Assembly (NCBI RefSeq): GCF_009811755.1 | Contig: NZ_BLIV01000001.1 | Location: 372,001-436,000 of the forward strand | Length of the DNA: 64,000 nucleotides | Reading direction: 5' to 3' | DNA from: Roseobacter cerasinus | GTDB lineage: Bacteria; Pseudomonadota; Alphaproteobacteria; Rhodobacterales; Rhodobacteraceae | Translations under genes and position numbers: made by a program | The notes under the pieces: model-generated | What the model was told of the DNA's origin: nothing | Seen by the model: only the letters and a program-made list of their open reading frames with translations | The model's database searches: none | Shown here: one piece after another, positions 1 through 64,000 of the stretch | Layout of the letters: each line of letters starts with the position of its first letter | Position numbering within the stretch: the first letter of the stretch is position 1

Positions 1-486
1 GCTCAACACAGTGCCGAAGGCCATGGACGCCGACCCGGCGATCCCGGCAACAACGCCCCACATATCCAGCTTCGCTTCAGGCGTCAGGACGAGGAGTGCA
101 ACCCCAGCGGCGCCCGCCGCAACGGCGAACAAGGACAGCACTTTGATGGGGGAGCCAAGCAAGAAGCGCGCTGCAAAGATGACCACAAATGGCTGCAATG
201 CTCCCATCACGGCTGCGACGCCCCCGGGCAAACGATAGGCGGCAAAGAAGAGCAGCGACCAGAATATCGCGAAATTCAAGGCACCCAGAACGAACATCTT
301 CCAGACCCATAGGCCATGAGGCACTTGGCGCACCAGGCACAATAGAATCAGGCCAGCAGGCAGAGCGCGCAGGACCGAGACGGTCAGCGGATCAAGGTTG
401 GGCAGGAACTGTGTCGTGACGATGTAGCTGCTCCCCCACACTATTGGGGCCAGTGCCGTGAGGGCGATGTCATGAGGACGGGACAT
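1..486 (-). CDS. EamA/DMT-family transporter, partial (3' end outside window)
   Basis: The reverse strand is open from an ATG at 484-486 to the window edge, so the first 162 residues are visible. They begin MSRPHDIALTALAPIVWGSS and form several hydrophobic helices, including the WGSSY and LRALPAGLILL signatures of EamA (drug/metabolite transporter) half-repeats. Proteins of this family are about 290 residues with ten helices in the inner membrane and export metabolites; the substrate is not predictable. The gene is divergent from a MarR regulator 80 bp away, and the shared spacer holds two MarR-like palindromes, so it is probably the regulated target. Only the N-terminal half can be judged. 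Confidence 0.8.
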   Translation of the reverse strand, partial: MSRPHDIALTALAPIVWGSSYIVTTQFLPNLDPLTVSVLRALPAGLILLCLVRQVPHGLWVWKMFVLGALNFAIFWSLLFFAAYRLPGGVAAVMGALQPFVVIFAARFLLGSPIKVLSLFAVAAGAAGVALLVLTPEAKLDMWGVVAGIAGSASMAFGTVLS

Positions 487-498
487 AGGGCGTTCCAA

Positions 499-520
499 TT
501 TATCTTGACGTAGAGATAAA
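499..520. promoter_or_regulatory. Putative MarR operator, site 1
   Basis: An imperfect 22-bp palindrome with half-sites TTTATCTTGAC and GTAGAGATAAA; 9 of 11 positions are symmetric. It lies 13 bp upstream of the transporter ATG and shares its core with the second site, 26 bp centre to centre. Palindromes in the spacer between a MarR gene and a divergent exporter are the usual arrangement for autoregulation. Binding itself is inferred. Confidence 0.65.
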
Positions 521-524
521 TGCA

Positions 525-546
525 TTTAGCTTGACGTCAAGATAAA
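525..546. promoter_or_regulatory. Putative MarR operator, site 2
   Basis: A 22-bp palindrome with half-sites TTTAGCTTGAC and GTCAAGATAAA; 10 of 11 positions are symmetric and the core CTTGACGTCAAG is perfect. It ends 20 bp before the marR ATG and repeats the sequence of site 1, so one dimeric regulator probably binds both. Confidence 0.7.
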
Positions 547-566
547 AATCAATTCTGTGTCACAGC

Positions 567-1055
567 ATGTTCGATATTGAAGACATCAGAGCGCAGTGGG
601 CCAAACAGCGGCCAGACATCGACACCGGGCCAATGGGTGTGATTGGCAGGTTGGTCCGAGTGTCGGCGCTCTACAGCGAAGAGATGGGCAAGACCTTTGC
701 AAAACATGGGCTGAGTGCGGCGAGTTTTGACGTGCTGGCCACGCTTCTGAGGTCAGGACCGCCCCATGCGCTGTCCCCTAACCAACTTCTTGCGACGATG
801 ATGGTGACGTCAGGCACAATGACCAACCGCATCGACCAGCTTGAAAAGGACGGTCTTGTAGCGCGCATCCCGAACCCGGAAGACAAGCGCAGTGTCCATG
901 TGAAGCTCACAGCGGGCGGGATCAGGAAGATCGATGCCGTCGTGTCAGATCACGTCGTTGTTCAGAAACGATTGGTCGAAGGGCTGTCCGAAATGGACCG
1001 GACTGAGTTGAACGCCATTCTGGACAAATGCCTGTCGGCCTTTGGAGACAGGTAA
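567..1055 (+). CDS. MarR-family transcriptional regulator
   Basis: A 162-residue protein, normal for a MarR dimer. The winged helix-turn-helix spans about residues 50-110; the recognition region has NRIDQLEKDGLVAR and the wing has the typical D-x-R-S signature (EDKRSVHVKLT). Family members repress divergent exporters and release DNA on binding phenolic or other small ligands. The start ATG has no clear Shine-Dalgarno sequence but sits directly after the paired palindromes, fitting autorepression. The effector is unknown. The leftward DMT exporter is the likely partner. Confidence 0.88.
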   Translation: MFDIEDIRAQWAKQRPDIDTGPMGVIGRLVRVSALYSEEMGKTFAKHGLSAASFDVLATLLRSGPPHALSPNQLLATMMVTSGTMTNRIDQLEKDGLVARIPNPEDKRSVHVKLTAGGIRKIDAVVSDHVVVQKRLVEGLSEMDRTELNAILDKCLSAFGDR

Positions 1056-1147
1056 AAGCAGACCTTCATGTGCTTTGCATCAAGGTCCGCTTCGCCCTTT
1101 AGGTGTCGGCAAGCAGGAACTACTGCCGCTTACCAACACTAAATGGA

Positions 1148-1515
1148 TTAGATTTTATTGATTGAGTTTCCGCCATCAGCAAGCATGGCGCTACCTGTGA
1201 CAAAAGACGCTGCAACTGACAGAAGGAACAGTGCAGCCTGGGCGATTTCCTCCGGCTCCGCCATTCGTTTGAGCGCATGAAGTCCGCGCACAAACGCATG
1301 GAAATCTGGATCGTTGCCGGCCATTGGTGTGGCTGTGCCACCCGGCAGCAATGCGTTTACTCGAATGTTTTCTGGGCCATGTTCTGCGGCCAGCACTTGT
1401 GTCAGTCCAATAAGGCCCGCCTTTGCCGCGGCATACCTCCGCTCTAGTAGGGACATCCTTGGAAGATGGTGTGCTCAACAGGTTCATCTCCAAAGCCTCT
1501 CTACGTCCATGTGAG
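1148..1515 (-). pseudogene. Short-chain dehydrogenase remnant (internal deletion)
   Basis: The open C-terminal part (1148-1456) has the SDR catalytic Y-x-x-x-K (YAAAKAGLIGLTQ), the following NIRVNALLPGGT and the terminal DGG. The Rossmann N-terminus with its glycine motif is missing. Just upstream, in a different frame around 1460-1500, the residues MNLLST recall the SDR segment that normally lies about 50 residues before the catalytic Tyr, so an internal stretch has been lost with a frameshift. The remnant abuts the end of the glycosyltransferase gene and may mark where the neighbouring cluster was inserted. It is unlikely to be functional. Confidence 0.7.
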
Positions 1516-1538
1516 ACACTAGCTGGCGCGCCAACAGA

Positions 1539-2369
1539 TTAGTATCTTGCCGGTACCCATCCAGACTCTGCCGTGCCCCATTGTGCGATGCTTGCAGCTC
1601 TTACAGCAAGGAATGCGCATGTTCCAATACGGTCGGGACCGCGCAGGAGCCGTAGCAGCAGAGCTCTCTTTTGTCCTCTCGCAGGCGGGGGGCAGAGTTC
1701 CATCTTTCGCAGCTGCACCAATCCTCGCGACCACCTCCGTCGCATTCTTACCCATGCAGCAAAGCTCTCGGGCGACCGAGAACTAGCTTTCGCGCCAAGG
1801 ATAAGTCGTTGCCGTTTTGCGGGAATCGTCGCTGCCGCGAAAGCGTCGTCACCTACAACATCGGGCCACCTTTCCCAATGCGCTCGTCCCTTTTCAGATA
1901 TGCCAAGAACGCCGTGAAAAGCTGTTTGTCTGGCGTGTGGAAGGCTCATCCAGCATTCGGCAATTCTTTGGGAGATGTTTGAAGCGCCAGAGCAATCAAA
2001 CTCGTAGCGCGGCGACACGAGATCGGCGACGCCTGAAACAAGGGCTGCGTGCAGCAAGGACAAGTCGCGCCCTTCGATAAGAATATCTGCATCGACATAG
2101 AAGCGCGGGAAGATGTGTCCGAGCTGATCATCGCCAGCCTGAAGTGCGGCCGTCTTCCCGCGCGGATCGAGGTTTAGAACTTCAGCATTCTGCCCGACCA
2201 TGTTCTTGATTATTTGGAAGCTGTCGTCAGTGCAGCCGTTGCAAACCCAGATTATGCGAGCTTTGGTTGCGCGGCCCGCCGAGAGGATACCTGGCACGGT
2301 TTCGGGCAAACGCTGAGCTTCGTTGCATACAGGAATGACAATGCCGCAGGAGACCGCTGCGCTCTTCAT
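1539..2369 (-). CDS. Family 2 glycosyltransferase
   Basis: A 276-residue GT-A fold enzyme. The start is the ATG at 2369, because the upstream in-frame extension overlaps the preceding gene. Near the N-terminus it has GIVIPVCNEAQRL, then the nucleotide-binding region, a D-x-D motif (YVDADI), a VVGDDAF acidic motif and a C-terminal RRRW that resembles the Q/R-x-x-R-W signature of processive and related GT2 enzymes. No membrane helix is evident. It is last in a leftward run after a radical SAM gene, nitric oxide synthase and a membrane protein, starting 4 bp after the previous stop. It probably glycosylates the product of the cluster or a surface polymer; donor and acceptor are unknown. Confidence 0.8.
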   Translation of the reverse strand: MKSAAVSCGIVIPVCNEAQRLPETVPGILSAGRATKARIIWVCNGCTDDSFQIIKNMVGQNAEVLNLDPRGKTAALQAGDDQLGHIFPRFYVDADILIEGRDLSLLHAALVSGVADLVSPRYEFDCSGASNISQRIAECWMSLPHARQTAFHGVLGISEKGRAHWERWPDVVGDDAFAAATIPAKRQRLILGAKASSRSPESFAAWVRMRRRWSRGLVQLRKMELCPPPARGQKRALLLRLLRGPDRIGTCAFLAVRAASIAQWGTAESGWVPARY

Positions 2370-2373
2370 GGCT

Positions 2374-2871
2374 TCATTCTTTCGGATTGGTAAACAAGAA
2401 GGCAGCATTTGCGAGCAGGAGACCTGCGCCGAGGAGGAGCGAGAAGCTTCCGCGTGGAGCCTTGAGCAGCTCCGCGAGTAACATACTGGCGATCTCAAGG
2501 CCCAGGAGTACGCCCTTCGTAGAAATCAACCAGCGCGAGCCAAGAATTGTTCTTGGGCGGCGCGAAGGGAGCCATCTTTCCCATCCGCCTTGGTCCGGGT
2601 TGAGTTCGAGCAAGTACTCTTTGATCTGCTTTGTACGAACGCCGTGGTGGCACCACTGAAGGACGATTGCCATAGTCGTGGCGCCGTGTGCAAAAGCAGC
2701 TGTCCAGGCAAAATCTGGATGCGCTAGCGCGGCCACAGCAAAAACCGAGAATATTGCGACAGCAAATATCATAAGAGCATTTTGAAGAAGAATACGCGAC
2801 AGCAGTTCTTGGCGAAGCGATGCGAGTTCGATGAGACGAGGATCCCAGTCAACTGAAGGGTCTTTCACCAC
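2374..2871 (-). CDS. Predicted four-helix membrane protein of the NOS cluster
   Basis: I do not recognise the family. The protein has about four hydrophobic helices in two hairpins. Between them lies a conserved-looking polar loop with HHGVRTKQIKEYLL, a GWERWLP segment and RPRTILGSRWLISTKG. I place the start at the GTG at 2871 (or 2868), because it lies beside the nitric oxide synthase stop with an AAGGA a few bases upstream. The longer ATG start at 2955 would overlap that gene by 91 bp. The tight overlap implies translational coupling to the nitric oxide synthase, so the two products may act together, for instance as a membrane partner or exporter of the product. Confidence 0.7.
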   Translation of the reverse strand: MVKDPSVDWDPRLIELASLRQELLSRILLQNALMIFAVAIFSVFAVAALAHPDFAWTAAFAHGATTMAIVLQWCHHGVRTKQIKEYLLELNPDQGGWERWLPSRRPRTILGSRWLISTKGVLLGLEIASMLLAELLKAPRGSFSLLLGAGLLLANAAFLFTNPKE

Positions 2872-4142
2872 GCCATCCTTTTCCAGATCTTCCAGCGACG
2901 TAGGACGCGGTCCATCCAGATCGCGAAACGCCGCCGGTGCCGGTCTCCGTACCACGGCATCAAACGCAAGCCGTCCGTTCCGCGATCTCGGTAATAGTTC
3001 GGAACCGGATGGAAGTTCCGCATCTTTAGGTGGAATACTTCACAAGAGGAGCTTGCTTGCGGCGGCACTATCCACCGCCAGTCGGCAGCTACTCGACGAC
3101 CAGCGGCCGACTCTCGTTTATGAAAGATCATAAACTGATCCGACGCTGTATGATGATCAAGAAGAGTGACCCCCGCAGATTGATACGAGTGCAGGACAGC
3201 CTCGTTGAGAACTGTAAGCGCCCGATCCTTCCAGAGAGGATCGGAGCTATTCCGTGTTCGCAGGCCGATGGCCTCTCCGACATCTGGCAAAAGAGCATAA
3301 CGCCCCGCATCGGCGAAATTCCGCGACGCAATCTCGGTACCCATGTAGACGCCGTTGAAGGGAGCACAGGGATAGTCAATACCGCCGATGGTAAGGACCA
3401 TGTTGCTCACTACCGGCACCGTGTACCACCGAAGCCCAAGAGCGGCGATGCCTTGATGTTCGGGGTGCATGATCGCAACCTCGCGCACCACGCCACTTGT
3501 AAGGTCAATGCGGTGGCGCTGATCGTCTTCATCACGGATGAACCATGGCAACAGATCAAACTGGCCAAGACGAGCAGGTGGCTCCCAGCCCATGGCACAT
3601 GCGGTGCGCGTCGCCTCCGCGTTTTGACGATCACCGATCAGTCTACCTTTCGGACCTGCATGACAGGCATATTGGATGATCTGCGGACTATCGATCCAAG
3701 CCGGAAGCTGGTTGCCTTCAACTGGCGGAAACACAGAAATGACCGACCTGATGCGCCCGTCTCCATGCGCTTCGATCAGGTGATCATGCATCCTCGAAGC
3801 AATAGCTTCTGGGCTGCGGATGTCTCGGCAGTCGACGACATCAAGGCTTTCCCAAAAGAGGCGTCCTATACATCGACCATGATTTCGCCACGCCAGGCGC
3901 GCTCCAAAAGCCAGCTCTTCGGGCGTATGTCGGTAGAACCCATATTTGGCGAGATCGCGTCGCACGGTGCTCCACCGGCGTTGCCGGACTGAGTTTGATG
4001 CTTCCGTGGCGTCGTGGAATGCGTCAAGAAACGAACGAGCTTCTTCCCGACGTTCCAGCGCCGAGATGCGGCGAAGTCGCCTCGAAAGCGAATTGCCTCG
4101 GGTGGCGTCAGAACGTCGAAGTCGCGATAGAGCATGTCGCAT
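2865..4142 (-). CDS. nos: Bacterial nitric oxide synthase oxygenase
   Basis: A 425-residue NOS oxygenase, longer than the roughly 360 residues of Gram-positive enzymes because of N- and C-terminal extensions. The heme-thiolate motif is WRNHGRCIGR with Cys91 as iron ligand. Arginine binding is marked by the FNGVYMGTE motif with Glu270, and the pterin/heme region by HHTASDQF and DWRWIVPPQ near residues 330-362. The family oxidises L-arginine to NO and citrulline with electrons from a separate flavodoxin or reductase; no reductase is fused or adjacent here. The residue before the motif Tyr is Val265, where Trp is usual. Its ATG overlaps the TAA of the radical SAM gene (TAATG), so the two are coupled. 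In bacteria NOS either protects cells or nitrates natural products. Confidence 0.9.
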   Translation of the reverse strand: MRHALSRLRRSDATRGNSLSRRLRRISALERREEARSFLDAFHDATEASNSVRQRRWSTVRRDLAKYGFYRHTPEELAFGARLAWRNHGRCIGRLFWESLDVVDCRDIRSPEAIASRMHDHLIEAHGDGRIRSVISVFPPVEGNQLPAWIDSPQIIQYACHAGPKGRLIGDRQNAEATRTACAMGWEPPARLGQFDLLPWFIRDEDDQRHRIDLTSGVVREVAIMHPEHQGIAALGLRWYTVPVVSNMVLTIGGIDYPCAPFNGVYMGTEIASRNFADAGRYALLPDVGEAIGLRTRNSSDPLWKDRALTVLNEAVLHSYQSAGVTLLDHHTASDQFMIFHKRESAAGRRVAADWRWIVPPQASSSCEVFHLKMRNFHPVPNYYRDRGTDGLRLMPWYGDRHRRRFAIWMDRVLRRWKIWKRMAW

Positions 4143-5698
4143 TACATGAGACCATCGAACTGGCGCGCGGCATCGCGCAGCGGTCGCCTATTGATCTCGT
4201 GCACAAGCGCTAGCGCATGGGCTTTTGCCTTGCGGTAAGCCGGAACCCGGGGCTCACGATTTCGGTATATGACTCGTGCTTGTTTCGAGTCTTGCCTGCG
4301 TATTTGCAATGGCACATCGCCGGCAGCCCGCGACATCATAGTTCGCCAGATTGGTGTTCCGAGGTGCAGTGTGAACTCGTTGAAGCGTATACGATCAATT
4401 CTCTCCTTATGCTCTTCCAAGAAGCGCACCGTGGCTTCCATGTCCTCGGCAGTTTCGCCGGGAAAGCCCCGGAACATTGTGCATCGGACTGAGAGTCCAG
4501 CGGAATGGGCATCACGAATGAACTGCGCATTGCGTTCGACATCGCTGCCTTTTTGCATTGCATCAAGTAGTCTTTGGCTCCCGCTCTCGAGGCCGAATGA
4601 AACACGCCGCATTCCCCCCTCGACGGCAATATCGAGATCCTGGCGGGAAAGTCCATTGTCAGATCGCCGATCAACATGCACCGTACCGATCCACTCGGCC
4701 CCGCGCACATATCTTCCAATATCGCGTGCGATCCCTCGGATCATGCCCGGCCAAGAGTTCAGCTTGAGGTCGAGAAAGAGAAAGTTCGTCGTCGAGTGCC
4801 GGTCGGATTGCTCCTGCATTTCGAGCAAGACACTCTCGACGCTCCGGGTGCGGAAAGTGCGTCCAGATGCCGAGATTACGTCCGAGCAGAAGAGACACTT
4901 GTCCCATTGGCAGCCGCGACCGGTCATCAGCGGAACGATGCGCACTGGGTAACGGTCCCAAGGAAAGTCGGTGAAGTCGGGCACCGGCGCATCGTCAAGA
5001 TTCCTGAGCGGAAGAGCCTTCCGCATTGGCCGCCCGTCCGGCACGACGACGCCAGGATGTTCGGTGAGATCTCCACCATCAAGGAGTGTCCGGACAATGT
5101 CAGGAAGCGCGCGGTCGACTTCAGCGCCGACAACCGCCGAAACACCGGGAAGATACCGCCACGCCTCGGCGACATCCTCAAGGTTGAACATAGGTCCCCC
5201 CACCAATACAGGAACCTTTCTCCTGCTTGCGCGAAGTCCGATTTGTTCAACGGTCCTGAAGTGCTGCAGATACGCAGAGAGTAGCACGACATCGTAGCGT
5301 CGGTCCAAAGACCGATCGAATTCGTCAAGTACGCCTGAATGGGGACGCTCGGACCACGCCGCTCTTACGGCGCGCAGCGGCTCGATTAACCGCGCGAAAT
5401 CAAGTGTGTCTGAGAGATGTATGCGTCGCTTCATGTGATCGAGCAGGGTCTCCTGTCGTTCTCTCTGTACGGCAGGCACATCGTGGGCCAGCGGGGTCAG
5501 AACGTCGACGGTCATACTGGCCCGCCGGAGAACTGCGGCCATCAGCCCGATGGCAAGGGTGGGAAAGCTTGCGAAGTTGTTGAGATCTACTATCAGAACG
5601 CGAATTGAATTCTTGTGAGACTGTTGCCCAACGGCATATTGTTTTGAGGGTCGTGCAGAAGCTATAAGGCGCGCCCGACGGCGCTCGAAATCATGCAA
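4142..5698 (-). CDS. B12-binding-type radical SAM protein
   Basis: A 518-residue protein with two parts. Residues 30-220 form a Rossmann-like, cobalamin-binding-type domain (IRVLIVDLNNF, VPVLVGGPMF, GVSAVVGAEVDRALPDI). A radical SAM TIM barrel starts near residue 255. The cluster-binding cysteines are Cys263, Cys268 and Cys271, spaced C-x4-C-x2-C instead of the usual C-x3-C-x2-C. The barrel continues with FLFLDLKLNS, VSFGLESGSQRLL and FRGFPGETAEDM, typical of Elp3/MiaB-like radical SAM enzymes. Members methylate unactivated carbons or make C-C bonds in natural-product pathways. First gene of the leftward operon and coupled to nitric oxide synthase. The substrate is unknown. Confidence 0.85.
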   Translation of the reverse strand: MHDFERRRARLIASARPSKQYAVGQQSHKNSIRVLIVDLNNFASFPTLAIGLMAAVLRRASMTVDVLTPLAHDVPAVQRERQETLLDHMKRRIHLSDTLDFARLIEPLRAVRAAWSERPHSGVLDEFDRSLDRRYDVVLLSAYLQHFRTVEQIGLRASRRKVPVLVGGPMFNLEDVAEAWRYLPGVSAVVGAEVDRALPDIVRTLLDGGDLTEHPGVVVPDGRPMRKALPLRNLDDAPVPDFTDFPWDRYPVRIVPLMTGRGCQWDKCLFCSDVISASGRTFRTRSVESVLLEMQEQSDRHSTTNFLFLDLKLNSWPGMIRGIARDIGRYVRGAEWIGTVHVDRRSDNGLSRQDLDIAVEGGMRRVSFGLESGSQRLLDAMQKGSDVERNAQFIRDAHSAGLSVRCTMFRGFPGETAEDMEATVRFLEEHKERIDRIRFNEFTLHLGTPIWRTMMSRAAGDVPLQIRRQDSKQARVIYRNREPRVPAYRKAKAHALALVHEINRRPLRDAARQFDGLM

Positions 5699-5858
5699 AG
5701 CTAACCTCTTATAGCATATACTGTTTCAAGGTGGGTAGTATGCAATTGATTCGCAAACTAATGGATATTCGGATAGTTTTCCAGAAATTGACCGACGAGA
5801 TCCGTTCAAACGAAGCCGCGCTTGGTAGTACATAACCCAATCTCCTATTGCGAGAACG

Positions 5859-6410
5859 ATGAGCGTCACCAAAACCGAACTGACGACCCTTAAGAAATGG
5901 CGGCGCATGTTTGGTGCTTTGGTTTCGCCTATGGCTTGGCTGCACATGGTGAAACTTCTAAACTTCTACAATTACTCCCACGTGGTTCCCCTTAGAGAAC
6001 TAAGTCGGGGGAAAGATTGTCATATCAGCCCCACGTCGAAATTCGCCCATGCACGGCGCATCCGACTCGGATCTCGAGTTCTGGTTGGAGAGAACTGCCG
6101 CATTTGGGCGGGACCGGCCAATGGCCAAATCGAAATTGGGAGCGATACGATGCTCGGCCCAAACACGTTGATAACCGCCGCGAGCTACGATTATCGGCGG
6201 GGATCTCCTATGGGAAGGCAGCCGATGTTAGAAGCAGATGTGAAGATCGGAAAAGATGTTTGGATCGGAGCTGGCGCTGTTGTGCTCATGGGAAGCTGCG
6301 TGGGCGACGGAGCGATAGTCGGAGCCAACGCGGTTGTGCGTGGAAAAGTTCCCGCTGGAGCTATCGTGGCAGGAAACCCAGCGCAGTGTGTCGGTGTCAG
6401 ACACGAATAG
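5859..6410 (+). CDS. Hexapeptide-repeat acyltransferase
   Basis: A 183-residue left-handed beta-helix protein of the WbbJ/maltose O-acetyltransferase type. Isoleucine-patch hexapeptides run from about residue 60 to 170 (IRLGSRVLVGENCRI, IEIGSDTMLGPN, VKIGKDVWIGAGAVVLMG), and the end NPAQCVGVRHE matches the usual NPA terminus. Such enzymes O- or N-acetylate sugars or small molecules with acetyl-CoA as trimers. It is divergent from the radical SAM operon across 160 bp and may modify the same product or a glycan. An IS110 remnant lies 170 bp downstream and could mark the right edge of the island. Confidence 0.82.
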   Translation: MSVTKTELTTLKKWRRMFGALVSPMAWLHMVKLLNFYNYSHVVPLRELSRGKDCHISPTSKFAHARRIRLGSRVLVGENCRIWAGPANGQIEIGSDTMLGPNTLITAASYDYRRGSPMGRQPMLEADVKIGKDVWIGAGAVVLMGSCVGDGAIVGANAVVRGKVPAGAIVAGNPAQCVGVRHE

Positions 6411-6584
6411 CTTTTTCATAGAGAATTGGGCTGATGGAAAACGCCTCTACCAGACATGAGCGCAATTCGGAAACATCGGAAGCTCATAGTCAAACGACAT
6501 GGTGTGATTGCGGCGGCCGCTCTCCGGGGGCGAACGAGGTCCGGTATATTGGCCTCATGGATATAAGCCGTGAGGAGAACGACC

Positions 6585-7100
6585 ATGAAACAGTATGCCG
6601 GATTGAACGTGTCGTTGAAAGAGACGAGCATTTGCATCGTCGATGAAAGTGGCAAGGTCCTGCATCGAGGCTCGGTGGCAACGGAGCCCCAGGCAATTAC
6701 CAACTTCCTGTCTGAGAAGGCGCCGGATCTTGATCGCGTCGTGCACGAGAGTGGAATGCTCTCGACCTGGCTGACGCGAGGCTTGGACGCGCTCGACGTC
6801 CCGGTTGTCTGCATCGACGCGCGCAAGGCCCTTTCCGCACGGCTCAACAAGTCGGACAAGGCCGATGCCGAGGGCTTGGCGCAGCTATCGCGAATGGGGT
6901 GGTACACACAAGTTCATATCCGCAGCGAGGCCGCCGATCGGCTCAAGACTTTGCTTGGTGCCCGCGATCGACTTTTGCGTCTGGGCGGTGGCGGCGAGGA
7001 GGAATTCATCGTTTGCGCCGCATGGGCCTCGCAATCGGAGCCGTCCCAATGGTCAGGCACGCAGTCGGTCAAATCCAGACGGCAAAGATGGGGTAGGTGG
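6585..7100 (+). pseudogene. IS110-family transposase remnant 1 (N-terminal part, frameshifted)
   Basis: The ATG at 6585 opens the DEDD-type N-terminal domain (YAGLNVSLKETSICIVDE, then CIDARKALSARLNKSDKADAEGLAQ), which runs to about residue 130. The reading frame then shifts: the segment GLAIGAVPMV, which normally follows, is read in another frame near 7020-7070. The C-terminal transposase_20 domain is absent, so the element is dead. A second IS110 start follows at 7156. Confidence 0.85.
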
Positions 7101-7155
7101 GCGGCCCGGAATGGTCGATCGTAACCCCATCAATAAGCCGCCTGGAGGAAAATAC

Positions 7156-7287
7156 ATGGCACATTATGTCGGGATCGACGCGTCCTTCGAAACCGCTAAC
7201 GTTTGCGTTGTCGATGATGATGGAAACCTTTGCCTAGAACGCAAGATTGAGGCGGAACCAGATGCGATCGTCGAGTCAGTTCAGTGA
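7156..7287 (+). pseudogene. IS110-family transposase remnant 2 (N-terminal fragment)
   Basis: This is a fresh IS110 start with its own GGAGG at 7144-7148 and the opening AHYVGIDASFETANVCVVDD. It reads for only about 43 residues before sequence of an IS5-type element begins. It differs from the adjacent remnant, so it comes from another IS110 copy that was cut by the next insertion. Confidence 0.8.
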
Positions 7288-7299
7288 AAATATGCACTT

Positions 7300-7786
7300 T
7301 GATCTTCGTGGATAGCTCCATCGTCAAAGCCCACAGGTCGGCAAGCGGCGCAAAAGGGGGGAGCTGGGCCAAGGTATTGGACGCTCACGCGGCGGTCGCG
7401 GCAGCAAGGTTCACGTCGCTGTAGATGATCTGGGGCGTCCTTTGCGGATCGATGTGACCGGCGTTCAAACTCATGACAGCAAGGCATTTAGCGCGTTTCT
7501 GGACTGGGACGCGCCGCCCTCGGCTATCATTGCAGACAAAGCCTACGGCAGCGCTGCGATCAGGCAGGCCATCGCAGATGAAGGCGCCGTCGCGGTCATC
7601 CCTTCGAAATCAAACGCCAAAGTGCCGATACCCCATGCCCCCAAACTCTATGCCATGCGAAATCTGGTAGAACGCTTCTTTTGCCGCATGAAGGATATGC
7701 GACGACTGACTACGCGCTACGAGAAGCTGAAGCGAAACTTCCTGTCCATGCTCCACATCTTTGCAATCAGGTGCTGGCTGAATTGA
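7300..7786 (+). pseudogene. IS5-family transposase remnant (C-terminal two thirds, frameshifted)
   Basis: The reading starts with DSSIVKAHRSASGAKGG (the DDE motif region with S-x-IV-x-AH). It shifts frame near 7365 into GRSRGGRGSKVHVAVDDLGRPL and stays open from 7442. The end has the second catalytic Asp region (AIIADKAYGS) and the Glu region VERFFCRMKDMRRL. The N-terminal third is missing and the frameshift inactivates it. It sits between IS110 and IS66 fragments. Confidence 0.82.
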
Positions 7787-7863
7787 GTCCACATTCTAGC
7801 ATATTCGTATCAGGCACCAGGTTCGTTCACCATCGCGACCGCCTTTTGAAAATCTCTACGCGG

Positions 7864-8286
7864 CTACTCGTCTAATAACTCTCTTGCCAGCAAAGACCGC
7901 ATCATGAGGTCCGCTGGCCTATCTCCATTCCAACGTTCATAGCGGATTTTGTCGGTGGTACCTCTGGCGGTGACACGCTTCCAGTCGAGGCCTTCGAATA
8001 AGGCCTGAAACTGAGATTTGTTCAGAGTAATCATGCCGTCTTGGATGCGCGGCCACTCGAAGCCCTTTCCTTCGATCCACTTGTACGTCATCACGAGACC
8101 GGTTCCATCCCAGACGATCAGCTTCAACCGGTCAGCCTGTTTCGAGCGGAAGATGAAGATGGCACCGCTGAAGGGGTCGAGCTCAAATTCATTCAAGACA
8201 ATCGCTGCCAGGCCATCCATGCCTTTCCTAAAGTCGACAGGTTTGGTCGCGACGTAGAATTTGAAATTACCCGCCAGAGAGATCAT
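7864..8286 (-). CDS. tnpB: IS66 family accessory protein TnpB
   Basis: A complete 140-residue IS66 Orf2: VATKPVDFRKGMDGLAAIV near the start, the GAIFIFRSKQADRLKLIVWDGTG core and the FEWPRI motif. Its ATG overlaps the tnpA stop as ATGA, the normal IS66 arrangement. The TnpC transposase that should follow is missing (only IS5 debris lies beyond 7864), so the protein has no mobile element to serve. Confidence 0.88.
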   Translation of the reverse strand: MISLAGNFKFYVATKPVDFRKGMDGLAAIVLNEFELDPFSGAIFIFRSKQADRLKLIVWDGTGLVMTYKWIEGKGFEWPRIQDGMITLNKSQFQALFEGLDWKRVTARGTTDKIRYERWNGDRPADLMMRSLLARELLDE

Positions 8287-8717
8287 GGGTCACGCTCGAA
8301 CGCACTGATCAGCTGAGCCAGCTGATCGATTGGAAAATTCGGCGGCAGCTGAACTTCACAGCCTGCGCGTCTGAAAACAATCTGTGGCGCCTGAGGTTCC
8401 GCGAGTGGCTCATCACGTTGAACTTTGATTTCGGCAAACGTCGGGCCTGGTTTCGAGGTCTTTTATTGCTTGGGAGATGATTTTCGAGAGCTGCCGTTCC
8501 GCCAACTGTAGGCCGTCTTGTTCGAAACCTGACAGGTCTTTTGCACCTCACCGATTGATAGCTCACCGGATCTCATTCTCTGACCCATTGCGCGTTTGAA
8601 CTTTGTGGGCCACAGACGGCGACCATCTTTCCCGACAGGGATTGAGTGGCCGTAGGCATGGAAGATGTTTTGTATTTTTTGATCACTTGAGAGGTCACCC
8701 AGATTTGGAGAATTCAT
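8283..8717 (-). pseudogene. tnpA: IS66 tnpA with in-frame stop
   Basis: The frame from the ATG at 8717 has the IS66 TnpA helix-turn-helix (WPTKFKRAMGQRM, then GEVQKTCQVSNKTAYSWR). It meets a TAA at 8463-8465 after 84 residues and continues in the same frame to the real stop at 8283. The downstream part has the expected tail (APQIVFRRAGCEVQLP, then DQLAQLISAFERDP). A single nonsense change therefore splits an otherwise intact gene. Confidence 0.75.
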
Positions 8718-8762
8718 GATGCCTGTATCCTTTTTGGGGGGTACCATAGACCGCTGGATGTT

Positions 8763-8792
8763 GGTTGATACGGGGTCAGATGCAACGCTTAC
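8763..8792 (-). repeat. Terminal inverted repeat end of the IS66 element
   Basis: Read on the minus strand, the element begins GTAAGCGTTGCATCTGACC. GTAAGCG is the typical start of IS66-family terminal repeats, and it lies at the expected place upstream of tnpA. The partner end is not present because the tnpC side was lost. Confidence 0.6.
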
Positions 8793-8818
8793 AAAGCTCT
8801 GCGGAACGGTCACTCCTT

Positions 8819-10777
8819 TTAATATCCCCTCACTTCGTCAGGCTGAAAGCCTTTTGCGGTAGTTGGCTTTTTGCCCAGGATGGTTTTGAGGATGTCATTC
8901 ATGGTCTTTCTGTCGTTGTCGAAGCCACCATGCGTTTCGCTGTCGGTGATGCTTGGAGCCCGGCCCGCATAGTGGATCGTGTAACCGGTTTTAGTGGGCA
9001 CCTCACCGACGAATTTCTCCATCCCCAGAAGCGGCATTTTTTTCTCATCCTCAAAGGCATTGGACACAAAGTACAGAAGGGATTTGCGGTAAGGACCGAC
9101 CTTGTCATCCTGTTCGCGCTGATCGATGAGATTGTACTGGACGAGATTTTTGAGCCCTGAGGCGGCGCCGGTTTTCCCGATCCTGGGATGATAGCTTTTC
9201 TTGAAAAGGTCGATGGTACATGCAGGGGCCATGAGAGAACAAGATTCAACAGGCGTCTTGAGCGGGTTCGCTGCATCCATGGCGTCCAGAAGATGGGCTA
9301 ACAGGATAGAACCGGCGCTGTGACCAACCAGATGAACCTTGAGCGGTTTTGAACGTTTGGCATTGCCATCAAGCAGGACCTTGAGAGCCTTTCGACCACC
9401 GCCAGAGGCCTTGAAGCTTTGATTTGCATCCCATTTCATATCGCGCCAGATTGCGGTGCCCGGTCCGCGTGCAATCGATTCCAGCACCCGGTCGAAAAAG
9501 TCGGAAAGCCCGCCTACACGTGCTTCTGCCTTATCGCGTGAATTGACTATGACGTCGGTGAGCGATTCAAAGAAACCCGTCTCCCACATAAAGTGGATGG
9601 GGTAGATCCCGTTTCGTTTGAAGACGTCCTTCATTTTGCGCACGCGGTTTGCCGAGGCTGCCGAATTGTTGAGCCCCCCATGGGCATAAAACACCAGATG
9701 CTGATAGCTGCGATCAGCGGCAGCTGTGTCATCTGCGAGAAGGTCGGCAGTTTCCTTGATGGTTGTAAGTGGGCTTGGATATTTCCCGGTTTCAACCAGC
9801 TTGCCGTCATTCAGATGGATGATGTGACCGATAATGTCTTCGTGGCGCGGGGCGCGAACACTTTGTGTGCCAAATAGGCTTTCGCTCTCGGGTGTCGGTT
9901 CAGTGATCGTGAGATCGAAGGCGTCCGGTGTCGGCACCGCAAGGCGCAAGACCCAGGCATCCATGACGGTCGCTGCCCAATCTTCATAGCGCCATCTGGC
10001 AATGCCCGGGCGTTTGCCAAACCCACCCCAGCTTTCGCCCCATGAATTTTGAATCAGGAACCCAATGTCGTCATAGCCGACAATAATGAAGGCATGTCCG
10101 CCCTCGGTCAGGTGAGACGGTTTGATGTCGCCTTTTGCCGGATTCTGCCAACCTCGATGGATTTGCGCAGAAACATAGATGACGCCGACTTCGTTGAGCG
10201 CGGCGTGATAGTCGTTAACTTCAGGGCGCAGACGATAATAAGCGCCAAGACCGACATGGCGGGCGTCTTTGGCGTGTTTGACGGTGAGAGCCCAATTCTT
10301 CTGACCGTCTTTGTAGGGGGCAACGTCTTCGCTACAGGCGCCATTGTTGTAGAACCCCTTGAGAGCTCCGCGAATACTGGACCCTTCATAATCCTCGCCT
10401 GGCCATTCATCATTGATCTTAGCCATCTCATACAACATGCGGGGACTTGCTATCGGAACGGAGGCGGTCGGATCAATGCGTCGATGGCGGATCCGGTTCA
10501 TCAACGTGATGGCGCTTGACAGCGCGAACCCAGTGCAGGCGCCTTCGTGACCCTGGTCGCGGATCGGGCTCATATCCGCTGTTGGCGGATCCAGTCTCAA
10601 AGCAAGATCAAGCAGAGCAGGTTCGTAGATGCGATCACGCAAATCGGTTGCGTCTGGCTGGACGTTCAGGACTCTGTTGGCCAGTCGGGGAGCGGCATCA
10701 AGAGTTTTGGAGGGGTCGGTTGTTTTCTTAGCGGCCATGCTTTTGGATTTGCGTGATTTTGCGGGGGACTTGCTCAT
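8819..10777 (-). CDS. Papain-like cysteine peptidase fused to an alpha/beta-hydrolase domain
   Basis: A 652-residue fusion. Residues 45-280 form a C1A papain-like domain: oxyanion Gln75 and nucleophile Cys81 in RDQGHEGACTGFALSSA, His228 in EGGHAFIIVGYDD, and Asn244 in QNSWGESWGG. No signal peptide or classical inhibitory propeptide is visible; the N-terminus is a Lys/Ser-rich tail. Residues 350-650 resemble a serine lipase/esterase, with an HGG oxyanion element near 366 and the nucleophile elbow GHSAGS with Ser487. AGGAGG lies 8 bp before the ATG. It is downstream of a heme oxygenase gene in the same direction, separated by an IS3 remnant. I infer a role in protein or lipid turnover linked to that cluster. 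Confidence 0.8.
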   Translation of the reverse strand: MSKSPAKSRKSKSMAAKKTTDPSKTLDAAPRLANRVLNVQPDATDLRDRIYEPALLDLALRLDPPTADMSPIRDQGHEGACTGFALSSAITLMNRIRHRRIDPTASVPIASPRMLYEMAKINDEWPGEDYEGSSIRGALKGFYNNGACSEDVAPYKDGQKNWALTVKHAKDARHVGLGAYYRLRPEVNDYHAALNEVGVIYVSAQIHRGWQNPAKGDIKPSHLTEGGHAFIIVGYDDIGFLIQNSWGESWGGFGKRPGIARWRYEDWAATVMDAWVLRLAVPTPDAFDLTITEPTPESESLFGTQSVRAPRHEDIIGHIIHLNDGKLVETGKYPSPLTTIKETADLLADDTAAADRSYQHLVFYAHGGLNNSAASANRVRKMKDVFKRNGIYPIHFMWETGFFESLTDVIVNSRDKAEARVGGLSDFFDRVLESIARGPGTAIWRDMKWDANQSFKASGGGRKALKVLLDGNAKRSKPLKVHLVGHSAGSILLAHLLDAMDAANPLKTPVESCSLMAPACTIDLFKKSYHPRIGKTGAASGLKNLVQYNLIDQREQDDKVGPYRKSLLYFVSNAFEDEKKMPLLGMEKFVGEVPTKTGYTIHYAGRAPSITDSETHGGFDNDRKTMNDILKTILGKKPTTAKGFQPDEVRGY

Positions 10778-10929
10778 GGGGGATTCCTCCTAATGAGTCT
10801 GTACTATTCTTTTGTTTTCAAAATATGCTTGTTCGATACTTGCCGGAATATCGTAGCCCGAAACACTCTGCCGCGCAAAGGATACTGATCTGATGTGGCG
10901 CCAGATTATTAGACACCTGCCTTTTTCAA

Positions 10930-11293
10930 TTTGAGCTGTTTTTATTTGACGCCCGCGGGCGACAGCGTGCCGTTGTGCGTGTGCTTGCGTTTTGGGTCAT
11001 AGAACGGCTCAATGTAGTCAAAGACATCTCGCCGACCTTCTTCTCGGATCCTGTACTTTCGCCGCCTGACCTTCTCGCGCTTCAATAGCTGGAACCGCAT
11101 TATCATGGCAATTGCCTCTGCGGCTCATCGCATGTTCCAGATTGTGCTCGCGCGGGAATGCCGCCCATTTACGACTGGTAAATTGGGCACCCTGATCTGA
11201 GTGGATCAGCAAGCCCGGCCCCGGCTTCCGACGCCAGATGGCCCTGAGCAAAGCCTGCAAGAAGAGTTCTGAGGTTTTGCAGGGTTTGATCAA
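10930..11293 (-). pseudogene. IS3-family transposase OrfB remnant (C-terminal, deleted/frameshifted)
   Basis: On the minus strand the rve integrase core reads LLIHSDQGAQFTSRKW and MSRRGNCHDNAV, the usual IS3 OrfB segment. It then loses frame where AESFF-LK would follow; the tail resumes in another frame as LLKREKVRRRKYRIREEG and ends with the FYDPKRKHTHNGTLSP motif near 10930. The first half of the gene is missing. The rest of the 10778-11435 spacer shows no gene. The insertion separates the peptidase/hydrolase gene from the heme oxygenase gene. Confidence 0.78.
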
Positions 11294-11435
11294 ATTTTCG
11301 GTTTCAACGCAAATGCGTCAAAGACACGAAACTGATCCTTTGGGAGCCTGCCAAAGGCAAAGCACCACCGGATTTTTCTGCACTTTGATCAGCGTGTTTT
11401 AGGGTCGCCGTTCGCGGGGAAAATTAGCTTACGCT

Positions 11436-14400
11436 TTAAGGTGATGCGAAGCGCTCAAACATCTCCGGCAGCAACGTATTTCGGTAGAGGCCTTCAAAGT
11501 CTGCCGGTCGAATGGCCGCCGGTTGGCCAGCGCGACCGAGCATGCGGAAAAATGACTCCCATTGCTTGGTGGTGAGATCATCCAAAGCCTTTTTCCCCTC
11601 CAAGAACGCCATGAATTCTTTTTCCGGGATCAGATCGTCGCCATGCTTGGCAGCCATGCCAGTAAGCGTCCTCATATAATCCGCCAGCAGACCTTCATCG
11701 ATCATGCCATTTTCATCGTACACCATTGTGCGCTTGCTCGGACGGCGTTTCGCCATTTCGTCGAGAGGAATGCCGCGACCCAACAGGAGATTTTTTAGTC
11801 CGCCAAATTTGAAGGTCGACCCAAGGGTTAGAAACAGCGCTCGAAATCCGCTCGTTTCAAAGGTTTGCCAGCCTTTCAGATTTTCTCTTAGCCCGGCGCG
11901 CGCGAGGTCATCGCCCAGGTTGAAGGGAAGGATGTGCTTTTCCATATCCGTCAGTTTGAGTTGTACGCCTTCACGCTTCTCGTCCTTGCGATAGCCTCTG
12001 AGCTGATTGACTTCTTTCTGCGTCAATATCCATTCGCTCACAAACCCTGGATGCCCAGGCGACTGATAGCCGGGCCAAGGGTATTTCTTTTCATCCAGAA
12101 TAGCCTTGGCCGCTGCGATCAAATCGGCGCGGGTGACGCCGTCGGGGTCTTTGGTCAGTATGTCGCGGGCGAAGACCCGGCCCTCGCCTTCCAGGTCGGC
12201 GAAGACGGCGCCATCGGTTATGTCGACGATATAGACCGTTTCACCATGCGCAACACGGATCAGCTGGTTGGGCACATTTTCATCGAAATGCGCAGCCTTC
12301 CACGGATCACCAAGCCCCATGTCGCGAATATGCTGCTTGCCCCATATGATGATGCCATTGGATTCGAGCGGATGCTCGTCCGGCGCCTCAGCTGCAGAGG
12401 TGCCGACATATTCGTAGGTGTTGACCGTCTTCCGGGTCTCCAGCCAGTCGCGCAGTTCCGGGCAGTGCAGGTAGAGCAGCTTTTCCTTATCAACAGCTTC
12501 GACCAGATTGATGGCCGTCCAGCTGACTTCGTCGGGGCGCCATTTCTCGGTGAGATAAGGGTTCTTGCGGATGCGGCTGGTGGCCTCCTGCACAAAGGTC
12601 TGAAAGCCTTCATTGGTGATCGCCAAGCCGTCAGGCTTATGCTCATTCAAGGTCAGCCCGATGATCGCATCCAGGGTTTCGATGCCTGCCGGATAGAGTT
12701 TTTCAAGCTTTGCAATCGTCGCTTTGGACGTCTTGCTTGATGGATCGAGGAAGAGGTGCTCCCACGTCTTGCTTGGCGGGATGTTATGGGCCCGCTGATA
12801 ATCCGTCCAGGAGGGTGTACCCCGCTGCCGATCTTTGCGGATTTCCTGCTCCAACATGTTCATGACGCCTTCTTCGGTCGCCATGTTCCGGAAGAAATCG
12901 GCCGTATTGCCGGCAACAGGTGCGCCCAGACGGGTGTTCATCATGTAGTAATAGACCGCGCCCAGCCCCTCATTCTTGAGGAATTGGTGGCCATCGAGCT
13001 CGCGCAAGTTCATCATATTCACTTCGCGCGTGCCGTCTTGGGCGATCTCTCCGATGGGCGGACACTTCAGCTGATCGACCCAGATTTGGTGGCCAAAACG
13101 GTAAGCCTTGCTGAAGAAATTCCCTTTGATTTCCGGCTTGTTCTTCTCAACCTTCCCGGCGGCAATACCGTGGGCCACAGGATCCGTGCCTTGTTCGGGC
13201 CGGTAAATCTTCTTGTCGAAATGCGGCAGCTTGCGTTCCGCACGACCGAACAGATTGGCATTCAGCCCGTTGACCACGGCTTCATTGGCAAACAGGGTGT
13301 GTGTCCAGGTGCCGGTGTGGATTTTCACATATGTCATGGTGATCACGCGCCGCGCGATCTGGAAAATCTGATTGTCTGACCAGTCCGGGTAACGCTCCTT
13401 TAGAACATCCGCGACCCAATTGTGATGGCGCGCATAAAGCGTGTGTTCAGCTTCCAGGGGGGCCGTCATGTTGCGCCCAAAGCCAGTAACAATCTGCTTT
13501 TGCAGCTGGCCGTCTTCGCCAACGGGCACCTCTTTCAGCGGAAGAAATCCGCCCGAGCCGTCGTCTTCGGTTTCTTCCAGATAGAGCTTGCCGCCTGGCA
13601 CTGGCGTACCGTCGGGACGGGAGCGCACTTCTGCAAGCGTTTCGATGTCGCTGCCATAGAGGTGGCTCATGTCCCACCAGACAGTGGTGCCATGCATGCC
13701 TTCGCCATCTGCGCGCAAGGCATGCGGTGCATCGGACCGGCTCCAATCAAATTTCACGCCAAGTGCGGCCCATTCGCTGTTTGGGTCGATGGGGATGGCG
13801 TGTTTCAAAGCATTATCAGGCGCGGTTTGCGCCACATCATGGACCAGTTGCTGCAAGTGGGCCGCAGCATGAAAACTGGCCGTCATGGCTTCGATGGTTT
13901 TGCCATCGCGATAGCCAAAGGCTTTCACAACATCGGCTTCGCTGGGCAATTCTGGATTCTGGGATTGGTCTTCCGGGCGATAGCCTTCTGTCAGGCCGTG
14001 ATCGACAAACTCTTGACCGACACGGCCTTCACCAGGGCCAAACCGTGTATCAAGATGCGCGCCATCGGGGGAAAAGCCAGAATCTGCCCATTTTGGAGTG
14101 GCGCCCTTGGGCAGCTGACCGACAATGTCACCGCGTTCGCCGTCAGGGTCGCGCTCGCCCTTCTCCATCTGCGTGCGCGCATCGCCCAAAGCCGCGAGCC
14201 GCAGAATGCCAAGTTTGCGCTGTGTCCACCGGCCTGCATTGCCGGGCGTCGCGCCGGAGTTTGCCCAGGCACCAACGGGACCCAGCGCCAGAGATACCAG
14301 AGAATCCTTGAAATTTCGTGCCTTATCCAGCAGCGATTTCTCCGGGATATGATCGCCTGGGCGCTTGAAATCCGTGCACAGCACCCACGCGTTTTTGTGG

Positions 14401-14783
14401 CCGTCATAAGCCTTGGCCGGGTCGGTTTCGAGGTAGTCTTTCGTCAGAGTATTGGGCCGCAGGACGCCCGCGCCGCTATTGCCATCCACCCGGTTTTTCG
14501 CGATCTGGTCGCTCCAGAATTCAGCAAACTTGTGGCTTGGCTCTTTCTGAGCGGCCTTTTCGAACCAATCCGCTGCCGAGAGAAAGTCTCCGACATTGCG
14601 GAACGCGTGCGCGGCGAGTGCATAATCCTCCGCAGTCGCATCACCGTTTTCATGGCGCTCGACATAGAGCTCTATGGCTGTTGTGAAGTTGCCCGCATTG
14701 ATGTTTTCAAGCGGGTCTTCAGATTTAAAATCAACCCGTTGGTTGTGCTTTGCGGCGACAGGGCACCCGGACATATCATTCAT
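11436..14783 (-). CDS. Heme peroxidase/alpha-dioxygenase-like protein with caleosin-like C-terminus
   Basis: 1115 residues from the ATG at 14783, chosen because GGAGG lies 6 bp upstream. Residues 30-100 are helical and TPR-like. Residues 270-700 match the animal-peroxidase/PIOX fold: candidate distal His315 in QLVHD, WWDMSHLYGSD, EHTLYARHHNWVADVLKERY, KIHTGTWTHTLF as in plant alpha-dioxygenases, and the heme-ligand motif AYRFGH with His565. The tyrosine sits four residues before that His, not three as in plant alpha-dioxygenases, so the chemistry is uncertain. Residues 947-1115 recall caleosin peroxygenases: KHILPFNLGDD with His950, YDENGMID, and a terminal FEGLYRNTLLP. No signal peptide. The gene follows a molybdenum hydroxylase. 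Inferred role: fatty-acid oxygenation. Confidence 0.75.
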   Translation of the reverse strand: MNDMSGCPVAAKHNQRVDFKSEDPLENINAGNFTTAIELYVERHENGDATAEDYALAAHAFRNVGDFLSAADWFEKAAQKEPSHKFAEFWSDQIAKNRVDGNSGAGVLRPNTLTKDYLETDPAKAYDGHKNAWVLCTDFKRPGDHIPEKSLLDKARNFKDSLVSLALGPVGAWANSGATPGNAGRWTQRKLGILRLAALGDARTQMEKGERDPDGERGDIVGQLPKGATPKWADSGFSPDGAHLDTRFGPGEGRVGQEFVDHGLTEGYRPEDQSQNPELPSEADVVKAFGYRDGKTIEAMTASFHAAAHLQQLVHDVAQTAPDNALKHAIPIDPNSEWAALGVKFDWSRSDAPHALRADGEGMHGTTVWWDMSHLYGSDIETLAEVRSRPDGTPVPGGKLYLEETEDDGSGGFLPLKEVPVGEDGQLQKQIVTGFGRNMTAPLEAEHTLYARHHNWVADVLKERYPDWSDNQIFQIARRVITMTYVKIHTGTWTHTLFANEAVVNGLNANLFGRAERKLPHFDKKIYRPEQGTDPVAHGIAAGKVEKNKPEIKGNFFSKAYRFGHQIWVDQLKCPPIGEIAQDGTREVNMMNLRELDGHQFLKNEGLGAVYYYMMNTRLGAPVAGNTADFFRNMATEEGVMNMLEQEIRKDRQRGTPSWTDYQRAHNIPPSKTWEHLFLDPSSKTSKATIAKLEKLYPAGIETLDAIIGLTLNEHKPDGLAITNEGFQTFVQEATSRIRKNPYLTEKWRPDEVSWTAINLVEAVDKEKLLYLHCPELRDWLETRKTVNTYEYVGTSAAEAPDEHPLESNGIIIWGKQHIRDMGLGDPWKAAHFDENVPNQLIRVAHGETVYIVDITDGAVFADLEGEGRVFARDILTKDPDGVTRADLIAAAKAILDEKKYPWPGYQSPGHPGFVSEWILTQKEVNQLRGYRKDEKREGVQLKLTDMEKHILPFNLGDDLARAGLRENLKGWQTFETSGFRALFLTLGSTFKFGGLKNLLLGRGIPLDEMAKRRPSKRTMVYDENGMIDEGLLADYMRTLTGMAAKHGDDLIPEKEFMAFLEGKKALDDLTTKQWESFFRMLGRAGQPAAIRPADFEGLYRNTLLPEMFERFASP

Positions 14784-14896
14784 TGCAACCTCCAAAAAAA
14801 CTTGGGTTGAGGTGCGGCAGGGCACCAAAAACCCTGAATAAGCTAAAAAAATGCGACAGCAGTCAGCTTAAATTGGCAGCCTGCTTTGGACGTATT

Positions 14897-17869
14897 CTAG
14901 TTTATTCGCCCGCTCAGGGCGACAATTTTTTCTGGCATAACGGGAATACTCTCAATCTCGACACCGAGAGCATCGTTGAGCGCACTCACAATGGCGCTCG
15001 GTGAAACCACGGCGCCTGCTTCGCCGACGCCCTTTGCACCACGAGGTCCGAGGCCATCGCCGGACTCGAGTAGATCAACGGTAACATCTTTCGGAATGTC
15101 GAGGCTCGTCGGGACGCCATATTCATGCATGCCTTGATTGCGCACAATCCCTTCGACAACTTCCACCTTTTCAAACAGAGCCTGACCAATCCCCATCGCG
15201 ATACCGCCGACAAGCTGGCCTCGGATGATATGCTCGTCATGGATCTTTCCAACATCATGGCAGGCTGCATAGTTGAGGATTCGAACCTCCCCGGTCTCTG
15301 GATTGACGGCCAGATCGCACCCGTGGCTGGCATGCATGAAATCCACCGGGCCAACCTGGTTGCCGGTTGCGCTCAATATGCGGCCCCGTGGCAAATGTGC
15401 TTCTCCAACTGCGGCGATCTGTCCAGTCTGATGGGATGATGCCAGAGCCGCCCAGGAAATTGTCTTTGACGGTGCCTCAGTGACGGCAAACCCATCCTTG
15501 ATCACCATCACCTCTTCGGGGCTGACGCCAAGCGACCGGGCCGCCAATTGTCTGCCCGTGGTCTGAATGCGGTCAACGGCGTCCAGCACCGCTCGACCTC
15601 CCATGTAATAGCTGCGGCTGCCGCTGACCCGGGGCAGATAACTGTCGATGCCGAAGGGGAAATGCCGGTTCTTGACCCACGCCGTCGTACCATTCGCCGC
15701 GCGGAAAATTGGGCTGGCCAGCCCCAGTCGGCGGAGCACCTGCATCAGCGGCTTGTCGTCGCGCAGCACCTTCGCACCCGACATTTGCAGGCGTTCGATG
15801 AGCCGAAATCCCCGCGCGCGCCACCGCCCCGGAGCGCGTCCCGAGGACATCAGATCTCCGGTTGGATCATCAATCGCTGCCTGATCCACGGCGTAGACGG
15901 GCATCCGAGACAGCTTGAATCGCTCCATGACGAGCCGGGGCAGGCCCCGCGTGAAGCCTGTCCCGGCATCTCCGATGTCCGAACCGATGTGCCACGTCCC
16001 TGCGCCATCAACGGCTATCCTGGCCACAAAGCGGTCCACCAAACCATAGGGATAGCCGTATTTTGCATGCGTCGCAGCAAACCCGCGGCCGATACGCCAG
16101 TTTTTCGATGGGGGGTCGGGTCGGTCGCCAAGGCGTTTGATCACCATGTCCATCGTGGCAGACAAGACCTGCCGGACTTCAGGTGCAGCCCGTTTGGTGC
16201 CGGTTCCCTCTATGTGGCGCGACAGGAAGTTCGTCTTGCGCATGGCCACCGGGTCGAGATCCAGGGCTCTGGCGGCCTTGTCCACTATGGCTTCTATGCC
16301 AAAGGTCACCTGTTGCGAGCCATAGCCCCGCATCGGCGCAGCCACCAGGTTGTTGGTGACGACACCGCGCGCCCAAACGCTCACATTCTGGATGTCATAA
16401 GCGCCCTCCGCTTCAACCGCCAGAAGCGAAACAATCGTGGGCGTGAGGGCTGAATACGCTCCGGCATCTGCAAGCAAGTCCGCTTTCAGGGCGACGATCC
16501 GGCCATCTTTCATCGCACCGAGGGTATAATCGCCTGTGAAAAAGTGCCTCTTGGAGCTGCGTCCAAGCATCTCCGCCCGGTTGAGGACAAGTCTGACCGG
16601 CTGGCCCGTCTTTTCGGCCAGCAGCGCCAGATAGCCCTCGGTATGTGTCATAAGGTACTTGCCGAAGGAGCCGCCCATGCGCGGCGCGACCACCCGTACA
16701 GATGTTTCCTCACGCGACAACAGTCTTGCGACAAAGCGGCGAACGCGGTGCGGCGTTTGCGTCGGGACAGCAAGAACGAGCGTGCCGTCCTCCATCCACG
16801 CGCTTCCCCCTTCCGGCTCAATGCAACTATGATCGCTGTTGCCACAGCCGAACCGTCCACTGACAACAAGATCGGCCTTCTTGAGCGCCTCCTCAGCGTC
16901 CCCATGCTCGGTTCTGAGATCAGCAATGATGTTGCTCTTATTCGGATGAACACGCGGCGCAGACGACTCCAGAGCGTTCCGCGCGTCAGTGACGGCAGCG
17001 CGCGGACGATACACGACCTTGATCCTTGCCACCGCGTCCATGGCGATGGCTTCGGACTGTGCGGCAACCAGCGCAATGGCGTCCGAACGGGACCGGACAC
17101 GCCCGGATGCCAGAAAAGGCTCATCGTTGTCGATGATCCCGTTGCCGCCCTGGTTCTTACCGGGAATGTCAGTGTGGGTGAGCACAGCTTCGACCCCTGG
17201 GAGGGCCTTGGCTTCCGACGTGTCTATGCTCAGGATGTCGGCAGCCGGCCACTCGCTCCAGAGAACCTTGGCCACGAGCGCCTCCTGTTTCCACGTATCC
17301 GTGGGATAGCGGCTGATGCCTTCCATGCGATCGCGAAGGTCGCGTTGTCCGGCATCGCACTCTGCTGCGCTGGTACCCTCCCGGGCCGCCTCCAGGGATT
17401 TGACCAGCGGGTCATAGCCCGAACAGCGGCAGATATTTCCAGACAGCGCGCGCCGGGCGTCGGCATGTGTCAGCGAAGGGTCGCCCGAGACATGATGCGC
17501 GGCAGAGACCATGACCCCGCAGGCGCAATACCCGCATTGAAACGCCTCTCGCGTCACGAGTTGATCCTTTAACGCCTTCACCTTATCTGCATCCACGGCC
17601 ACCGGGTCGTGCTCCAGCCCCGCTGCAGTGGTAATCCGCTTTCCAGACATTTGAACAGCGAGGGTGAGGCAGGAACACACGGGTGCCCCATCAACCAAAA
17701 CGGTGCAGGCCCCGCAAACGCCTTCGCCGCAGCCGAAGCGGACGTCCTTCAGGCCCAGGTCGTGATGCAACAGTTTCTGAAGGGTCGTCTCAACCGGTAT
17801 CGAGAGCGTCTTTGGCTCTGCATTGACTGTCACATCAATGGTGATCCGGTTTGGGTTATCCTCCGTCAC
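14897..17869 (-). CDS. Xanthine dehydrogenase-family molybdenum hydroxylase, fused [2Fe-2S] and Mo subunits
   Basis: 990 residues. Residues 1-165 carry both [2Fe-2S] centres: plant-type Cys47, Cys52, Cys55 and Cys67 (CGEGVCGAC), and the helical-domain Cys112, Cys115, Cys147 and Cys149 (CGYC, CRCSGY). Residues 190-990 are the molybdopterin part, with GGSFGKYL, APMRGYGSQQ and the catalytic GVGEAG with Glu950. In most bacterial relatives these are separate S and L subunits. Only the FAD subunit is separate here, overlapping by ATGA. Such enzymes hydroxylate aldehydes or N-heterocycles using water. Beside a dioxygenase that could release fatty aldehydes, an aldehyde oxidase role is attractive but unproven. 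Confidence 0.87.
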   Translation of the reverse strand: MTEDNPNRITIDVTVNAEPKTLSIPVETTLQKLLHHDLGLKDVRFGCGEGVCGACTVLVDGAPVCSCLTLAVQMSGKRITTAAGLEHDPVAVDADKVKALKDQLVTREAFQCGYCACGVMVSAAHHVSGDPSLTHADARRALSGNICRCSGYDPLVKSLEAAREGTSAAECDAGQRDLRDRMEGISRYPTDTWKQEALVAKVLWSEWPAADILSIDTSEAKALPGVEAVLTHTDIPGKNQGGNGIIDNDEPFLASGRVRSRSDAIALVAAQSEAIAMDAVARIKVVYRPRAAVTDARNALESSAPRVHPNKSNIIADLRTEHGDAEEALKKADLVVSGRFGCGNSDHSCIEPEGGSAWMEDGTLVLAVPTQTPHRVRRFVARLLSREETSVRVVAPRMGGSFGKYLMTHTEGYLALLAEKTGQPVRLVLNRAEMLGRSSKRHFFTGDYTLGAMKDGRIVALKADLLADAGAYSALTPTIVSLLAVEAEGAYDIQNVSVWARGVVTNNLVAAPMRGYGSQQVTFGIEAIVDKAARALDLDPVAMRKTNFLSRHIEGTGTKRAAPEVRQVLSATMDMVIKRLGDRPDPPSKNWRIGRGFAATHAKYGYPYGLVDRFVARIAVDGAGTWHIGSDIGDAGTGFTRGLPRLVMERFKLSRMPVYAVDQAAIDDPTGDLMSSGRAPGRWRARGFRLIERLQMSGAKVLRDDKPLMQVLRRLGLASPIFRAANGTTAWVKNRHFPFGIDSYLPRVSGSRSYYMGGRAVLDAVDRIQTTGRQLAARSLGVSPEEVMVIKDGFAVTEAPSKTISWAALASSHQTGQIAAVGEAHLPRGRILSATGNQVGPVDFMHASHGCDLAVNPETGEVRILNYAACHDVGKIHDEHIIRGQLVGGIAMGIGQALFEKVEVVEGIVRNQGMHEYGVPTSLDIPKDVTVDLLESGDGLGPRGAKGVGEAGAVVSPSAIVSALNDALGVEIESIPVMPEKIVALSGRIN

Positions 17870-18717
17870 GCGAACGAAGCCTTTTCCAGAACGTCGCTGA
17901 GACCGGCCCTGATCAGACTGCGCTTGTAGCTTGAGATATCAGTCTCCACCGACGCGCCACCATTCTCTTCGATGGCAGTATTGGCGGCTTTCACGATCAG
18001 GGCATCCGTCAAAACCTCCTGGTCAAGAAGAGCTTCGACCGCGGTCAGGCGGCGTATGGCGAAAGTGTTGCCTCCGACTGCGATCCGCGGCTGTCTGGCC
18101 CTGCCATTCTCCAATACAAGGGAAACCGCGATGTTCACGATGGTTTTGCCAGCGCTCTTGCGCCACGCGAATTTGCGATAGGCCGAGCGGTAGCCGGGCG
18201 GCATGCGGATCTCTACCTTCCTGATCAGACTTGCCTCCGGCAGCCCCGTCGCGAAGAGCTCATCCATGGCGCGGCGCTCACTGCCTTGCGCACTCTCCAA
18301 GACAACCTCCGCGCCGCACGCCAGCAATGTGGTCGCCAGATCGAACGCGCTGGCGAATTCGCCGGGTGACCCGGCCCCAGCAAGACCCGCTGACAGACTG
18401 CCGCCCAAGGTGGCCGACCGTCTGACCTGTGGCGTCCCCAGATGGCTGGCCGCAGCGCTCAATCCAGGGAGATACGTGTTTGTGTCCGGTGCCCGCGCGA
18501 TCCAGTCGACCGATACCATGGCACCCAGCTCTGCGAAGTCTTGCGTGCAGTGGAAGGCGCGCAAGTCGGCGATGTCCGAGATATCGACCAGAGCCTCCGG
18601 CGCATTGGCGCGCAAGGTCATCTCCGGGACGATGATTGTCCCGCCTGCAAGCGGCGTTGCGCCCTTGCCGATCCATTCCATGGCTGCTTCCACCGAGCTG
18701 ACGCGCACGTAGTCCAT
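17866..18717 (-). CDS. FAD-binding (CoxM-type) subunit of the molybdenum hydroxylase
   Basis: 283 residues. The FAD-binding PCMH fold is marked by PLAGGTIIVPEM near residue 21 and ATLGGSLSAGLAGAGSPG near residue 103, with a CO-dehydrogenase flavoprotein C-terminal domain. It passes electrons from the [2Fe-2S] centres of the large subunit to an acceptor. GAGG lies just before the ATG, and the stop overlaps the next gene as ATGA, so the two subunits are translated together. Confidence 0.87.
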   Translation of the reverse strand: MDYVRVSSVEAAMEWIGKGATPLAGGTIIVPEMTLRANAPEALVDISDIADLRAFHCTQDFAELGAMVSVDWIARAPDTNTYLPGLSAAASHLGTPQVRRSATLGGSLSAGLAGAGSPGEFASAFDLATTLLACGAEVVLESAQGSERRAMDELFATGLPEASLIRKVEIRMPPGYRSAYRKFAWRKSAGKTIVNIAVSLVLENGRARQPRIAVGGNTFAIRRLTAVEALLDQEVLTDALIVKAANTAIEENGGASVETDISSYKRSLIRAGLSDVLEKASFA

Positions 18718-18729
18718 GTGACCCTCGGC

Positions 18730-19203
18730 CTAATCCTGAACCCTCGCCTTGTCGACCAAGGCGAAGTCCAGAATTCTGGTTTTCCCCCACCAGACCTTCC
18801 CGAGGTAAAGGCCAGGCTCTATTTCACGTATTTCGTCCCTTATCTTTTTGGCGAAAAACGACGTTCTTGAGTAATCGATAACAATCGTTTCTTTCTCATC
18901 GATCCAACTGGCCTGCTTGTAGACCTTGGCGATGACAAAGGTGAGGCTGAGAGGCGTAATCTTGTTAATGAGTATGCCGGTTTCATGGCGTGGCGGCATG
19001 AGATCAAAGACCTTTCCCTGCCAAGCGAAGAGCCGGACGAAGGCCGCGAATGACTTTGATAACAATGACCCCGTGAGTATTGCCGTCCCGCGTGTGTCAC
19101 CGCTCGGGATCGTTCCGGCTGACGCTTGCTTGTAAATCTGGTCCAGCTGTTCTCTGGACAGACCCAGCCACTCTTTGACGCGCGTATTCATGCCGTGTTG
19201 CAT
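18730..19203 (-). CDS. Conserved protein of unknown function heading the Mo-hydroxylase/heme-oxygenase operon
   Basis: 157 residues with no signal peptide and no clear transmembrane helix. I do not recognise a named family. The C-terminal half has a distinctive run: ASWIDEKETIVIDY, SFFAKKIRDEIREI, then GLYLGKVWWGKTRILDFAL, which suggests a beta-rich ligand-binding fold. It lies 12 bp upstream of the FAD subunit and is the first gene of the leftward run, so it should be co-expressed with the oxidoreductase. An ATG four codons in (19191) is an alternative start. A lipid- or cofactor-handling role is only a guess from context. Confidence 0.65.
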   Translation of the reverse strand: MQHGMNTRVKEWLGLSREQLDQIYKQASAGTIPSGDTRGTAILTGSLLSKSFAAFVRLFAWQGKVFDLMPPRHETGILINKITPLSLTFVIAKVYKQASWIDEKETIVIDYSRTSFFAKKIRDEIREIEPGLYLGKVWWGKTRILDFALVDKARVQD

Positions 19204-19518
19204 CCCGATGCCGGAAGCTCTGTTGCGGAAGCAGGCGGTGTCTCGTCCGGTGGATTAGAATAAAGGCGAGACCATTCGAAATCGAGGCAAGCAACAGAAC
19301 ACTATGGAAGGGCAGCATCCGTATCGCATCTAGGTTTAACCCACAGGTCTTGTGGAAGAGATACGACGCATACCCAAGAAATAACTGGTGTCATGTTAGG
19401 CCGTGTGGAGGCATTTGATCAAGATGAAGATTGCGGATGAGCTGGGTGGCTCCTGATCTACCGGCATCGAATGTGCCAAGGTGCAGTTTTCAGGGACTGC
19501 CAGGAAAGCAGCGCCCCA

Positions 19519-19945
19519 ATGACAGTAATGACCCTCGGCCTTGATCTGGTCAGGGATGTTTTCAAGTGCACGGTATTTCGGAGAACGGCTGCGCTATCTT
19601 CAACAAAGCTATCAAGCGTGCGAAGCTGCTGGCATTATTTGAGACGTTTCCGCCCTGTATCATCGGCATGGAAGCATGCGGATCATCCCACCATTGGGGT
19701 CGCCAGCTTGGGCATGATGTGAAGCGCCTGCCCGCCGGCTAGGTCAAACCCTGCGTGAAGCGGGGCAAGAACGACGCTGTGGATGCTGAGGCGATCTGCG
19801 AAGCAGTTCGACGCCCGACCATGCGCCTTTTCGAGATCAAGACTGAGGATCAGCAGGCCATTCTCTCAGGCCATCTGAGCGTGTCGAACAAACCCAAGAA
19901 GCCAATCTTGAGACTTGGAATGCCGCTTTTTTGTCAAATCAAATA
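19519..19945 (+). pseudogene. IS110-family transposase remnant 3
   Basis: The ATG at 19519 gives TLGLDLVRDVFKC, then the frame shifts to AIFNKAIKRAKLLALFE, IIGMEACGSSHHWGRQLG, meets a stop at 19740-19742, and continues as VKPCVKRGKNDAVDAEAICEAV. These are consecutive blocks of the IS110 DEDD domain. The C-terminus is gone. The rest of the 19204-20138 spacer is AT-rich, especially 20020-20120, and shows no gene. Confidence 0.8.
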
Positions 19946-20138
19946 GGAGGATGACCCGGCGCGAACATCTGACCTCCCGCGCCGGACCTGACCACATCAA
20001 CTTATCGATCACAGACATACAGAGTTAAAAAAAAACGTCATTTCTAAAGATAGGCAATAGATTGCCGATTGATTTCCAACTAAAGATGATTCCAAAAATT
20101 ATGTAAAAAAATCAAATAAATACACGGATAGGGTGAAT

Positions 20139-21185
20139 ATGAAGATTGCAATACACGCAGGGATGCACAAAACCGGCACATCATCTTTTCAGGAAAACCT
20201 GCGCCGAATGAACGCACCAGGTGTCCGATCATTTGGGCCAGAAGCTAAGGAATTCTTTTCAGGCGGCTTTTTGAATAAAAGCTGGATATCTGCTAAAATC
20301 CAAGAGGCGGAACAGGACGGAGTAGAGGTGCTTGTTTTCTCTCATGAGGGGCTTTCAGTTGCGCCGCCCTCTGACCTCAAGGTATTCACGGAAAACCACG
20401 ATCCGAGATTTGTGATTACGTTCCGGCACTGGTGTGGCTACTTGCACTCACGATGGGTCCAGAATGCCAAGATGCGCGATGCGGAATCATTCTGCAGCTT
20501 CATGACGCGCATTGACGACAATACACCCCAACGGGCATGGATTGAGTTTGACAAGGTGATTGTCGCCGCAGAGGAAGCAGGCTTTAACGACATAGTGCCG
20601 ATTTCCTTCGACAAAGTAGTATCAGACGGTGGGATCATTGCCGCGCTATCAGAAGCGTGCGGCGTGCCTGACGGGGGAGAGACCCGTGTCAACACATCCT
20701 CTGTGAAGGTTGACATAGACATGTTGCGTCTCTTCAACGGCATCCGGGGCGGGGGCGTTGCAGACGCCCTAAGTCCTATGCGCGTTCGCCTTGGAAACGG
20801 AGGCGCCCGGCCCCGCATCTTCGCGCAGACGCCGATAGTTGGCGGCTTGCTTCTGAGAAATCCCATCTTGGCAGAAAAGCTGCGCTCCATGTTGGACAAC
20901 ACGCGTGCAGAAGTGACGCTGGATCCTTCCATGTTCGGCGGTTGGCAAAGTCACTTTGAGCGATCTATTGCGAGATACTGCAACGACCATTCAGCATTTT
21001 TTGGAGAGGTGAAGGCAGTGACCCGCACATACTCCACTCTTGAGATCGAAGACATCCCTGAAAGCCTCAGGAAAGAAATGCGAACCGCTCTGTGGCGCGA
21101 GATCCTTAGAGTCAGGGTTGTCCGGTCGCGCTGGCTTGGGAGGCTAAGGCGGGTCGCTTTCCGCCTTATGCCCAGCTATTCCTAG
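20139..21185 (+). CDS. Sulfotransferase-like protein
   Basis: 348 residues from the ATG at 20139, with AGGGTG just upstream; a GTG two codons earlier is less likely. The N-terminus AIHAGMHKTGTSSFQ is the 5'-phosphosulfate (PAPS) binding loop of sulfotransferases and related P-loop proteins. FVITFRHWCGYLHSRW later resembles the 3'-phosphate region (R...S). The rest is not distinctive. It would transfer sulfate to a glycan or small molecule in the cytoplasm. It stands alone between IS remnants behind an AT-rich leader, which suggests horizontal gain. Confidence 0.72.
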   Translation: MKIAIHAGMHKTGTSSFQENLRRMNAPGVRSFGPEAKEFFSGGFLNKSWISAKIQEAEQDGVEVLVFSHEGLSVAPPSDLKVFTENHDPRFVITFRHWCGYLHSRWVQNAKMRDAESFCSFMTRIDDNTPQRAWIEFDKVIVAAEEAGFNDIVPISFDKVVSDGGIIAALSEACGVPDGGETRVNTSSVKVDIDMLRLFNGIRGGGVADALSPMRVRLGNGGARPRIFAQTPIVGGLLLRNPILAEKLRSMLDNTRAEVTLDPSMFGGWQSHFERSIARYCNDHSAFFGEVKAVTRTYSTLEIEDIPESLRKEMRTALWREILRVRVVRSRWLGRLRRVAFRLMPSYS

Positions 21186-21667
21186 GCTAGAGCATTGACT
21201 GGCACCACTTTGGACGCGTGGGATTCCCATTGGATGATCCACGGCTGCATGGCCGTTTCCATTGTCTGCGCAAACGCAGCCAGTTCCCCGACAATCTGCT
21301 CTTCCAATGCTGCCGGGTCGCCGGCATCTTCGGGGATAAGCTGTGCCGTGATGGCACCAGGTTCAGGTGCGCGATCATCGTAAGCACCGACTTCAGGCAG
21401 CACACTTTGGATCTGCTCACCATCCTGCAGGCCAAAGGTCGCCAGAGCGCGGGTTCGGCCTCCCTCCGAGATCACCGCGCCCTCCTGGTACTGCACCCGC
21501 AAAGGCGCCAGCGTGATCGGGGTCTTCCATGGGTCGTCATAGTGAGCCTCAACACGGAAGCGGGACGCGCAGGGCTCGCAGATCTCCGCCACCGGCGTAT
21601 TGGGCTGCGTCGCGGCCACTTGGGTCGCCGTTGAAAAGCTGCCTGGGCTCTGGGGATGAGATCCCAT
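21182..21667 (-). CDS. Unrecognised protein, probably 3'-truncated
   Basis: 161 residues in a Pro/Ala/Glu-rich composition. Near the N-terminus, after a disordered stretch, comes EICEPCASRFRVEAHYDDPW, a C-x2-C pair, then a domain with VISEGGRTRALATFGL. The last residues (about SHASKVVPVNALA) look unrelated to what precedes, so the 3' end was probably replaced. It starts right after the stop of a preceding reading frame, as in an operon. Proteins of this look occur among secreted or toxin-type loci, but I cannot name the family. It ends 4 bp into the convergent sulfotransferase gene. Confidence 0.45.
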   Translation of the reverse strand: MGSHPQSPGSFSTATQVAATQPNTPVAEICEPCASRFRVEAHYDDPWKTPITLAPLRVQYQEGAVISEGGRTRALATFGLQDGEQIQSVLPEVGAYDDRAPEPGAITAQLIPEDAGDPAALEEQIVGELAAFAQTMETAMQPWIIQWESHASKVVPVNALA

Positions 21668-21770
21668 CAGCCGATCTCACCGTAAATGGCAGACAGATCA
21701 TCCGCGAGTTGCGCGGCCGTGTCGGCCCCTTTGATGGTTCGAAGGAGGCGCCTGCGGGCCGCTGACTTCG
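21667..21770 (-). pseudogene. C-terminal fragment of an upstream gene cut by an IS110 insertion
   Basis: The minus-strand frame ends ARRRLLRTIKGADTAAQLADD and LSAIYGEIG, with a stop overlapping the next ATG (TGATGG). Upstream of about 21770 the sequence is IS110 transposase in the opposite sense. Only some 30 residues of the original gene remain. It was probably cotranscribed with the 161-residue protein. Confidence 0.5.
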
Positions 21771-21945
21771 ATGTGGTGTGTATGGAAGCGCGCCAGGTGA
21801 ATGCGGTGCTGTCAGCAATGCGGAACCAAACCGACAAGACGGATGCCCGAGGGATCGCCCAAGTCCTGCGATCAGGCTGGTATAGCAAGGTCTTCATCAA
21901 GAGCCAGGAGGCACATGCCTACCGGACGAGGTCTGTGGGTGACGC
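21771..21945 (+). pseudogene. IS110-family transposase remnant 4
   Basis: The frame reads VCMEARQVNAVLSAMRN, QTDKTDARGIAQVLRSGWYS, then VFIKSQEAH, the DEDD block of an IS110 transposase. Nothing of the ends is recognisable. From 21946 to 22380 I see no gene. Confidence 0.8.
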
Positions 21946-22380
21946 CTAATATGTCTGCTGTGACATCAAGCGCGAGACGAAGCGGGGCGCCCCACATCCT
22001 ATCCGACACATGCATGCAGCGGTCCAACCGAACCGGGCCACCAATGACTGCGAAGAGAAGCGTAACCCGGATGAGAGACAACGATCTCAACAAGACGGAG
22101 ATGAAACGATGAAATGAACTTGACCCAAACGCCCGATTAGAGAAGCCGACTTTGAGCGTTGCCTCACCGAGGTCTCCTTTTGGAGGCTACTAGACCAAAG
22201 ACAGAAGCGTCCTTGGCGCGTAAATCGGTCATTTTCAACGGCTGCAAAGATGCTAGCACGTGACACTCGACCTGGGATTCTTCTCAAACTGACACTAAGG
22301 TACGTTGCCGTTGGGCTGCACTGACCCCCTTCCTAGCAGGCGCGATCACCAGTACCGCCAATTTGAAGATTTCGACCAGA
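21946..22380. other. Gene-free spacer between IS debris and the TetR gene
   Basis: About 435 bp with only short, unconvincing reading frames and no tRNA, terminator or recognisable transposase block. It probably consists of decayed mobile DNA, since the IS110 remnant precedes it. Confidence 0.4.
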
Positions 22381-23007
22381 TCAGAGCTTTACGCCTTCCA
22401 GCAAGATTTCCCGAAGCGAGCGTTTGGTGTCTTCCCACTGTTGGTTTGTCAGTTCCAGATCGTCGTTCAACGTTCTGATTTGGTGTTTGAAGTCTGCGTA
22501 GTGCTGCGTGGTCGCCCAAATTGCATAAAGCAGATGTCGCGCGCTGACGGGCCTGATCTGCTTTTGGGCGATCCAGTATTCGATCACCGCTATCCGATCA
22601 TCGGTCCATTGGCGCAGCTCGCCTTCCAAGTAGTCCTGCACAACGGGCGCGCGCTGAATGATCTCGTTTGCCCAGACTTTGGAGCCATGCGGGCGCGTGC
22701 GAGCCAATTCGAGCTTGGTTTCGATATAGTCACCCAGAGCGTTCATCGGGTCGCGTTCTGGCGACAGGACGTCCGCCGCCTCGCGCCAGACATTGAAGAT
22801 ATTTTCGACCACATTCCGGTACAGTTTTTCCTTGGTCTGATAGTAATAGACGATGTTGGATTTCGGCAGGCCGGCTTCAGCGGCGATCCGGCTGAATGAC
22901 GCGCCAACATAGCCATAATCGGCAAAGACGCGTTCAGCGGCCTGCTGAATCTGCGCCCTTGTTTCTTCGCGATGACGGATCTGTATTCCGCTGCTTTGCT
23001 TGTTCAC
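22381..23007 (-). CDS. TetR-family regulator (RutR-like)
   Basis: About 208 residues if the GTG at 23007 is used. The same frame extends to a TTG at 23073, but the added 22 residues look unstructured. The helix-turn-helix is clear (ADYGYVGASFSRIAAEAGLPKSN, then IVYYYQTKEKLY). The C-terminal part resembles the YcdC/RutR ligand domain (WANEIIQRAPVVQDYL, YAIWATTQHYADF). RutR senses uracil and controls pyrimidine use. Here it is divergent from a BMP-type importer and cytosine-deaminase-like operon, which fits nucleobase control. Confidence 0.82.
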   Translation of the reverse strand: MNKQSSGIQIRHREETRAQIQQAAERVFADYGYVGASFSRIAAEAGLPKSNIVYYYQTKEKLYRNVVENIFNVWREAADVLSPERDPMNALGDYIETKLELARTRPHGSKVWANEIIQRAPVVQDYLEGELRQWTDDRIAVIEYWIAQKQIRPVSARHLLYAIWATTQHYADFKHQIRTLNDDLELTNQQWEDTKRSLREILLEGVKL

Positions 23008-23107
23008 GCTGATGCAATCCTCTGAACGGTACGTCGCGCCGAAGGACGGGCCGTTTTGAACATCCGATGCCAATCAGACTATCAAGCCCGAACCGATTTG
23101 GAAACTT

Positions 23108-23125
23108 TCTGCACGATCGTGCAGA
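23108..23125. promoter_or_regulatory. Perfect 18-bp palindrome, putative TetR operator
   Basis: TCTGCACGATCGTGCAGA is an exact inverted repeat in the 326-bp spacer between the divergent TetR gene and the BMP operon. A TTGACC at 23133-23138 just beyond it could be a -35 element for the rightward operon. The sequence differs from the E. coli RutR consensus (TTGACC-type halves), so either the regulator has its own site or another factor binds here. Confidence 0.6.
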
Positions 23126-23333
23126 TAATTCTTGACCGGGCAGGTAAATGTTTTCAGCATTCGCGCACATGGCATTGGTGGGGAGCGGAAGACACTGCCA
23201 ACAAACGTACAATCGACCCGCATTGGAAAACGCGGGCCTGACGCGGTGTAACGGGGCGGCGCCAGCCAGCCGAGCGCAATGATCACACCACGCATATACG
23301 AACACACAAAAAAGCCGAACAGGAGAGGATAAC

Positions 23334-24323
23334 ATGTCAAAAATAATGGTAGCGAAAAGGGCGTTGCTTGCCGCCATGGTCGCAGGATCGACTCTTTTAG
23401 CGGCAGGAGTCGCCGCCGCAGAAAAGGTCAAGGTCGCGGCGATCTACACGCTGCCCGTGGAACAGCAATGGATCAGCCGGATTCACCTTGCGCTGAACAC
23501 CGCCGCCGAGCGGGGTGACATAGAGTATGTGTTCTCAGAGAATGTCGCCAACACCGACTATGAGCGCGTGATGCGCGAATATGCGGAAGCCGGCCAGCAA
23601 TTGATCGTCGGCGAAGTTTTTGGGTTGGAACGCGCCGCGCGCAAAGTGGCGAAAGATTACCCGGAAACAGCGTTCCTTATGGGGTCGTCTTTTGGTTCCG
23701 TCGCGCCCAACTTTTCGGTGTTTGACAACTGGATTCACGAACCGTCCTACCTGTCCGGCATGGTCGCCGGGGCCGCGACCGAGTCCAATGTGATCGGCAT
23801 GGTCGGTGGCTATGCCATCCCCGAAGTGAACCGGTTGATGCATGCCTTCATGGACGGTGCACGCGAAGTGAACCCGGATGTGAAATTCATCGTGAACTTC
23901 ATCGACAGCTGGTATGATCCGCCAAAGGCCAAGGAAAGTGCATTTGCGATGATGGATGCAGGCGCTGACGTCATGTACGCCGAACGCTTTGGCGTGTCCG
24001 ACGCCGCGGTTGAGCGCGGGGTGAAGGCCATCGGCAACGTGATCGACACCTCTGGCGACTATCCCGGCACGATCATGGCCTCGGCGCTTTGGCACATGGA
24101 AGCGACCATCGACAAGGCTGTGGCGAATGTGGCCAGTGGCGCCTTCGAAGCCGCCGATTATGGCCAATACAGCTTCATGGCCTATGGCGGCGGGTCGCTT
24201 GTCATGGACGAAAGCCTTGTATCGGCAGATACCGCAGCTGCCGTCAAAGAACGTGAAGCTGAAATTCTGGGTGGTCTCTTCCGTGTGAACGTGAACGATG
24301 ACCGTCCGGTATCCGACAACTGA
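23334..24323 (+). CDS. BMP-family ABC transporter substrate-binding protein
   Basis: 329 residues. The cleavable signal peptide covers about residues 1-29 (ends GVAAAE). The mature part is a BMP/Med lipoprotein-like fold, with KVAAIYTLPVEQQWISRI, GSSFGSVAPNFS and YLSGMVAGAATESN. BMP proteins bind nucleosides or nucleobases in the periplasm. It is first in the rightward operon followed by a double ATPase, two permeases and a deaminase, with AGGAGA just before the ATG. A strong hairpin follows, which should favour expression of this subunit over the rest. Confidence 0.9.
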   Translation: MSKIMVAKRALLAAMVAGSTLLAAGVAAAEKVKVAAIYTLPVEQQWISRIHLALNTAAERGDIEYVFSENVANTDYERVMREYAEAGQQLIVGEVFGLERAARKVAKDYPETAFLMGSSFGSVAPNFSVFDNWIHEPSYLSGMVAGAATESNVIGMVGGYAIPEVNRLMHAFMDGAREVNPDVKFIVNFIDSWYDPPKAKESAFAMMDAGADVMYAERFGVSDAAVERGVKAIGNVIDTSGDYPGTIMASALWHMEATIDKAVANVASGAFEAADYGQYSFMAYGGGSLVMDESLVSADTAAAVKEREAEILGGLFRVNVNDDRPVSDN

Positions 24324-24330
24324 CGACTTT

Positions 24331-24359
24331 CGGGCTGGCAGCTGCGCCAGCCCGTTTTT
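24331..24359 (+). terminator. Intrinsic terminator/attenuator between the binding protein and ATPase genes
   Basis: A perfect 9-bp stem CGGGCTGGC / GCCAGCCCG with a 6-nt loop, followed by five T. It sits entirely in the 38-bp gap and its T run ends 2 bp before the ATPase ATG. It should lower transcription of the downstream genes, a common way to make excess binding protein. Confidence 0.85.
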
Positions 24360-24361
24360 CC

Positions 24362-25879
24362 ATGGCAGAATTGACAGCTCTCCGGCTTATCGGCCTCAGC
24401 AAGTGCTTTGGCTCGGTGATTGCCAATGACAATGTCAGCCTGACCCTTGCAAAAGGCGAAGTGCTTGCCCTTCTGGGTGAAAACGGCGCAGGGAAAACCA
24501 CGCTGATGAATATGCTGTTCGGGCATTACTTGCCGGACGCAGGACGAGTCGAGGTGGCTGACGAAACCGGCACGCTTCACCCGTTGCCGCTGGGCCATCC
24601 ACAGGCCGCGCTTGCTGCCGGTGTGGGTATGGTGCATCAACACTTTGCGCTGGCTGAAAACATCAATGCGCTGGACAATATCACCCTTGGGTCTGAGCCG
24701 CTTTTGGCCCTGAAACGTGACCGGCGTTCAGCGCGCGCTAAGATCGAAGGCATCATTGAACGCAGCGGGCTGAGCGCACCCCTGAACGTCCCTGTGGGTC
24801 GGCTTTCGGTCGGGGAACGTCAGCGGGTGGAGATCCTGAAAGCATTGTACCGGGATGCCCGTATTCTGGTGCTGGATGAACCGACGGCGGTTTTGACGCC
24901 GCAAGAAGCGGACACGCTGTTCGAGAACATCAAGGCGATGACCAAGGACGGGTTGTCGGTCATCTTCATCAGCCACAAACTGCGCGAGGTTCTGGCGTTT
25001 TCCGACCGCATCGCTGTTCTTCGCCACGGCAAGAAAGTGGGCGAGATGGCGACGGCGGAGGCGGATGAAAAGGCCATCGCCCGTATGATGGTCGGGGCGG
25101 ATACACCAAAGGTGGCCCGCCGGGATATGGCCCCCGGCATGCCGATACTGAAATTGTCGAACGTGTCGGTCGGTGGGCGTTCACAGCGTGACAGGCTGAA
25201 GGGCGTCAATCTGACGGTGCATGCGCATGAAATCCTTGGGGTCGCCGGGATTTCCGGAAACGGACAAAGCGGGCTGGCCAATGTGATTTCCGGCCTTGCA
25301 CAGCCTGAAGGGGGAAGTCTTTCGGTCAATGACACGCTCGTGACCAGGCCAGGCCCGGGCGCAATGGTCAGGGCCGGTGTCGGGCGCATTCCGGAAGACC
25401 GCCATCACGAAGGCATTGTCGGTGCCATGAGTGTGGCCGAGAACATGGTGATAGAACGGCTGGACGACCCGGCCATCCAGTCCCGCGGTTTGCTGAAGCG
25501 CGACGCCATTCAGGCCAATGCCGAGAAACTTGCCAAAGCCTATGACGTGCGGGGACCGGGCGTGACCGCGCCGTCGCGCCTGCTGTCAGGCGGGAATATC
25601 CAGAAACTGATCCTTGCGCGCGTCTTCGAACGCGGGCCCCGGCTGATCCTGGCAAACCAGCCGACGCGCGGTTTGGACATGGGGGCCGCGGCAGAAGTTG
25701 GACGCCGCCTGCTGGAGGCCCGCGCGCGCGGGGCGGGTGTGGTTTTGATTTCCGAAGACCTGGACGAAATCCTGGGTCTTGCGGACCGTGTCGTGGTGAT
25801 CCGCGATGGCAATCTGGTTGAGGCGGGCAGCCACGACCGGGAAAAGATCGGTCTGATGATGGCGGGGGAACCAGCATGA
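24362..25879 (+). CDS. BMP-type ABC transporter ATP-binding protein (two ATPase domains)
   Basis: 505 residues. Domain 1 has Walker A GENGAGKTT, signature LSVGERQR and Walker B LVLDEPTAVLTP. Domain 2 has a degenerate Walker A (GISGNGQSG), signature LSGGNIQK and ILANQPTRGLD. This is the sugar/nucleoside-type double ATPase (RbsA/YufO-like). No Shine-Dalgarno sequence precedes the ATG because the terminator hairpin occupies that position. It ends with an ATGA overlap into the first permease. It powers uptake with the two permeases. Confidence 0.9.
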   Translation: MAELTALRLIGLSKCFGSVIANDNVSLTLAKGEVLALLGENGAGKTTLMNMLFGHYLPDAGRVEVADETGTLHPLPLGHPQAALAAGVGMVHQHFALAENINALDNITLGSEPLLALKRDRRSARAKIEGIIERSGLSAPLNVPVGRLSVGERQRVEILKALYRDARILVLDEPTAVLTPQEADTLFENIKAMTKDGLSVIFISHKLREVLAFSDRIAVLRHGKKVGEMATAEADEKAIARMMVGADTPKVARRDMAPGMPILKLSNVSVGGRSQRDRLKGVNLTVHAHEILGVAGISGNGQSGLANVISGLAQPEGGSLSVNDTLVTRPGPGAMVRAGVGRIPEDRHHEGIVGAMSVAENMVIERLDDPAIQSRGLLKRDAIQANAEKLAKAYDVRGPGVTAPSRLLSGGNIQKLILARVFERGPRLILANQPTRGLDMGAAAEVGRRLLEARARGAGVVLISEDLDEILGLADRVVVIRDGNLVEAGSHDREKIGLMMAGEPA

Positions 25880-26943
25880 TCCGCATTGAACCACGCGAAA
25901 GCCCGTCCCGTGCCTTCGCCGTCGGGATACCGGTGCTATCTGCGGTGATTTCTTTGGCTTTTGCGGCAATCCCGCTTTTGGCGGCAGGTGCCAATCCGCT
26001 GGTGGCCTATGGCGAAATGATCAAAGGCGTCTTTGGTTCCGTTTTTGCGGTGTCAGAAATGCTGACACGCGCCACACCATTGATCTTTACCGGGCTTGCC
26101 GCCGCTTTGGCTTTCCGCGCCAAGCTGTGGAACATCGGTGCCGAGGGGCAACTGTATCTGGGCGCCATGGCGGCTGTGGGCATCGGGTCCGGTTTCCTTG
26201 ATATTTCGGGTCTGCTTCTGTTGCCGCTGATCATCTTTCTCGGAGCCGCCGCCGGCGCCGTTGGCATGATGGCCCCGACCTATCTGAAAGTGCGGTTTGG
26301 TGCGGACGAGGTTGTCACAACGCTTCTTCTCAATTTCATCATCCTGATCTTTCTGCAGATGATGCTGGAGGGTCCGTTGCAGGATCCGATGGGCCTTGGC
26401 TGGCCTCAATCCGCACCTGTTCTGGATCAGGGGATGCTGCCGCCGCTGATGGACCGGATGCGGGTGCATTCGGGGCTGATCCTGGCGCTTGTGCTGGCGG
26501 CGATTGCGCAGTTCATGCTGGCGCGGTCGGTCTGGGGCTTCAAACTGCGCGCGGTTGGTGAAAACACGGCGGCCGCACGCCACGCCGGAATAAATGTGCG
26601 ACGGTCCTTGTTCGTGGTTGCGGCGATTTCAGGTGCTTTGGCCGGTTTGGCGGGTGTGAGCGAAGTGGCTGGCCTGAAGGGGTATCTGACCTCGGACCTG
26701 TCGCCGGGGTTCGGATACACCGGCATCGTTGTCGCCATGCTGGCGGGGCTGTCGCCGGTGGGTGTGGTCATCGCGGCGCTGTTCATTGCATCGGTTTTCG
26801 TCGGGGCCGACAGTATGAGCCGGGCGATGGGCGTGTCGTCGTTCCTGGCAGACCTTGTTGTTTCGATGTCCCTTCTTTGCGTACTGGTCGGCGGTTTTCT
26901 GGCGAGGTACCGCATTTTGCGCACCAGGGCGGCCAAAGCATGA
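25876..26943 (+). CDS. BMP-type ABC transporter permease 1
   Basis: 355 residues with about nine hydrophobic helices and the branched-chain/sugar permease signature, including AKLWNIGAEGQLYLGAM, FGADEVVTTLLLNFI and RAVGENTAAARHAGIN (the EAA-like loop). It pairs with the second permease in the inner membrane. The ATG overlaps the ATPase stop and its own stop overlaps the next ATG, so the three are translationally coupled. Confidence 0.88.
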   Translation: MIRIEPRESPSRAFAVGIPVLSAVISLAFAAIPLLAAGANPLVAYGEMIKGVFGSVFAVSEMLTRATPLIFTGLAAALAFRAKLWNIGAEGQLYLGAMAAVGIGSGFLDISGLLLLPLIIFLGAAAGAVGMMAPTYLKVRFGADEVVTTLLLNFIILIFLQMMLEGPLQDPMGLGWPQSAPVLDQGMLPPLMDRMRVHSGLILALVLAAIAQFMLARSVWGFKLRAVGENTAAARHAGINVRRSLFVVAAISGALAGLAGVSEVAGLKGYLTSDLSPGFGYTGIVVAMLAGLSPVGVVIAALFIASVFVGADSMSRAMGVSSFLADLVVSMSLLCVLVGGFLARYRILRTRAAKA

Positions 26944-27884
26944 TGGACCTGCTGAACATATTGCTGAGCGACAGTTTCTGGGCAGCCTCGCTCAGGATTG
27001 CGACGCCGCTGATCTTTGGCGTTCTGGGCGCGCTGATCTGTGAACGCGCAGGCGTTTTGAACCTTGGGATCGAAGGCATTTTTGTTGTGGGCGCCATGTG
27101 CGGCTGGATGGCGGTCTGGCTGGGCGCAGGGCTGTGGGGCGGCGTTCTGTTCGCCGCTTTGGCGGGGGCGTTCTTTGGTCTGCTCCATGCCATATTGACG
27201 GTCCCGCTTGGGTTGTCGCAGCACGTGTCGGGGCTTGGTATCACGCTCTTTGCCACGTCTGTCAGCTATTACACATACCGCACCGCGCTTCCGAACGTGT
27301 CCTCGCCGCCGCGCATCGAACCGTTTCAGGCTTTGGATATCCCTGTGCTGTCCGATCTGCCGTTTCTTGGCCCGGTCCTGTTCCAGCAGACAGCGTTGAC
27401 ATGGCTTGCGCTTTTGATGGTGGGCCTGGTCTGGTACGTGATGAACCGCACGGCGCTTGGCGTGGCCATCAAGGCGGTTGGCGACAACCCCGACAGCGTC
27501 GATGCGCAAGGACTTTCGGTCTATGGGTTGCGTATGGGCGCAATCGTGGCGGGGTCGGCCTTGATGGCCCTTGGCGGAGCCTTCCTGACGATGAGCGCCT
27601 TTGACGCCTTCTTCTTTGGCATGGTCAACGGGCGTGGTTGGGTCTGCATCGCTCTGGTCATTTTCGCCAGTTGGCGACCGGGCAAGGCGCTGCTGGGTGC
27701 GTTGTTGTTCGGCGCATTCGATGCCTTGCAGGTCCGTTTGCAAACCGAGATGGGCGCGCTGGTGCCGGGGCAGGTTTTCCTGATGGCACCCTATATCCTG
27801 TCCATCATCGCCCTTGTCATAGCCGCCCGATCTGCGGACTATCCACGCGCTTTGCTGACCCCCTGGTTCAAGGGCCAGCGATAG
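26940..27884 (+). CDS. BMP-type ABC transporter permease 2
   Basis: 314 residues from the ATG at 26940, which overlaps the preceding stop as ATGATG; a longer frame upstream is shadow. It has VLNLGIEGIFVVGAMCGW near the N-terminus and the loop IKAVGDNPDSVDAQGLSV. It forms the second half of the channel. A 39-bp gap leads to the deaminase gene. Confidence 0.87.
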   Translation: MMDLLNILLSDSFWAASLRIATPLIFGVLGALICERAGVLNLGIEGIFVVGAMCGWMAVWLGAGLWGGVLFAALAGAFFGLLHAILTVPLGLSQHVSGLGITLFATSVSYYTYRTALPNVSSPPRIEPFQALDIPVLSDLPFLGPVLFQQTALTWLALLMVGLVWYVMNRTALGVAIKAVGDNPDSVDAQGLSVYGLRMGAIVAGSALMALGGAFLTMSAFDAFFFGMVNGRGWVCIALVIFASWRPGKALLGALLFGAFDALQVRLQTEMGALVPGQVFLMAPYILSIIALVIAARSADYPRALLTPWFKGQR

Positions 27885-27923
27885 CGCAACCGATCTGAAT
27901 GCCAAAGTAAACGGAGACACGCA

Positions 27924-29222
27924 ATGTTTGACCTGATCGTCAAGAATGCAACGACACATGACGGACAAACCGGTGTGGATATCGCGTGCAGGGACGGAAA
28001 GATCGCAGCAGTCGAAGCCGGTATCACCGCCGAGGCGAAAGAGGTGATCGACGCCCAAGGTTATCTCGTCTCACCGCCCTTCGTTGATCCCCATTTCCAC
28101 ATGGACGCCACGTTGTCTCTCGGCACCCCGCGCATGAATGTTTCCGGGACGCTGCTGGAAGGAATCGCGCTTTGGGGCGAGTTGAAGCCGATCCAGTCGG
28201 TCGAAGATATCGTCGAACGCGCCATGCGCTATTGTGATCTGGCGATTGCCAAGGGCATCGGTGCGATCCGCAGCCACGTGGACACCTGCGATGATGAGTT
28301 GAAGGGCGTTGAAGCCCTTCTGGAGGTGCGTGAAAAGGTCAAGAATTACATAGACCTGCAACTGGTTGCTTTCCCGCAAGACGGCGTATTGCGCGATCCG
28401 ACCGCGATGGAAAATACCATTCGCGCCTTGGATATGGGCGTCGATGTGGTGGGGGGCATCCCGCATTTTGAACGGACTATGGCAGATGGGGCCGAAAGCG
28501 TTCGTCTGCTGTGTGAAATCGCCGCCGAACGGGGGCTGATGGTGGATATGCATTGTGATGAAAGCGACGATCCCTCAAGCCGCCACATCGAAACCCTTGC
28601 TTTCGAGACCCAGCGATTGGGTTTGCAGGGGCGCGTGGCGGGGTCTCACCTGACCTCAATGCATTCCATGGACAACTATTATGTCTCCAAGCTGATCCCG
28701 CTCATGGTCGAAGCGGGTGTTCATGCAATTCCGAACCCGTTGATCAACATCATGTTGCAGGGCCGTCACGACAGCTATCCCAAACGTCGGGGCCAAACCC
28801 GCGTGCGCGAACTGCGAGACGCGGGCATCACCGTTGGCTTCGGCTCGGACTGCGTCATGGACCCGTGGTATTCGCTTGGGAAGGCCGACATGCTGGACGT
28901 GGCCTTCATGGGGTTGCATGTCGGTCAATTGTCAAGCCGCGCGGATATGGATTGGTGCTTTGACGCGGTGACGGTGAACTCGGCCCATATCATGGGATTG
29001 GAAGGTTACGGCCTTGCCAAAGGGAGCCATGCGAATTTTGTGATCCTGCAGGCAAAAGACAGAATCGAAGCAATCCGCCTGCGCGCGCATCGGCTTGCCG
29101 TGTTCCGGCACGGTCAACCGGTCTCGCATTCGACTCCACTTAAGTACAATTTAGCGCTGACCGACCGAGCACCCCTTGCGTTGGATGAAGCCCAGATCAG
29201 CGAGTCAAGTAGCGCCAACTAG
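27924..29222 (+). CDS. codA: Amidohydrolase, cytosine-deaminase type
   Basis: 432 residues of the amidohydrolase TIM-barrel family. The metal ligands are visible: PHFHMD (His57, His59), MHCDESDD with His and the catalytic Glu, SHLTSMHS and FGSDCVMDP with the metal Asp. The pattern PHFHMDATL and the QGRHDSYPKRRGQTR block match cytosine deaminases, which convert cytosine to uracil and ammonia. It lies downstream of a nucleobase-type importer, supporting imported-pyrimidine salvage; a related base such as isoguanine or creatinine-like substrate cannot be excluded. AACGGAGAC precedes the ATG. Confidence 0.82.
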   Translation: MFDLIVKNATTHDGQTGVDIACRDGKIAAVEAGITAEAKEVIDAQGYLVSPPFVDPHFHMDATLSLGTPRMNVSGTLLEGIALWGELKPIQSVEDIVERAMRYCDLAIAKGIGAIRSHVDTCDDELKGVEALLEVREKVKNYIDLQLVAFPQDGVLRDPTAMENTIRALDMGVDVVGGIPHFERTMADGAESVRLLCEIAAERGLMVDMHCDESDDPSSRHIETLAFETQRLGLQGRVAGSHLTSMHSMDNYYVSKLIPLMVEAGVHAIPNPLINIMLQGRHDSYPKRRGQTRVRELRDAGITVGFGSDCVMDPWYSLGKADMLDVAFMGLHVGQLSSRADMDWCFDAVTVNSAHIMGLEGYGLAKGSHANFVILQAKDRIEAIRLRAHRLAVFRHGQPVSHSTPLKYNLALTDRAPLALDEAQISESSSAN

Positions 29223-30012
29223 TCCGCATTTTTTGGGGCGAGCAAAGGCTTTGAAAAAATTTCAAATCCTCCGGCCACTACGGTTGGACGAATCGCCCAC
29301 TCGACGATTGTAAGCCACGTCTAAGACGCGATTGTTTGGTTAGCTCCAACGTCGGCTTTTCTTTGCTTTGCTGCAATTTGGGCAAAGCGCAGCATTCGGT
29401 AGTTTGGGCTCATTCGCCGACCTTAGCCGCACGACCCATCAACGACAGCGAGCAGCCCAAAGGAGACATCGGGTCGGGATGCCTGGGCGAGCGAGTCGCG
29501 GGACAAAGCGGACTTGTGCAATTGCAGCTATTGCTCACGCAGCATTTCTTTGTATGTGCAGTACTCCATTTGCGAATTCGTAATGCATATCGTCGAACCG
29601 GTCGTTCGCGGGCGTCAATTTCGGGGAAGCTTAATCCGCTCTTTCGCTTTCAACGGGTTGGATCATCGTGGGTCGTGGCGGAGCTGTCGGTCGGTTTTCT
29701 GATCTGATGGTCAGCAACGAGCGGTTCGCGGCCGACGCAAAAAAATCTCGGGGGCGAAGTGGATGCCTCCTGTGGTGGTGCTTGGTTGCGTGTTCGATTT
29801 CTACAAAGTGGCCATCAGTTTACTTTGCGCGATGTGTGAGCGTTCCTCGCAAAGGTTCAGGTGAAGGCAAGCTCGCGGTGGCTTGCGGTGACAGAATTAA
29901 GTTCTGTTCTACAGGCGAAACCTCGCCAGACGACCCTCATTACTTCCAAACATGTGACAGCCGTGGGTGAAGCTGCCTGACGATGCTCAGAGAAAATAAA
30001 AACTCCATGCTT
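29223..30012. other. Long gene-free spacer before the phosphonate operon
   Basis: About 790 bp. It contains a few reading frames of 60-120 codons without recognisable motifs, start sites or codon character, for example 29336-29707. I found no tRNA, transposase or strong hairpin. The stretch GGACAAAGCGGACTT near 29510 resembles repetitive spacer sequence seen in Roseobacter genomes, from memory only. Confidence 0.4.
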
Positions 30013-30030
30013 CTGTCACCTGGCTGTTTC
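30013..30030 (+). promoter_or_regulatory. Putative PhoB box upstream of phnD
   Basis: CTGTCACCTGGCTGTTTC consists of two CTGTNNN direct repeats exactly 11 bp apart, the geometry of a PhoB-binding site (two CTGTCAT-like repeats with a 4-bp gap). It lies 46 bp before the phnD ATG, suitable for PhoB activation in place of a -35 box. It implies phosphate-starvation control. Confidence 0.65.
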
Positions 30031-30076
30031 ATTCCCGCCAAATCATCCGGATGAATTTCAAAATGGGGGAATCACC

Positions 30077-30946
30077 ATGAAACTTCGTTCTGTTCTGGCT
30101 GGCGCTGTGCTGGCTGTATCCGCAGCATTCGCGGCACATGCCGAAACCTGGAAACTGGCCGTCACGGACGTTGAAGGCATGGAGCGCCTGCAGATTGAGT
30201 GGGGGCCGTTCAAGAATGCGCTTGAAGCTGCAACCGGCGACACATTTGATTTCTATGCCGTGAATTCGCGCACCGCCGCGGCCGAAGCACTGCGCGGCGA
30301 AACGGTCGATTTCGTGATCTCTGGTCCCGCGGAATACGTGGTCATAAACAAACTGACCAATGCCACGCCGATCATCGGTTTGGGGCGCCCGGACTATCAC
30401 TGCGCCATCGTTGTGCGGGCGGACAGTGGCATCAACACCGTCGCCGATCTGAAAGGCAAGAAGGTCGCGTTCGGTGACATCGGTTCCACCTCTAACATGC
30501 TTTGCCCGATGCAAGTGCTGGCTGATTACGGTCTCGACCCGGTCAACGATATTGAGAAGACGCATACGAGCCGTAACATCGCTCATGAAGCGCTGAAGAA
30601 CGGCGATGTGGATGCGCTTGGCTCAAATGCGGGCAGCTGGCTGAACGTCCGGGCCAAGGAAACCGAACTGCCTTACGGCTTTTTCAAAATGATCGCACGG
30701 TCCGGCGATTTACCGAATGATATGATCATGGTTGGCGCGCATGTACCGGCAGAAGCGGCGACTGCCGTTCAGCAGGCCATCATCGCCAACAAAGACAGCA
30801 TCATTGCCGGCATCACCGCCCATGAAGAGAACGACAAATACGTTGGCATGGACCTCGTTGAGATCGAGGACAGCGCCTATGACTACGTCCGCTCGATGTA
30901 TTCGAACGCAGGCTACCCCCAGTTCGACAATTTCATCGGTGACTGA
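30077..30946 (+). CDS. phnD: Phosphonate ABC transporter substrate-binding protein
   Basis: 289 residues with a signal peptide ending at about residue 22 (FAAHAE). The mature protein is a type 2 periplasmic binding fold of the PhnD family: LAVTDVEGMERLQIEW, ISGPAEYVVINKL, GKKVAFGDIGSTSNMLCPM, ALGSNAGSWLNV. PhnD binds alkylphosphonates or 2-aminoethylphosphonate. GGGGGA precedes the ATG. First gene of a seven-gene run behind a Pho box. The residues around GSTSN match the family's phosphonate-binding loop; ligand identity is open. Confidence 0.88.
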   Translation: MKLRSVLAGAVLAVSAAFAAHAETWKLAVTDVEGMERLQIEWGPFKNALEAATGDTFDFYAVNSRTAAAEALRGETVDFVISGPAEYVVINKLTNATPIIGLGRPDYHCAIVVRADSGINTVADLKGKKVAFGDIGSTSNMLCPMQVLADYGLDPVNDIEKTHTSRNIAHEALKNGDVDALGSNAGSWLNVRAKETELPYGFFKMIARSGDLPNDMIMVGAHVPAEAATAVQQAIIANKDSIIAGITAHEENDKYVGMDLVEIEDSAYDYVRSMYSNAGYPQFDNFIGD

Positions 30947-31757
30947 CTTGTCGGTCGAAACGCTGGTCGCGGACACGCGGCCAGACGGGACCGGGGCAGA
31001 GTCATTTGCCCCGGTTTTGCCTGTTGATTTGCGCGTAACAGGATTGGCAAAAAGCTTTGCCGGAACGCCGGTTTTCTCCGATGTCTCTTTTGGGCTATCA
31101 CGGGGCGAAGCTGTCGCCATCGTCGGCGCGAACGGGACCGGAAAGTCCACGCTGCTGCGCTGCTTGATGGGACTGATCCCTACCGATGCAGGTTCAATTG
31201 ATGTGGTGGGCACGGATGTGCGCAGCGCCTCAAGCTCCGGTCTGCGTGCCATGCGGGCGCAGATCGGTCTGGTCAGCCAAAAGCACAATCTGGTGCCGAG
31301 GCTGTCGGTCCTGTCCAACGTGGTGCAGGGGCTGTTGGGGCAAAAGCCGGGGCTGCGTCACTGGAGTCAAAGCCTTGCACCAGCGCGCTCGCGCGCAGCT
31401 GCGATGGCTGCTTTGCAGAAGGTCGGGCTCGCCCAACTTGCGCAGCGCCGAGCCGATCGTTTGTCCGGTGGGCAGTCTCAACGGGTCGCCATCGCGCGAG
31501 CGCTGGTCGGTCAGCCGAGGATCTTGATCGCGGATGAACCGACCGCTTCTCTGGACCCGGCAGCGGGGGAAGATGTCATGGATCTTTTCTTTGACCTCGC
31601 CCGGCAAGAGGGGGTCACGGTGATCTTCATATCGCACAATATAGATCATGCACTCAAATACGGTGACCGCATTCTTGGTCTGGCAAATGGCGGTATGCCT
31701 TTGGACGCGCGTGCGGCCAGCCTGAATGCGGAACAACTGCGAGGGCTCTATGACTGA
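30939..31757 (+). CDS. phnC: Phosphonate ABC transporter ATP-binding protein
   Basis: 272 residues from a GTG at 30939 that overlaps the phnD stop by 8 bp; a TTG at 30948 is an alternative, and the frame further upstream is shadow. Walker A GANGTGKST near residue 64, signature LSGGQSQR, Walker B ILIADEPTASLDP and the switch His in IFISHNIDHAL are all present. It energises import with PhnE. About 30 residues precede the usual start of the domain. Confidence 0.85.
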   Translation: MTDLSVETLVADTRPDGTGAESFAPVLPVDLRVTGLAKSFAGTPVFSDVSFGLSRGEAVAIVGANGTGKSTLLRCLMGLIPTDAGSIDVVGTDVRSASSSGLRAMRAQIGLVSQKHNLVPRLSVLSNVVQGLLGQKPGLRHWSQSLAPARSRAAAMAALQKVGLAQLAQRRADRLSGGQSQRVAIARALVGQPRILIADEPTASLDPAAGEDVMDLFFDLARQEGVTVIFISHNIDHALKYGDRILGLANGGMPLDARAASLNAEQLRGLYD

Positions 31758-32556
31758 CGCATCGCTTCCTGCCCGGTTTGAGCGCCCTTCGGCCTTGGCC
31801 TTTCTGGGCTATGCCGCGGCCATCGTGATCATTCTGTGGTCTTTTACCGGGGCCGGCTTTTCCATCGATAAGGTCGTGTCATCTCCGCCGCGCTTTGCAG
31901 ATTTTCTGGACCGTGCTTTCCCACCCAACCTGGAACCTCAGGTGCTTGCGCGGCTGGGCTGGAAGATGCTGGAGACTTTGCAGATCGCTCTGGCCGGTGC
32001 GGTCATTGGGATCACCCTGTCAGTGCCTGTAGCGCTTTTGGCCGCGCGTGGGCTGATCGCGCCAACATGGATTAATCAGATCGTGCGCACCGCGCTGGGG
32101 TTCATCCGCGCAGTGCCGGATATCGCCTGGGCCTTGGTCTTTGTGGTTGCGGTGGGCCTTGGGCCCTTTGCGGGTATGCTGGCGATTGCCATCGACACGA
32201 TCGGCTTTTGTGGCCGGTTCTTTGCCGATGACATGGAGGCGGCCGACAAGGGCTCCTCTGAAAGCCTGACGGCGACAGGCGCACGCAAACTGGATGTGGT
32301 GGCCTGCGCCACCATCCCAGCGGCCATGCCGGCTTTCATCTCGACCTCGCTCTTTGCAACGGAAAAGGCGGTGCGGTCCTCGACCATCTTGGGCCTTGTC
32401 GGTGCCGGGGGCATCGGGATCGAGTTGAAGGTGGGCTTTGACCTCTTTGACTATCCGACCGCCATGACCGTTATCCTGATGATCGCCGTTGTGGTCATCT
32501 CAATCGAATACCTGTCGGGCTGGGCCCGGACCAAGATCATTGGAGTAGTGCGTTGA
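31750..32556 (+). CDS. phnE: Phosphonate ABC transporter permease
   Basis: 268 residues starting at the ATG at 31750, which overlaps phnC by 8 bp. About six helices and the PhnE loop ADDMEAADKGSSESLTATGA (EAA-like) plus VRSSTILGLVGAGGIGIEL. There is a single PhnE, where some alphaproteobacteria have PhnE1 and PhnE2. Its stop overlaps the next start as TTGA. Confidence 0.88.
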   Translation: MTDASLPARFERPSALAFLGYAAAIVIILWSFTGAGFSIDKVVSSPPRFADFLDRAFPPNLEPQVLARLGWKMLETLQIALAGAVIGITLSVPVALLAARGLIAPTWINQIVRTALGFIRAVPDIAWALVFVVAVGLGPFAGMLAIAIDTIGFCGRFFADDMEAADKGSSESLTATGARKLDVVACATIPAAMPAFISTSLFATEKAVRSSTILGLVGAGGIGIELKVGFDLFDYPTAMTVILMIAVVVISIEYLSGWARTKIIGVVR

Positions 32557-33218
32557 ACATCATCACCAAAACCGACACAGCGGATCAGCATTGGAGCAAG
32601 ATCTGGGACGAGATCGAAGAGGGCTCGAAATGGTTGACGCCTGAGGCGGATGTCAAACGCTGGGCTGAGGAATTGGCAGCGGGCGCTGCCATTCTTGACC
32701 TAGGGGCCGGCGTGGGACGCCACGCGCTGTCTCTGCAAGCTGCGGGTTTCGAGTTGACCGCGCTTGATGCTGCCCCTGAGGGTCTGGCCGAGATCGACAA
32801 GGCGGGCATCGGCGTGAAGACCACGCTTGGCCGCATGGATGACCTGCCGTTCGAGGATGGCGCGTTTGACCACGTGCTCAGCTGGAACGTGATCTATCAT
32901 GGTGATGAAACTGTGCTGCTCAACACGATCAGCGAAGTGCGCCGGGTCCTGAAGCCGGGCGGGACGTTCATGCTGACGATGCTGTCAAAGCGCCGCCTCT
33001 GGATTGACCGTGAAAAGCTCAATGAGCCACGTGAGATTTCCCGTAACACCTGGGTGTTTGATGAAGACGGATCAGACAAGCGTCACCCCCACTACTATTG
33101 TGGCGCAGTGGAGATGCTGGCTCTTTTCCAAGGGTTTGAGGTGATGTGGATGGAGGACCGCGAGCATGAAAAGCCCGGATCCTGGCACTGGCACCTCATC
33201 CTGGAGCGTCAGGCATGA
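32553..33218 (+). CDS. Class I SAM-dependent methyltransferase in the phn operon
   Basis: 221 residues from a TTG at 32553 overlapping phnE (TTGA). Motif I is ILDLGAGVGRHALSL at about residues 47-61, the acidic residue of motif II is in LTALDAAPEGL, and motif IV/post IV is FDHVLSWNVIYH followed by VRRVLKPGG. Small-molecule methyltransferase type. Its substrate is not evident; the operon context suggests modification of a phosphonate-derived intermediate or of an arsenic-like or amine compound. The stop overlaps the phnM ATG. Confidence 0.82.
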   Translation: MNIITKTDTADQHWSKIWDEIEEGSKWLTPEADVKRWAEELAAGAAILDLGAGVGRHALSLQAAGFELTALDAAPEGLAEIDKAGIGVKTTLGRMDDLPFEDGAFDHVLSWNVIYHGDETVLLNTISEVRRVLKPGGTFMLTMLSKRRLWIDREKLNEPREISRNTWVFDEDGSDKRHPHYYCGAVEMLALFQGFEVMWMEDREHEKPGSWHWHLILERQA

Positions 33219-34429
33219 TCCAAACCTTTGTGGGGGCAGAGGTCTACTTGCCCGGCGAGATCGCGGACACAACCGTTACGATGCAGGATGGTCGCATTGT
33301 TGAAATCGGTGGACCGGTTCGGGGCACCCAAATCGGCGCCCGTGACATGATCCTCGCGCCGGCACTGATCGACGTGCATGGCGACGCGTTTGAGCGGCAG
33401 GTCATGCCGCGCCCAGGCGTGTTCTTTCCGATGGAAACCGCCGTTTTGGAAACCGACCGGCAACTTGCCGCGAACGGAATCGCGACGACCTATCACTCCA
33501 TCACGTTAAGCTATGAGCCGGGTCTGCGCAGCGTCGAGCGCGGGCGCACCATGATGCAAGCAATCATGAACTTGGCGCCGCGCTTAATGGTTGAAAACAG
33601 GTTCCAACTCCGTTGGGAAACATTCGCCTTTGAGGCACTGGATACCCTCGACTGGGCGATGGACGCGCCTCTCACGCCGTCTCTTGCCTTCAACGATCAC
33701 CTCTCGATGGCGATGCGCAGCGCCGACACGGTGATGCAGGAGCGCCCCTTTGAGCATAGTCCGGAGTTCAAGATCATGGATCTGAGCGATGCGGCATTGT
33801 TCGAAAAACGCTATCGCAAGCATACAGAAAGGTCGGGCTTGGACTACGACGACCACAAGGCGTTGGTGCACAAGGTCTGGAACCGGCGGGCGGAGGTTGT
33901 GGAAACGCTGCAAAGCGTAGCGGCAAAGGCCCGCGCCAAGGGTATACCGATGCTGAGCCACGATGACACCCAGGCTGAAACACGCCGGTTTTACAACAGC
34001 ATCGGGGCATCCACATCCGAGTTTCCGATGACGATGGGTCCGGTCGAGCAAGCGCGCACCAACGGTGATATGATCGTCTTCGGATCGCCCAATGCGGTAC
34101 GTGGCGGCAGCCATATCGGTTCGCTTGGGGCCGGTGACATGGTTGAAGCGGGCCTGTGTGATGCCCTGGCTTCTGACTACTACTACCCCGCCATGCTGGC
34201 AGCGGTGGACCGTTTGGACCGGGAGAAACGGGCGGATCGGTCGACACTATGGTCGCTTGTGTCGAGCGGTCCGGCGCGGGCCATGGGATTGGATGACCGG
34301 GGCGAAATCGCTGTCGGCAAACGGGCTGACCTTGTGCTGGTAGACTGGCCCAAGGGGCAAACCCCCGCGATCCAAGGGACCTGGGTGGCGGGCCGCGCAG
34401 CCTATCGCGCGATACCGCTCGCTGCATGA
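33215..34429 (+). CDS. phnM: PhnM-like amidohydrolase
   Basis: 404 residues, the normal PhnM length. The metal site shows DVHGDAFERQ (His/Asp), SHDDTQAETRRF, and FGSPNAVRGGSHIG, ALASDYYYPAML near the C-terminus, all PhnM signatures. In C-P lyase pathways PhnM releases pyrophosphate from alpha-D-ribose 1-alkylphosphonate 5-triphosphate. No phnG, H, I, J, K or L lies in this run, so the protein either serves a C-P lyase encoded elsewhere or has another substrate. Overlaps the methyltransferase by ATGA. Confidence 0.85.
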   Translation: MIQTFVGAEVYLPGEIADTTVTMQDGRIVEIGGPVRGTQIGARDMILAPALIDVHGDAFERQVMPRPGVFFPMETAVLETDRQLAANGIATTYHSITLSYEPGLRSVERGRTMMQAIMNLAPRLMVENRFQLRWETFAFEALDTLDWAMDAPLTPSLAFNDHLSMAMRSADTVMQERPFEHSPEFKIMDLSDAALFEKRYRKHTERSGLDYDDHKALVHKVWNRRAEVVETLQSVAAKARAKGIPMLSHDDTQAETRRFYNSIGASTSEFPMTMGPVEQARTNGDMIVFGSPNAVRGGSHIGSLGAGDMVEAGLCDALASDYYYPAMLAAVDRLDREKRADRSTLWSLVSSGPARAMGLDDRGEIAVGKRADLVLVDWPKGQTPAIQGTWVAGRAAYRAIPLAA

Positions 34430-34740
34430 CGTTGAATCGGGACGACGTGCCAGGCCTTGGCCTCGCGATCACGCGGATCATGGGTTTTGGCAGGCTCATG
34501 TACCCCCATGCCAGCGTCTTGTCACGAATGGCGACAGCTTTGGGCCTGAACCAGATTTTCTGCGTTCTCTCAGCAGGGCTTTGCTTTGGAGGTTGCGCCG
34601 CTACGCCGTCCGAACCTCTGAAGGACCACTCCGCTGTCCACCGGTTGTTGGTGGGATCTTCCCGATATGGCATTTCGCCTCAAAGGAGGACTCTTAGCCT
34701 ATCTCAATATCTCAGACCCAAGAAGGGCTCAGACCTATGA
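34426..34740 (+). CDS. Doubtful 104-residue open frame between phnM and the isomerase gene
   Basis: The frame starts at an ATGA overlapping the phnM stop and ends at an ATGA overlapping the next ATG, exactly filling the gap. The protein (TLNRDDVPGLGLAITRIMGFG at the start, then Cys/Gly-rich and Arg-rich) shows no motif I know, and its composition is odd. A strong AAAGGAGG at 34682-34689 inside it has no start codon at the right distance. It may be a real small gene or just decayed DNA that happens to stay open. Confidence 0.3.
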   Translation: MTLNRDDVPGLGLAITRIMGFGRLMYPHASVLSRMATALGLNQIFCVLSAGLCFGGCAATPSEPLKDHSAVHRLLVGSSRYGISPQRRTLSLSQYLRPKKGSDL

Positions 34741-35552
34741 CACCGCTTAAAGTCGGTGCTTGCCTGGCACCACATGAAATTGGCGATCACCGCGATTGGC
34801 TTTTTGACGCCGACCGCGACATCGAGTTGCAAGGCTTTAGCACCCACCAAGACCTCGCGCTTGAGTTTGAAGACCGCATTGCCGCCTCGAAAGCGGCGCT
34901 GACGGGGTTTCGTGGACGGCTGGGGATGCACGGGCCTTACGAGGGGCTGGACATGGACAACAAGGACCCTGAAGTCCGCCCCATCATCACCGCGCGCTAC
35001 CTCAAAGCACTTGAGGCCGCCGAGCGGGTCGGTGCGCGGCAAATGGTGCTGCACTCGCCCCTCACCCGCTGGTACGAATGGAATCGTCTCAACAAGCCGA
35101 ACTATTGGGACACCAAGCTGGCCCGCATCCATGATGTGATGATGCCCGTGATCAAAGCGGCAGAGACGGCTGGGATCACCCTGGTGATCGAAAACATTCT
35201 GGATGTGGACCCGGCAAGCAGGCGGGCCATGGTCGACAGCTTTGAAAGTGACGCTATTGCCCTTTCCATCGACACAGGCCATGCGCATCTAGCGCGCCGC
35301 ATGTCAGGCGCGCCACCAGTGGATTACTTTGTCCGGGATGCCAGCGACCAGCTGCGACACGTGCACCTGCAAGACCTGGACGGCCACGCCGACCGGCACT
35401 GGGCGCCCGGCGAGGGTGAGATCCACTGGCAAGAGGTGTTTCGTGCCTTGTCCGAATGCGCATCCGACCCGCATCTGGTCCTGGAGCTTCGCCGCAAGTC
35501 GGACATCCCGCAGGGGTTTACTTATTTGAAGCGCCTTGGGTTGGTGATGTAA
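34737..35552 (+). CDS. Sugar phosphate isomerase/epimerase-like TIM-barrel protein
   Basis: 271 residues of the AP-endonuclease-2/xylose-isomerase-like family. Metal-site positions are visible: MHGPYEGLD, LHSPLTRW, VIENILDVDP (Glu), SIDTGHAHLA (Asp-x-x-His) and HVHLQDLDGHADRHWAPGEGE. Members isomerise or epimerise sugars or act on sugar phosphates. Downstream of phnM it could process a ribose-phosphate product. An AAGGG lies 11 bp before the ATG. Confidence 0.75.
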   Translation: MTPLKVGACLAPHEIGDHRDWLFDADRDIELQGFSTHQDLALEFEDRIAASKAALTGFRGRLGMHGPYEGLDMDNKDPEVRPIITARYLKALEAAERVGARQMVLHSPLTRWYEWNRLNKPNYWDTKLARIHDVMMPVIKAAETAGITLVIENILDVDPASRRAMVDSFESDAIALSIDTGHAHLARRMSGAPPVDYFVRDASDQLRHVHLQDLDGHADRHWAPGEGEIHWQEVFRALSECASDPHLVLELRRKSDIPQGFTYLKRLGLVM

Positions 35553-35555
35553 CTG

Positions 35556-36365
35556 ATGACCCGACAGCAGACCCGCACGCCTGACGACCTGAAAGGCACG
35601 TCCTTTATGGCAGCTGAGGTTGCCGATCTTTATCGGCATCGGCCGCCTTATGCCGACGGAGCCTATGCCTTTGTGTTGGATAAGGCGCCCTCGTGCGGTC
35701 GATTGCTCGACCTGGGGTGTGGTGAGGGTAAGATCGCGCGGCCTATGGCCAAATACTTTGACCAGGTCGTTGCCGTTGATCCATCTGCAAACATGATCAA
35801 CTTGGGCAAGTCCCTCGACAATGGCGATGCTGCAAACATTCATTGGCTGTGCGCCAAAGCAGAAGATGCTGCACTGCATGGCCGGTTCGATCTGGTGACC
35901 TTTGCATCTAGCATCCACTGGATGGACCCGGTGGTACTGTTCAACAAACTGCAACACCATCTTGTCCCCAATCATCTCATTGCGATCGTCGTCGGGGACG
36001 ACCCGTTTGAGCCCGCATGGGCGCCGGAGTTCCGGGCCTTTCTGGAAAAATGGGTGCCCAAAGCGACAGGGCGACCGTTTGGTTCACAAGAATGGCAATC
36101 TTCGCGCACGCGGCACCTGGATTTCGTGGACGTTGTCCAAGCACGCGACTTTGTCTCTGATCCGTTTGAGCAGACGATCGACAGTTTCGTGCTGTGCCAG
36201 CAGTCGCGAAACACTTTTGCCCGCTCGAAGCTGGGTAGCCAAGCCTGTGACTTTGAAACTGAGCTTGGGCGGCTGCTTGAAGGGCATACGAACGACCGTG
36301 GCATGCTGTCATATCGAGTAAAGACCCATGTCACTTTGGCGAGACTTGGTACACCGGAAGCCTGA
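35556..36365 (+). CDS. Class I SAM-dependent methyltransferase 2 of the phn operon
   Basis: 269 residues, 3 bp after the isomerase stop. Motif I is LLDLGCGEGKIARPM near residue 50, then VVAVDPSANMI and FDLVTFASSIHWMD (the HWMD block typical of the Methyltransf_11/UbiE-like group that includes many unassigned enzymes). Unrelated in sequence to the first methyltransferase of the operon. It ends just before a strong hairpin, so it is probably the last gene. Confidence 0.8.
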   Translation: MTRQQTRTPDDLKGTSFMAAEVADLYRHRPPYADGAYAFVLDKAPSCGRLLDLGCGEGKIARPMAKYFDQVVAVDPSANMINLGKSLDNGDAANIHWLCAKAEDAALHGRFDLVTFASSIHWMDPVVLFNKLQHHLVPNHLIAIVVGDDPFEPAWAPEFRAFLEKWVPKATGRPFGSQEWQSSRTRHLDFVDVVQARDFVSDPFEQTIDSFVLCQQSRNTFARSKLGSQACDFETELGRLLEGHTNDRGMLSYRVKTHVTLARLGTPEA

Positions 36366-36374
36366 CACCCCAAG

Positions 36375-36398
36375 GAGGGCGCGTTTCCGCGCGCCCTC
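36375..36398 (+). terminator. Hairpin terminator after the phn operon
   Basis: A perfect 9-bp GC-rich stem GAGGGCGCG / CGCGCCCTC with a 6-nt loop, 9 bp after the last stop and just before the end of the convergent small gene at 36409. The T tract is weak, so it may work in both directions or as a stabilising end. Confidence 0.7.
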
Positions 36399-36408
36399 AA
36401 CCGGTAAA

Positions 36409-36723
36409 TCAGCCGTGGGGCATACCCGCGATGGGCGACAGCGCCTCGCCCATGGCCACGATGCACCGTTTACCGTCCGCATATGTGATGATCAGGGTCC
36501 ACTCACCCTCCGCATTCTCCCAAAGCTCCATGACCTCATCTGGGCCCCGCAGCCCGGCCCAAGCCCGGTGCGCACGATATCGAGTTTCCAGCCTGTGGCG
36601 CATGTCTTCGCCTGAGGCGCAAAGGATATGCGCGATGGGCCCGCTACTGGCTGCGACCGGGCCGGCTTGCCCAAGGAGTGCAGCGACAATAATAGTGACG
36701 ACTGATACACAAGCGCGGTTCAT
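36409..36723 (-). CDS. Small secreted protein of unknown function
   Basis: 104 residues from the ATG at 36723. An N-terminal signal peptide (NRACVSVVTIIVAALLGQ, ending PVAAS) is followed by a small domain with two Cys (ILCASGED, GKRCIVAM) and a central AWAGLRGPDEVMELWENAEG. The frame is open 14 codons further upstream, but the signal peptide starts at this ATG. It is likely periplasmic. I do not know the family. Confidence 0.65.
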   Translation of the reverse strand: MNRACVSVVTIIVAALLGQAGPVAASSGPIAHILCASGEDMRHRLETRYRAHRAWAGLRGPDEVMELWENAEGEWTLIITYADGKRCIVAMGEALSPIAGMPHG

Positions 36724-37051
36724 AACGGGGGTAGCCTGGTGCGATCTATGGCACCTCACGCTCACGTAGGGCTGTCAGAATGCCCTCTAGCGGGTCTCGT
36801 TAAGGTTACCGCGAAAACCTCTGGAGGGGCCACGCTGGCGCTTCTGAGACGATCCATCAAACCGTTATCGCGCTGCCCAACTTGGGCTACGCTGTAGACT
36901 TATCTTCTTTGAGGTCTTAGCATTCGATTGCGACTGTCGATAACAAAGAAGGACTACGACGTCGGCTGAATTCGACATTTCTGTTATCGGTCGCCTTATC
37001 CCAGTCTTTTGTTGGCAGCGCGTTGGATAGATAGTTAAAGAAAGCACTTTC

Positions 37052-37387
37052 ATGAACAGAATTGCTAACCGGATAAGCAAACCCAGTTTATTTGCGGCGT
37101 CGATCTGTATTGTTCTCGCGGCCTGCAGCAACGAAACGCCCTCTGTCTCGGGATCAGAAGCGGACTCAAGAAGAATTGCCGCTCTGTGCGGAGGGGGCTT
37201 TTCTGACTCCACAAAGGCCTCATTGGCTGCAGTCATTGAAAAGGCCAAAGCGTCCGGAGAAATCTCCGCTGAGGTGGAAAGAGACCTTCGAACAGCATTG
37301 CTCAGTTCACCCGCAGTTACCGAAAAAAACATCGTGGAACTGTACAACTTATTTCTGGGCTGCGTGAGAGAACAGACGGGCTTGTGA
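37052..37387 (+). CDS. Small lipoprotein A of the TIR block
   Basis: 111 residues. A lipobox IVLAAC puts the lipidated Cys at about residue 29. The mature part has CGGGFSDSTKASLAAVIEK, SGEISAEVERDLRTALL and YNLFLGCVREQ. The next gene encodes a paralogous domain with the same order (C-x-x-G, AEISAE, YLDCVERR). The stop overlaps the next GTG by 4 bp, so the two form a pair. No known enzyme motif. The 286-bp leader upstream holds no gene. Confidence 0.7.
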   Translation: MNRIANRISKPSLFAASICIVLAACSNETPSVSGSEADSRRIAALCGGGFSDSTKASLAAVIEKAKASGEISAEVERDLRTALLSSPAVTEKNIVELYNLFLGCVREQTGL

Positions 37388-38079
37388 AGAACTTCTGGTC
37401 GTCAGCTGCTGCGCTTCTTTTAGTCGGATGTACCCAAACTTCGGAACCTGACGAAACCATCGGTACGAAGCCACTAGTCTCGGATGCGACTGCGAACACA
37501 ATTGGCGTATGCAGCGCCGGTTTAAGTTCGGATAGTGAGAAACGTCTTCAGGCCGCTGTCGATCTAACATCAGCGGAGATCAGCGCTGAGTCTCGCGAAG
37601 CCATTAGAGGAATCATCTTTGAAGATCCGACCCTGGATAGCGAGGCCCGGGTTCAAGTATTTAGGTCATATCTTGACTGCGTTGAACGCCGGTTCGAGGA
37701 GCAGCGATTGGTGCAGCGTAGCCTCCCGATCGACGCCACACGTCTGGTTTTAATCGACAACAACGCGACTAGTTGGTCAGAGTTCCGGGGGCGCCAGCCA
37801 AGAGGAAGTTTGACGAAACTCAACTGGGTCGCAGATTTCGAGATTGACTACGTAAACGAGGGCCCTCGCGCTGTTTCTTGTAAGGCGGTTGCAACCGGAC
37901 TTCATGTTCGCCGTTTCACAGGGCAGAGGATTGCTCGAGGACAGTCGTTATCTGCACGCTTTGTTCTTAAGCCTGGAGATCGATACGTGTTCCGCGGAAG
38001 CGTAGGCGCGCCAGGGTCCACCAATGCTTCTGAAATGGTCACGCTATCAGACGAACTATCTTGTGCGTATGTCTCTTGA
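37384..38079 (+). CDS. Lipoprotein B of the TIR block (paralogue with C-terminal extension)
   Basis: 231 residues from a GTG that overlaps the previous stop (GTGA). Lipobox LLLVGC gives Cys16. Residues 40-105 repeat the domain of lipoprotein A (CSAGLSSDSEKRLQAAVD, SAEISAESREAIRGI, YLDCVERRFEE). Residues 110-231 form an added beta-rich domain with LIDNNATSW and VLKPGDRYVFRG. It probably sits on the outer membrane or in the periplasm with lipoprotein A. The TIR gene follows 71 bp downstream. Confidence 0.7.
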   Translation: MKNFWSSAAALLLVGCTQTSEPDETIGTKPLVSDATANTIGVCSAGLSSDSEKRLQAAVDLTSAEISAESREAIRGIIFEDPTLDSEARVQVFRSYLDCVERRFEEQRLVQRSLPIDATRLVLIDNNATSWSEFRGRQPRGSLTKLNWVADFEIDYVNEGPRAVSCKAVATGLHVRRFTGQRIARGQSLSARFVLKPGDRYVFRGSVGAPGSTNASEMVTLSDELSCAYVS

Positions 38080-38150
38080 TGATGTGGCTTGGAGCCTTTT
38101 AGAAATCACTTTCTTATGCGTTACTAGAAGGTAGGCTGAAGGGATCTGCT

Positions 38151-39014
38151 ATGACGAAGCGCGTTTTCATTTCTTACTGTCGGGAGGACAAGGCGGCAAT
38201 TAAGCGTCTCGAAGAAGACCTCCAAAGACTCGGCATTCTCACTTGGATCGATCGGAACGAAATAGCGGCCGGCACGCGTTGGAAAGCCGCTATTCGTGAC
38301 GCTATTCGCGATGGCTCCGGTTTCTTGGCTTGCTTTTCAAGCGTGCTCACTAACAAGGACCGAAGCTTTATGAACTCTGAGCTGAGAATTGCGGCTGAAA
38401 TGCTTCAGGAGTACCCGGACAGCCGTGCTTGGTTTGTACCTATCAAACTGGATGAGTGTGATATTCCGGCGCTGGCGATTGGCGGAGGAGAGACGCTTCA
38501 CGACCTTCAATGGGTCGACCTAGCCGACGACTGGGACGGTGGCGTAGCAAGGATACATGCTGTCTTTGCTGAGCGTTTCCCGGGAGTTATCAATGAAGAG
38601 ATTTATGGCGATAATGAGCAAGCTTGGAAGTCAATCTTGAGAAGGTTAAGTGAACTTCAGGCCACAGGCGAAGTCCTTTGGCGTCACGTCAACGAAGATA
38701 CGCTTCATGACTTTTTGAAAGCCTTTGCTCGGGCAAACTCAGTGATTGAGGAGCATGCCGACGTATTCGCCCAGTCGGAGTTTTCAGAGCTCAATTCGTT
38801 GATGGAAGCTCTTTCGCGATACAAATTTGGTAAGATCAGATTGCACGGAATGCGAAAGGCACGCAACATTCGGAGGCCACGCGAATGGGACGTCAGAGAC
38901 TTGCGTTACCAAGTCGAAGAGAACCACAAGTCACTCAAGAAATTTCAGACACAACTTTCTACTCTAGAGCAGGAGATTGTTAGGGTTTCCGCAGCTTATC
39001 AGAGTGCTGCGTAG
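38151..39014 (+). CDS. TIR-domain protein
   Basis: 287 residues. The N-terminal TIR domain (residues 3-150) starts KRVFISYCREDKAAIKRLEEDL with the box-2-like ARNEIAA equivalent (WIDRNEIAAGTRW) and the conserved Glu77 in FMNSELRIA, the position of the NADase glutamate in bacterial and SARM1-type TIRs. Residues 160-287 are mostly helical and end in a coiled coil, with no enzyme motif. Bacterial TIR proteins hydrolyse NAD or make cyclic ADPR signals in phage defence or host interaction. The gene follows two paired lipoproteins and is less GC-rich than its flanks. The partner domain cannot be named. Confidence 0.8.
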   Translation: MTKRVFISYCREDKAAIKRLEEDLQRLGILTWIDRNEIAAGTRWKAAIRDAIRDGSGFLACFSSVLTNKDRSFMNSELRIAAEMLQEYPDSRAWFVPIKLDECDIPALAIGGGETLHDLQWVDLADDWDGGVARIHAVFAERFPGVINEEIYGDNEQAWKSILRRLSELQATGEVLWRHVNEDTLHDFLKAFARANSVIEEHADVFAQSEFSELNSLMEALSRYKFGKIRLHGMRKARNIRRPREWDVRDLRYQVEENHKSLKKFQTQLSTLEQEIVRVSAAYQSAA

Positions 39015-39329
39015 CTCTCCTCTGATAAACTAAACCAGTCGTTCAAGGCGTGCTCGCGGACGAAAGCTCAGTCCCGCACTACCGACCTTTGGCTCACGCT
39101 GGACGAAGGACAGCATTCTACGGTACCGACTGCGTGGTTTGTTGGTGTTGACCGAGACCCATGATGAAGGCCAAGAACCTGTGGTTCGAGAGCGATAGTG
39201 TCAATATCAACCAGTAATTCGACAGATCGTTTCCGCTCCAGCTCTGTGATCTTAACACACGATTAAGGAACGCAACTCTATTAGGCTTCAACGGCAGGAC
39301 GAATTTGGACGGGAAAAGGGGATCCACAG
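39015..39329. other. Gene-free spacer after the TIR gene
   Basis: About 315 bp with no coding frame of interest, no clear terminator and no repeat. A short AAGGGGA near its right end serves as ribosome-binding site for the next lipoprotein. Confidence 0.4.
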
Positions 39330-39629
39330 ATGCGCGCGATGGTCTTTGGTTTGGGAGTTTTGGTCATTGCTGGATGCAGCACGGAACTCACGCCAGCAGC
39401 GCAACAAGTGCGCCAGATCTCAACGGTTACAACGGATGGGTGTGAGTTTCTTGGTCCTGTGTCCGCGTCAGAACACTTCGGGATATCAGCGGCTGGAAAC
39501 ACCGGCAGTGCCATGAACAAGGCTAGGAATGACGTAGCAGCCAGAGGCGGTAACGCGTTTGTCTTGACCAACACCAGTTCGAACGAAGACGGCACAATCG
39601 TTCAGGTCGACGCCTACCGGTGCCCCTGA
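39330..39629 (+). CDS. DUF4156-like lipoprotein
   Basis: 99 residues. Lipobox VLVIAGC near residue 16, then GCEFLGPVSASEHFGIS, NKARNDVAARGGNAFVL and a terminal YRC. This pattern matches DUF4156, a small domain of envelope lipoproteins related to RcsF-like envelope sensors, with two Cys that may form a disulphide. AAGGGGA precedes the ATG. It stands alone, rightward, between the TIR gene and tRNA-Arg. Function not assigned. Confidence 0.72.
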   Translation: MRAMVFGLGVLVIAGCSTELTPAAQQVRQISTVTTDGCEFLGPVSASEHFGISAAGNTGSAMNKARNDVAARGGNAFVLTNTSSNEDGTIVQVDAYRCP

Positions 39630-39995
39630 TCAATCTGAAGCACCGGCCGCTTTTGCAGCTTATGCGCTTTGTCGGGCCTCTGCCTCAAGCTGCCGCTGCA
39701 TCCGGTCCGCATCTCTCTTGGCACGCGCTCGCTTACGGCGCTGTTCGTTGTCCAGAAGCCGCTTCCGCTTCTCCGGCGCTTGCAGTAGCCGCGGCACCGG
39801 ATGCTGCAGCAAGCCCGATCAACAGGCGGCGACGGTTCAATCCAGTGTTCATGTCATTTCCTTCTCTGGTTTGGCCCAGGATCGGGCTAGAGGAAGAATG
39901 ACAGGCAAACTACATTCTAGTGGTGGGAAAATCGGCGGGATCATATCGCCGGATCACCTTAAGATGCTGTTCTTTGTGTATCTTTTAGGGTGCAG

Positions 39996-40072
39996 TGGCG
40001 GACCGAGGAGGATTCGAACCCCCGACCCCTTGATTCGTAGTCAAGTACTCTATCCAGCTGAGCTATCGGTCC
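39996..40072 (-). tRNA. tRNA-Arg (anticodon ACG)
   Basis: A 77-nt gene with encoded CCA. The acceptor stem is GGACCGA / TCGGTCC. The anticodon stem CTTGA / TCAAG surrounds CTACGAA with anticodon ACG, and the T arm is GGGGG-TTCGAAT-CCTCC. It reads leftward, so its 3' end faces the lipoprotein/TIR block. No copy of the 3' end is seen elsewhere in the window, so integration there is not shown. Confidence 0.95.
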
Positions 40073-40173
40073 ACTACCGCGCGGTTTAGTGCCGTGTGAC
40101 GGGTTATGCAAGCCCAATTGGTCCAAAAATGATCCCCACCGCAGAAACGCTGCAAAGCCGCGTGCCACTGCGC

Positions 40174-41601
40174 TCAGACAGGTGTGCGCTCTGATTGCGT
40201 AAGTTGTGGTGCAACCGTCAGAGTTCCATCGCCCTTCGGAAGGCATATCAGAAACCGCGTGCCCTCGGGCCCGGTTGAGGCGAGCTGGAGTGTTCCGCCA
40301 TGACCCCGGATCAACTCCGCCGAAATCGCCAGGCCCAACCCTGTGCCCCCTTTACGCGCGCCACCCTGAAAAGGCGTGAAGAGATGCTCCTGAGCTTTGG
40401 GTGGCAGGCCGGGGCCGGTGTCCGTGACTTCAATCCACCACGCGCTGTCATCTTCGCGTCCACCGACGCTGATCTCTCCAGGACGCGCCGCGGCGATCAG
40501 CGCCTGCCGGGCGTTGCGCAGCAAATTGGCCAACACACGGTAGAGCTGCTCCGGATCAGCGCGCACGGTCATGGCAAAGGGCACGGCACAGGCAAAGCTC
40601 ACGTCCGCCTCTCCGATGGCAAGGCGCTCACTCTCGATCACCTCTTCCACCAGATCGGCTAATGGCAGCACAGTCAGCGTCGGGCTTGGCTCCTCCGCCT
40701 TGCCGAAGGCCAGCGTGCTCTCACACAAATGGACCGCGCGGGTGATGCTGCCAACAAGCTTTGGCGCCATGCGTTTGACCGCCGGGTCCTCGCTCATCTC
40801 AATACGATCGGTAAAGAGCTGGGCCGTGGTCAGAATATTGCGCAAATCATGACTGACCTTGCTCACAGCACTGCCGAGCTGGGCGAGCCGGTCCTTCTGG
40901 CGTAACGCCTGGGTAAGGTCCGTTTCCAGCGTCTGAAGCGCCTCTTCCGCTTCGCGCAGCTCGGTCACGCCGGCCGAAGGCGTGATGATCCGCCGGGCAT
41001 CCTCCGGGGCTGCGGCATAGTTCTGCATGTGCCCCACCACAGCCTTGATCGGCTTCAGCAGCAAGGCCCGCATGGCCACAAACAACAGTGAGGCGGTGAC
41101 AATCGAAATCACTGCAGAGAGGATCAGAATACGAATGCCATAGTCGATCATGGCCATACGCAGTGGCGCCGTCTCCATCGTGATCTCGATCAGCAGGCCT
41201 GCGTCGCGCACCGGGGCGCCGATCACCCGGATCACCTCATTCTCGGGCGAGACAAAGCGGGTCAGCGCGTCGCGGATCAGCAGGATAGCCGAGTTGTCGC
41301 GCATGTCATAGGTCTGCGAGATCGGCTGCGGCAGGTCAGAGGCAAGCATCAGTTGGCGCACCTGATCGCGGCGCAGTACGACGTTGAAAACGCCTGCATT
41401 CTCCAGCAGCTCCGCCTCCAGTTCCCGGTCGATCATATCATCTGCCAGCAAAGCCAGCGACGCGATCTGCGCCCGCTCCAGCCGGTTCATCATATAGTCT
41501 TCGCGAAACCGAGCGATGGAGGGTACAAAGATCAGGATTTCCGCGATCATCACGAAGATGATCGTCAAAACTATCAGCCGGCCTGAGAGCGAGTTGAACA
41601 T
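40174..41601 (-). CDS. Sensor histidine kinase
   Basis: 475 residues. Two transmembrane helices at about 7-29 and 155-178 enclose a periplasmic sensor region. A HAMP-like linker and a coiled coil follow. The phospho-acceptor His251 is in SKVSHDLRN, and the ATPase has NLLRNARQAL (N box), TDTGPGLPP (G1) and GGTGLGLAIS (G2). No response-regulator gene is adjacent, which leaves the partner unknown. It ends the leftward operon behind the oxidoreductase. Confidence 0.87.
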   Translation of the reverse strand: MFNSLSGRLIVLTIIFVMIAEILIFVPSIARFREDYMMNRLERAQIASLALLADDMIDRELEAELLENAGVFNVVLRRDQVRQLMLASDLPQPISQTYDMRDNSAILLIRDALTRFVSPENEVIRVIGAPVRDAGLLIEITMETAPLRMAMIDYGIRILILSAVISIVTASLLFVAMRALLLKPIKAVVGHMQNYAAAPEDARRIITPSAGVTELREAEEALQTLETDLTQALRQKDRLAQLGSAVSKVSHDLRNILTTAQLFTDRIEMSEDPAVKRMAPKLVGSITRAVHLCESTLAFGKAEEPSPTLTVLPLADLVEEVIESERLAIGEADVSFACAVPFAMTVRADPEQLYRVLANLLRNARQALIAAARPGEISVGGREDDSAWWIEVTDTGPGLPPKAQEHLFTPFQGGARKGGTGLGLAISAELIRGHGGTLQLASTGPEGTRFLICLPKGDGTLTVAPQLTQSERTPV

Positions 41602-41613
41602 GAGATCAGCGTT

Positions 41614-43032
41614 TCACGGGACAAAGCGTTGGACAAGCCCCACAACGCGCTTGACCATGGGGCTGTCGAAGAGCCGCGGGCTAAAATAAGCGCCAGCCGC
41701 GCGTTTGTTGACCTCACCGATTGTGGGATACGGGGCCACCATGGCGGCAATCTGGCTCATCTTCATCTTGTTGGCCAGTGCAAGCGCCCAGAGGTTGATC
41801 AGCTCGCCCGCCTGATAGCCGACAATCGACGCGCCGACGGGGCGGCCCTTGACCACCATCACCTTGATAAAGCCCTTGGTCTTGCGTTCGGCAATGGCGC
41901 GGTCGTTATGCGTGTAGTGGAACCGCACAACCTCCAACGCGTCGCCGTGAACCGTGCGCGCCTGATCTTCGGTCAGGCCGACCTGAGCAAGCTCCGGGTC
42001 CGTATAGGTCGCCCATGGGATATGGGCCGTCTTGGCCTTTGATGGCAGCGCAAAGAGCATCGAGCGGATGATAACGCCTGCGTGATATCCGGCGACATGG
42101 GTGAATTGCAACCCGCCCGCCACGTCGCCAATGGCATAGACACGGCGGTTGGTGGTGCGCAGGCCGTCATCGACCTTGATGCCTGTGCGCGTGGTCTCGA
42201 CCCCCGCAGACTCCAGGTTCAACTTGGCGGTGTTGGTCTTGCGTCCAACTGCCATCAGCAAATGCGTTCCTTTGATCGACCGGCCATCCTCGGTCAGCAC
42301 CTCGATGGCTCCGGCAGCGCCCCTGATCTGCGACGCCTTGGCCTCTTCTTCGATGACAACACCCTCATCGCGCAGGCTCGTCAGCACCACCTCAGCCAGC
42401 TCCGGGTCATCCTTGCCGAGCGCCTTGGCGCCTTCGATCACGGTGACCTTGCTGCCCAGACGGATGTGCGCCTGCGCCATCTCCATACCAATGGGTCCAC
42501 CGCCGATGATCAGCAGATGTTCGGGCGGCTCCCGCAGGTCAAATAGCGTCTCGTTGGTCTCATAAGGTACGCTGTCGAGGCCCGGGATCGGTGGTATCAG
42601 AGGGGAAGACCCGGTTGCGACGACAATCCGGCGCGCGGTGATGACAATCTCACCCGCCTGCACTTCGGTGGGCGAGATGAAGTGGCCAAATTCCCGAATG
42701 ACCTGCACGCCCAGCCCCTCGAACCGCTCCTGGCTGTCGACCGGTTCAATCTGGGCAATCACATTCGCCACATGGTCCTTCGCGGCAGCATAGTCCGCAG
42801 CACCAGGCGCATCAGCAACCCCATATTGCGCCGAATGACGCTGCGCATAAGCAGCCTTGCCGCTGGCGATCAAGGCTTTGGAGGGCACACAGCCGTAGTT
42901 CAGGCAGTCGCCGCCCATCTTGTGGCCTTCGAGCAGAACCACTTCGGCCCCCATTTGAACCGCGCCCGCCGCCACGGACAACCCGCCGGAGCCAGCGCCG
43001 ATGACCAGCACATCCGTCTTCATCCGCGTCAT
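41614..43032 (-). CDS. FAD-dependent disulphide oxidoreductase (mercuric reductase/lipoamide dehydrogenase-like)
   Basis: 472 residues. FAD motif VIGAGSGGLSVA, redox pair Cys43-Cys48 (CLNYGCVPSKAL), NAD motif IIGGGPIGMEMAQA and FAD motif YAIGDVAGG. The C-terminal helix has VAPYPTIGEVNKR, where lipoamide dehydrogenases have the HAHPT His-Glu pair; the His is replaced by Pro/Tyr context, so this is the mercuric-reductase-like group of uncertain substrate. It has no N-terminal HMA domain. It starts 3 bp after the VTT gene. Confidence 0.82.
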   Translation of the reverse strand: MTRMKTDVLVIGAGSGGLSVAAGAVQMGAEVVLLEGHKMGGDCLNYGCVPSKALIASGKAAYAQRHSAQYGVADAPGAADYAAAKDHVANVIAQIEPVDSQERFEGLGVQVIREFGHFISPTEVQAGEIVITARRIVVATGSSPLIPPIPGLDSVPYETNETLFDLREPPEHLLIIGGGPIGMEMAQAHIRLGSKVTVIEGAKALGKDDPELAEVVLTSLRDEGVVIEEEAKASQIRGAAGAIEVLTEDGRSIKGTHLLMAVGRKTNTAKLNLESAGVETTRTGIKVDDGLRTTNRRVYAIGDVAGGLQFTHVAGYHAGVIIRSMLFALPSKAKTAHIPWATYTDPELAQVGLTEDQARTVHGDALEVVRFHYTHNDRAIAERKTKGFIKVMVVKGRPVGASIVGYQAGELINLWALALANKMKMSQIAAMVAPYPTIGEVNKRAAGAYFSPRLFDSPMVKRVVGLVQRFVP

Positions 43033-43035
43033 GGT

Positions 43036-43791
43036 TCAGAGCCCCTTCTTACCGGTGATCGCCTTGATCACCACCGGAAGGACCGACAGAAGGCAGAGGC
43101 CCAGAATCGGAAGCAGGATGTGTGGTTCAAAGATAATCCCCAGATCAGGGCTTTCGCCGCGCTCAAACACAGTGCCCAGCCCGGAGCCGACCGAGGAATA
43201 GACCAGAGAGCCGGGGATGATGCCCAGAAAGGTCGAGACGACATAGCGGTAGACTGGCACGGCGAGGAAGGCAGGCACCAGATTGGCCACGAAAAACGGC
43301 ACCACAGGCACCAGCCGCAGGAAGAACAGCATGGACCATTGGTTCTCGTCGATCCCCTCCTTGATCTTGCGCACGGTGCCTTGCGAGGCATCCATGCGCG
43401 CCTTGAGCTTCTCACCCAGCCCGTGTCGGGCCGCCAGAAAAATCACAGTTGCGCCGATGGTGGCCGCCATCACGCTCAGCGCCGACCCACCGAATGTCCC
43501 AAAGAGAAAACCGCCCGTCAGCGTGGCCACCAACGCACCGGGCAGCGAAAAGGCTACGATCACGATGTAAGCGGCCAGGAAGACCAGGACAGTGCCGATG
43601 AAATTCGCATCACGAAAGGCGATAAGTGCTTCGCGATTGTCCCGCAGCGCATCGAAACTGAGATAGTCGCGCAGAGTGAAGGCACCAATTCCCGCAACGC
43701 AGAGGATCAGGATCAGCGGTAGATGCCGCATCAGGCCCGATTTGGGCGCCGGTTCGTCCCCGGATTTCGGCTGGTCTGTCATATCCGACAT
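43036..43791 (-). CDS. TVP38/TMEM64 (VTT/DedA-type) membrane protein
   Basis: 251 residues with about six hydrophobic segments and the VTT core: FSLPGALVATLTGGFLFG, followed by the acidic/arginine loop NQWSMLFFLRLVPVVPFF and IIPGSLVYSSVGSG. VTT proteins are thought to move lipids or protons across the inner membrane. A Pro-rich cytoplasmic leader opens the protein. First gene of the leftward operon with the oxidoreductase and histidine kinase. Confidence 0.82.
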   Translation of the reverse strand: MSDMTDQPKSGDEPAPKSGLMRHLPLILILCVAGIGAFTLRDYLSFDALRDNREALIAFRDANFIGTVLVFLAAYIVIVAFSLPGALVATLTGGFLFGTFGGSALSVMAATIGATVIFLAARHGLGEKLKARMDASQGTVRKIKEGIDENQWSMLFFLRLVPVVPFFVANLVPAFLAVPVYRYVVSTFLGIIPGSLVYSSVGSGLGTVFERGESPDLGIIFEPHILLPILGLCLLSVLPVVIKAITGKKGL

Positions 43792-44103
43792 GTGACTGTC
43801 CTCTCAGAGCGCGTGTTTCAACTTACTAGGTAGATGACGGTTTCCCTGCGTCAGCGATAGCCCCATCACGGGCGCTTGATCTGGCGTGACGGTTTTCGCG
43901 ATCCAGACCGCCCCGACCCCACGTAACTGAAACAAGTTGACGCGCACTTACGGTGTGCTGCGCGAAAATATTGCAATATCAGGCCAGATTGGCCTCTGCA
44001 GGGTTTGACTTGGGCCGCAGACCGCTTTAGAGCACGGGCTTCGAATGACACCGGGGGCCGATGCGATTCCGCGCCGCTGGACAGCAGACATGGAGACGGA
44101 GCG
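43792..44103. other. Divergent spacer between the VTT gene and rpmH
   Basis: About 312 bp containing the promoters of two divergent operons. I see no palindrome strong enough to name and no gene. TTGACG near 43937 and TTGACT near 44006 are possible -35 elements for rpmH, but no convincing -10 partner stands out. Confidence 0.4.
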
Positions 44104-44238
44104 ATGAAGCGCACCTATCAACCTTCCAACCTCGTGCGCAAACGGCGCCACGGTTTCCGCGCGCGCATGGCCACCAAAGCGGGCCGCAAGATCATCAACG
44201 CGCGCCGCGCCCAGGGCCGGAAGTCGCTGAGCGCGTAA
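44104..44238 (+). CDS. rpmH: 50S ribosomal protein L34
   Basis: 44 residues, the standard length: [18 protein letters not shown], then [21 protein letters not shown] small basic protein of the large subunit. The longer frame upstream is not coding. First gene of the conserved rpmH-rnpA-yidD set. Confidence 0.97.
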
Positions 44239-44265
44239 ATCGCGCCTTTGGACCGGTCAACTGAT

Positions 44266-44679
44266 ATGACGCCGCCGCAAGCCGCATCGCCCCGGGTCTT
44301 GGACACGCGCGATGCACTTGCGGCGGCGTCGTCTCGTTTGCAGGTCTTGAAAAAGCGCGCGGATTTTCAGCGCGCGTCGCGGGCCATGCGCGTCGCTATG
44401 CCCGGTTTCGTCTTGCAACTGCGCGTCAGAGCGGGTGATGAGGCGACAGGCATCCGCGTGGGCTATACCTGCTCCAAAAAAGTTGGCAATGCCGTCGCGC
44501 GCAACCGCGCCAAACGTCGTTTGCGCGAAGCCGCACGGCTCGTGCTGGCTCACCATGGGCGTGACGGCCTTGACTATGTTCTGATTGGGCGACGCGATCA
44601 GACGGCCGCCCTGCCCTTCAGCCAGCTCACCGCTGACCTGAAAACTGCAATCGATCGGTTGCACGCACGTCTGAGATGA
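44266..44679 (+). CDS. rnpA: Ribonuclease P protein component
   Basis: 137 residues from the ATG at 44266; a TTG at 44248 is in frame. The core [22 protein letters not shown] contains the RNR motif that contacts P RNA, preceded by a basic beta sheet. It helps mature the 5' end of tRNAs. The stop overlaps yidD (ATGA), and L34 lies 27 bp upstream. Confidence 0.95.
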
Positions 44680-44918
44680 GCCCACTTGCACATCTCTTCG
44701 CCCTCCCCATCCGTGCGTATCGGCTACTCTTGAGCCCTTGGGTGGGTCACAACTGCCGATACCAACCCACCTGCAGCGCCTATGCGCTGGAAGCTTTGGC
44801 CACACACGGGGCCCTGAAGGGGGCATGGCTGACCATCCGGCGCATCGGGCGCTGCCACCCCTGGGGCAACAGCGGCTATGACCCGGTGCCGGAGCGGCAC
44901 TCCGATCATGGCGATTAG
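44676..44918 (+). CDS. yidD: Membrane protein insertion efficiency factor
   Basis: 80 residues with the family core [14 protein letters not shown] and [17 protein letters not shown]. An inner-membrane-associated factor that aids YidC-dependent insertion. The gene overlaps rnpA and its stop overlaps the convergent DUF3833 gene. yidC itself lies about 3.2 kb downstream with three genes inserted between. Confidence 0.95.
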
Positions 44919-45445
44919 CGCTGCTTCTCGAAGGTGATGATGACCTCGCCGATGTCGACGCCAAATCGCTTCATATAGGCGCGGTTCAGGATCCGATCCT
45001 CGGACAACAGCCACATCCAATCATCAAACGTGACGCGCAGAGTGCCATCGGGCACCGGCAAGTCGATTTCATATGTCCAGTTGAACGTATCGCCCCGCTC
45101 TTCCCCGGTAGCCTCGCCAATCACACCGGGTGCGGTGCCACGCCAGGTCTCAGCTCCGGTCTTTTGCAACGTCCATATCCGTTGCTCGGGACTGCCGTCT
45201 TCGTAAACGAAGTCTTCCACCAGCCGCAGTTTCTCACCATCCCACGTGCCGTAGATGTCCACGTCAAAGCGCCGCCGCACGGCGCCAAACACGTCCTGGA
45301 ACTGCCCAAACGCAACCACGCGCCCGTCAAAGAACTCTTCGAGGTTCAGCTCCAAGGGCGAGAGGGGTTCATCCTCCAGCGACGGCTTGCCCACGCAGCC
45401 CGCAAGCAGAAAACCACAAAAGAGAATAGAAAACCTGCGGATCAT
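44915..45445 (-). CDS. DUF3833-family lipoprotein
   Basis: 176 residues from the ATG at 45445. Lipobox LLAGC gives Cys16. The rest is a beta-rich DUF3833 domain with [28 protein letters not shown] and [18 protein letters not shown]. It is probably an outer-membrane or periplasmic lipid-binding lipoprotein. It is leftward and convergent with yidD, so not part of that operon. Confidence 0.8.
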
Positions 45446-45541
45446 GACGCTCTCCCCATATAGTCTGACTACGTCTCGCGCCCGCTTTTGGTTCAGCCGC
45501 ATTGGCGGTATAGAGGCGCAAACTCAACCCGGGATGCCCCC

Positions 45542-46366
45542 ATGTTCGACACAGCTGACGATATCCATCCGCTCTTTGCCGGTGCGCCATCCACAACCGA
45601 ATTCAAGAAACTGCGCAAACGCATCGTGCGCGCGGCGCGCGAAGCCATTGATCAATACCGCATGATAGACGCCGGCGCCCGCTGGCTGGTGTGCCTCTCA
45701 GGCGGCAAGGACAGCTATACCCTGCTCGCGGTGCTCTATGAGCTGAAATGGCGCGGGCTCCTGCCGGTTGACCTGCTTGCCTGCAATCTCGACCAAGGGC
45801 AGCCGGGCTTTCCCGCCACCGTTCTGCCTGAATTTCTTGAGAAGATGGGGGTGCCGCATCGGATCGAGTATCAGGACACCTACTCCATCGTCATTGACAA
45901 GATCCCCCAGGGCCGCACATTTTGCGCGCTCTGTTCGCGCCTGCGTCGCGGGCACCTCTACCGGATCGCACGCGAGGAAGGTTGTAGCGCCGTTGTTCTT
46001 GGCCATCACCGCGACGACATACTGGAGACTTTTTTCATGAACCTGTTTCACGGTGGCCGCCTTGCGACCATGCCGCCGAAACTGGTGAACGAAGAGGGCG
46101 ACCTGTTCCTGTACCGTCCCCTCGCTCATGTGGCCGAGATCGATTGTGAGAGGTTTTCCAAAGCGATGAACTATCCCATCATCCCCTGTGATCTCTGCGG
46201 CAGTCAGGACGGGTTGCAACGCCAGCAGGTCAAGGCGATCCTTGATGGCTGGGAGAGAAACAGCCCCGGGCGCCGCCAGGTCATGTTTCGCGCACTGATG
46301 AACGCACGCCCCTCACACCTGCTTGACCCGAAACTTTTCGACTTTCAGGGGCTGGGACTAAAATAG
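45542..46366 (+). CDS. ttcA: tRNA 2-thiocytidine synthetase
   Basis: 274 residues from the ATG at 45542. PP-loop [10 protein letters not shown] near residue 54, two cluster-binding pairs C-x2-C ([15 protein letters not shown] and PCDLCGSQ) and [15 protein letters not shown]. TtcA uses an Fe-S cluster and ATP to thiolate C32 of some tRNAs. The N-terminal 18 residues of the longer frame are not typical, so I start at MFDTADD. Confidence 0.93.
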
Positions 46367-46471
46367 GAACATTTTAAGAGAATCGTCCTAAGTTAAGCGG
46401 ATCGACGTTAACGGGCAGGTCACAGCTGCCGCAGTAACGTGGCACAGGCGCGGCATCTGAAAGGACACAAT

Positions 46472-48016
46472 ATGGCAGGGTTATTTGGCAAAATGATTGC
46501 GCGCATGCGGCGTGCTCTGGCCAATGTCTTAACCCGACCTGCAGCCCTTGCCTGCTTGCCAGCCCTCTCTCTCGCCGTCTACCTTATTGGCGGTGACTTG
46601 GCCCTGGTTGCCGCTGCTGTTGCGATGCCCGTCCTTTATCTTTTGACCATCGGGGCCGGGCAGCCTGCTGCATCGGACTCAATGACGCTGCGCAATGGCC
46701 TGACCGACAGTGCCGCTTTTGGCGGGCTTGTTGCCGAGCGCTTCAAGCAAGCGCGGGAGGGGTCCCGTTCTTCTGCCATCTTCAAAATTGAAATCGACGA
46801 TGCGACGGAGTTTGCAGACCGATTTGGCCAGGCCGCAACCGACACAATTGTTGCGCGGGTGGGCGAGCGTGTCTTTTCAGCACTGCGCGAGGGCGACGCG
46901 GTCGCACAAACCGGCGACCACAGGTTTACTGCCTGCCTGAAACCGGTGCAGCAGCTTGATCTTGAGCTTTGCATTCAGCTTGCAGGACGTCTCCAAGCCG
47001 CCATTGAAGAACCGATATCCATCGATGGAACATCTGTCTATTTGACCAGTTCCGTGGGGTTTTGCCAGCACGCTCACGTGATCAACCAGTCTCCCCGGGC
47101 CTGGATGGAGGCGGCGCGGACAGCGCTGCGCGAGGCGCAAGCACATGGCCCCAACGGCATTCGCGCCTATTCCAGCGAAATGAAACAGCGCACGGAAACG
47201 CGTGCAGAATTGCGGCAGGAAGTCGCAAATGCCTTGGAAAGCGGCCAGATCCGGCCCTGGTTCCAGCCGCAGATTTCGACAGACACCGGGCTCGTGACAG
47301 GTTTTGAGGCCCTCGCGCGCTGGGACCACCCCGAGCGCGGCATGATCTCTCCAGCCGACTTTCTGCCCGCAATCGAGCAGGCCGATATGCTGGAACGGCT
47401 GGCCGAGGTCATGATGCATCATGCTTTTGCCGCTGTGAAGGCATGGGATGAGGCTGGCGTGAACGTGCCCCAGGTCGGTGTGAACTTTGCAGGGCCGGAG
47501 TTGAAAAACCCGCGCCTCATTGAAAAGGTGAAATGGGAGCTTGACCGGTTCGGCCTCACATCTGAGCGGCTCGCGGTCGAAGTGCTTGAAACCGTGGTCG
47601 CACGGGCGCCCGACGACATCATCACGCGCAACATCAATGCGCTTGGAGAGCTTGGCTGCCGCATCGATCTCGATGATTTCGGAACAGGCCATGCCTCGAT
47701 TGCCTCAATCCGTCGGTTTTCGGTGAGCCGCATTAAGATTGATCGCTCCTTTGTCCTCAAAGCTGACCGGGATCCGGACCAGCAGCGCATGATCAGCGCC
47801 ATTCTGACCATGGCCGAACGCCTTGGTGTCGAGACCCTTGCCGAAGGGGTTGAAACTGTCGGGGAACATGCGCTCCTGGCGCAGCTGGGGTGCGATCATG
47901 TCCAGGGGTTTGGCATTGCCAAACCGATGCCGCTGGAGGATACATTTGAGTGGATCGCACAGCACACGTCCAAGCTGCAGGATGTTCCGCGCATCCTCGG
48001 CAACCGCACCGGCTGA
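46472..48016 (+). CDS. Membrane protein with degenerate GGDEF and intact EAL domain
   Basis: 514 residues from the ATG at 46472, which has AAAGGA 7 bp upstream. Two N-terminal helices at about 25-65. The GGDEF region reads VAQTGDHRF where GGDEF is expected, so it should not make cyclic di-GMP. The EAL domain keeps GFEALARWDHPERG, the ligand Glu in AVEVLETV, and DDFGTGHAS, with a terminal GFGIAKPMP. I expect a cyclic di-GMP phosphodiesterase, perhaps with an allosteric GGDEF remnant. Confidence 0.85.
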   Translation: MAGLFGKMIARMRRALANVLTRPAALACLPALSLAVYLIGGDLALVAAAVAMPVLYLLTIGAGQPAASDSMTLRNGLTDSAAFGGLVAERFKQAREGSRSSAIFKIEIDDATEFADRFGQAATDTIVARVGERVFSALREGDAVAQTGDHRFTACLKPVQQLDLELCIQLAGRLQAAIEEPISIDGTSVYLTSSVGFCQHAHVINQSPRAWMEAARTALREAQAHGPNGIRAYSSEMKQRTETRAELRQEVANALESGQIRPWFQPQISTDTGLVTGFEALARWDHPERGMISPADFLPAIEQADMLERLAEVMMHHAFAAVKAWDEAGVNVPQVGVNFAGPELKNPRLIEKVKWELDRFGLTSERLAVEVLETVVARAPDDIITRNINALGELGCRIDLDDFGTGHASIASIRRFSVSRIKIDRSFVLKADRDPDQQRMISAILTMAERLGVETLAEGVETVGEHALLAQLGCDHVQGFGIAKPMPLEDTFEWIAQHTSKLQDVPRILGNRTG

Positions 48017-48174
48017 CGTTTCACGCTGGTCTGCATGGGCGCCGCCCCGACCTCAACAGCCTGCTCGTAATGGCCGGGGCGAAATCTCCAAAAGCCCCCG
48101 ATTCCGCTTGACCTTTGGGTCCGCACTCTGTTGAACCCACGCTGATATCAATCAGATCAGGGTGGCTGTCCCAG

Positions 48175-50001
48175 ATGGACGATCAGAACAGAAACCTTAT
48201 TCTTGCAACGGCACTCAGTTTCCTTGTGATCCTGGTGTGGTTCATTCTGTTCCCTCCCCCCGAACCCGACGCGCCACTTGACACGCTCCCACCCGCGCAA
48301 ACGTCGCAAGCCGAAGGTGGTGGCAGCACCGCCACCGTACCTGCCACCACCGGCGACGGGCAAGCCGCGCCAGAAACCGAAACGCGCCCGGATGCATTTG
48401 CCGATGCCCCCCGTATCCCCGTCGCCACAGATCGGGTAACCGGATCAATCTCCCTGCTGGGCGGTCGCATCGACGATCTGTCCCTTAACGACTACCGCGT
48501 TACGCAAGATCCCGAAGCGGAAATCGTGAAAATGCTGTCGCCCGTCGGAACAGCGGACGCTTACTACGCGCTTTACGGCTGGGCCCCCGGCACGGGGATC
48601 GACCCCGCTTCGGTTCCCGGGCCGAACACGCTCTGGACCGTGGCTGAGGGTGAGACGTTGAACGCCAACACATCCGTTGTTCTCACATGGGACAATGGCG
48701 TGGGCCAAACCTTCACCCGCACCATCGCCATCGACGAAGACTATCTCTTCACCATCACCCAATCCGTCGCAAACACCGCTGATGCACCGATCAGCGTCGC
48801 ACCCTATGGTGTTCTGGCACGGCACGGCGAACCCTCGGACCTGAAGAATTTCTTTATCCTTCATGAAGGTGTCGTGGCCATGGCGGATGGCGAGTTGACC
48901 GAAACCGACTGGTCCGACATGCCCGACTTCGAATTCGCCGCGCGCGAGGGCGCACGGGCCGAGGTCACACAGGTGGCCCAGAACGGCTGGATCGGATTTA
49001 CCGACCATTTCTGGATGTCGACGCTCATCCCCGCCCCGGGCAGTGCCTTCAAATCCGTGGCAAAATACGACGAGCGTCGCGATATCTATCAAGCTGAAAC
49101 CGTAATGCCGACCCAGACGGTTGCCCCTGGCACCTCGGTCACGGTGACCAGCCAGCTGTTTGCGGGGGCCAAGGAATGGGAGACCATCCGCAGCTATCAA
49201 AGCGCCGGGGTCGAAGGTTTCATCGACAGCATCGACTGGGGCTGGTTCTTCTTCCTGACAAAACCGATTTTCTGGCTGCTGCACGAACTTAACCTGCTGA
49301 TCGGCAACATGGGCTGGGCCATCATCGGTCTGACGCTGATCATCAAGGCCATCCTGCTGCCGCTTGCCTATAAGTCCTACGTCTCCATGGCGAAGATGAA
49401 AGAGCTTCAGCCCCAGATGGAGAAGCTCAAGGAAGAAGCTGGCGACGACCGCCAGAAGATGCAGCAAGGCATGATGGAGCTCTACAAGCGCGAGAAGGTG
49501 AACCCCGCTGCGGGCTGCCTGCCGATCCTGTTGCAGATCCCGATCTTCTTCTCGCTCTACAAGGTGATTTTCGTCACCATCGAGTTGCGCCACGCGCCGT
49601 TTTTTGGCCCGTTCCAGGACCTCAGCGCGCCTGATCCCACGTCGATCATGAACCTCTTTGGCCTGCTGCCCTTTGACGGGCCGGAACCAACCTCGATCAT
49701 GGCGCTGATCTTCATCGGCATCCTGCCATTGCTGCTTGGCATCTCCATGTGGTTGCAACAAAAGCTCAACCCCGCACCCACGGACCCCACGCAACAGATG
49801 ATCTTTGCCTGGATGCCTTGGGTCTTCATGTTCATGCTGGGCAGCTTTGCCAGCGGGCTGGTGGTCTACTGGATCGCCAACAACACCATCACATTCGGCC
49901 AGCAATACATGATCATGCGGAGTCAGGGCTACAAACCGGATGTCTTTGGAAATATCGTCAGCGGCTTCAAACGTAAATCGACCGAGGACGCCGAGAAGTG
50001 A
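48175..50001 (+). CDS. yidC: Membrane protein insertase
   Basis: 608 residues from the ATG at 48175. N-terminal anchor helix, then the large periplasmic P1 domain of Gram-negative YidC (residues about 60-360), then the conserved five-helix core with LHELNLLIGNMGWAIIG, KMKELQPQMEKLKEEAGDDR and NPAAGCLPILLQIPIFF. It inserts and folds inner-membrane proteins. Its stop overlaps the next GTG. The longer in-frame extension upstream has no matching sequence. Confidence 0.95.
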   Translation: MDDQNRNLILATALSFLVILVWFILFPPPEPDAPLDTLPPAQTSQAEGGGSTATVPATTGDGQAAPETETRPDAFADAPRIPVATDRVTGSISLLGGRIDDLSLNDYRVTQDPEAEIVKMLSPVGTADAYYALYGWAPGTGIDPASVPGPNTLWTVAEGETLNANTSVVLTWDNGVGQTFTRTIAIDEDYLFTITQSVANTADAPISVAPYGVLARHGEPSDLKNFFILHEGVVAMADGELTETDWSDMPDFEFAAREGARAEVTQVAQNGWIGFTDHFWMSTLIPAPGSAFKSVAKYDERRDIYQAETVMPTQTVAPGTSVTVTSQLFAGAKEWETIRSYQSAGVEGFIDSIDWGWFFFLTKPIFWLLHELNLLIGNMGWAIIGLTLIIKAILLPLAYKSYVSMAKMKELQPQMEKLKEEAGDDRQKMQQGMMELYKREKVNPAAGCLPILLQIPIFFSLYKVIFVTIELRHAPFFGPFQDLSAPDPTSIMNLFGLLPFDGPEPTSIMALIFIGILPLLLGISMWLQQKLNPAPTDPTQQMIFAWMPWVFMFMLGSFASGLVVYWIANNTITFGQQYMIMRSQGYKPDVFGNIVSGFKRKSTEDAEK

Positions 50002-50729
50002 CCGCCACGCTGGCCCACATCTGGCGGCACCCGCTCAAAGGGCTGGGCAGCGAGGCGATTCAGTCGGTAGATCTTGACCCGGACCAAGCTGTGGTCGGTG
50101 ACCGGCTGTGGGCGCTTCTGAACGCCGAGGCTGAGGATACCGACAACTGGCAACCCCGCCGCAACTTCCTGCAGGTCGCTTCGGGCCCGCAGCTGGCCGC
50201 GCTCAGTGCCGAAAGAACCGGCAGCGGGATCCGCCTGACCCACCCGGACCGCCCGGCATTGGAAATCGACCCGAATAGCGACGGTGCCACACTCGGCAAC
50301 TGGATCGGCGACTTGTGGCCCGACAACCGGCCCGGGCCTGCGCGCCTGGTCAAGGCCCCGGTACAGGGCATGACAGATGTGGAGTATGCCTCCGTCTCCA
50401 TCGGCAATCTGGCCTCGCTGCGGGCGCTCAGCCAGAAGGCCGGGTTCGACATCGACATGCGCCGCTTTCGCATCAACCTCTGGCTCGACGGGCTCGCCCC
50501 ATGGGAAGAAATCGACCTGCTGAAAGGGGGCATCACGCTGGGCACCGCCACGCTCACCCCGGTTGAGCCGATCGAACGCTGCCGCGCGCCCGACGCCAAC
50601 CCGGCCAACGGCACCCGCGACATCGGTATGCTGCGGCTGCTCGAAGACGGCTGGAACACGCGTAACTTCGGGGTCTATTTCGAGGTCAAGACCGCTGGGA
50701 CAGCCCGCGTCGGCGACACGCTTGCATGA
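49998..50729 (+). CDS. MOSC-domain protein
   Basis: 243 residues from a GTG overlapping the yidC stop (GTGA). A MOSC N-terminal beta barrel (IWRHPLKGLGSEAI, GDRLWALL) precedes the MOSC core, with RRFRINLWLDGLAPWEE and ERCRAPDANPANGTRD, where the Cys that could carry sulphur or molybdenum lies in RCRAP. MOSC proteins handle sulphur or molybdenum cofactor-dependent detoxification. The yidC-MOSC-yihA order is common in Rhodobacteraceae. Confidence 0.82.
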   Translation: MTATLAHIWRHPLKGLGSEAIQSVDLDPDQAVVGDRLWALLNAEAEDTDNWQPRRNFLQVASGPQLAALSAERTGSGIRLTHPDRPALEIDPNSDGATLGNWIGDLWPDNRPGPARLVKAPVQGMTDVEYASVSIGNLASLRALSQKAGFDIDMRRFRINLWLDGLAPWEEIDLLKGGITLGTATLTPVEPIERCRAPDANPANGTRDIGMLRLLEDGWNTRNFGVYFEVKTAGTARVGDTLA

Positions 50730-51379
50730 GCACCCTGCCCTTCCCCACAGCACCTGAGCCTGACCCGCAGGACCTCGAACGGGGGCGTTTGCTCTTTGCT
50801 GGCGAGACGGAGTTCGTGAAGGGCGTGGTGGCGATGTCGGGCCTGCCTGCGCCGGATCGGCTGGAGGTCTGCTTTGCAGGCCGGTCCAACGTGGGGAAAT
50901 CCTCGCTGATCAATGCGCTCACCGGTCGCAAGGGGCTGGCCCGCGCCTCCAACACCCCCGGTCGCACGCAGGAAATCAATTTCTTCACTGCGGGAGAGGC
51001 GCATTACCTTGTCGATCTGCCGGGCTATGGCTTCGCCAATGCGCCGGTCCCGGTGGTCGAAAAGTGGCAGCGCCTGCTCAAGCAGTATCTCTCGGGCCGT
51101 CAGACCCTGCGCCGGGCCTTTGTGCTGATCGACGCCCGCCATGGCGTCAAAAAAGTCGACGACGAGATCCTGAGCCTGCTCGACAGTGCGGCTGTCACCT
51201 TTCAGGTGGTGCTGACCAAGGCGGACAAGGTGAAGGAAAAAGAGCGCGCAAAAGTCCTCGACCAGGTGCGCACGGCCCTTGCCAAACACCCCGCCGCCTA
51301 CCCCGAGATCGTGGTCACATCGAGCGAGAAGGGTTGGGGCATCCCAACCCTGCGCACAATCGTCGCCACGCTGGAATAG
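50726..51379 (+). CDS. yihA: Ribosome biogenesis GTPase
   Basis: 217 residues of the TrmE-Era-EngA-YihA GTPase group: G1 [11 protein letters not shown]2 [10 protein letters not shown]3 LPGYGFA, G4 TKADKVK. It acts in assembly of the large ribosomal subunit. The ATG overlaps the MOSC gene stop. Confidence 0.93.
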
Positions 51380-51438
51380 CCCGCGCCCTTGCGCAGCGTC
51401 GCGCGGCGCATCATAACGCCCCGACGGATGGTGCAAAG

Positions 51439-52302
51439 ATGAAGACCCGAGACATGAACCGCGACTGGATTGCAACCGCAAGCACGCTGAACAAGGCCCT
51501 GCCCTACCTGCAGCGCTATGCGGGGGCGACCGTTGTGATCAAGCTCGGCGGTCACGCCATGGGCAGTGACGCGGCCATGGAGGAGTTCGCCCGCGACGTG
51601 GTGTTAATGCGCCAGGTGGGGGTCAACCCGGTCATTGTGCATGGCGGCGGGCCCATGATCAACGCGATGCTCGACAAGCTCCAGATCACCTCTGAGTTCA
51701 AGAACGGCAAACGCGTGACCGATGCCGCCACCATGGAGGTGGTCGAGATGGTGCTGGCCGGCGTAGTGAACAAGCGCATCGTGCAGGCCATCAACCGGCA
51801 GGGCGGGCGCGCTATTGGCCTGTCAGGCAAGGATGCGCATCTGATCACCTGCACGCCAACCGACCCCGATCTGGGCTTTGTCGGTACACCGCAGGCGGTC
51901 AATCCGCGTGTGCTGCGTGATCTCGCGGAAAAGGAATACATCCCCGTGATCGCGCCGCTGGGCGCGGGTGCGCAGGGAGAGACCTTCAACATCAATGGCG
52001 ACACGGCCGCGGGCGCCGTGGCTGCGGCGCTGAAGGCCGACCGGCTTTTGCTGCTCACCGATGTGGCAGGCGTCAAGAACGCGGCGGGCGAGGTGGTGAC
52101 CGAACTGAGCGCCACGCAGATCCGCAGCCTGACCGAAGACGGCGTTATCGCCGGTGGCATGATCCCCAAGACCGAGACGGCGCTGGCTGCCATAGACGGT
52201 GGTGTGCGCGCGGCGGTGATCCTGGATGGCCGTGCACCCAATGCCTGCCTGCTGGAGCTTTTCACCGAGCATGGCGCAGGCTCCATCATTCGGTCCGATT
52301 GA
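51439..52302 (+). CDS. argB: Acetylglutamate kinase
   Basis: 287 residues from the ATG at 51439. The amino-acid kinase motifs [35 protein letters not shown] and [11 protein letters not shown] are present. It phosphorylates N-acetylglutamate in arginine synthesis. The open frame upstream overlaps yihA and is not coding. Confidence 0.96.
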
Positions 52303-52374
52303 GCCCTTGGGCCGCGTAGGGCCCAACGTGGCGCAGATGGTCTGTGCCTTGGTTCAGGGCGCAGTCTGACTTAC

Positions 52375-53178
52375 ATGTATGTTATGGAAAACGAAGCCAT
52401 CCTGCGCCTTGGCGTCTTTCTAGGCCTCTTCGCGCTGCTTGCCACACTCGAAGCGCTGGCCCCGAGGCGCCTGCGTAACCAGCCGCGCAGGAGGCGTTGG
52501 ATAACGAACTGGAGCATCACTATCGTCAACACGCTGACCCTGCGGCTCCTGGCCTTCCCCCTGCCGCTGCTGGCCGTAGGCGCCGCCATGGACGCGCAGA
52601 CCCAGGGTTGGGGGGTCTTCAACAAGGTTGGCTGGCCGGTTTGGCTTGAAGTGGGGATTGCGATCCTCCTGCTGGACTTCGCGATCTGGCTGCAGCATCT
52701 GATAACCCACAAGGTACCGATCCTGTGGCGGCTGCACCGCGTGCATCACGCAGATGTGGATATGGATGTGACCACCGCAATCCGCTTTCATCCAGTCGAG
52801 ATTGCTCTGTCGATGGTGCTGAAAATCGGGCTTGTCTACCTGATAGGTCCGGCGGCCCTTGCAGTGATTATCTTCGAGATTCTGCTGAATGGCACCGCGA
52901 TGCTCAACCACGCCAACATTCGCCTGCCGCTCTGGATTGACGCGGTGGTGCGGCGCGCGCTGGTCACGCCGGATATGCACCGCGTGCACCACTCCGTGCA
53001 CCGCGACGAACACGACAGCAACTATGGCTTTGCACTGTCGATTTGGGACCAGATGTTTGGCACATATATCGCCCAGCCCAAAGCCGGGCATGAGCAGATG
53101 CAAGTGGGATTGGCGTGGCAGGACGACCGCCCGAGCCGCCTTGGCTGGTCTCTCACCTTGCCGTTCATCCGGAAATGA
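52375..53178 (+). CDS. Sterol desaturase-family membrane hydroxylase
   Basis: 267 residues with four to five helices and the tripartite His box of di-iron fatty-acid hydroxylases: LQHLITH, LHRVHHADVDM, and HRVHHSVHRDEHDSNYG, plus NHANI between. It probably hydroxylates or desaturates a membrane lipid. The start may be the ATG at 52375 or three codons on. Its stop overlaps the next ATG. Confidence 0.82.
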   Translation: MYVMENEAILRLGVFLGLFALLATLEALAPRRLRNQPRRRRWITNWSITIVNTLTLRLLAFPLPLLAVGAAMDAQTQGWGVFNKVGWPVWLEVGIAILLLDFAIWLQHLITHKVPILWRLHRVHHADVDMDVTTAIRFHPVEIALSMVLKIGLVYLIGPAALAVIIFEILLNGTAMLNHANIRLPLWIDAVVRRALVTPDMHRVHHSVHRDEHDSNYGFALSIWDQMFGTYIAQPKAGHEQMQVGLAWQDDRPSRLGWSLTLPFIRK

Positions 53179-53810
53179 CGCTGGACGGCATCGCCAAGCT
53201 GGCGGACCCGCCCGGCCTGATTGTCATGGGGACGGCGACGTTGGACGATGGCAGAGGTCTTGTGCTCATCGGGGCAGGCGCGGGCCTTTGGCCGGTCTTT
53301 ACCGCATCAGCGGAATACGGCGATGGGCAGGTCGACCCGCTGGACCGCTGGTCCAAGCGGGTCATCGGCGCCCTGGCGGTGGAGGTCGGCGCTGATGCGG
53401 CCTATCCCTCCGACGGGCCACCCTATCTGCCCTTCATCGCCTGGGCGCTGAAGACAGGCCGATTTTTCCAAAGCCCAACGGGCATGATGGTGCATGACAC
53501 GGCGGGGCTGATGATCTCCATCCGCGGAGCTTTGCTCTTCGACACTCCACTCATATCGCAGATGCCCTCCAAGCCCAGCCCCTGCAACAGCTGCGCAGAC
53601 ACGCCATGTGTCAGCGCCTGCCCGGTCGGCGCACTCTCGACAGACCACGCCTATGATGTGCCGAAGTGCAAGGGTTTCCTCGACACGGCAGAGGGTGAAG
53701 ACTGTATGGCACAGGGCTGTCGCGTGCGGCGCGCCTGCCCTGTCTCAGAGCAAGTCGACCGCGCGCCCGCGCAATCCGCCTTCCATATGAAAGCCTTTCA
53801 TCCGCAATGA
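53175..53810 (+). CDS. Ferredoxin-like iron-sulphur protein
   Basis: 211 residues from the ATG overlapping the previous stop. The N-terminal two thirds match the ferredoxin-containing proteins that resemble epoxyqueuosine-reductase/coenzyme F420-type folds only weakly. The C-terminal part has C-x2-C-x4-C-x3-C (CNSCADTPCVSACP) followed by single Cys at CKG, CMAQGCRVRRACP, consistent with one or two [4Fe-4S] clusters. The function is unknown. Coupled to sixA-like downstream. Confidence 0.7.
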   Translation: MTLDGIAKLADPPGLIVMGTATLDDGRGLVLIGAGAGLWPVFTASAEYGDGQVDPLDRWSKRVIGALAVEVGADAAYPSDGPPYLPFIAWALKTGRFFQSPTGMMVHDTAGLMISIRGALLFDTPLISQMPSKPSPCNSCADTPCVSACPVGALSTDHAYDVPKCKGFLDTAEGEDCMAQGCRVRRACPVSEQVDRAPAQSAFHMKAFHPQ

Positions 53811-54304
53811 CCCATACTCTGATCCTGATGCGACACGCAAAATCCGACTGGACCCATGCAGGATTGCGTGATCATGAGCGGCCGCTGAACGGGCGCGGAC
53901 GGGTCTCGGCCAAGGCTCTGGGCAATTGGTTGCGCACATGCGGGCATGTGCCGGATGAGGTGTTGTGCTCTTCGGCGACCCGGACCGGGGAGACGCTGCA
54001 GCGCCTGGCGCTGTCAGGTGAGCTGCCCGTAAGCTACACAAGTGATCTTTACCACGCTGACGCCAACATGATGCGTGACGTGCTGAGCCGCGCGCGAGGG
54101 ACCTGCGTGCTGATGATCGGGCATAATCCCGGCATATGCGACTTTGCGCACCGGCTGGTGCGCGACGCACCGCAGCACGCCAGGTTCGAAGACTATCCAA
54201 CCGGTGCCACGCTTGTGGTGGCCTTTGATATCAAAAGCTGGAGCGAGGTCAGTTGGCACAACGGCCGGCCAATTGATTTCGTCGTTCCGCGAGAGTTGAC
54301 GTAA
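53807..54304 (+). CDS. sixA: SixA-type phosphohistidine phosphatase
   Basis: 165 residues. The RHG motif is LMRHAKSDW at the N-terminus, the second catalytic His is in IGHNPGI, and CSSATRTGETL lies between. SixA dephosphorylates phosphohistidine, for example on phosphotransfer proteins. The ATG overlaps the ferredoxin gene stop, and a large bidirectional hairpin follows. Confidence 0.85.
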   Translation: MTHTLILMRHAKSDWTHAGLRDHERPLNGRGRVSAKALGNWLRTCGHVPDEVLCSSATRTGETLQRLALSGELPVSYTSDLYHADANMMRDVLSRARGTCVLMIGHNPGICDFAHRLVRDAPQHARFEDYPTGATLVVAFDIKSWSEVSWHNGRPIDFVVPRELT

Positions 54305-54306
54305 CG

Positions 54307-54378
54307 GTGGCCTGAAAGCCCACCGCACCTGCCTGTCGTGAGGTCTATGCTGGCAGGTAGGGTGGGCTTTCAGGCCAC
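54307..54378. terminator. Bidirectional terminator between convergent sixA and aapP
   Basis: A perfect 18-bp inverted repeat (54307-54324 with 54361-54378, GTGGCCTGAAAGCCCACC and its complement). A second 7-bp stem (ACCTGCC 54327-54333 with GGCAGGT 54352-54358) nests inside, so most of the 72 bp can fold. It ends 8 bp before the aapP stop codon and begins 2 bp after the sixA stop. Confidence 0.8.
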
Positions 54379-54385
54379 GCCTGGT

Positions 54386-55156
54386 TCAGTGGCCGAGGAT
54401 CTGGCTCAGGAACAGCTGGGTGCGCGGGCTCTGCGGATTGTTAAAGAAGGCCTCAGGCTCGTTCTGCTCCACGATTTGCCCCGCATCCATGAAGATCACC
54501 CGGTTTGCCACCTGCCGCGCGAACCCCATCTCGTGGGTCACGCAGAGCATGGTCATCCCCTCCTCGGCGAGCTCGATCATGGTGTCGAGCACCTCCTTGA
54601 TCATCTCCGGGTCCAGCGCCGAGGTCGGCTCGTCAAAGAGCATGATGCGCGGGCGCATGCAGAGCGAGCGCGCGATAGCCACCCGCTGCTGCTGACCACC
54701 CGAGAGCTGACCGGGATATTTATTCGCCTGATCGGGGATCTTCACCTTCTCAAGGAAGTGCATCGCCGTCTCTTCGGCTTCCTTCTTGGGTGTCTTGCGC
54801 ACCCAGATGGGCGCCAGCGTGCAGTTCTCCAGGATCGTCAGATGCGGGAAGAGGTTGAAGTGCTGAAAGCACATACCAACCTCCGACCGGATCTTGTCGA
54901 TGTTCTTGAGATCCGACGACAGCAGCGTGCCATCCACTTCAATGGAGCCCTGCTGGTGCTCTTCCAGCGCGTTGATGCAGCGGATCAACGTCGACTTCCC
55001 AGATCCTGAGGGGCCGCAGATCACAATGCGTTCCCCTCGGTTAACCACCAGATCGATGTCACGCAGCACGTGGAACGACCCGTACCATTTGTTCATTTTG
55101 GTGATGGTAATGGCGATCTCGTCCGAGACCTTCATTTGAGTTGCAGCTTCAGCCAT
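54386..55156 (-). CDS. aapP: General amino-acid ABC transporter ATP-binding protein
   Basis: 256 residues. Walker [10 protein letters not shown], signature [13 protein letters not shown], Walker [14 protein letters not shown] and the switch His in [11 protein letters not shown]. Amino-acid (GlnQ/AapP) type. Last gene of the leftward aap operon, 47 bp after aapM. Confidence 0.93.
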
Positions 55157-55203
55157 ATTGGCCTCCCTGTTTTAGCCCGACGCTTACGCGATCTACGGGT
55201 GTG

Positions 55204-56502
55204 TTAGCGATGGTCGGTCGCAAGGCGACGTTCGAGCCATTGTGAGTATTGTGAAATACCGTAGCAGACGATGAAGAAGAGCACCGAGGCAAAGCCCAGC
55301 AGCTCCCAATACACCCCGTTCCATTCGGTCGAGGCCAGGATCGGCCCCCGGATCATGCCGACGATATCGAACATGCCGATCACAGACACCAGCGTGGTGT
55401 CTTTGAAGAGACCCACCGCGATGTTCACGATGCCGGGAATGGAGATTTTCAGCGCCTGCGGCAGGATGATCAGCCGCATCGCCTGCGGATAGTCGAGGCC
55501 CAGCGAATCCGCCGCCTCGTACTGCCCCTTCGGCAAGGCGGCGAGGCCGCCCCGGATCACCTCGGCAATATAGGCTGAGGAAAACATGGTGATCATGATA
55601 ACCACACGCAGGAACAGATCGAGCGTGGATTCCGGCGGGAAGAAATAGGCCAGCATCACGCTCGCCACAAAGAGCAATGTGATCAGCGGCACGCCCCGGA
55701 TGAACTCGATGAAGACCACGCAGATCATCTTGATCAGCGGCATGGACGACTGCCGCCCAAGCGCCAGCGCGATCCCGATGGGGACCGACAGCGTCACGCA
55801 GGTCACCCCCAGCATCATGTTCAGCATGAAGCCACCGAGGTCGCGGCTGGGCACAGCTGTGAGCATCGCGCTATCGGAGGCGCCCGCTGGGATGATCCAG
55901 CCGCCCACCGTCCAGACGATGAAGGCCGCGATGATCCCGCCGAAAAACCCATAGGCAAAGCTGCCGGTGACCAGGCGCTGGTAGACAAGCGCGCCTGCGA
56001 TCACACCTGCAAGGGCCAAAATTGGCGTCAGGATCGTGCCGCCCCAGATCAGCCAGAAGGCAATGAAGGGATAAACGGCGGTGAACACCAGCAGCTTGCG
56101 CGGCAGGTCAAAGAACAGCACGGGGGCCGCAGCCACGAACAGCAGGACGAGGGCCAGGGTTGGTCGCCAGTAGAACTCGGACGGATACTGGAACCCAAAG
56201 AGCAGCTGGTTCCACCGTTCGGTCAGAACCGAGAAACAGGCGCCCGCAACCCCATCCAGTGCCTGACGGCACTCAGTCAGGCTTGAAGTGGTCCAGATCC
56301 CGTTTGCGATCCATGGTAAGGCACCCGACAGGATCAGCCAGATCACGTAGAGCGCCGCAATGGTCAGCAGGCTGTTGGCGGGCGTGGCAAAGAGGTTCTC
56401 ACGCAGCCATTTGACCGGCCCAGTGGCCGCGTAGGGCGGCGGGGCGGGCGGGATTTCCGTTTTACGCACGAAGGCGACGGAGTTTGCATGTATGTCTGAC
56501 AT
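55204..56502 (-). CDS. aapM: General amino-acid ABC transporter permease
   Basis: 432 residues, longer than simple permeases because of the AapM N-terminal extension with extra helices. The C-terminal half has the EAA loop RGGLAALPKGQYEAADSLGL. It forms the channel with AapQ. The stop of aapQ is 3 bp upstream. Confidence 0.92.
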   Translation of the reverse strand: MSDIHANSVAFVRKTEIPPAPPPYAATGPVKWLRENLFATPANSLLTIAALYVIWLILSGALPWIANGIWTTSSLTECRQALDGVAGACFSVLTERWNQLLFGFQYPSEFYWRPTLALVLLFVAAAPVLFFDLPRKLLVFTAVYPFIAFWLIWGGTILTPILALAGVIAGALVYQRLVTGSFAYGFFGGIIAAFIVWTVGGWIIPAGASDSAMLTAVPSRDLGGFMLNMMLGVTCVTLSVPIGIALALGRQSSMPLIKMICVVFIEFIRGVPLITLLFVASVMLAYFFPPESTLDLFLRVVIMITMFSSAYIAEVIRGGLAALPKGQYEAADSLGLDYPQAMRLIILPQALKISIPGIVNIAVGLFKDTTLVSVIGMFDIVGMIRGPILASTEWNGVYWELLGFASVLFFIVCYGISQYSQWLERRLATDHR

Positions 56503-56505
56503 GGC

Positions 56506-57720
56506 TCAGCGCTCCTTCAGCTTCACGGCGTTGTTGTAGACGTTCATCACCGCTGAGATGAGCAGCGAGATGGTGAGGTAGAACAGCATCAGCAACAGTA
56601 CGCACTCAATCGCGCGCCCCGTCTGGTTCAGCGTGATGCCCCCCAAGGTCGCGGTGATGTCGGCATAGCCCACCGCAATTGCCAGCGAAGAGTTCTTGGT
56701 GATGTTGAGATACTGGGAGATCAGCGGCGGGATGATCACCCGCAAAGCCTGCGGCAACACCACGAGCTTCATCACCCGTCCGGGCCGCAAACCAAGCGCC
56801 GAGGCGGCCTCGGTCTGGCCTTTGCTGACCGCCTGAATACCAGCGCGGACGTTTTCTGCGATAAACGCTCCCGTGTAGATCGACAGTGCAAACCACAGCG
56901 CAATCAGCGGTGCACCCACCTGAATGCCACCCCGGAAGTTGAAGCCACCCAGTTCCGGGATATCCAGCCCGATGGGCCGCCCCATGATGTAGAACATCAA
57001 GATTGTCGGCACGAAAAGGATCGCCAGACTGGGCCAGCCGGTGGGCAGCAGCTTGCCTGTCGAATACAGCAGATTGGTGGCATAGCGGCGGTAGCCGATC
57101 ACGCCGACAATCGACACAATGAAGGTCGCCACAACAACCAAGGACCCCGGACCCCAGACCGGGGCGGGGATATAGATGCCGCGGTTGGTGAAGGCGACCA
57201 GTCCCAACAACATGCTTGCCTCAGGCTCGTCGCCCCGGAAGGCGCGCGGCGCGGGCATCACCGCCGTCATGATGGTGAAGATGATGATGATCCAGATCAG
57301 TACGGGGATATTCCGGAAAATCTCGACGTAGAAGGACATCAATTTGGCCACAAGCCAGTTGTTCGACAAGCGCAGAACACCAGCAAGGACACCAAAAACC
57401 GTCGCCATGACGCAGGACAGAAAGGCCACCAGTAGCGTATTCAGAATACCAACAAGCGCGGCGCGCGCGTGCGTCGATCTGCTGTTGTATTCAACCAGCG
57501 TCTGGTTGATGTCGTAGCCGGCCGGAGTGCCGAGGAAGTCATAGGCGATATTGAGGCCCGCAGCGGCCAGATTGGCAAAAAGGTTGTTGGCCAAATAGGC
57601 GATCGAAACAATCAGCAACAGAAGCGCGATAGCCTGAAACGTCAGGGACCGATACCGCGTGTCATTGATCAACATAGACAGGCGGAAGGAGCCCTGAGGT
57701 GGGTCCGTCAGTGTGGTCAT
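56506..57720 (-). CDS. aapQ: General amino-acid ABC transporter permease
   Basis: 404 residues with about eight helices and the EAA loop VRAGIQAVSKGQTEAASALG near the C-terminus. It follows aapJ after a 131-bp gap containing a strong hairpin, so it is expressed at a lower level than the binding protein. Confidence 0.92.
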   Translation of the reverse strand: MTTLTDPPQGSFRLSMLINDTRYRSLTFQAIALLLLIVSIAYLANNLFANLAAAGLNIAYDFLGTPAGYDINQTLVEYNSRSTHARAALVGILNTLLVAFLSCVMATVFGVLAGVLRLSNNWLVAKLMSFYVEIFRNIPVLIWIIIIFTIMTAVMPAPRAFRGDEPEASMLLGLVAFTNRGIYIPAPVWGPGSLVVVATFIVSIVGVIGYRRYATNLLYSTGKLLPTGWPSLAILFVPTILMFYIMGRPIGLDIPELGGFNFRGGIQVGAPLIALWFALSIYTGAFIAENVRAGIQAVSKGQTEAASALGLRPGRVMKLVVLPQALRVIIPPLISQYLNITKNSSLAIAVGYADITATLGGITLNQTGRAIECVLLLMLFYLTISLLISAVMNVYNNAVKLKER

Positions 57721-57812
57721 TTGAATTTTCCCCGTGGTTCCGACCTTGTTTTTTACGGACGCTTTCTGCGCCTCGGTGGTCGGGTCTCTTTATTTTGGGT
57801 CTTCATATGGAA

Positions 57813-57838
57813 AGGGCGCAGGTTGGTCCCTGCGCCCT
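57813..57838 (-). terminator. Hairpin between aapJ and aapQ
   Basis: A perfect 10-bp stem AGGGCGCAGG / CCTGCGCCCT with a 6-nt loop, 13 bp past the aapJ stop in the direction of transcription. It is likely to stabilise the aapJ message or attenuate transcription into the permeases. Confidence 0.75.
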
Positions 57839-57851
57839 CACCAATCTGCGT

Positions 57852-58868
57852 TTAGCGGAACGGCGGTGAATAGAGCAGACCGCCATCGGTCCATTGGGCA
57901 TTCAGCCCGCGAGCCAGGCCAATGGGCGTCTCTTCCCCGATGTGCCGGGCAAAAATCTCCCCATAGTTGCCCTCGGCTGCAATGGCGCGTTTCGCCCAAG
58001 CAGCGTCCAGCCCGAGCATCTCGCCCAGCGTGCCTTCCGTTCCAAGCAGGCGTGCCACTTCGGGGTTTTCGCTGTTGGCCGCCATTTCGTCGAGATTGGC
58101 CGATGTGACGCCAAGTTCCTCAGCCGTGATCAGCGCGTTGAGCGTCCAGCGCACAACGTCTGCCCACTCATCATCGCCATGGCGCACGAGCGGACCCAGC
58201 GGCTCCTTGGAGATGATCTCGGGAAGGATCACATGGTCGCCAGGCGCTTCGAAGGAGGCACGTGTGGCGGCCAGCGCCGAGGCATCAGTGGTATAGGTGT
58301 CGCAGGAGCCCGCGAGGTACTGCTGCTGACCTTCCGCAGTGGTCTCGACCGGCACCGGTTCGTAGCTGATGTTGTTGGTCCGGAAGAAATCCGCCAGGTT
58401 CAATTCGGTCGTCGTTCCGGTCTGGACACAGACCGTTGCGCCGTCGAGTTCCCGCGCCGAGGATACGCCAAGCGCCTTCGGCACCATAAAGCCCTGACCG
58501 TCATAGTAGTTCACCCCGACAAAGGTGAACTTCAGGTCGACATCCCGGCTGAAGGTCCATGTGGTGACCCGTGACAACATGTCGATCTCGCCAGAGGCGA
58601 GCGCGGTGAAGCGTGTTTTGCCGGTTGTCGGCACAAACTCCACAGCTGTCGGATCGTTCAGAACAGCCGCCGCGACGGCGCGACAGACCGCCACGTCGAC
58701 ACCTTTCCACTCCCCGTTCGCGTCCGGTGCGGCAAAGCCAACCAGACCTGTGTTCACACCGCAGTTCAGCGTGCCACGCGCCTTGACGTCGTCCAACGTT
58801 CCGGCGGCCGCAGCACCGGCCGACAGGCCGGCAACTGTAAGTGCACCGAGAATTACATTTTTTTTCAT
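57852..58868 (-). CDS. aapJ: General amino-acid ABC transporter substrate-binding protein
   Basis: 338 residues, with a signal peptide ending at about residue 22 (GAAAAG). Type 2 periplasmic fold: RGTLNCGVNTGLVGFAAPD, VAVCRAVAAAVLND, and VTTWTFSRDVDLKFTFVG, DGQGFMVPKAL. AapJ binds many L-amino acids. Preceded by the ATP12 gene; first gene of the leftward aapJQMP operon. Confidence 0.92.
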   Translation of the reverse strand: MKKNVILGALTVAGLSAGAAAAGTLDDVKARGTLNCGVNTGLVGFAAPDANGEWKGVDVAVCRAVAAAVLNDPTAVEFVPTTGKTRFTALASGEIDMLSRVTTWTFSRDVDLKFTFVGVNYYDGQGFMVPKALGVSSARELDGATVCVQTGTTTELNLADFFRTNNISYEPVPVETTAEGQQQYLAGSCDTYTTDASALAATRASFEAPGDHVILPEIISKEPLGPLVRHGDDEWADVVRWTLNALITAEELGVTSANLDEMAANSENPEVARLLGTEGTLGEMLGLDAAWAKRAIAAEGNYGEIFARHIGEETPIGLARGLNAQWTDGGLLYSPPFR

Positions 58869-59045
58869 TTTTACCTCTTCCTGATTCTCCGCCCCCGGAG
58901 GAGCGGCTCTCCCGGCATCTTTGCGCCGGAGGCGATTTGAAGGGTTTGCCCCCCAAGTGGGCGATATACTGGTCGCAATCCTTCATTGAGGTCAAGGGTA
59001 TGCCGCCCAAAATGAAGCCGGGCCCCGGGGTTACTCGTCTGTTGC

Positions 59046-59774
59046 TTACTGTGAGCGCGAAAAAGACGGATCCGCGAGCTCGAAAACCCGTTTGGCATGC
59101 CCAAAACCGGCAAACTTAACAGCGGCTGCGGCCTCTGCCTCGTCGTCCTGGCCCCATTGCTTGGCCTGCCAGATCTCATCAAGACGCGATATGTCCCAAA
59201 GCGCTTCGATTTTTTTCAAATCATGCGCGGCTGCAAAACCGAGAATCAGGGAACCGGACAGGCTGACGAGATCGTGAAAGGCCGTCAGCTGGAAGACAGA
59301 CAGCGCATGCACCTGCGCTGACAAACGATCAAGCGCCTCTGCGTCTTGCGGTGCATGCATGACCCCGACGCGCGGGTGCAGGCGTGCGCCCAGGGCCGCC
59401 GCAGCCCAATCCAGGATCGGATCCCATTGTGCCGCCTGCCGCGATACAAGCGCGCCCGGGGCCTCGGCCCGGTAACAAAGCAAGTCGCTGTCGCCATAGG
59501 CCGCAAGCATATCCGCGACCTCGGCCTGCTGGTTGGCCACCTTGTCAATCGCCGCATTGGCCGTGCGGGTGAAGGGCATCTCCAGCGGGTTAATCACCTC
59601 GCCCTGTGCGGCCCATTCGGCGGCCACAGCCTCGGCCAGCCCACGTGTCGGCACGTGCAGGTCCCGCTTTGCCGGGGTTTTTACGGGGCGCCCGTCGAGG
59701 GCCACAGCAAAGCCATCCGCCGCCTCCGTCACCTCAGCAGCTGTCCAGAACCGTTTGGCCTTCCACTCACTCAT
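59046..59774 (-). CDS. ATP12-family F1-ATPase assembly chaperone
   Basis: 242 residues. It has KAKRFWTAAEVTEAADGFAV near the start, the conserved LDGRPVKTPAKRDL and the ATP12 core EWAAQGEVINPLEMPFTRTA followed by YRAEAPGALVSRQAAQWDP. It binds the F1 alpha subunit during ATP synthase assembly. The family is confined to alphaproteobacteria and mitochondria, which supports the taxonomic call. It overlaps the HAD gene upstream (ATGA). Confidence 0.92.
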   Translation of the reverse strand: MSEWKAKRFWTAAEVTEAADGFAVALDGRPVKTPAKRDLHVPTRGLAEAVAAEWAAQGEVINPLEMPFTRTANAAIDKVANQQAEVADMLAAYGDSDLLCYRAEAPGALVSRQAAQWDPILDWAAAALGARLHPRVGVMHAPQDAEALDRLSAQVHALSVFQLTAFHDLVSLSGSLILGFAAAHDLKKIEALWDISRLDEIWQAKQWGQDDEAEAAAAVKFAGFGHAKRVFELADPSFSRSQ

Positions 59775-60448
59775 TCTGCCATACCCCAGTGACGGGCCAG
59801 CGCCCGTTCCAATTCCCCAAAATCATGAACCAATGACGCGGCTGCGCGCAGCGCGTCTACGGGATGATGCCCCCAGCTGACGCCCAAACCCGTCACACCA
59901 GCGGCCGCGGCCATCTCCATGTCATAGCTGGTGTCGCCGATCATCACGGTCTGGCCCTGCGAGACCCCCGCGTCGGCCATGGCCTGATAAATCATCGACG
60001 GGTTCGGCTTGGAGGGGTGAAAGTCCGCCACTTGCTGGGTGACAAAGATACCCTCCAGCCCATGAGCCTCGATCAGCTTGTCGAGCCCACGTTTCGACTT
60101 TCCGGTGGCCACACCGAGCAGGAGATCAGATTGTGTGCTCAGCCGCTCCAACACCTCCCGCGCACCGGGATAAAGCGGCGAGGATTGCGCCGCACCGCTT
60201 TGCGCACGCAGGCCCACATAGGCATCTTTATACGCCTCCACCATCCGCGCATGATCCTGCGCAGGGGCCAGTCGCTGCATGGCAACATCCAGTGACAACC
60301 CAACGATCCCAAGCACGTCTGTCCGGGTTGCTGGCGCTTGATCAACAGCCGCAAACGCCTGCGCCATAGCCGCGAGGATATCCGCCTGACTGTCCACCAG
60401 CGTACCATCCACGTCGAAGATCACCAGCCGCAGATCATCCGCCATCAC
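59771..60448 (-). CDS. HAD-superfamily hydrolase (phosphoglycolate phosphatase-like)
   Basis: 225 residues. Motif I LVIFDVDGTLVDSQ, motif II VATGKSKRG, motif III MIGDTSYDMEMAAAAGV. HAD-IA subfamily with an alpha-helical cap. The exact substrate is not predictable. It overlaps rluC upstream and the ATP12 gene downstream by ATGA, so the three are coupled. Confidence 0.87.
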   Translation of the reverse strand: MMADDLRLVIFDVDGTLVDSQADILAAMAQAFAAVDQAPATRTDVLGIVGLSLDVAMQRLAPAQDHARMVEAYKDAYVGLRAQSGAAQSSPLYPGAREVLERLSTQSDLLLGVATGKSKRGLDKLIEAHGLEGIFVTQQVADFHPSKPNPSMIYQAMADAGVSQGQTVMIGDTSYDMEMAAAAGVTGLGVSWGHHPVDALRAAASLVHDFGELERALARHWGMAE

Positions 60449-61482
60449 AGCGCCTCAAACGGGTCTTCCGCCGCCAGGTCTTCGGTCCAGCCGAAGGTGT
60501 CCCAGCTCTGTGCCATATGGTCCGGCAGCGGGGCCGTGACGGTGATGATCTTTCCGGTCTCCGGCTGTTGAAACCGCATCATCCGCGCATGCAGGTGTAG
60601 TTTCTTAGAGATGATGCCGCCAAGCTGTGCGCCCCAGCCGTCGCCCATGTTCTCCTGCCCCGAGCCGCCGTATTTGCCATCCCCTGCAATCGGATGCCCG
60701 ATCTCGGCCATATGCGCACGCAGCTGATGCGTGCGGCCCGTGATCGGTTCCATCGCAACCCAGGCCGCTCGCGCGCCCACCCGGTAGAGCGTCGCATAGA
60801 GCGTATGCGCCCGCTTGGCACCGGGCGTGTCGTCAATCTCGCGCGGGTGCAGGGCGATCATTTTTTCGCCCTCCCCGCCGCCGCCACGCCCCGGCGCCTT
60901 GATCAGCCCAAAGCGGATCTCGCCCAGATAAGGCGTGGGCACCCCGGCCACCAAGGCCCAGTAGATCTTGCGCGTCTCCTTATGCCGCATCGAGGCGGTC
61001 AGCGCTTTGGCCGCCTGACGCGTGCGCGCTAGGAGCAGCACGCCAGACGTGTCCTTGTCGAGCCGGTGCACCAGCCGCGGCTTCTCCTCCAGCCCGAATT
61101 TCAACGCTTCGGCCAGCCCATCCACATGGCGGGTCTGCTTCGAGCCGCCCTGGGTCGGCAGCCCTGCAGGTTTGTTCAGCGCGATGACCTGATCATCACG
61201 GTAAATCACGCAGGACTGGATCATCTTGGCATCGGCGTCCGAAACCGCCTTGCGCTCCGGCGCGGGCGCTTGACCATCGGGCAAGGGCGGCACGCGTACC
61301 TGCTGCCCAGCCTCCAATCGCGTGGCGGCCTTCACCCGCCCGCCGTCAACCCGGATCTCGCCCTTGCGGCACATCTTCTCGATCCGCCCCTGCGGCACAT
61401 GCGGAAAGAGCCGCCGGAACCAGCGGTCAAGCCGCTGATCGGCGTCATCGGCCTCCACGGTCACGGTTTGCACACGGCTCAT
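60445..61482 (-). CDS. rluC: RluA-family 23S rRNA pseudouridine synthase
   Basis: 345 residues from the ATG at 61482; the frame is open eight codons further. An N-terminal S4 RNA-binding domain (DADQRLDRWFRRLFPHVPQG, GEIRVDGGRV) precedes the catalytic domain with the Asp in HRLDKDTSGVLLLAR and EPITGRTHQLRAHM. It resembles RluC, which modifies U955, U2504 and U2580 in E. coli. The stop of crcB overlaps the start. Confidence 0.9.
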   Translation of the reverse strand: MSRVQTVTVEADDADQRLDRWFRRLFPHVPQGRIEKMCRKGEIRVDGGRVKAATRLEAGQQVRVPPLPDGQAPAPERKAVSDADAKMIQSCVIYRDDQVIALNKPAGLPTQGGSKQTRHVDGLAEALKFGLEEKPRLVHRLDKDTSGVLLLARTRQAAKALTASMRHKETRKIYWALVAGVPTPYLGEIRFGLIKAPGRGGGGEGEKMIALHPREIDDTPGAKRAHTLYATLYRVGARAAWVAMEPITGRTHQLRAHMAEIGHPIAGDGKYGGSGQENMGDGWGAQLGGIISKKLHLHARMMRFQQPETGKIITVTAPLPDHMAQSWDTFGWTEDLAAEDPFEAL

Positions 61483-61859
61483 GCCACCACCCCACGCGCC
61501 AGCCACAGCCCCAGCATCAGCCCGCCAACCGACAGACCAACCGACAGCGCCACATACAGCCCCGCCGCAGCGATATCGCCACGTTCAACCAGCGTCATGG
61601 TCTCAAGCGAAAAGGCCGAGAAGGTGGTGAAGCCGCCCAGCAGACCTGTCATCACAAAGGGGCTCAGATACGTGAGCCCCTTATGGGCGGCCAGCACCAC
61701 AAACGCGCCCATCAAAAAGGAGCCCAGAACATTGGCTGTCATGATCGCGAGCGGAAACTCCGACGGCCCTGTCAGGCGCAGAAACGCCGCCCCCCAGAGG
61801 AACCGCAAAGAGGCACCAATTGCCCCGCCAAAAGCCACCATGATCAAAGATGTCATCAT
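61479..61859 (-). CDS. crcB: Fluoride ion channel
   Basis: About 126 residues from the ATG at 61859 (or 61856); the longer frame upstream overlaps the RarA gene. Four helices and the Fluc motifs GGAIGASLRFLWG, ANVLGSFLMG and GLLGGFTTFSAFSLE. Exports fluoride as a dual-topology dimer. No fluoride riboswitch is apparent in the short leader. Coupled to rluC by ATGA. Confidence 0.92.
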   Translation of the reverse strand: MMTSLIMVAFGGAIGASLRFLWGAAFLRLTGPSEFPLAIMTANVLGSFLMGAFVVLAAHKGLTYLSPFVMTGLLGGFTTFSAFSLETMTLVERGDIAAAGLYVALSVGLSVGGLMLGLWLARGVVA

Positions 61860-61890
61860 GCGCGGTCTGTCCCGCACCCCTGCCGGATTG

Positions 61891-63198
61891 TCAAGTTTCC
61901 CGCTTGGCCCGTAACTTTGCAAAGTAGGCAACCCGCTTTTGCAAATCGCGTTCAAAGCCGCGTTCGACCGGCGCATAAAACGCTTCCCGCGCCATCGCGT
62001 CTGGGAAGTAGTTCTGGCCGGAAAACCCATCTTCGGCATCGTGGTCATAGGCATAGCCTGCGCCATAGCCCTGATCTTTCATCAGGTTGGTGGGCGCATT
62101 CAGAATGTGTTTGGGCGGCGGCTCCGATCCGGTTGCCTTGGCCGCTTTGCGCGCCCCTTTGTAAGCCACATAGGCCGCGTTGGATTTCGGCGCGAGCGCC
62201 AGATAGACCAGCGCCTGCGCAAGTGCCAGCTCGCCCTCCGGGCTGCCAAGCCGTTCATAGGTTTGCCAACTTTGCAAACAGATCGCCTGGGCTTGCGGAT
62301 CGGCAAGCCCGATGTCTTCCACCGCCATGCGCGTGATCCGGCGGGCCAGAAACCGCGGGTCCTCGCCACCCTCCAACATCCGCGCAAACCAGTAAAGGGC
62401 GGCATCCGGGTCTGACCCGCGCACGGACTTATGCAGCGCAGAAATCAGGTTGTAATGCGCATCGCCCGATTTGTCGTATTGCGCCGCGCGCCGCATCAGG
62501 CGCGTGCCCAAAGCCTCGGGGGTCAGTTTCCCCTCAACTGTCCAGGCGCTCAGCTGTTCGATCAGGTTCAAAAGCGCGCGGCCGTCCCCATCGGCCATCT
62601 CCAAAAGCGCCTCGCGCGCGGCACCATCGAGTGGCAAAGGCGCGCCAAGCTCCTGTTCCGCCCGCTGGGCCAGAAGCTCCAGATCGGTCAGATCCAACCG
62701 CTCCAGCACCATGACCTGCGCCCGGCTTATCACAGCGGCGTTCAGCTCAAACGACGGGTTCTCCGTGGTGGCACCCACCAGCAGGATTGTCCCATCCTCC
62801 ATATGCGGCAGGAACCCGTCCTGCTGCGCCTTGTTGAAACGGTGGATTTCATCGACAAACAGCAGTGTGCCCTGCCCGTTCTGCCGCCGGATCTTCGCTG
62901 ACTCAAACACCTTGCGCAGTTCCGGCACACCGGTGAAAATCGCGCTAATCTGGACAAAATGCATGTCCGTCTCATGAGCGAGCAGCCGTGCAATTGTGGT
63001 CTTGCCAACGCCCGGCGGGCCCCAGAAGATGAGCGACCCCAGCGCCCCGGCCTCCAGCATCACGCTCAGCGGTGCCTCCGGCCCAAGGACCTGACCCTGC
63101 CCGATCACCTCAGCCAGCGCGCGCGGCCGCAACCGATCAGCCAGCGGCCTGTGCGCGTCCGTCTGAGGTTCCGGGTCCGAGGCAAAGAGATCCGCCAT
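61891..63198 (-). CDS. rarA: Replication-associated recombination protein A (MgsA/RarA)
   Basis: 435 residues. AAA+ module: Walker [12 protein letters not shown], Walker [17 protein letters not shown], sensor 1 ATTENPSFE. The C-terminal tetramerisation part has [19 protein letters not shown] and [11 protein letters not shown]. It acts at stalled replication forks. The DegP-type gene ends 3 bp upstream. Confidence 0.92.
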
Positions 63199-63201
63199 CC
63201 C

Positions 63202-64000
63202 TCAGGCCCCAAAGCGGAGCGTGATCCGCCGCGTGCCCCGGATCACGCTCACGGCATAGCTGCGCGCTCGCACGCGGAAGGCCTCCGCCACCTCTGCGGG
63301 CCGCGCCACGGGGCGGTTATTGATTGCAACGATCACATCGCCCACCCTCAGGCCGACCCGGCCACCAAACTGCCCTGCATCCGTGACAACCACGCCCGCG
63401 CTCTCCAATGAGAGATTGTACTCGGCGATCACCGCCGGGTTCACCCGCGCCAGGCCCAGGCCCGACAGAATGTCGCCGCGTTGCAGGGCCAATGCCTCTC
63501 GCTCGGGGACATCTGGTGCCGCCATCAAGGGCACGTCGGCTTCCCGCATATCCCCCTCTCGCAGAAAGTGAATGCGGGCGGTCTGCCCCAGCCCCCCCAC
63601 GCTCATGCGGTAGATCATCTCCGGCGGTGTGTTCACAGGCTGACCGTCCACGGCCACGATCACATCCCCCACATCCACGCCGGCCGCACCAAAGGGGCTT
63701 TGCGGATGCAAAGCCGAGATGATGATCCCGCCAGGGCGGTCGAGGCCAAAGGCCTCCGCCATCTCCGCATCAACCGACTGCCCCCGCATCCCGGCCCAAG
63801 GGCGCGCAAAGCTGCTGCGCCCTTCCTGGGCCTGTGCCACAAAGGTTGCGACCAAATCGGACGGGATCGCAAAGCCAATACCGTTCGATCCACCGGACCG
63901 CGTCAGGATCGAAGTGTTGATCCCAATCAGCTGCCCCCGCACATCGATCAGCGCACCGCCCGAATTGCCCGGGTTGATGGGCGCGTCGGTCTGCACGAAA
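63202..64000 (-). CDS. DegP/DegQ-type serine protease, partial (5' end outside window)
   Basis: The open frame reaches the window edge; 266 residues are visible. The catalytic Ser lies in [14 protein letters not shown], followed by [21 protein letters not shown], then two PDZ domains with [16 protein letters not shown] and [17 protein letters not shown]. The N-terminal signal peptide, His and Asp are outside. A periplasmic heat-stress protease/chaperone is expected. Adjacent to rarA. Confidence 0.9.

What the first reader, a model, noticed from the sequence alone, without database searches (positions are those of the whole stretch)
11436..14783. Fusion of an alpha-dioxygenase-like heme oxygenase with a caleosin-like peroxygenase domain
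Seen: the core shares the WWD...YGS, HHNWVADVLKERY and KIHTGTW blocks of plant alpha-dioxygenases, and the last 170 residues resemble caleosins (KHILPFNLGDD, YDENG, a terminal FEGLYRNTLLP). Known: in Arabidopsis leaf oil bodies an alpha-dioxygenase makes a 2-hydroperoxy fatty acid that a caleosin reduces to a 2-hydroxy acid. Inference: this bacterium joins both steps in one polypeptide. I know of no described bacterial fusion of this kind.
Basis: partly seen in the sequence, partly recalled or inferred. Interest (0 to 1): 0.85.

Follow-up and report, generated by a model that had tools for sequence, protein, structure and literature searches.

The report
Divergent bacterial alpha-dioxygenase-like fatty-acid oxygenase
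A rare bacterial heme enzyme, encoded next to a molybdenum enzyme of the aldehyde-oxidising type, looks like a distant relative of plant fatty-acid alpha-dioxygenases and carries an unusual tail, for which no reliable link to plant caleosins was found.

Summary
The gene is real: 1115 residues on the minus strand (14783 to 11436), with three relatives of similar length (63-73% identical) in other Pseudomonadota and a shorter one on an Acaryochloris plasmid. The core (270-741) belongs to the peroxidase-cyclooxygenase superfamily; its best solved matches are rice and Arabidopsis alpha-dioxygenase, and it keeps their fatty-acid-positioning residues (H489, T494, R737). It has YRFGH where alpha-dioxygenases have YR[ML]H and forms a deep separate branch.

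The caleosin half of the claim fails the sequence tests. Pfam's caleosin model does not match four proteins or a consensus; similarity to two plant caleosins is essentially at chance level; only one His is conserved in the tail where caleosins need two; the canonical EF-hand loop is absent there. A partial AlphaFold model hints at an EF-hand-like helical array (weak, E > 1).

Genes for a molybdenum hydroxylase of the aldehyde-oxidoreductase type lie directly upstream, in the same order as in a gammaproteobacterium. Best reading: an alpha-oxidation operon (fatty acid, 2-hydroperoxide, shortened aldehyde, acid), not a demonstrated dioxygenase-caleosin fusion. New variant of a known kind.

The parts
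11436..14783 (-). Gene for the 1115-aa alpha-dioxygenase-like protein
   Evidence: Open frame, ATG 14783, stop ending at 11436; three full-length relatives at 71, 63 and 73% best-segment identity; GGAGG at 14789-14793
14490..14726 (-). N-terminal TPR-like helical segment, residues about 20-98
   Evidence: TPR matches below Pfam cut-offs in the window protein and in two relatives; engineered TPR chains in the PDB search; among the better modelled stretches of the otherwise poor full model
12561..13976 (-). Peroxidase-cyclooxygenase core, residues 270-741
   Evidence: PF03098 E 2e-46; rice and Arabidopsis alpha-dioxygenase E about 8e-25; tree
13839..13841 (-). Distal His H315
   Evidence: Aligned with the distal HD site of alpha-dioxygenase homologues
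13302..13319 (-). H489 and T494, equivalents of rice H311 and T316 (carboxylate and alpha-carbon positioning)
   Evidence: KIHTxxWT block; absent from the peroxidase-type row L007; roles from PMC8720084 passages
13089..13103 (-). Y561-R-F-G-H565: catalytic Tyr / proximal His site, one residue longer than YR[ML]H
   Evidence: alignment; rice Y379 and H382 named in PMC8720084 passages
12573..12575 (-). R737, equivalent of rice R559 (carboxylate)
   Evidence: Invariant in the five long proteins; the peroxidase-type row L007 also has Arg in this column, so it is not specific
12162..12197 (-). Degenerate EF-hand-like loop DLEGEGRVFARD (residues 863-874); canonical (DHDNDGRIRMSD) in the Acaryochloris relative
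   Evidence: Motif scan; no EF-hand Pfam match
11439..11966 (-).
   Evidence: AF2 pLDDT block means 61-91 over residues 1020-1109, below 50 over about 948-1013; weak calmodulin-type Foldseek matches, all E > 1; no caleosin match and scores at chance level
11934..11936 (-). H950, the only His at an invariant column of the tail in the four long proteins; falls on caleosin His70 in a non-significant alignment
14897..17869 (-). 2Fe-2S / molybdopterin hydroxylase subunit (990 aa), aldehyde-oxidoreductase type
   Evidence: MoCoBD_1, MoCoBD_2, Ald_Xan_dh_C, Fer2, Fer2_2; best NCBIfam model molybdopterin-dependent aldehyde oxidoreductase, below its cut-off; 61% identical gene directly upstream of the relative in L003
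17866..18717 (-). FAD-binding subunit of the same enzyme, overlapping the 990-aa gene
   Evidence: FAD_binding_5, CO_deh_flav_C; 46% identical counterpart in L003
18730..19203 (-). 157-aa protein of unknown family, with relatives near the dioxygenase gene in L002 and L004
   Evidence: No Pfam or NCBIfam match; 48 and 46% identity to L002 and L004 open frames

Best explanation
It is a divergent bacterial fatty-acid alpha-dioxygenase-like heme oxygenase with an N-terminal TPR-like segment and a possibly EF-hand-like C-terminal extension, working with the molybdenum enzyme encoded just upstream. Inferred mechanism: heme and a tyrosyl radical (Y561) abstract the alpha hydrogen of a fatty acid held by H489/T494/R737; O2 gives a 2-hydroperoxy acid; this loses CO2 to give the aldehyde one carbon shorter; the Mo/Fe-S/FAD enzyme oxidises the aldehyde to the acid. 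The tail most likely has a structural, regulatory or targeting role. Shown: homology, conserved substrate-site residues, conserved gene order. Inferred: substrate, chemistry, pathway, role of the tail.
For: Core homology to solved alpha-dioxygenases. Distal H315, H489, T494, R737 and a Tyr-Arg-...-His block kept in the window protein, its three long relatives and Acaryochloris, matching roles given in PMC8720084 (passages). The tree puts the clade on the alpha-dioxygenase side of a 100/100 branch that separates three peroxidases. Gene order FAD subunit, Mo/Fe-S subunit, dioxygenase is the same in the window and in the gammaproteobacterial L003; the best NCBIfam model for the Mo subunit is an aldehyde oxidoreductase. 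EF-hand hints: a canonical loop in Acaryochloris, a helix-loop-helix model, and 30 of the 50 Foldseek rows listed (of 113) being EF-hand proteins by name, a few of them by recall.
Against: The YRFGH spacing equals that of peroxidases (FRFGH in L007), so Y561 may not sit where the catalytic Tyr of alpha-dioxygenases does; the full-length model is too poor to check (mean pLDDT 40). R737 is not specific, since L007 has Arg there too. The clade is a long branch and treekit warned that its joins may be false; its place relative to alpha-dioxygenases is unresolved (55/56). L002 and L004 show no Mo genes in the stretches held (about 8 kb each side) and have a DyP-type peroxidase instead. NCBIfam scores of the Mo and FAD subunits are below the curated cut-offs. 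No EF-hand Pfam family matches, and all Foldseek E-values exceed 1.
Confidence: 0.5

Rival explanations
1. One reading: alpha-dioxygenase fused to a caleosin-like peroxygenase that reduces the 2-hydroperoxide to a 2-hydroxy acid in the same polypeptide.
For: Collinear but non-significant alignment placing H950 on caleosin His70 and YDENG on YDNEG (probability 0.5%, E 0.12 for one target); H950 invariant in 4 of 4; AtCLO3 was the top non-family hit of the tail model, at E 3.6; in Arabidopsis alpha-DOX1 and the caleosin AtCLO3 are reported to act together (PMC6914826, passage); caleosins are said to occur in bacteria too (PMC9807586, passage, data not shown there).
Against: PF05042 does not match the window protein, three relatives or a consensus; whole-length profile score matched or beaten by 201 of 300 shuffles; no second invariant His; canonical EF-hand loop absent from the region and a less hydrophobic best segment than in two caleosins.
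Confidence: 0.1
2. The core is a heme peroxidase of the same superfamily, acting on another substrate or on H2O2, not a fatty-acid dioxygenase.
For: YRFGH register as in peroxidases; long separate branch; DyP-type peroxidase genes near the relatives in L002 and L004; R737 also present in the peroxidase-type row L007.
Against: H489 and T494, both replaced in L007, are kept. For the window protein the solved alpha-dioxygenases score about 18 or more orders of magnitude better in E-value than cyclooxygenases and peroxidases, whereas L007 is best matched by a lactoperoxidase.
Confidence: 0.22
3. It is a fatty-acid dioxygenase of another regiospecificity (cyclooxygenase or linoleate-dioxygenase type), whose hydroperoxide is used by different partners in different bacteria.
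For: Same superfamily; partner genes differ between window/L003 and L002/L004.
Against: The kept residues are those described as holding the carboxylate and placing the alpha carbon in plant alpha-dioxygenases; cyclooxygenases score far lower.
Confidence: 0.15

Closest known systems
Plant alpha-dioxygenases (rice 4kvj, Arabidopsis 4hhr) and the cyanobacterial CalDOX/LepDOX (PMC8720084)
   Same: Core family, distal His, His/Thr/Arg substrate residues, Tyr-Arg before the proximal His
   Different: One extra residue between Tyr and proximal His; only 23.6-27.4% identity to the listed alpha-dioxygenase-type plasmid hits from H2 to H19; N-terminal TPR-like segment; about 330 residues after the core; deep separate branch
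Caleosin/peroxygenases (PF05042)
   Same: One invariant His in a comparable place; possibly an EF-hand-derived fold (weak)
   Different: No profile match; no second invariant His; no canonical EF-hand loop in the region; no significant sequence similarity
Acaryochloris marina plasmid pREC1 peroxidase family protein WP_012167232.1
   Same: Matches residues 5-952 at 28.5% identity: N-terminal segment, core and EF-hand-like loop region
   Different: Lacks the last about 175 residues; loop is canonical; no Mo oxidase among the 17 features listed around it, in a gene table that is incomplete
Molybdopterin-dependent aldehyde oxidoreductases (neighbour genes)
   Same: Domain set and Fe-S/Mo plus FAD subunits
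   Different: Below the NCBIfam cut-offs; substrate unknown

Membership tests
Alpha-dioxygenase (fatty acid alpha-oxidase) | Significant homology to alpha-dioxygenases within the peroxidase-cyclooxygenase superfamily | tested here: met
   tree position on the alpha-dioxygenase side but unresolved in detail
Alpha-dioxygenase (fatty acid alpha-oxidase) | Substrate residues (rice H311, T316, R559) | tested here: met
   H489, T494, R737 in the window protein, three long relatives and Acaryochloris; the Arg is also in L007
Alpha-dioxygenase (fatty acid alpha-oxidase) | Catalytic Tyr three residues before the proximal His (rice Y379, H382) | tested here: inconclusive
   Both present but four residues apart (Y561, H565) in the four long proteins and five apart in Acaryochloris; no usable core model
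Alpha-dioxygenase (fatty acid alpha-oxidase) | Forms 2-hydroperoxy fatty acids | not testable with these tools
   Needs an enzyme assay
Caleosin/peroxygenase (PF05042) | Match to the family profile | tested here: not met
   No match (limit 1; limit 10) or 45; two recalled plant caleosins score 5e-76 and 3e-77 as positive controls
Caleosin/peroxygenase (PF05042) | Canonical calcium-binding EF-hand loop | tested here: not met
   Strict motif absent from the region in 4 of 4 proteins, present in both recalled caleosins
Caleosin/peroxygenase (PF05042) | Two invariant heme-coordinating histidines | tested here: not met
   Only H950 is at an invariant column; none at the place aligned with the second caleosin His in 4 of 4
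Caleosin/peroxygenase (PF05042) | Hydrophobic lipid-binding segment, often with a proline-rich motif | tested here: inconclusive
   Best 19-residue hydropathy 1.07 in the window tail against 2.05 and 1.62 in two caleosins; the proline-knot pattern tried matched neither caleosin, so it tells nothing
Caleosin/peroxygenase (PF05042) | Heme in the domain and peroxygenase activity | not testable with these tools
   Needs expression of the tail

The most novel reading that the evidence does not exclude
A self-contained bacterial oxylipin enzyme: a new deep branch of fatty-acid dioxygenases whose EF-hand-derived tail is a caleosin-like fold too diverged for sequence detection, binding a second heme through H950 and steering the 2-hydroperoxide to a 2-hydroxy acid instead of the aldehyde.
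Probability: 0.08. Interest if true: 0.8.

Novelty: new variant of a known kind. Interest (0 to 1): 0.42.

Why it matters
Alpha-dioxygenase sequences are known from bacteria, and cyanobacterial ones have been characterised (PMC8720084, passages). This long architecture, and its operon with a molybdenum enzyme of the aldehyde-oxidoreductase type, did not turn up in the listings of searches (open-access papers only). If the pathway is right, it gives a genetic handle on bacterial fatty-acid alpha-oxidation and an enzyme set for shortened aldehydes and acids. The YRFGH variant would also test how strictly a dioxygenase needs the Tyr-His spacing that separates it from peroxidases.

Tried and rejected
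Caleosin membership: rejected on profile, residue and score grounds. A plasmid tblastn and a viral-contig scan with one of them found no caleosin. A PF05042 scan of 398 genomes of the phylum gave 0 over the cut-off and 1 weak match (E 0.008, broken by two stops).

Standalone copies of the tail: a profile of the four tails matched only the window's own genome among 398 genomes of the phylum, nothing credible in PDB sequences (two tRNA methyltransferase sequences at E 0.8), and one E 7 fragment in plasmids.

Structure: the tail model (residues 800-1115) is only partly confident (mean pLDDT 61) and the full-length model is unusable (40), so the latter was not searched. Foldseek against viral models gave nothing at E <= 0.001. 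Promoter and terminator scans found 6 and 8 sites against 3.6 and 8.6 expected, so nothing was built on them.

Rows: L019 was kept in the motif table although its longest frame was the wrong one, and left out of the tree. L009 was left out there too, as it equalled L015 in length, first 40 residues and each printed motif. The 391-403-aa neighbour in L004/L002 looks catalase-related to me from memory; searches did not confirm it.

Full report
What is there. The coordinates hold one long gene on the minus strand: ATG at 14783, stop ending at 11436, 1115 residues, with GGAGG five bases before the ATG. A pattern-based scan of one genome per species returned three full-length relatives, in Novosphingobium (L002, 1121 aa), Pontixanthobacter (L004, 1122 aa) and a Porticoccaceae MAG (L003, 1160 aa), with 71, 73 and 63% best-segment identity. 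Such proteins look rare: matches were found in 3 of 385 genomes of the class and 4 of 295 of the family, of which only the window's own was full-length and the others covered the core or part of it; in the group of L003's genome the only match among 112 was that genome. A 938-aa protein on an Acaryochloris plasmid matches residues 5-952 at 28.5% identity and lacks the last part.

The core. Residues 270-741 match PF03098 at E 2e-46. The best solved relatives are rice fatty acid alpha-oxidase and Arabidopsis alpha-dioxygenase at about 8e-25; cyclooxygenases follow at about 1e-6. Aligned with bacterial alpha-dioxygenase-like proteins, the window protein keeps distal H315, the KIHTxxWT block (H489, T494) and R737. 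In rice H157 is the distal ligand, H311 and R559 interact with the carboxylate and T316 positions the alpha carbon (PMC8720084, passages seen). A peroxidase-type homologue, L007, whose best PDB match is a lactoperoxidase, has other residues at H489 and T494 but does have the Arg. The Tyr/proximal-His site differs: YRFGH in the window protein and its three long relatives and YRPVGH in Acaryochloris, against YR[ML]H in the alpha-dioxygenase rows and FRFGH in L007. In the tree of 18 rows the four long proteins form one group (100/99) and join Acaryochloris (100/99); three peroxidases are split off at 100/100; whether the clade is sister to alpha-dioxygenases or inside them is unresolved (55/56), and the program warned that long branches, among them this one, may be joined falsely.

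The tail. Pfam's caleosin model does not match the protein (limit E 1), its tail, the three relatives or a consensus (limit 10; HMMER's filters drop most matches above about 0.1). In a six-frame search of five genomes or records it gave only sub-threshold matches elsewhere, in two of the five. Profile alignment gives a collinear pairing that puts H950 on AtCLO1 His70 and YDENG on YDNEG, at probability 0.5% and E 0.12 for a single target. Against decoys, AtCLO3 was the best non-family hit at 3.8 bits (best shuffle 3.0) but at E 3.6; AtCLO1 ranked 235 of 771; in the reverse search the four tails ranked 17, 115, 130 and 201 of 807, with shuffles above them. A whole-length profile score was matched or beaten by 201 of 300 shuffles; singly, AtCLO3 was matched by 7 and AtCLO1 by 132 of 161 decoy segments. 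Caleosins are described as having a single EF-hand, a lipid-binding segment and two invariant heme-coordinating histidines (PMC6309107, passages seen). Here H950 is the only His at an invariant column, and the strict EF-hand loop is absent from the region.

What the tail may be. AlphaFold with four sequences gives block-mean pLDDT of 61-91 for residues 1020-1109, helices joined by loops with short strands, and 63-86 for parts of 830-929; residues about 948-1013, which include H950, are below 50. Foldseek has no significant match; of the 50 rows listed (113 in all), 30 are EF-hand proteins by name, mostly calmodulins, a few judged by recall, all with E above 1. The Acaryochloris relative carries a canonical EF-hand loop at 873 (DHDNDGRIRMSD), degenerate in the window at 863 (DLEGEGRVFARD). 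No EF-hand Pfam family matches. I read the C-terminal third as possibly a degenerate EF-hand-like array; this is weak to moderate evidence.

Surroundings. Directly upstream on the same strand are a 990-aa Fe-S/molybdopterin subunit and a 283-aa FAD subunit; the best NCBIfam model of the former is a molybdopterin-dependent aldehyde oxidoreductase, below its cut-off. L003 has the same three genes in the same order, 61 and 46% identical for the Mo and FAD subunits. In the stretches held for L002 and L004 there is no counterpart of the Mo or FAD gene; a DyP-type protein, two conserved genes without family matches and a relative of the window's 157-aa protein are found there instead. IS110- and IS66-type genes lie about 3-5 kb downstream of the dioxygenase gene. 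The patchy distribution fits horizontal transfer (inference).

Mechanism. The best-supported explanation is fatty-acid alpha-oxidation: the dioxygenase makes a 2-hydroperoxy acid that decomposes to CO2 and the shortened aldehyde (as described for alpha-DOX in PMC6914826, passage seen), and the Mo enzyme oxidises the aldehyde. Homology, residues and gene order are shown; chemistry and substrate are inferred.

Novelty. Papers were searched, seen as listings. One search (caleosin, heme peroxidase, fusion) listed two papers; their titles and abstract starts concern Aspergillus flavus. Word counts in papers opened: 'fusion' and 'caleosin' 0 in PMC8720084 and in PMC9305512; 'fusion' and 'peroxidase' 0 in PMC6309107. 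PMC8720084 states that alpha-dioxygenase sequences occur in five bacterial phyla including Proteobacteria, and PMC9807586 mentions caleosins in bacteria, data not shown. The library is open-access only. I rate this a new variant of a known kind.

Noticed in passing
window 2865-4142 (-): A nitric oxide synthase oxygenase-domain protein (PF02898, E 1.4e-122), preceded on the same strand by a radical SAM protein with a weak B12-binding match at 4142-5698.
   Followed up: partly
window 18730-19203 (-); L002 12603-13121; L004 3286-3735: A protein family of about 150-170 aa, without Pfam or NCBIfam match in the two members scanned, found near the dioxygenase gene in two different gene settings.
   Followed up: partly
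window 8819-10777 (-): A papain-like (PF00112) protein with weak alpha/beta-hydrolase matches; a relative (31% over 334 aa) lies about 5 kb downstream of the dioxygenase gene in L004, at 16176-18686.
   Followed up: no
L002 11347-15820 and L004 3764-7648: Conserved neighbour genes in two Sphingomonadales: a DyP-type protein, a 423-425-aa protein without matches and a 391-403-aa protein that looks catalase-related (label recalled, not confirmed).
   Followed up: partly
L014 2723-5551 and L018 2726-5575: Rhizobium and Phyllobacterium plasmid alpha-dioxygenase-like proteins of 942 and 949 aa with about 425 residues before the matched part; neighbours include a cytochrome c gene (L014) and thiamine pyrophosphate-binding and patatin-like genes (L018).
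   Followed up: no
window 6570-8286: IS110-type and IS66-type transposase genes between the left part of the window and the dioxygenase cluster.
   Followed up: partly
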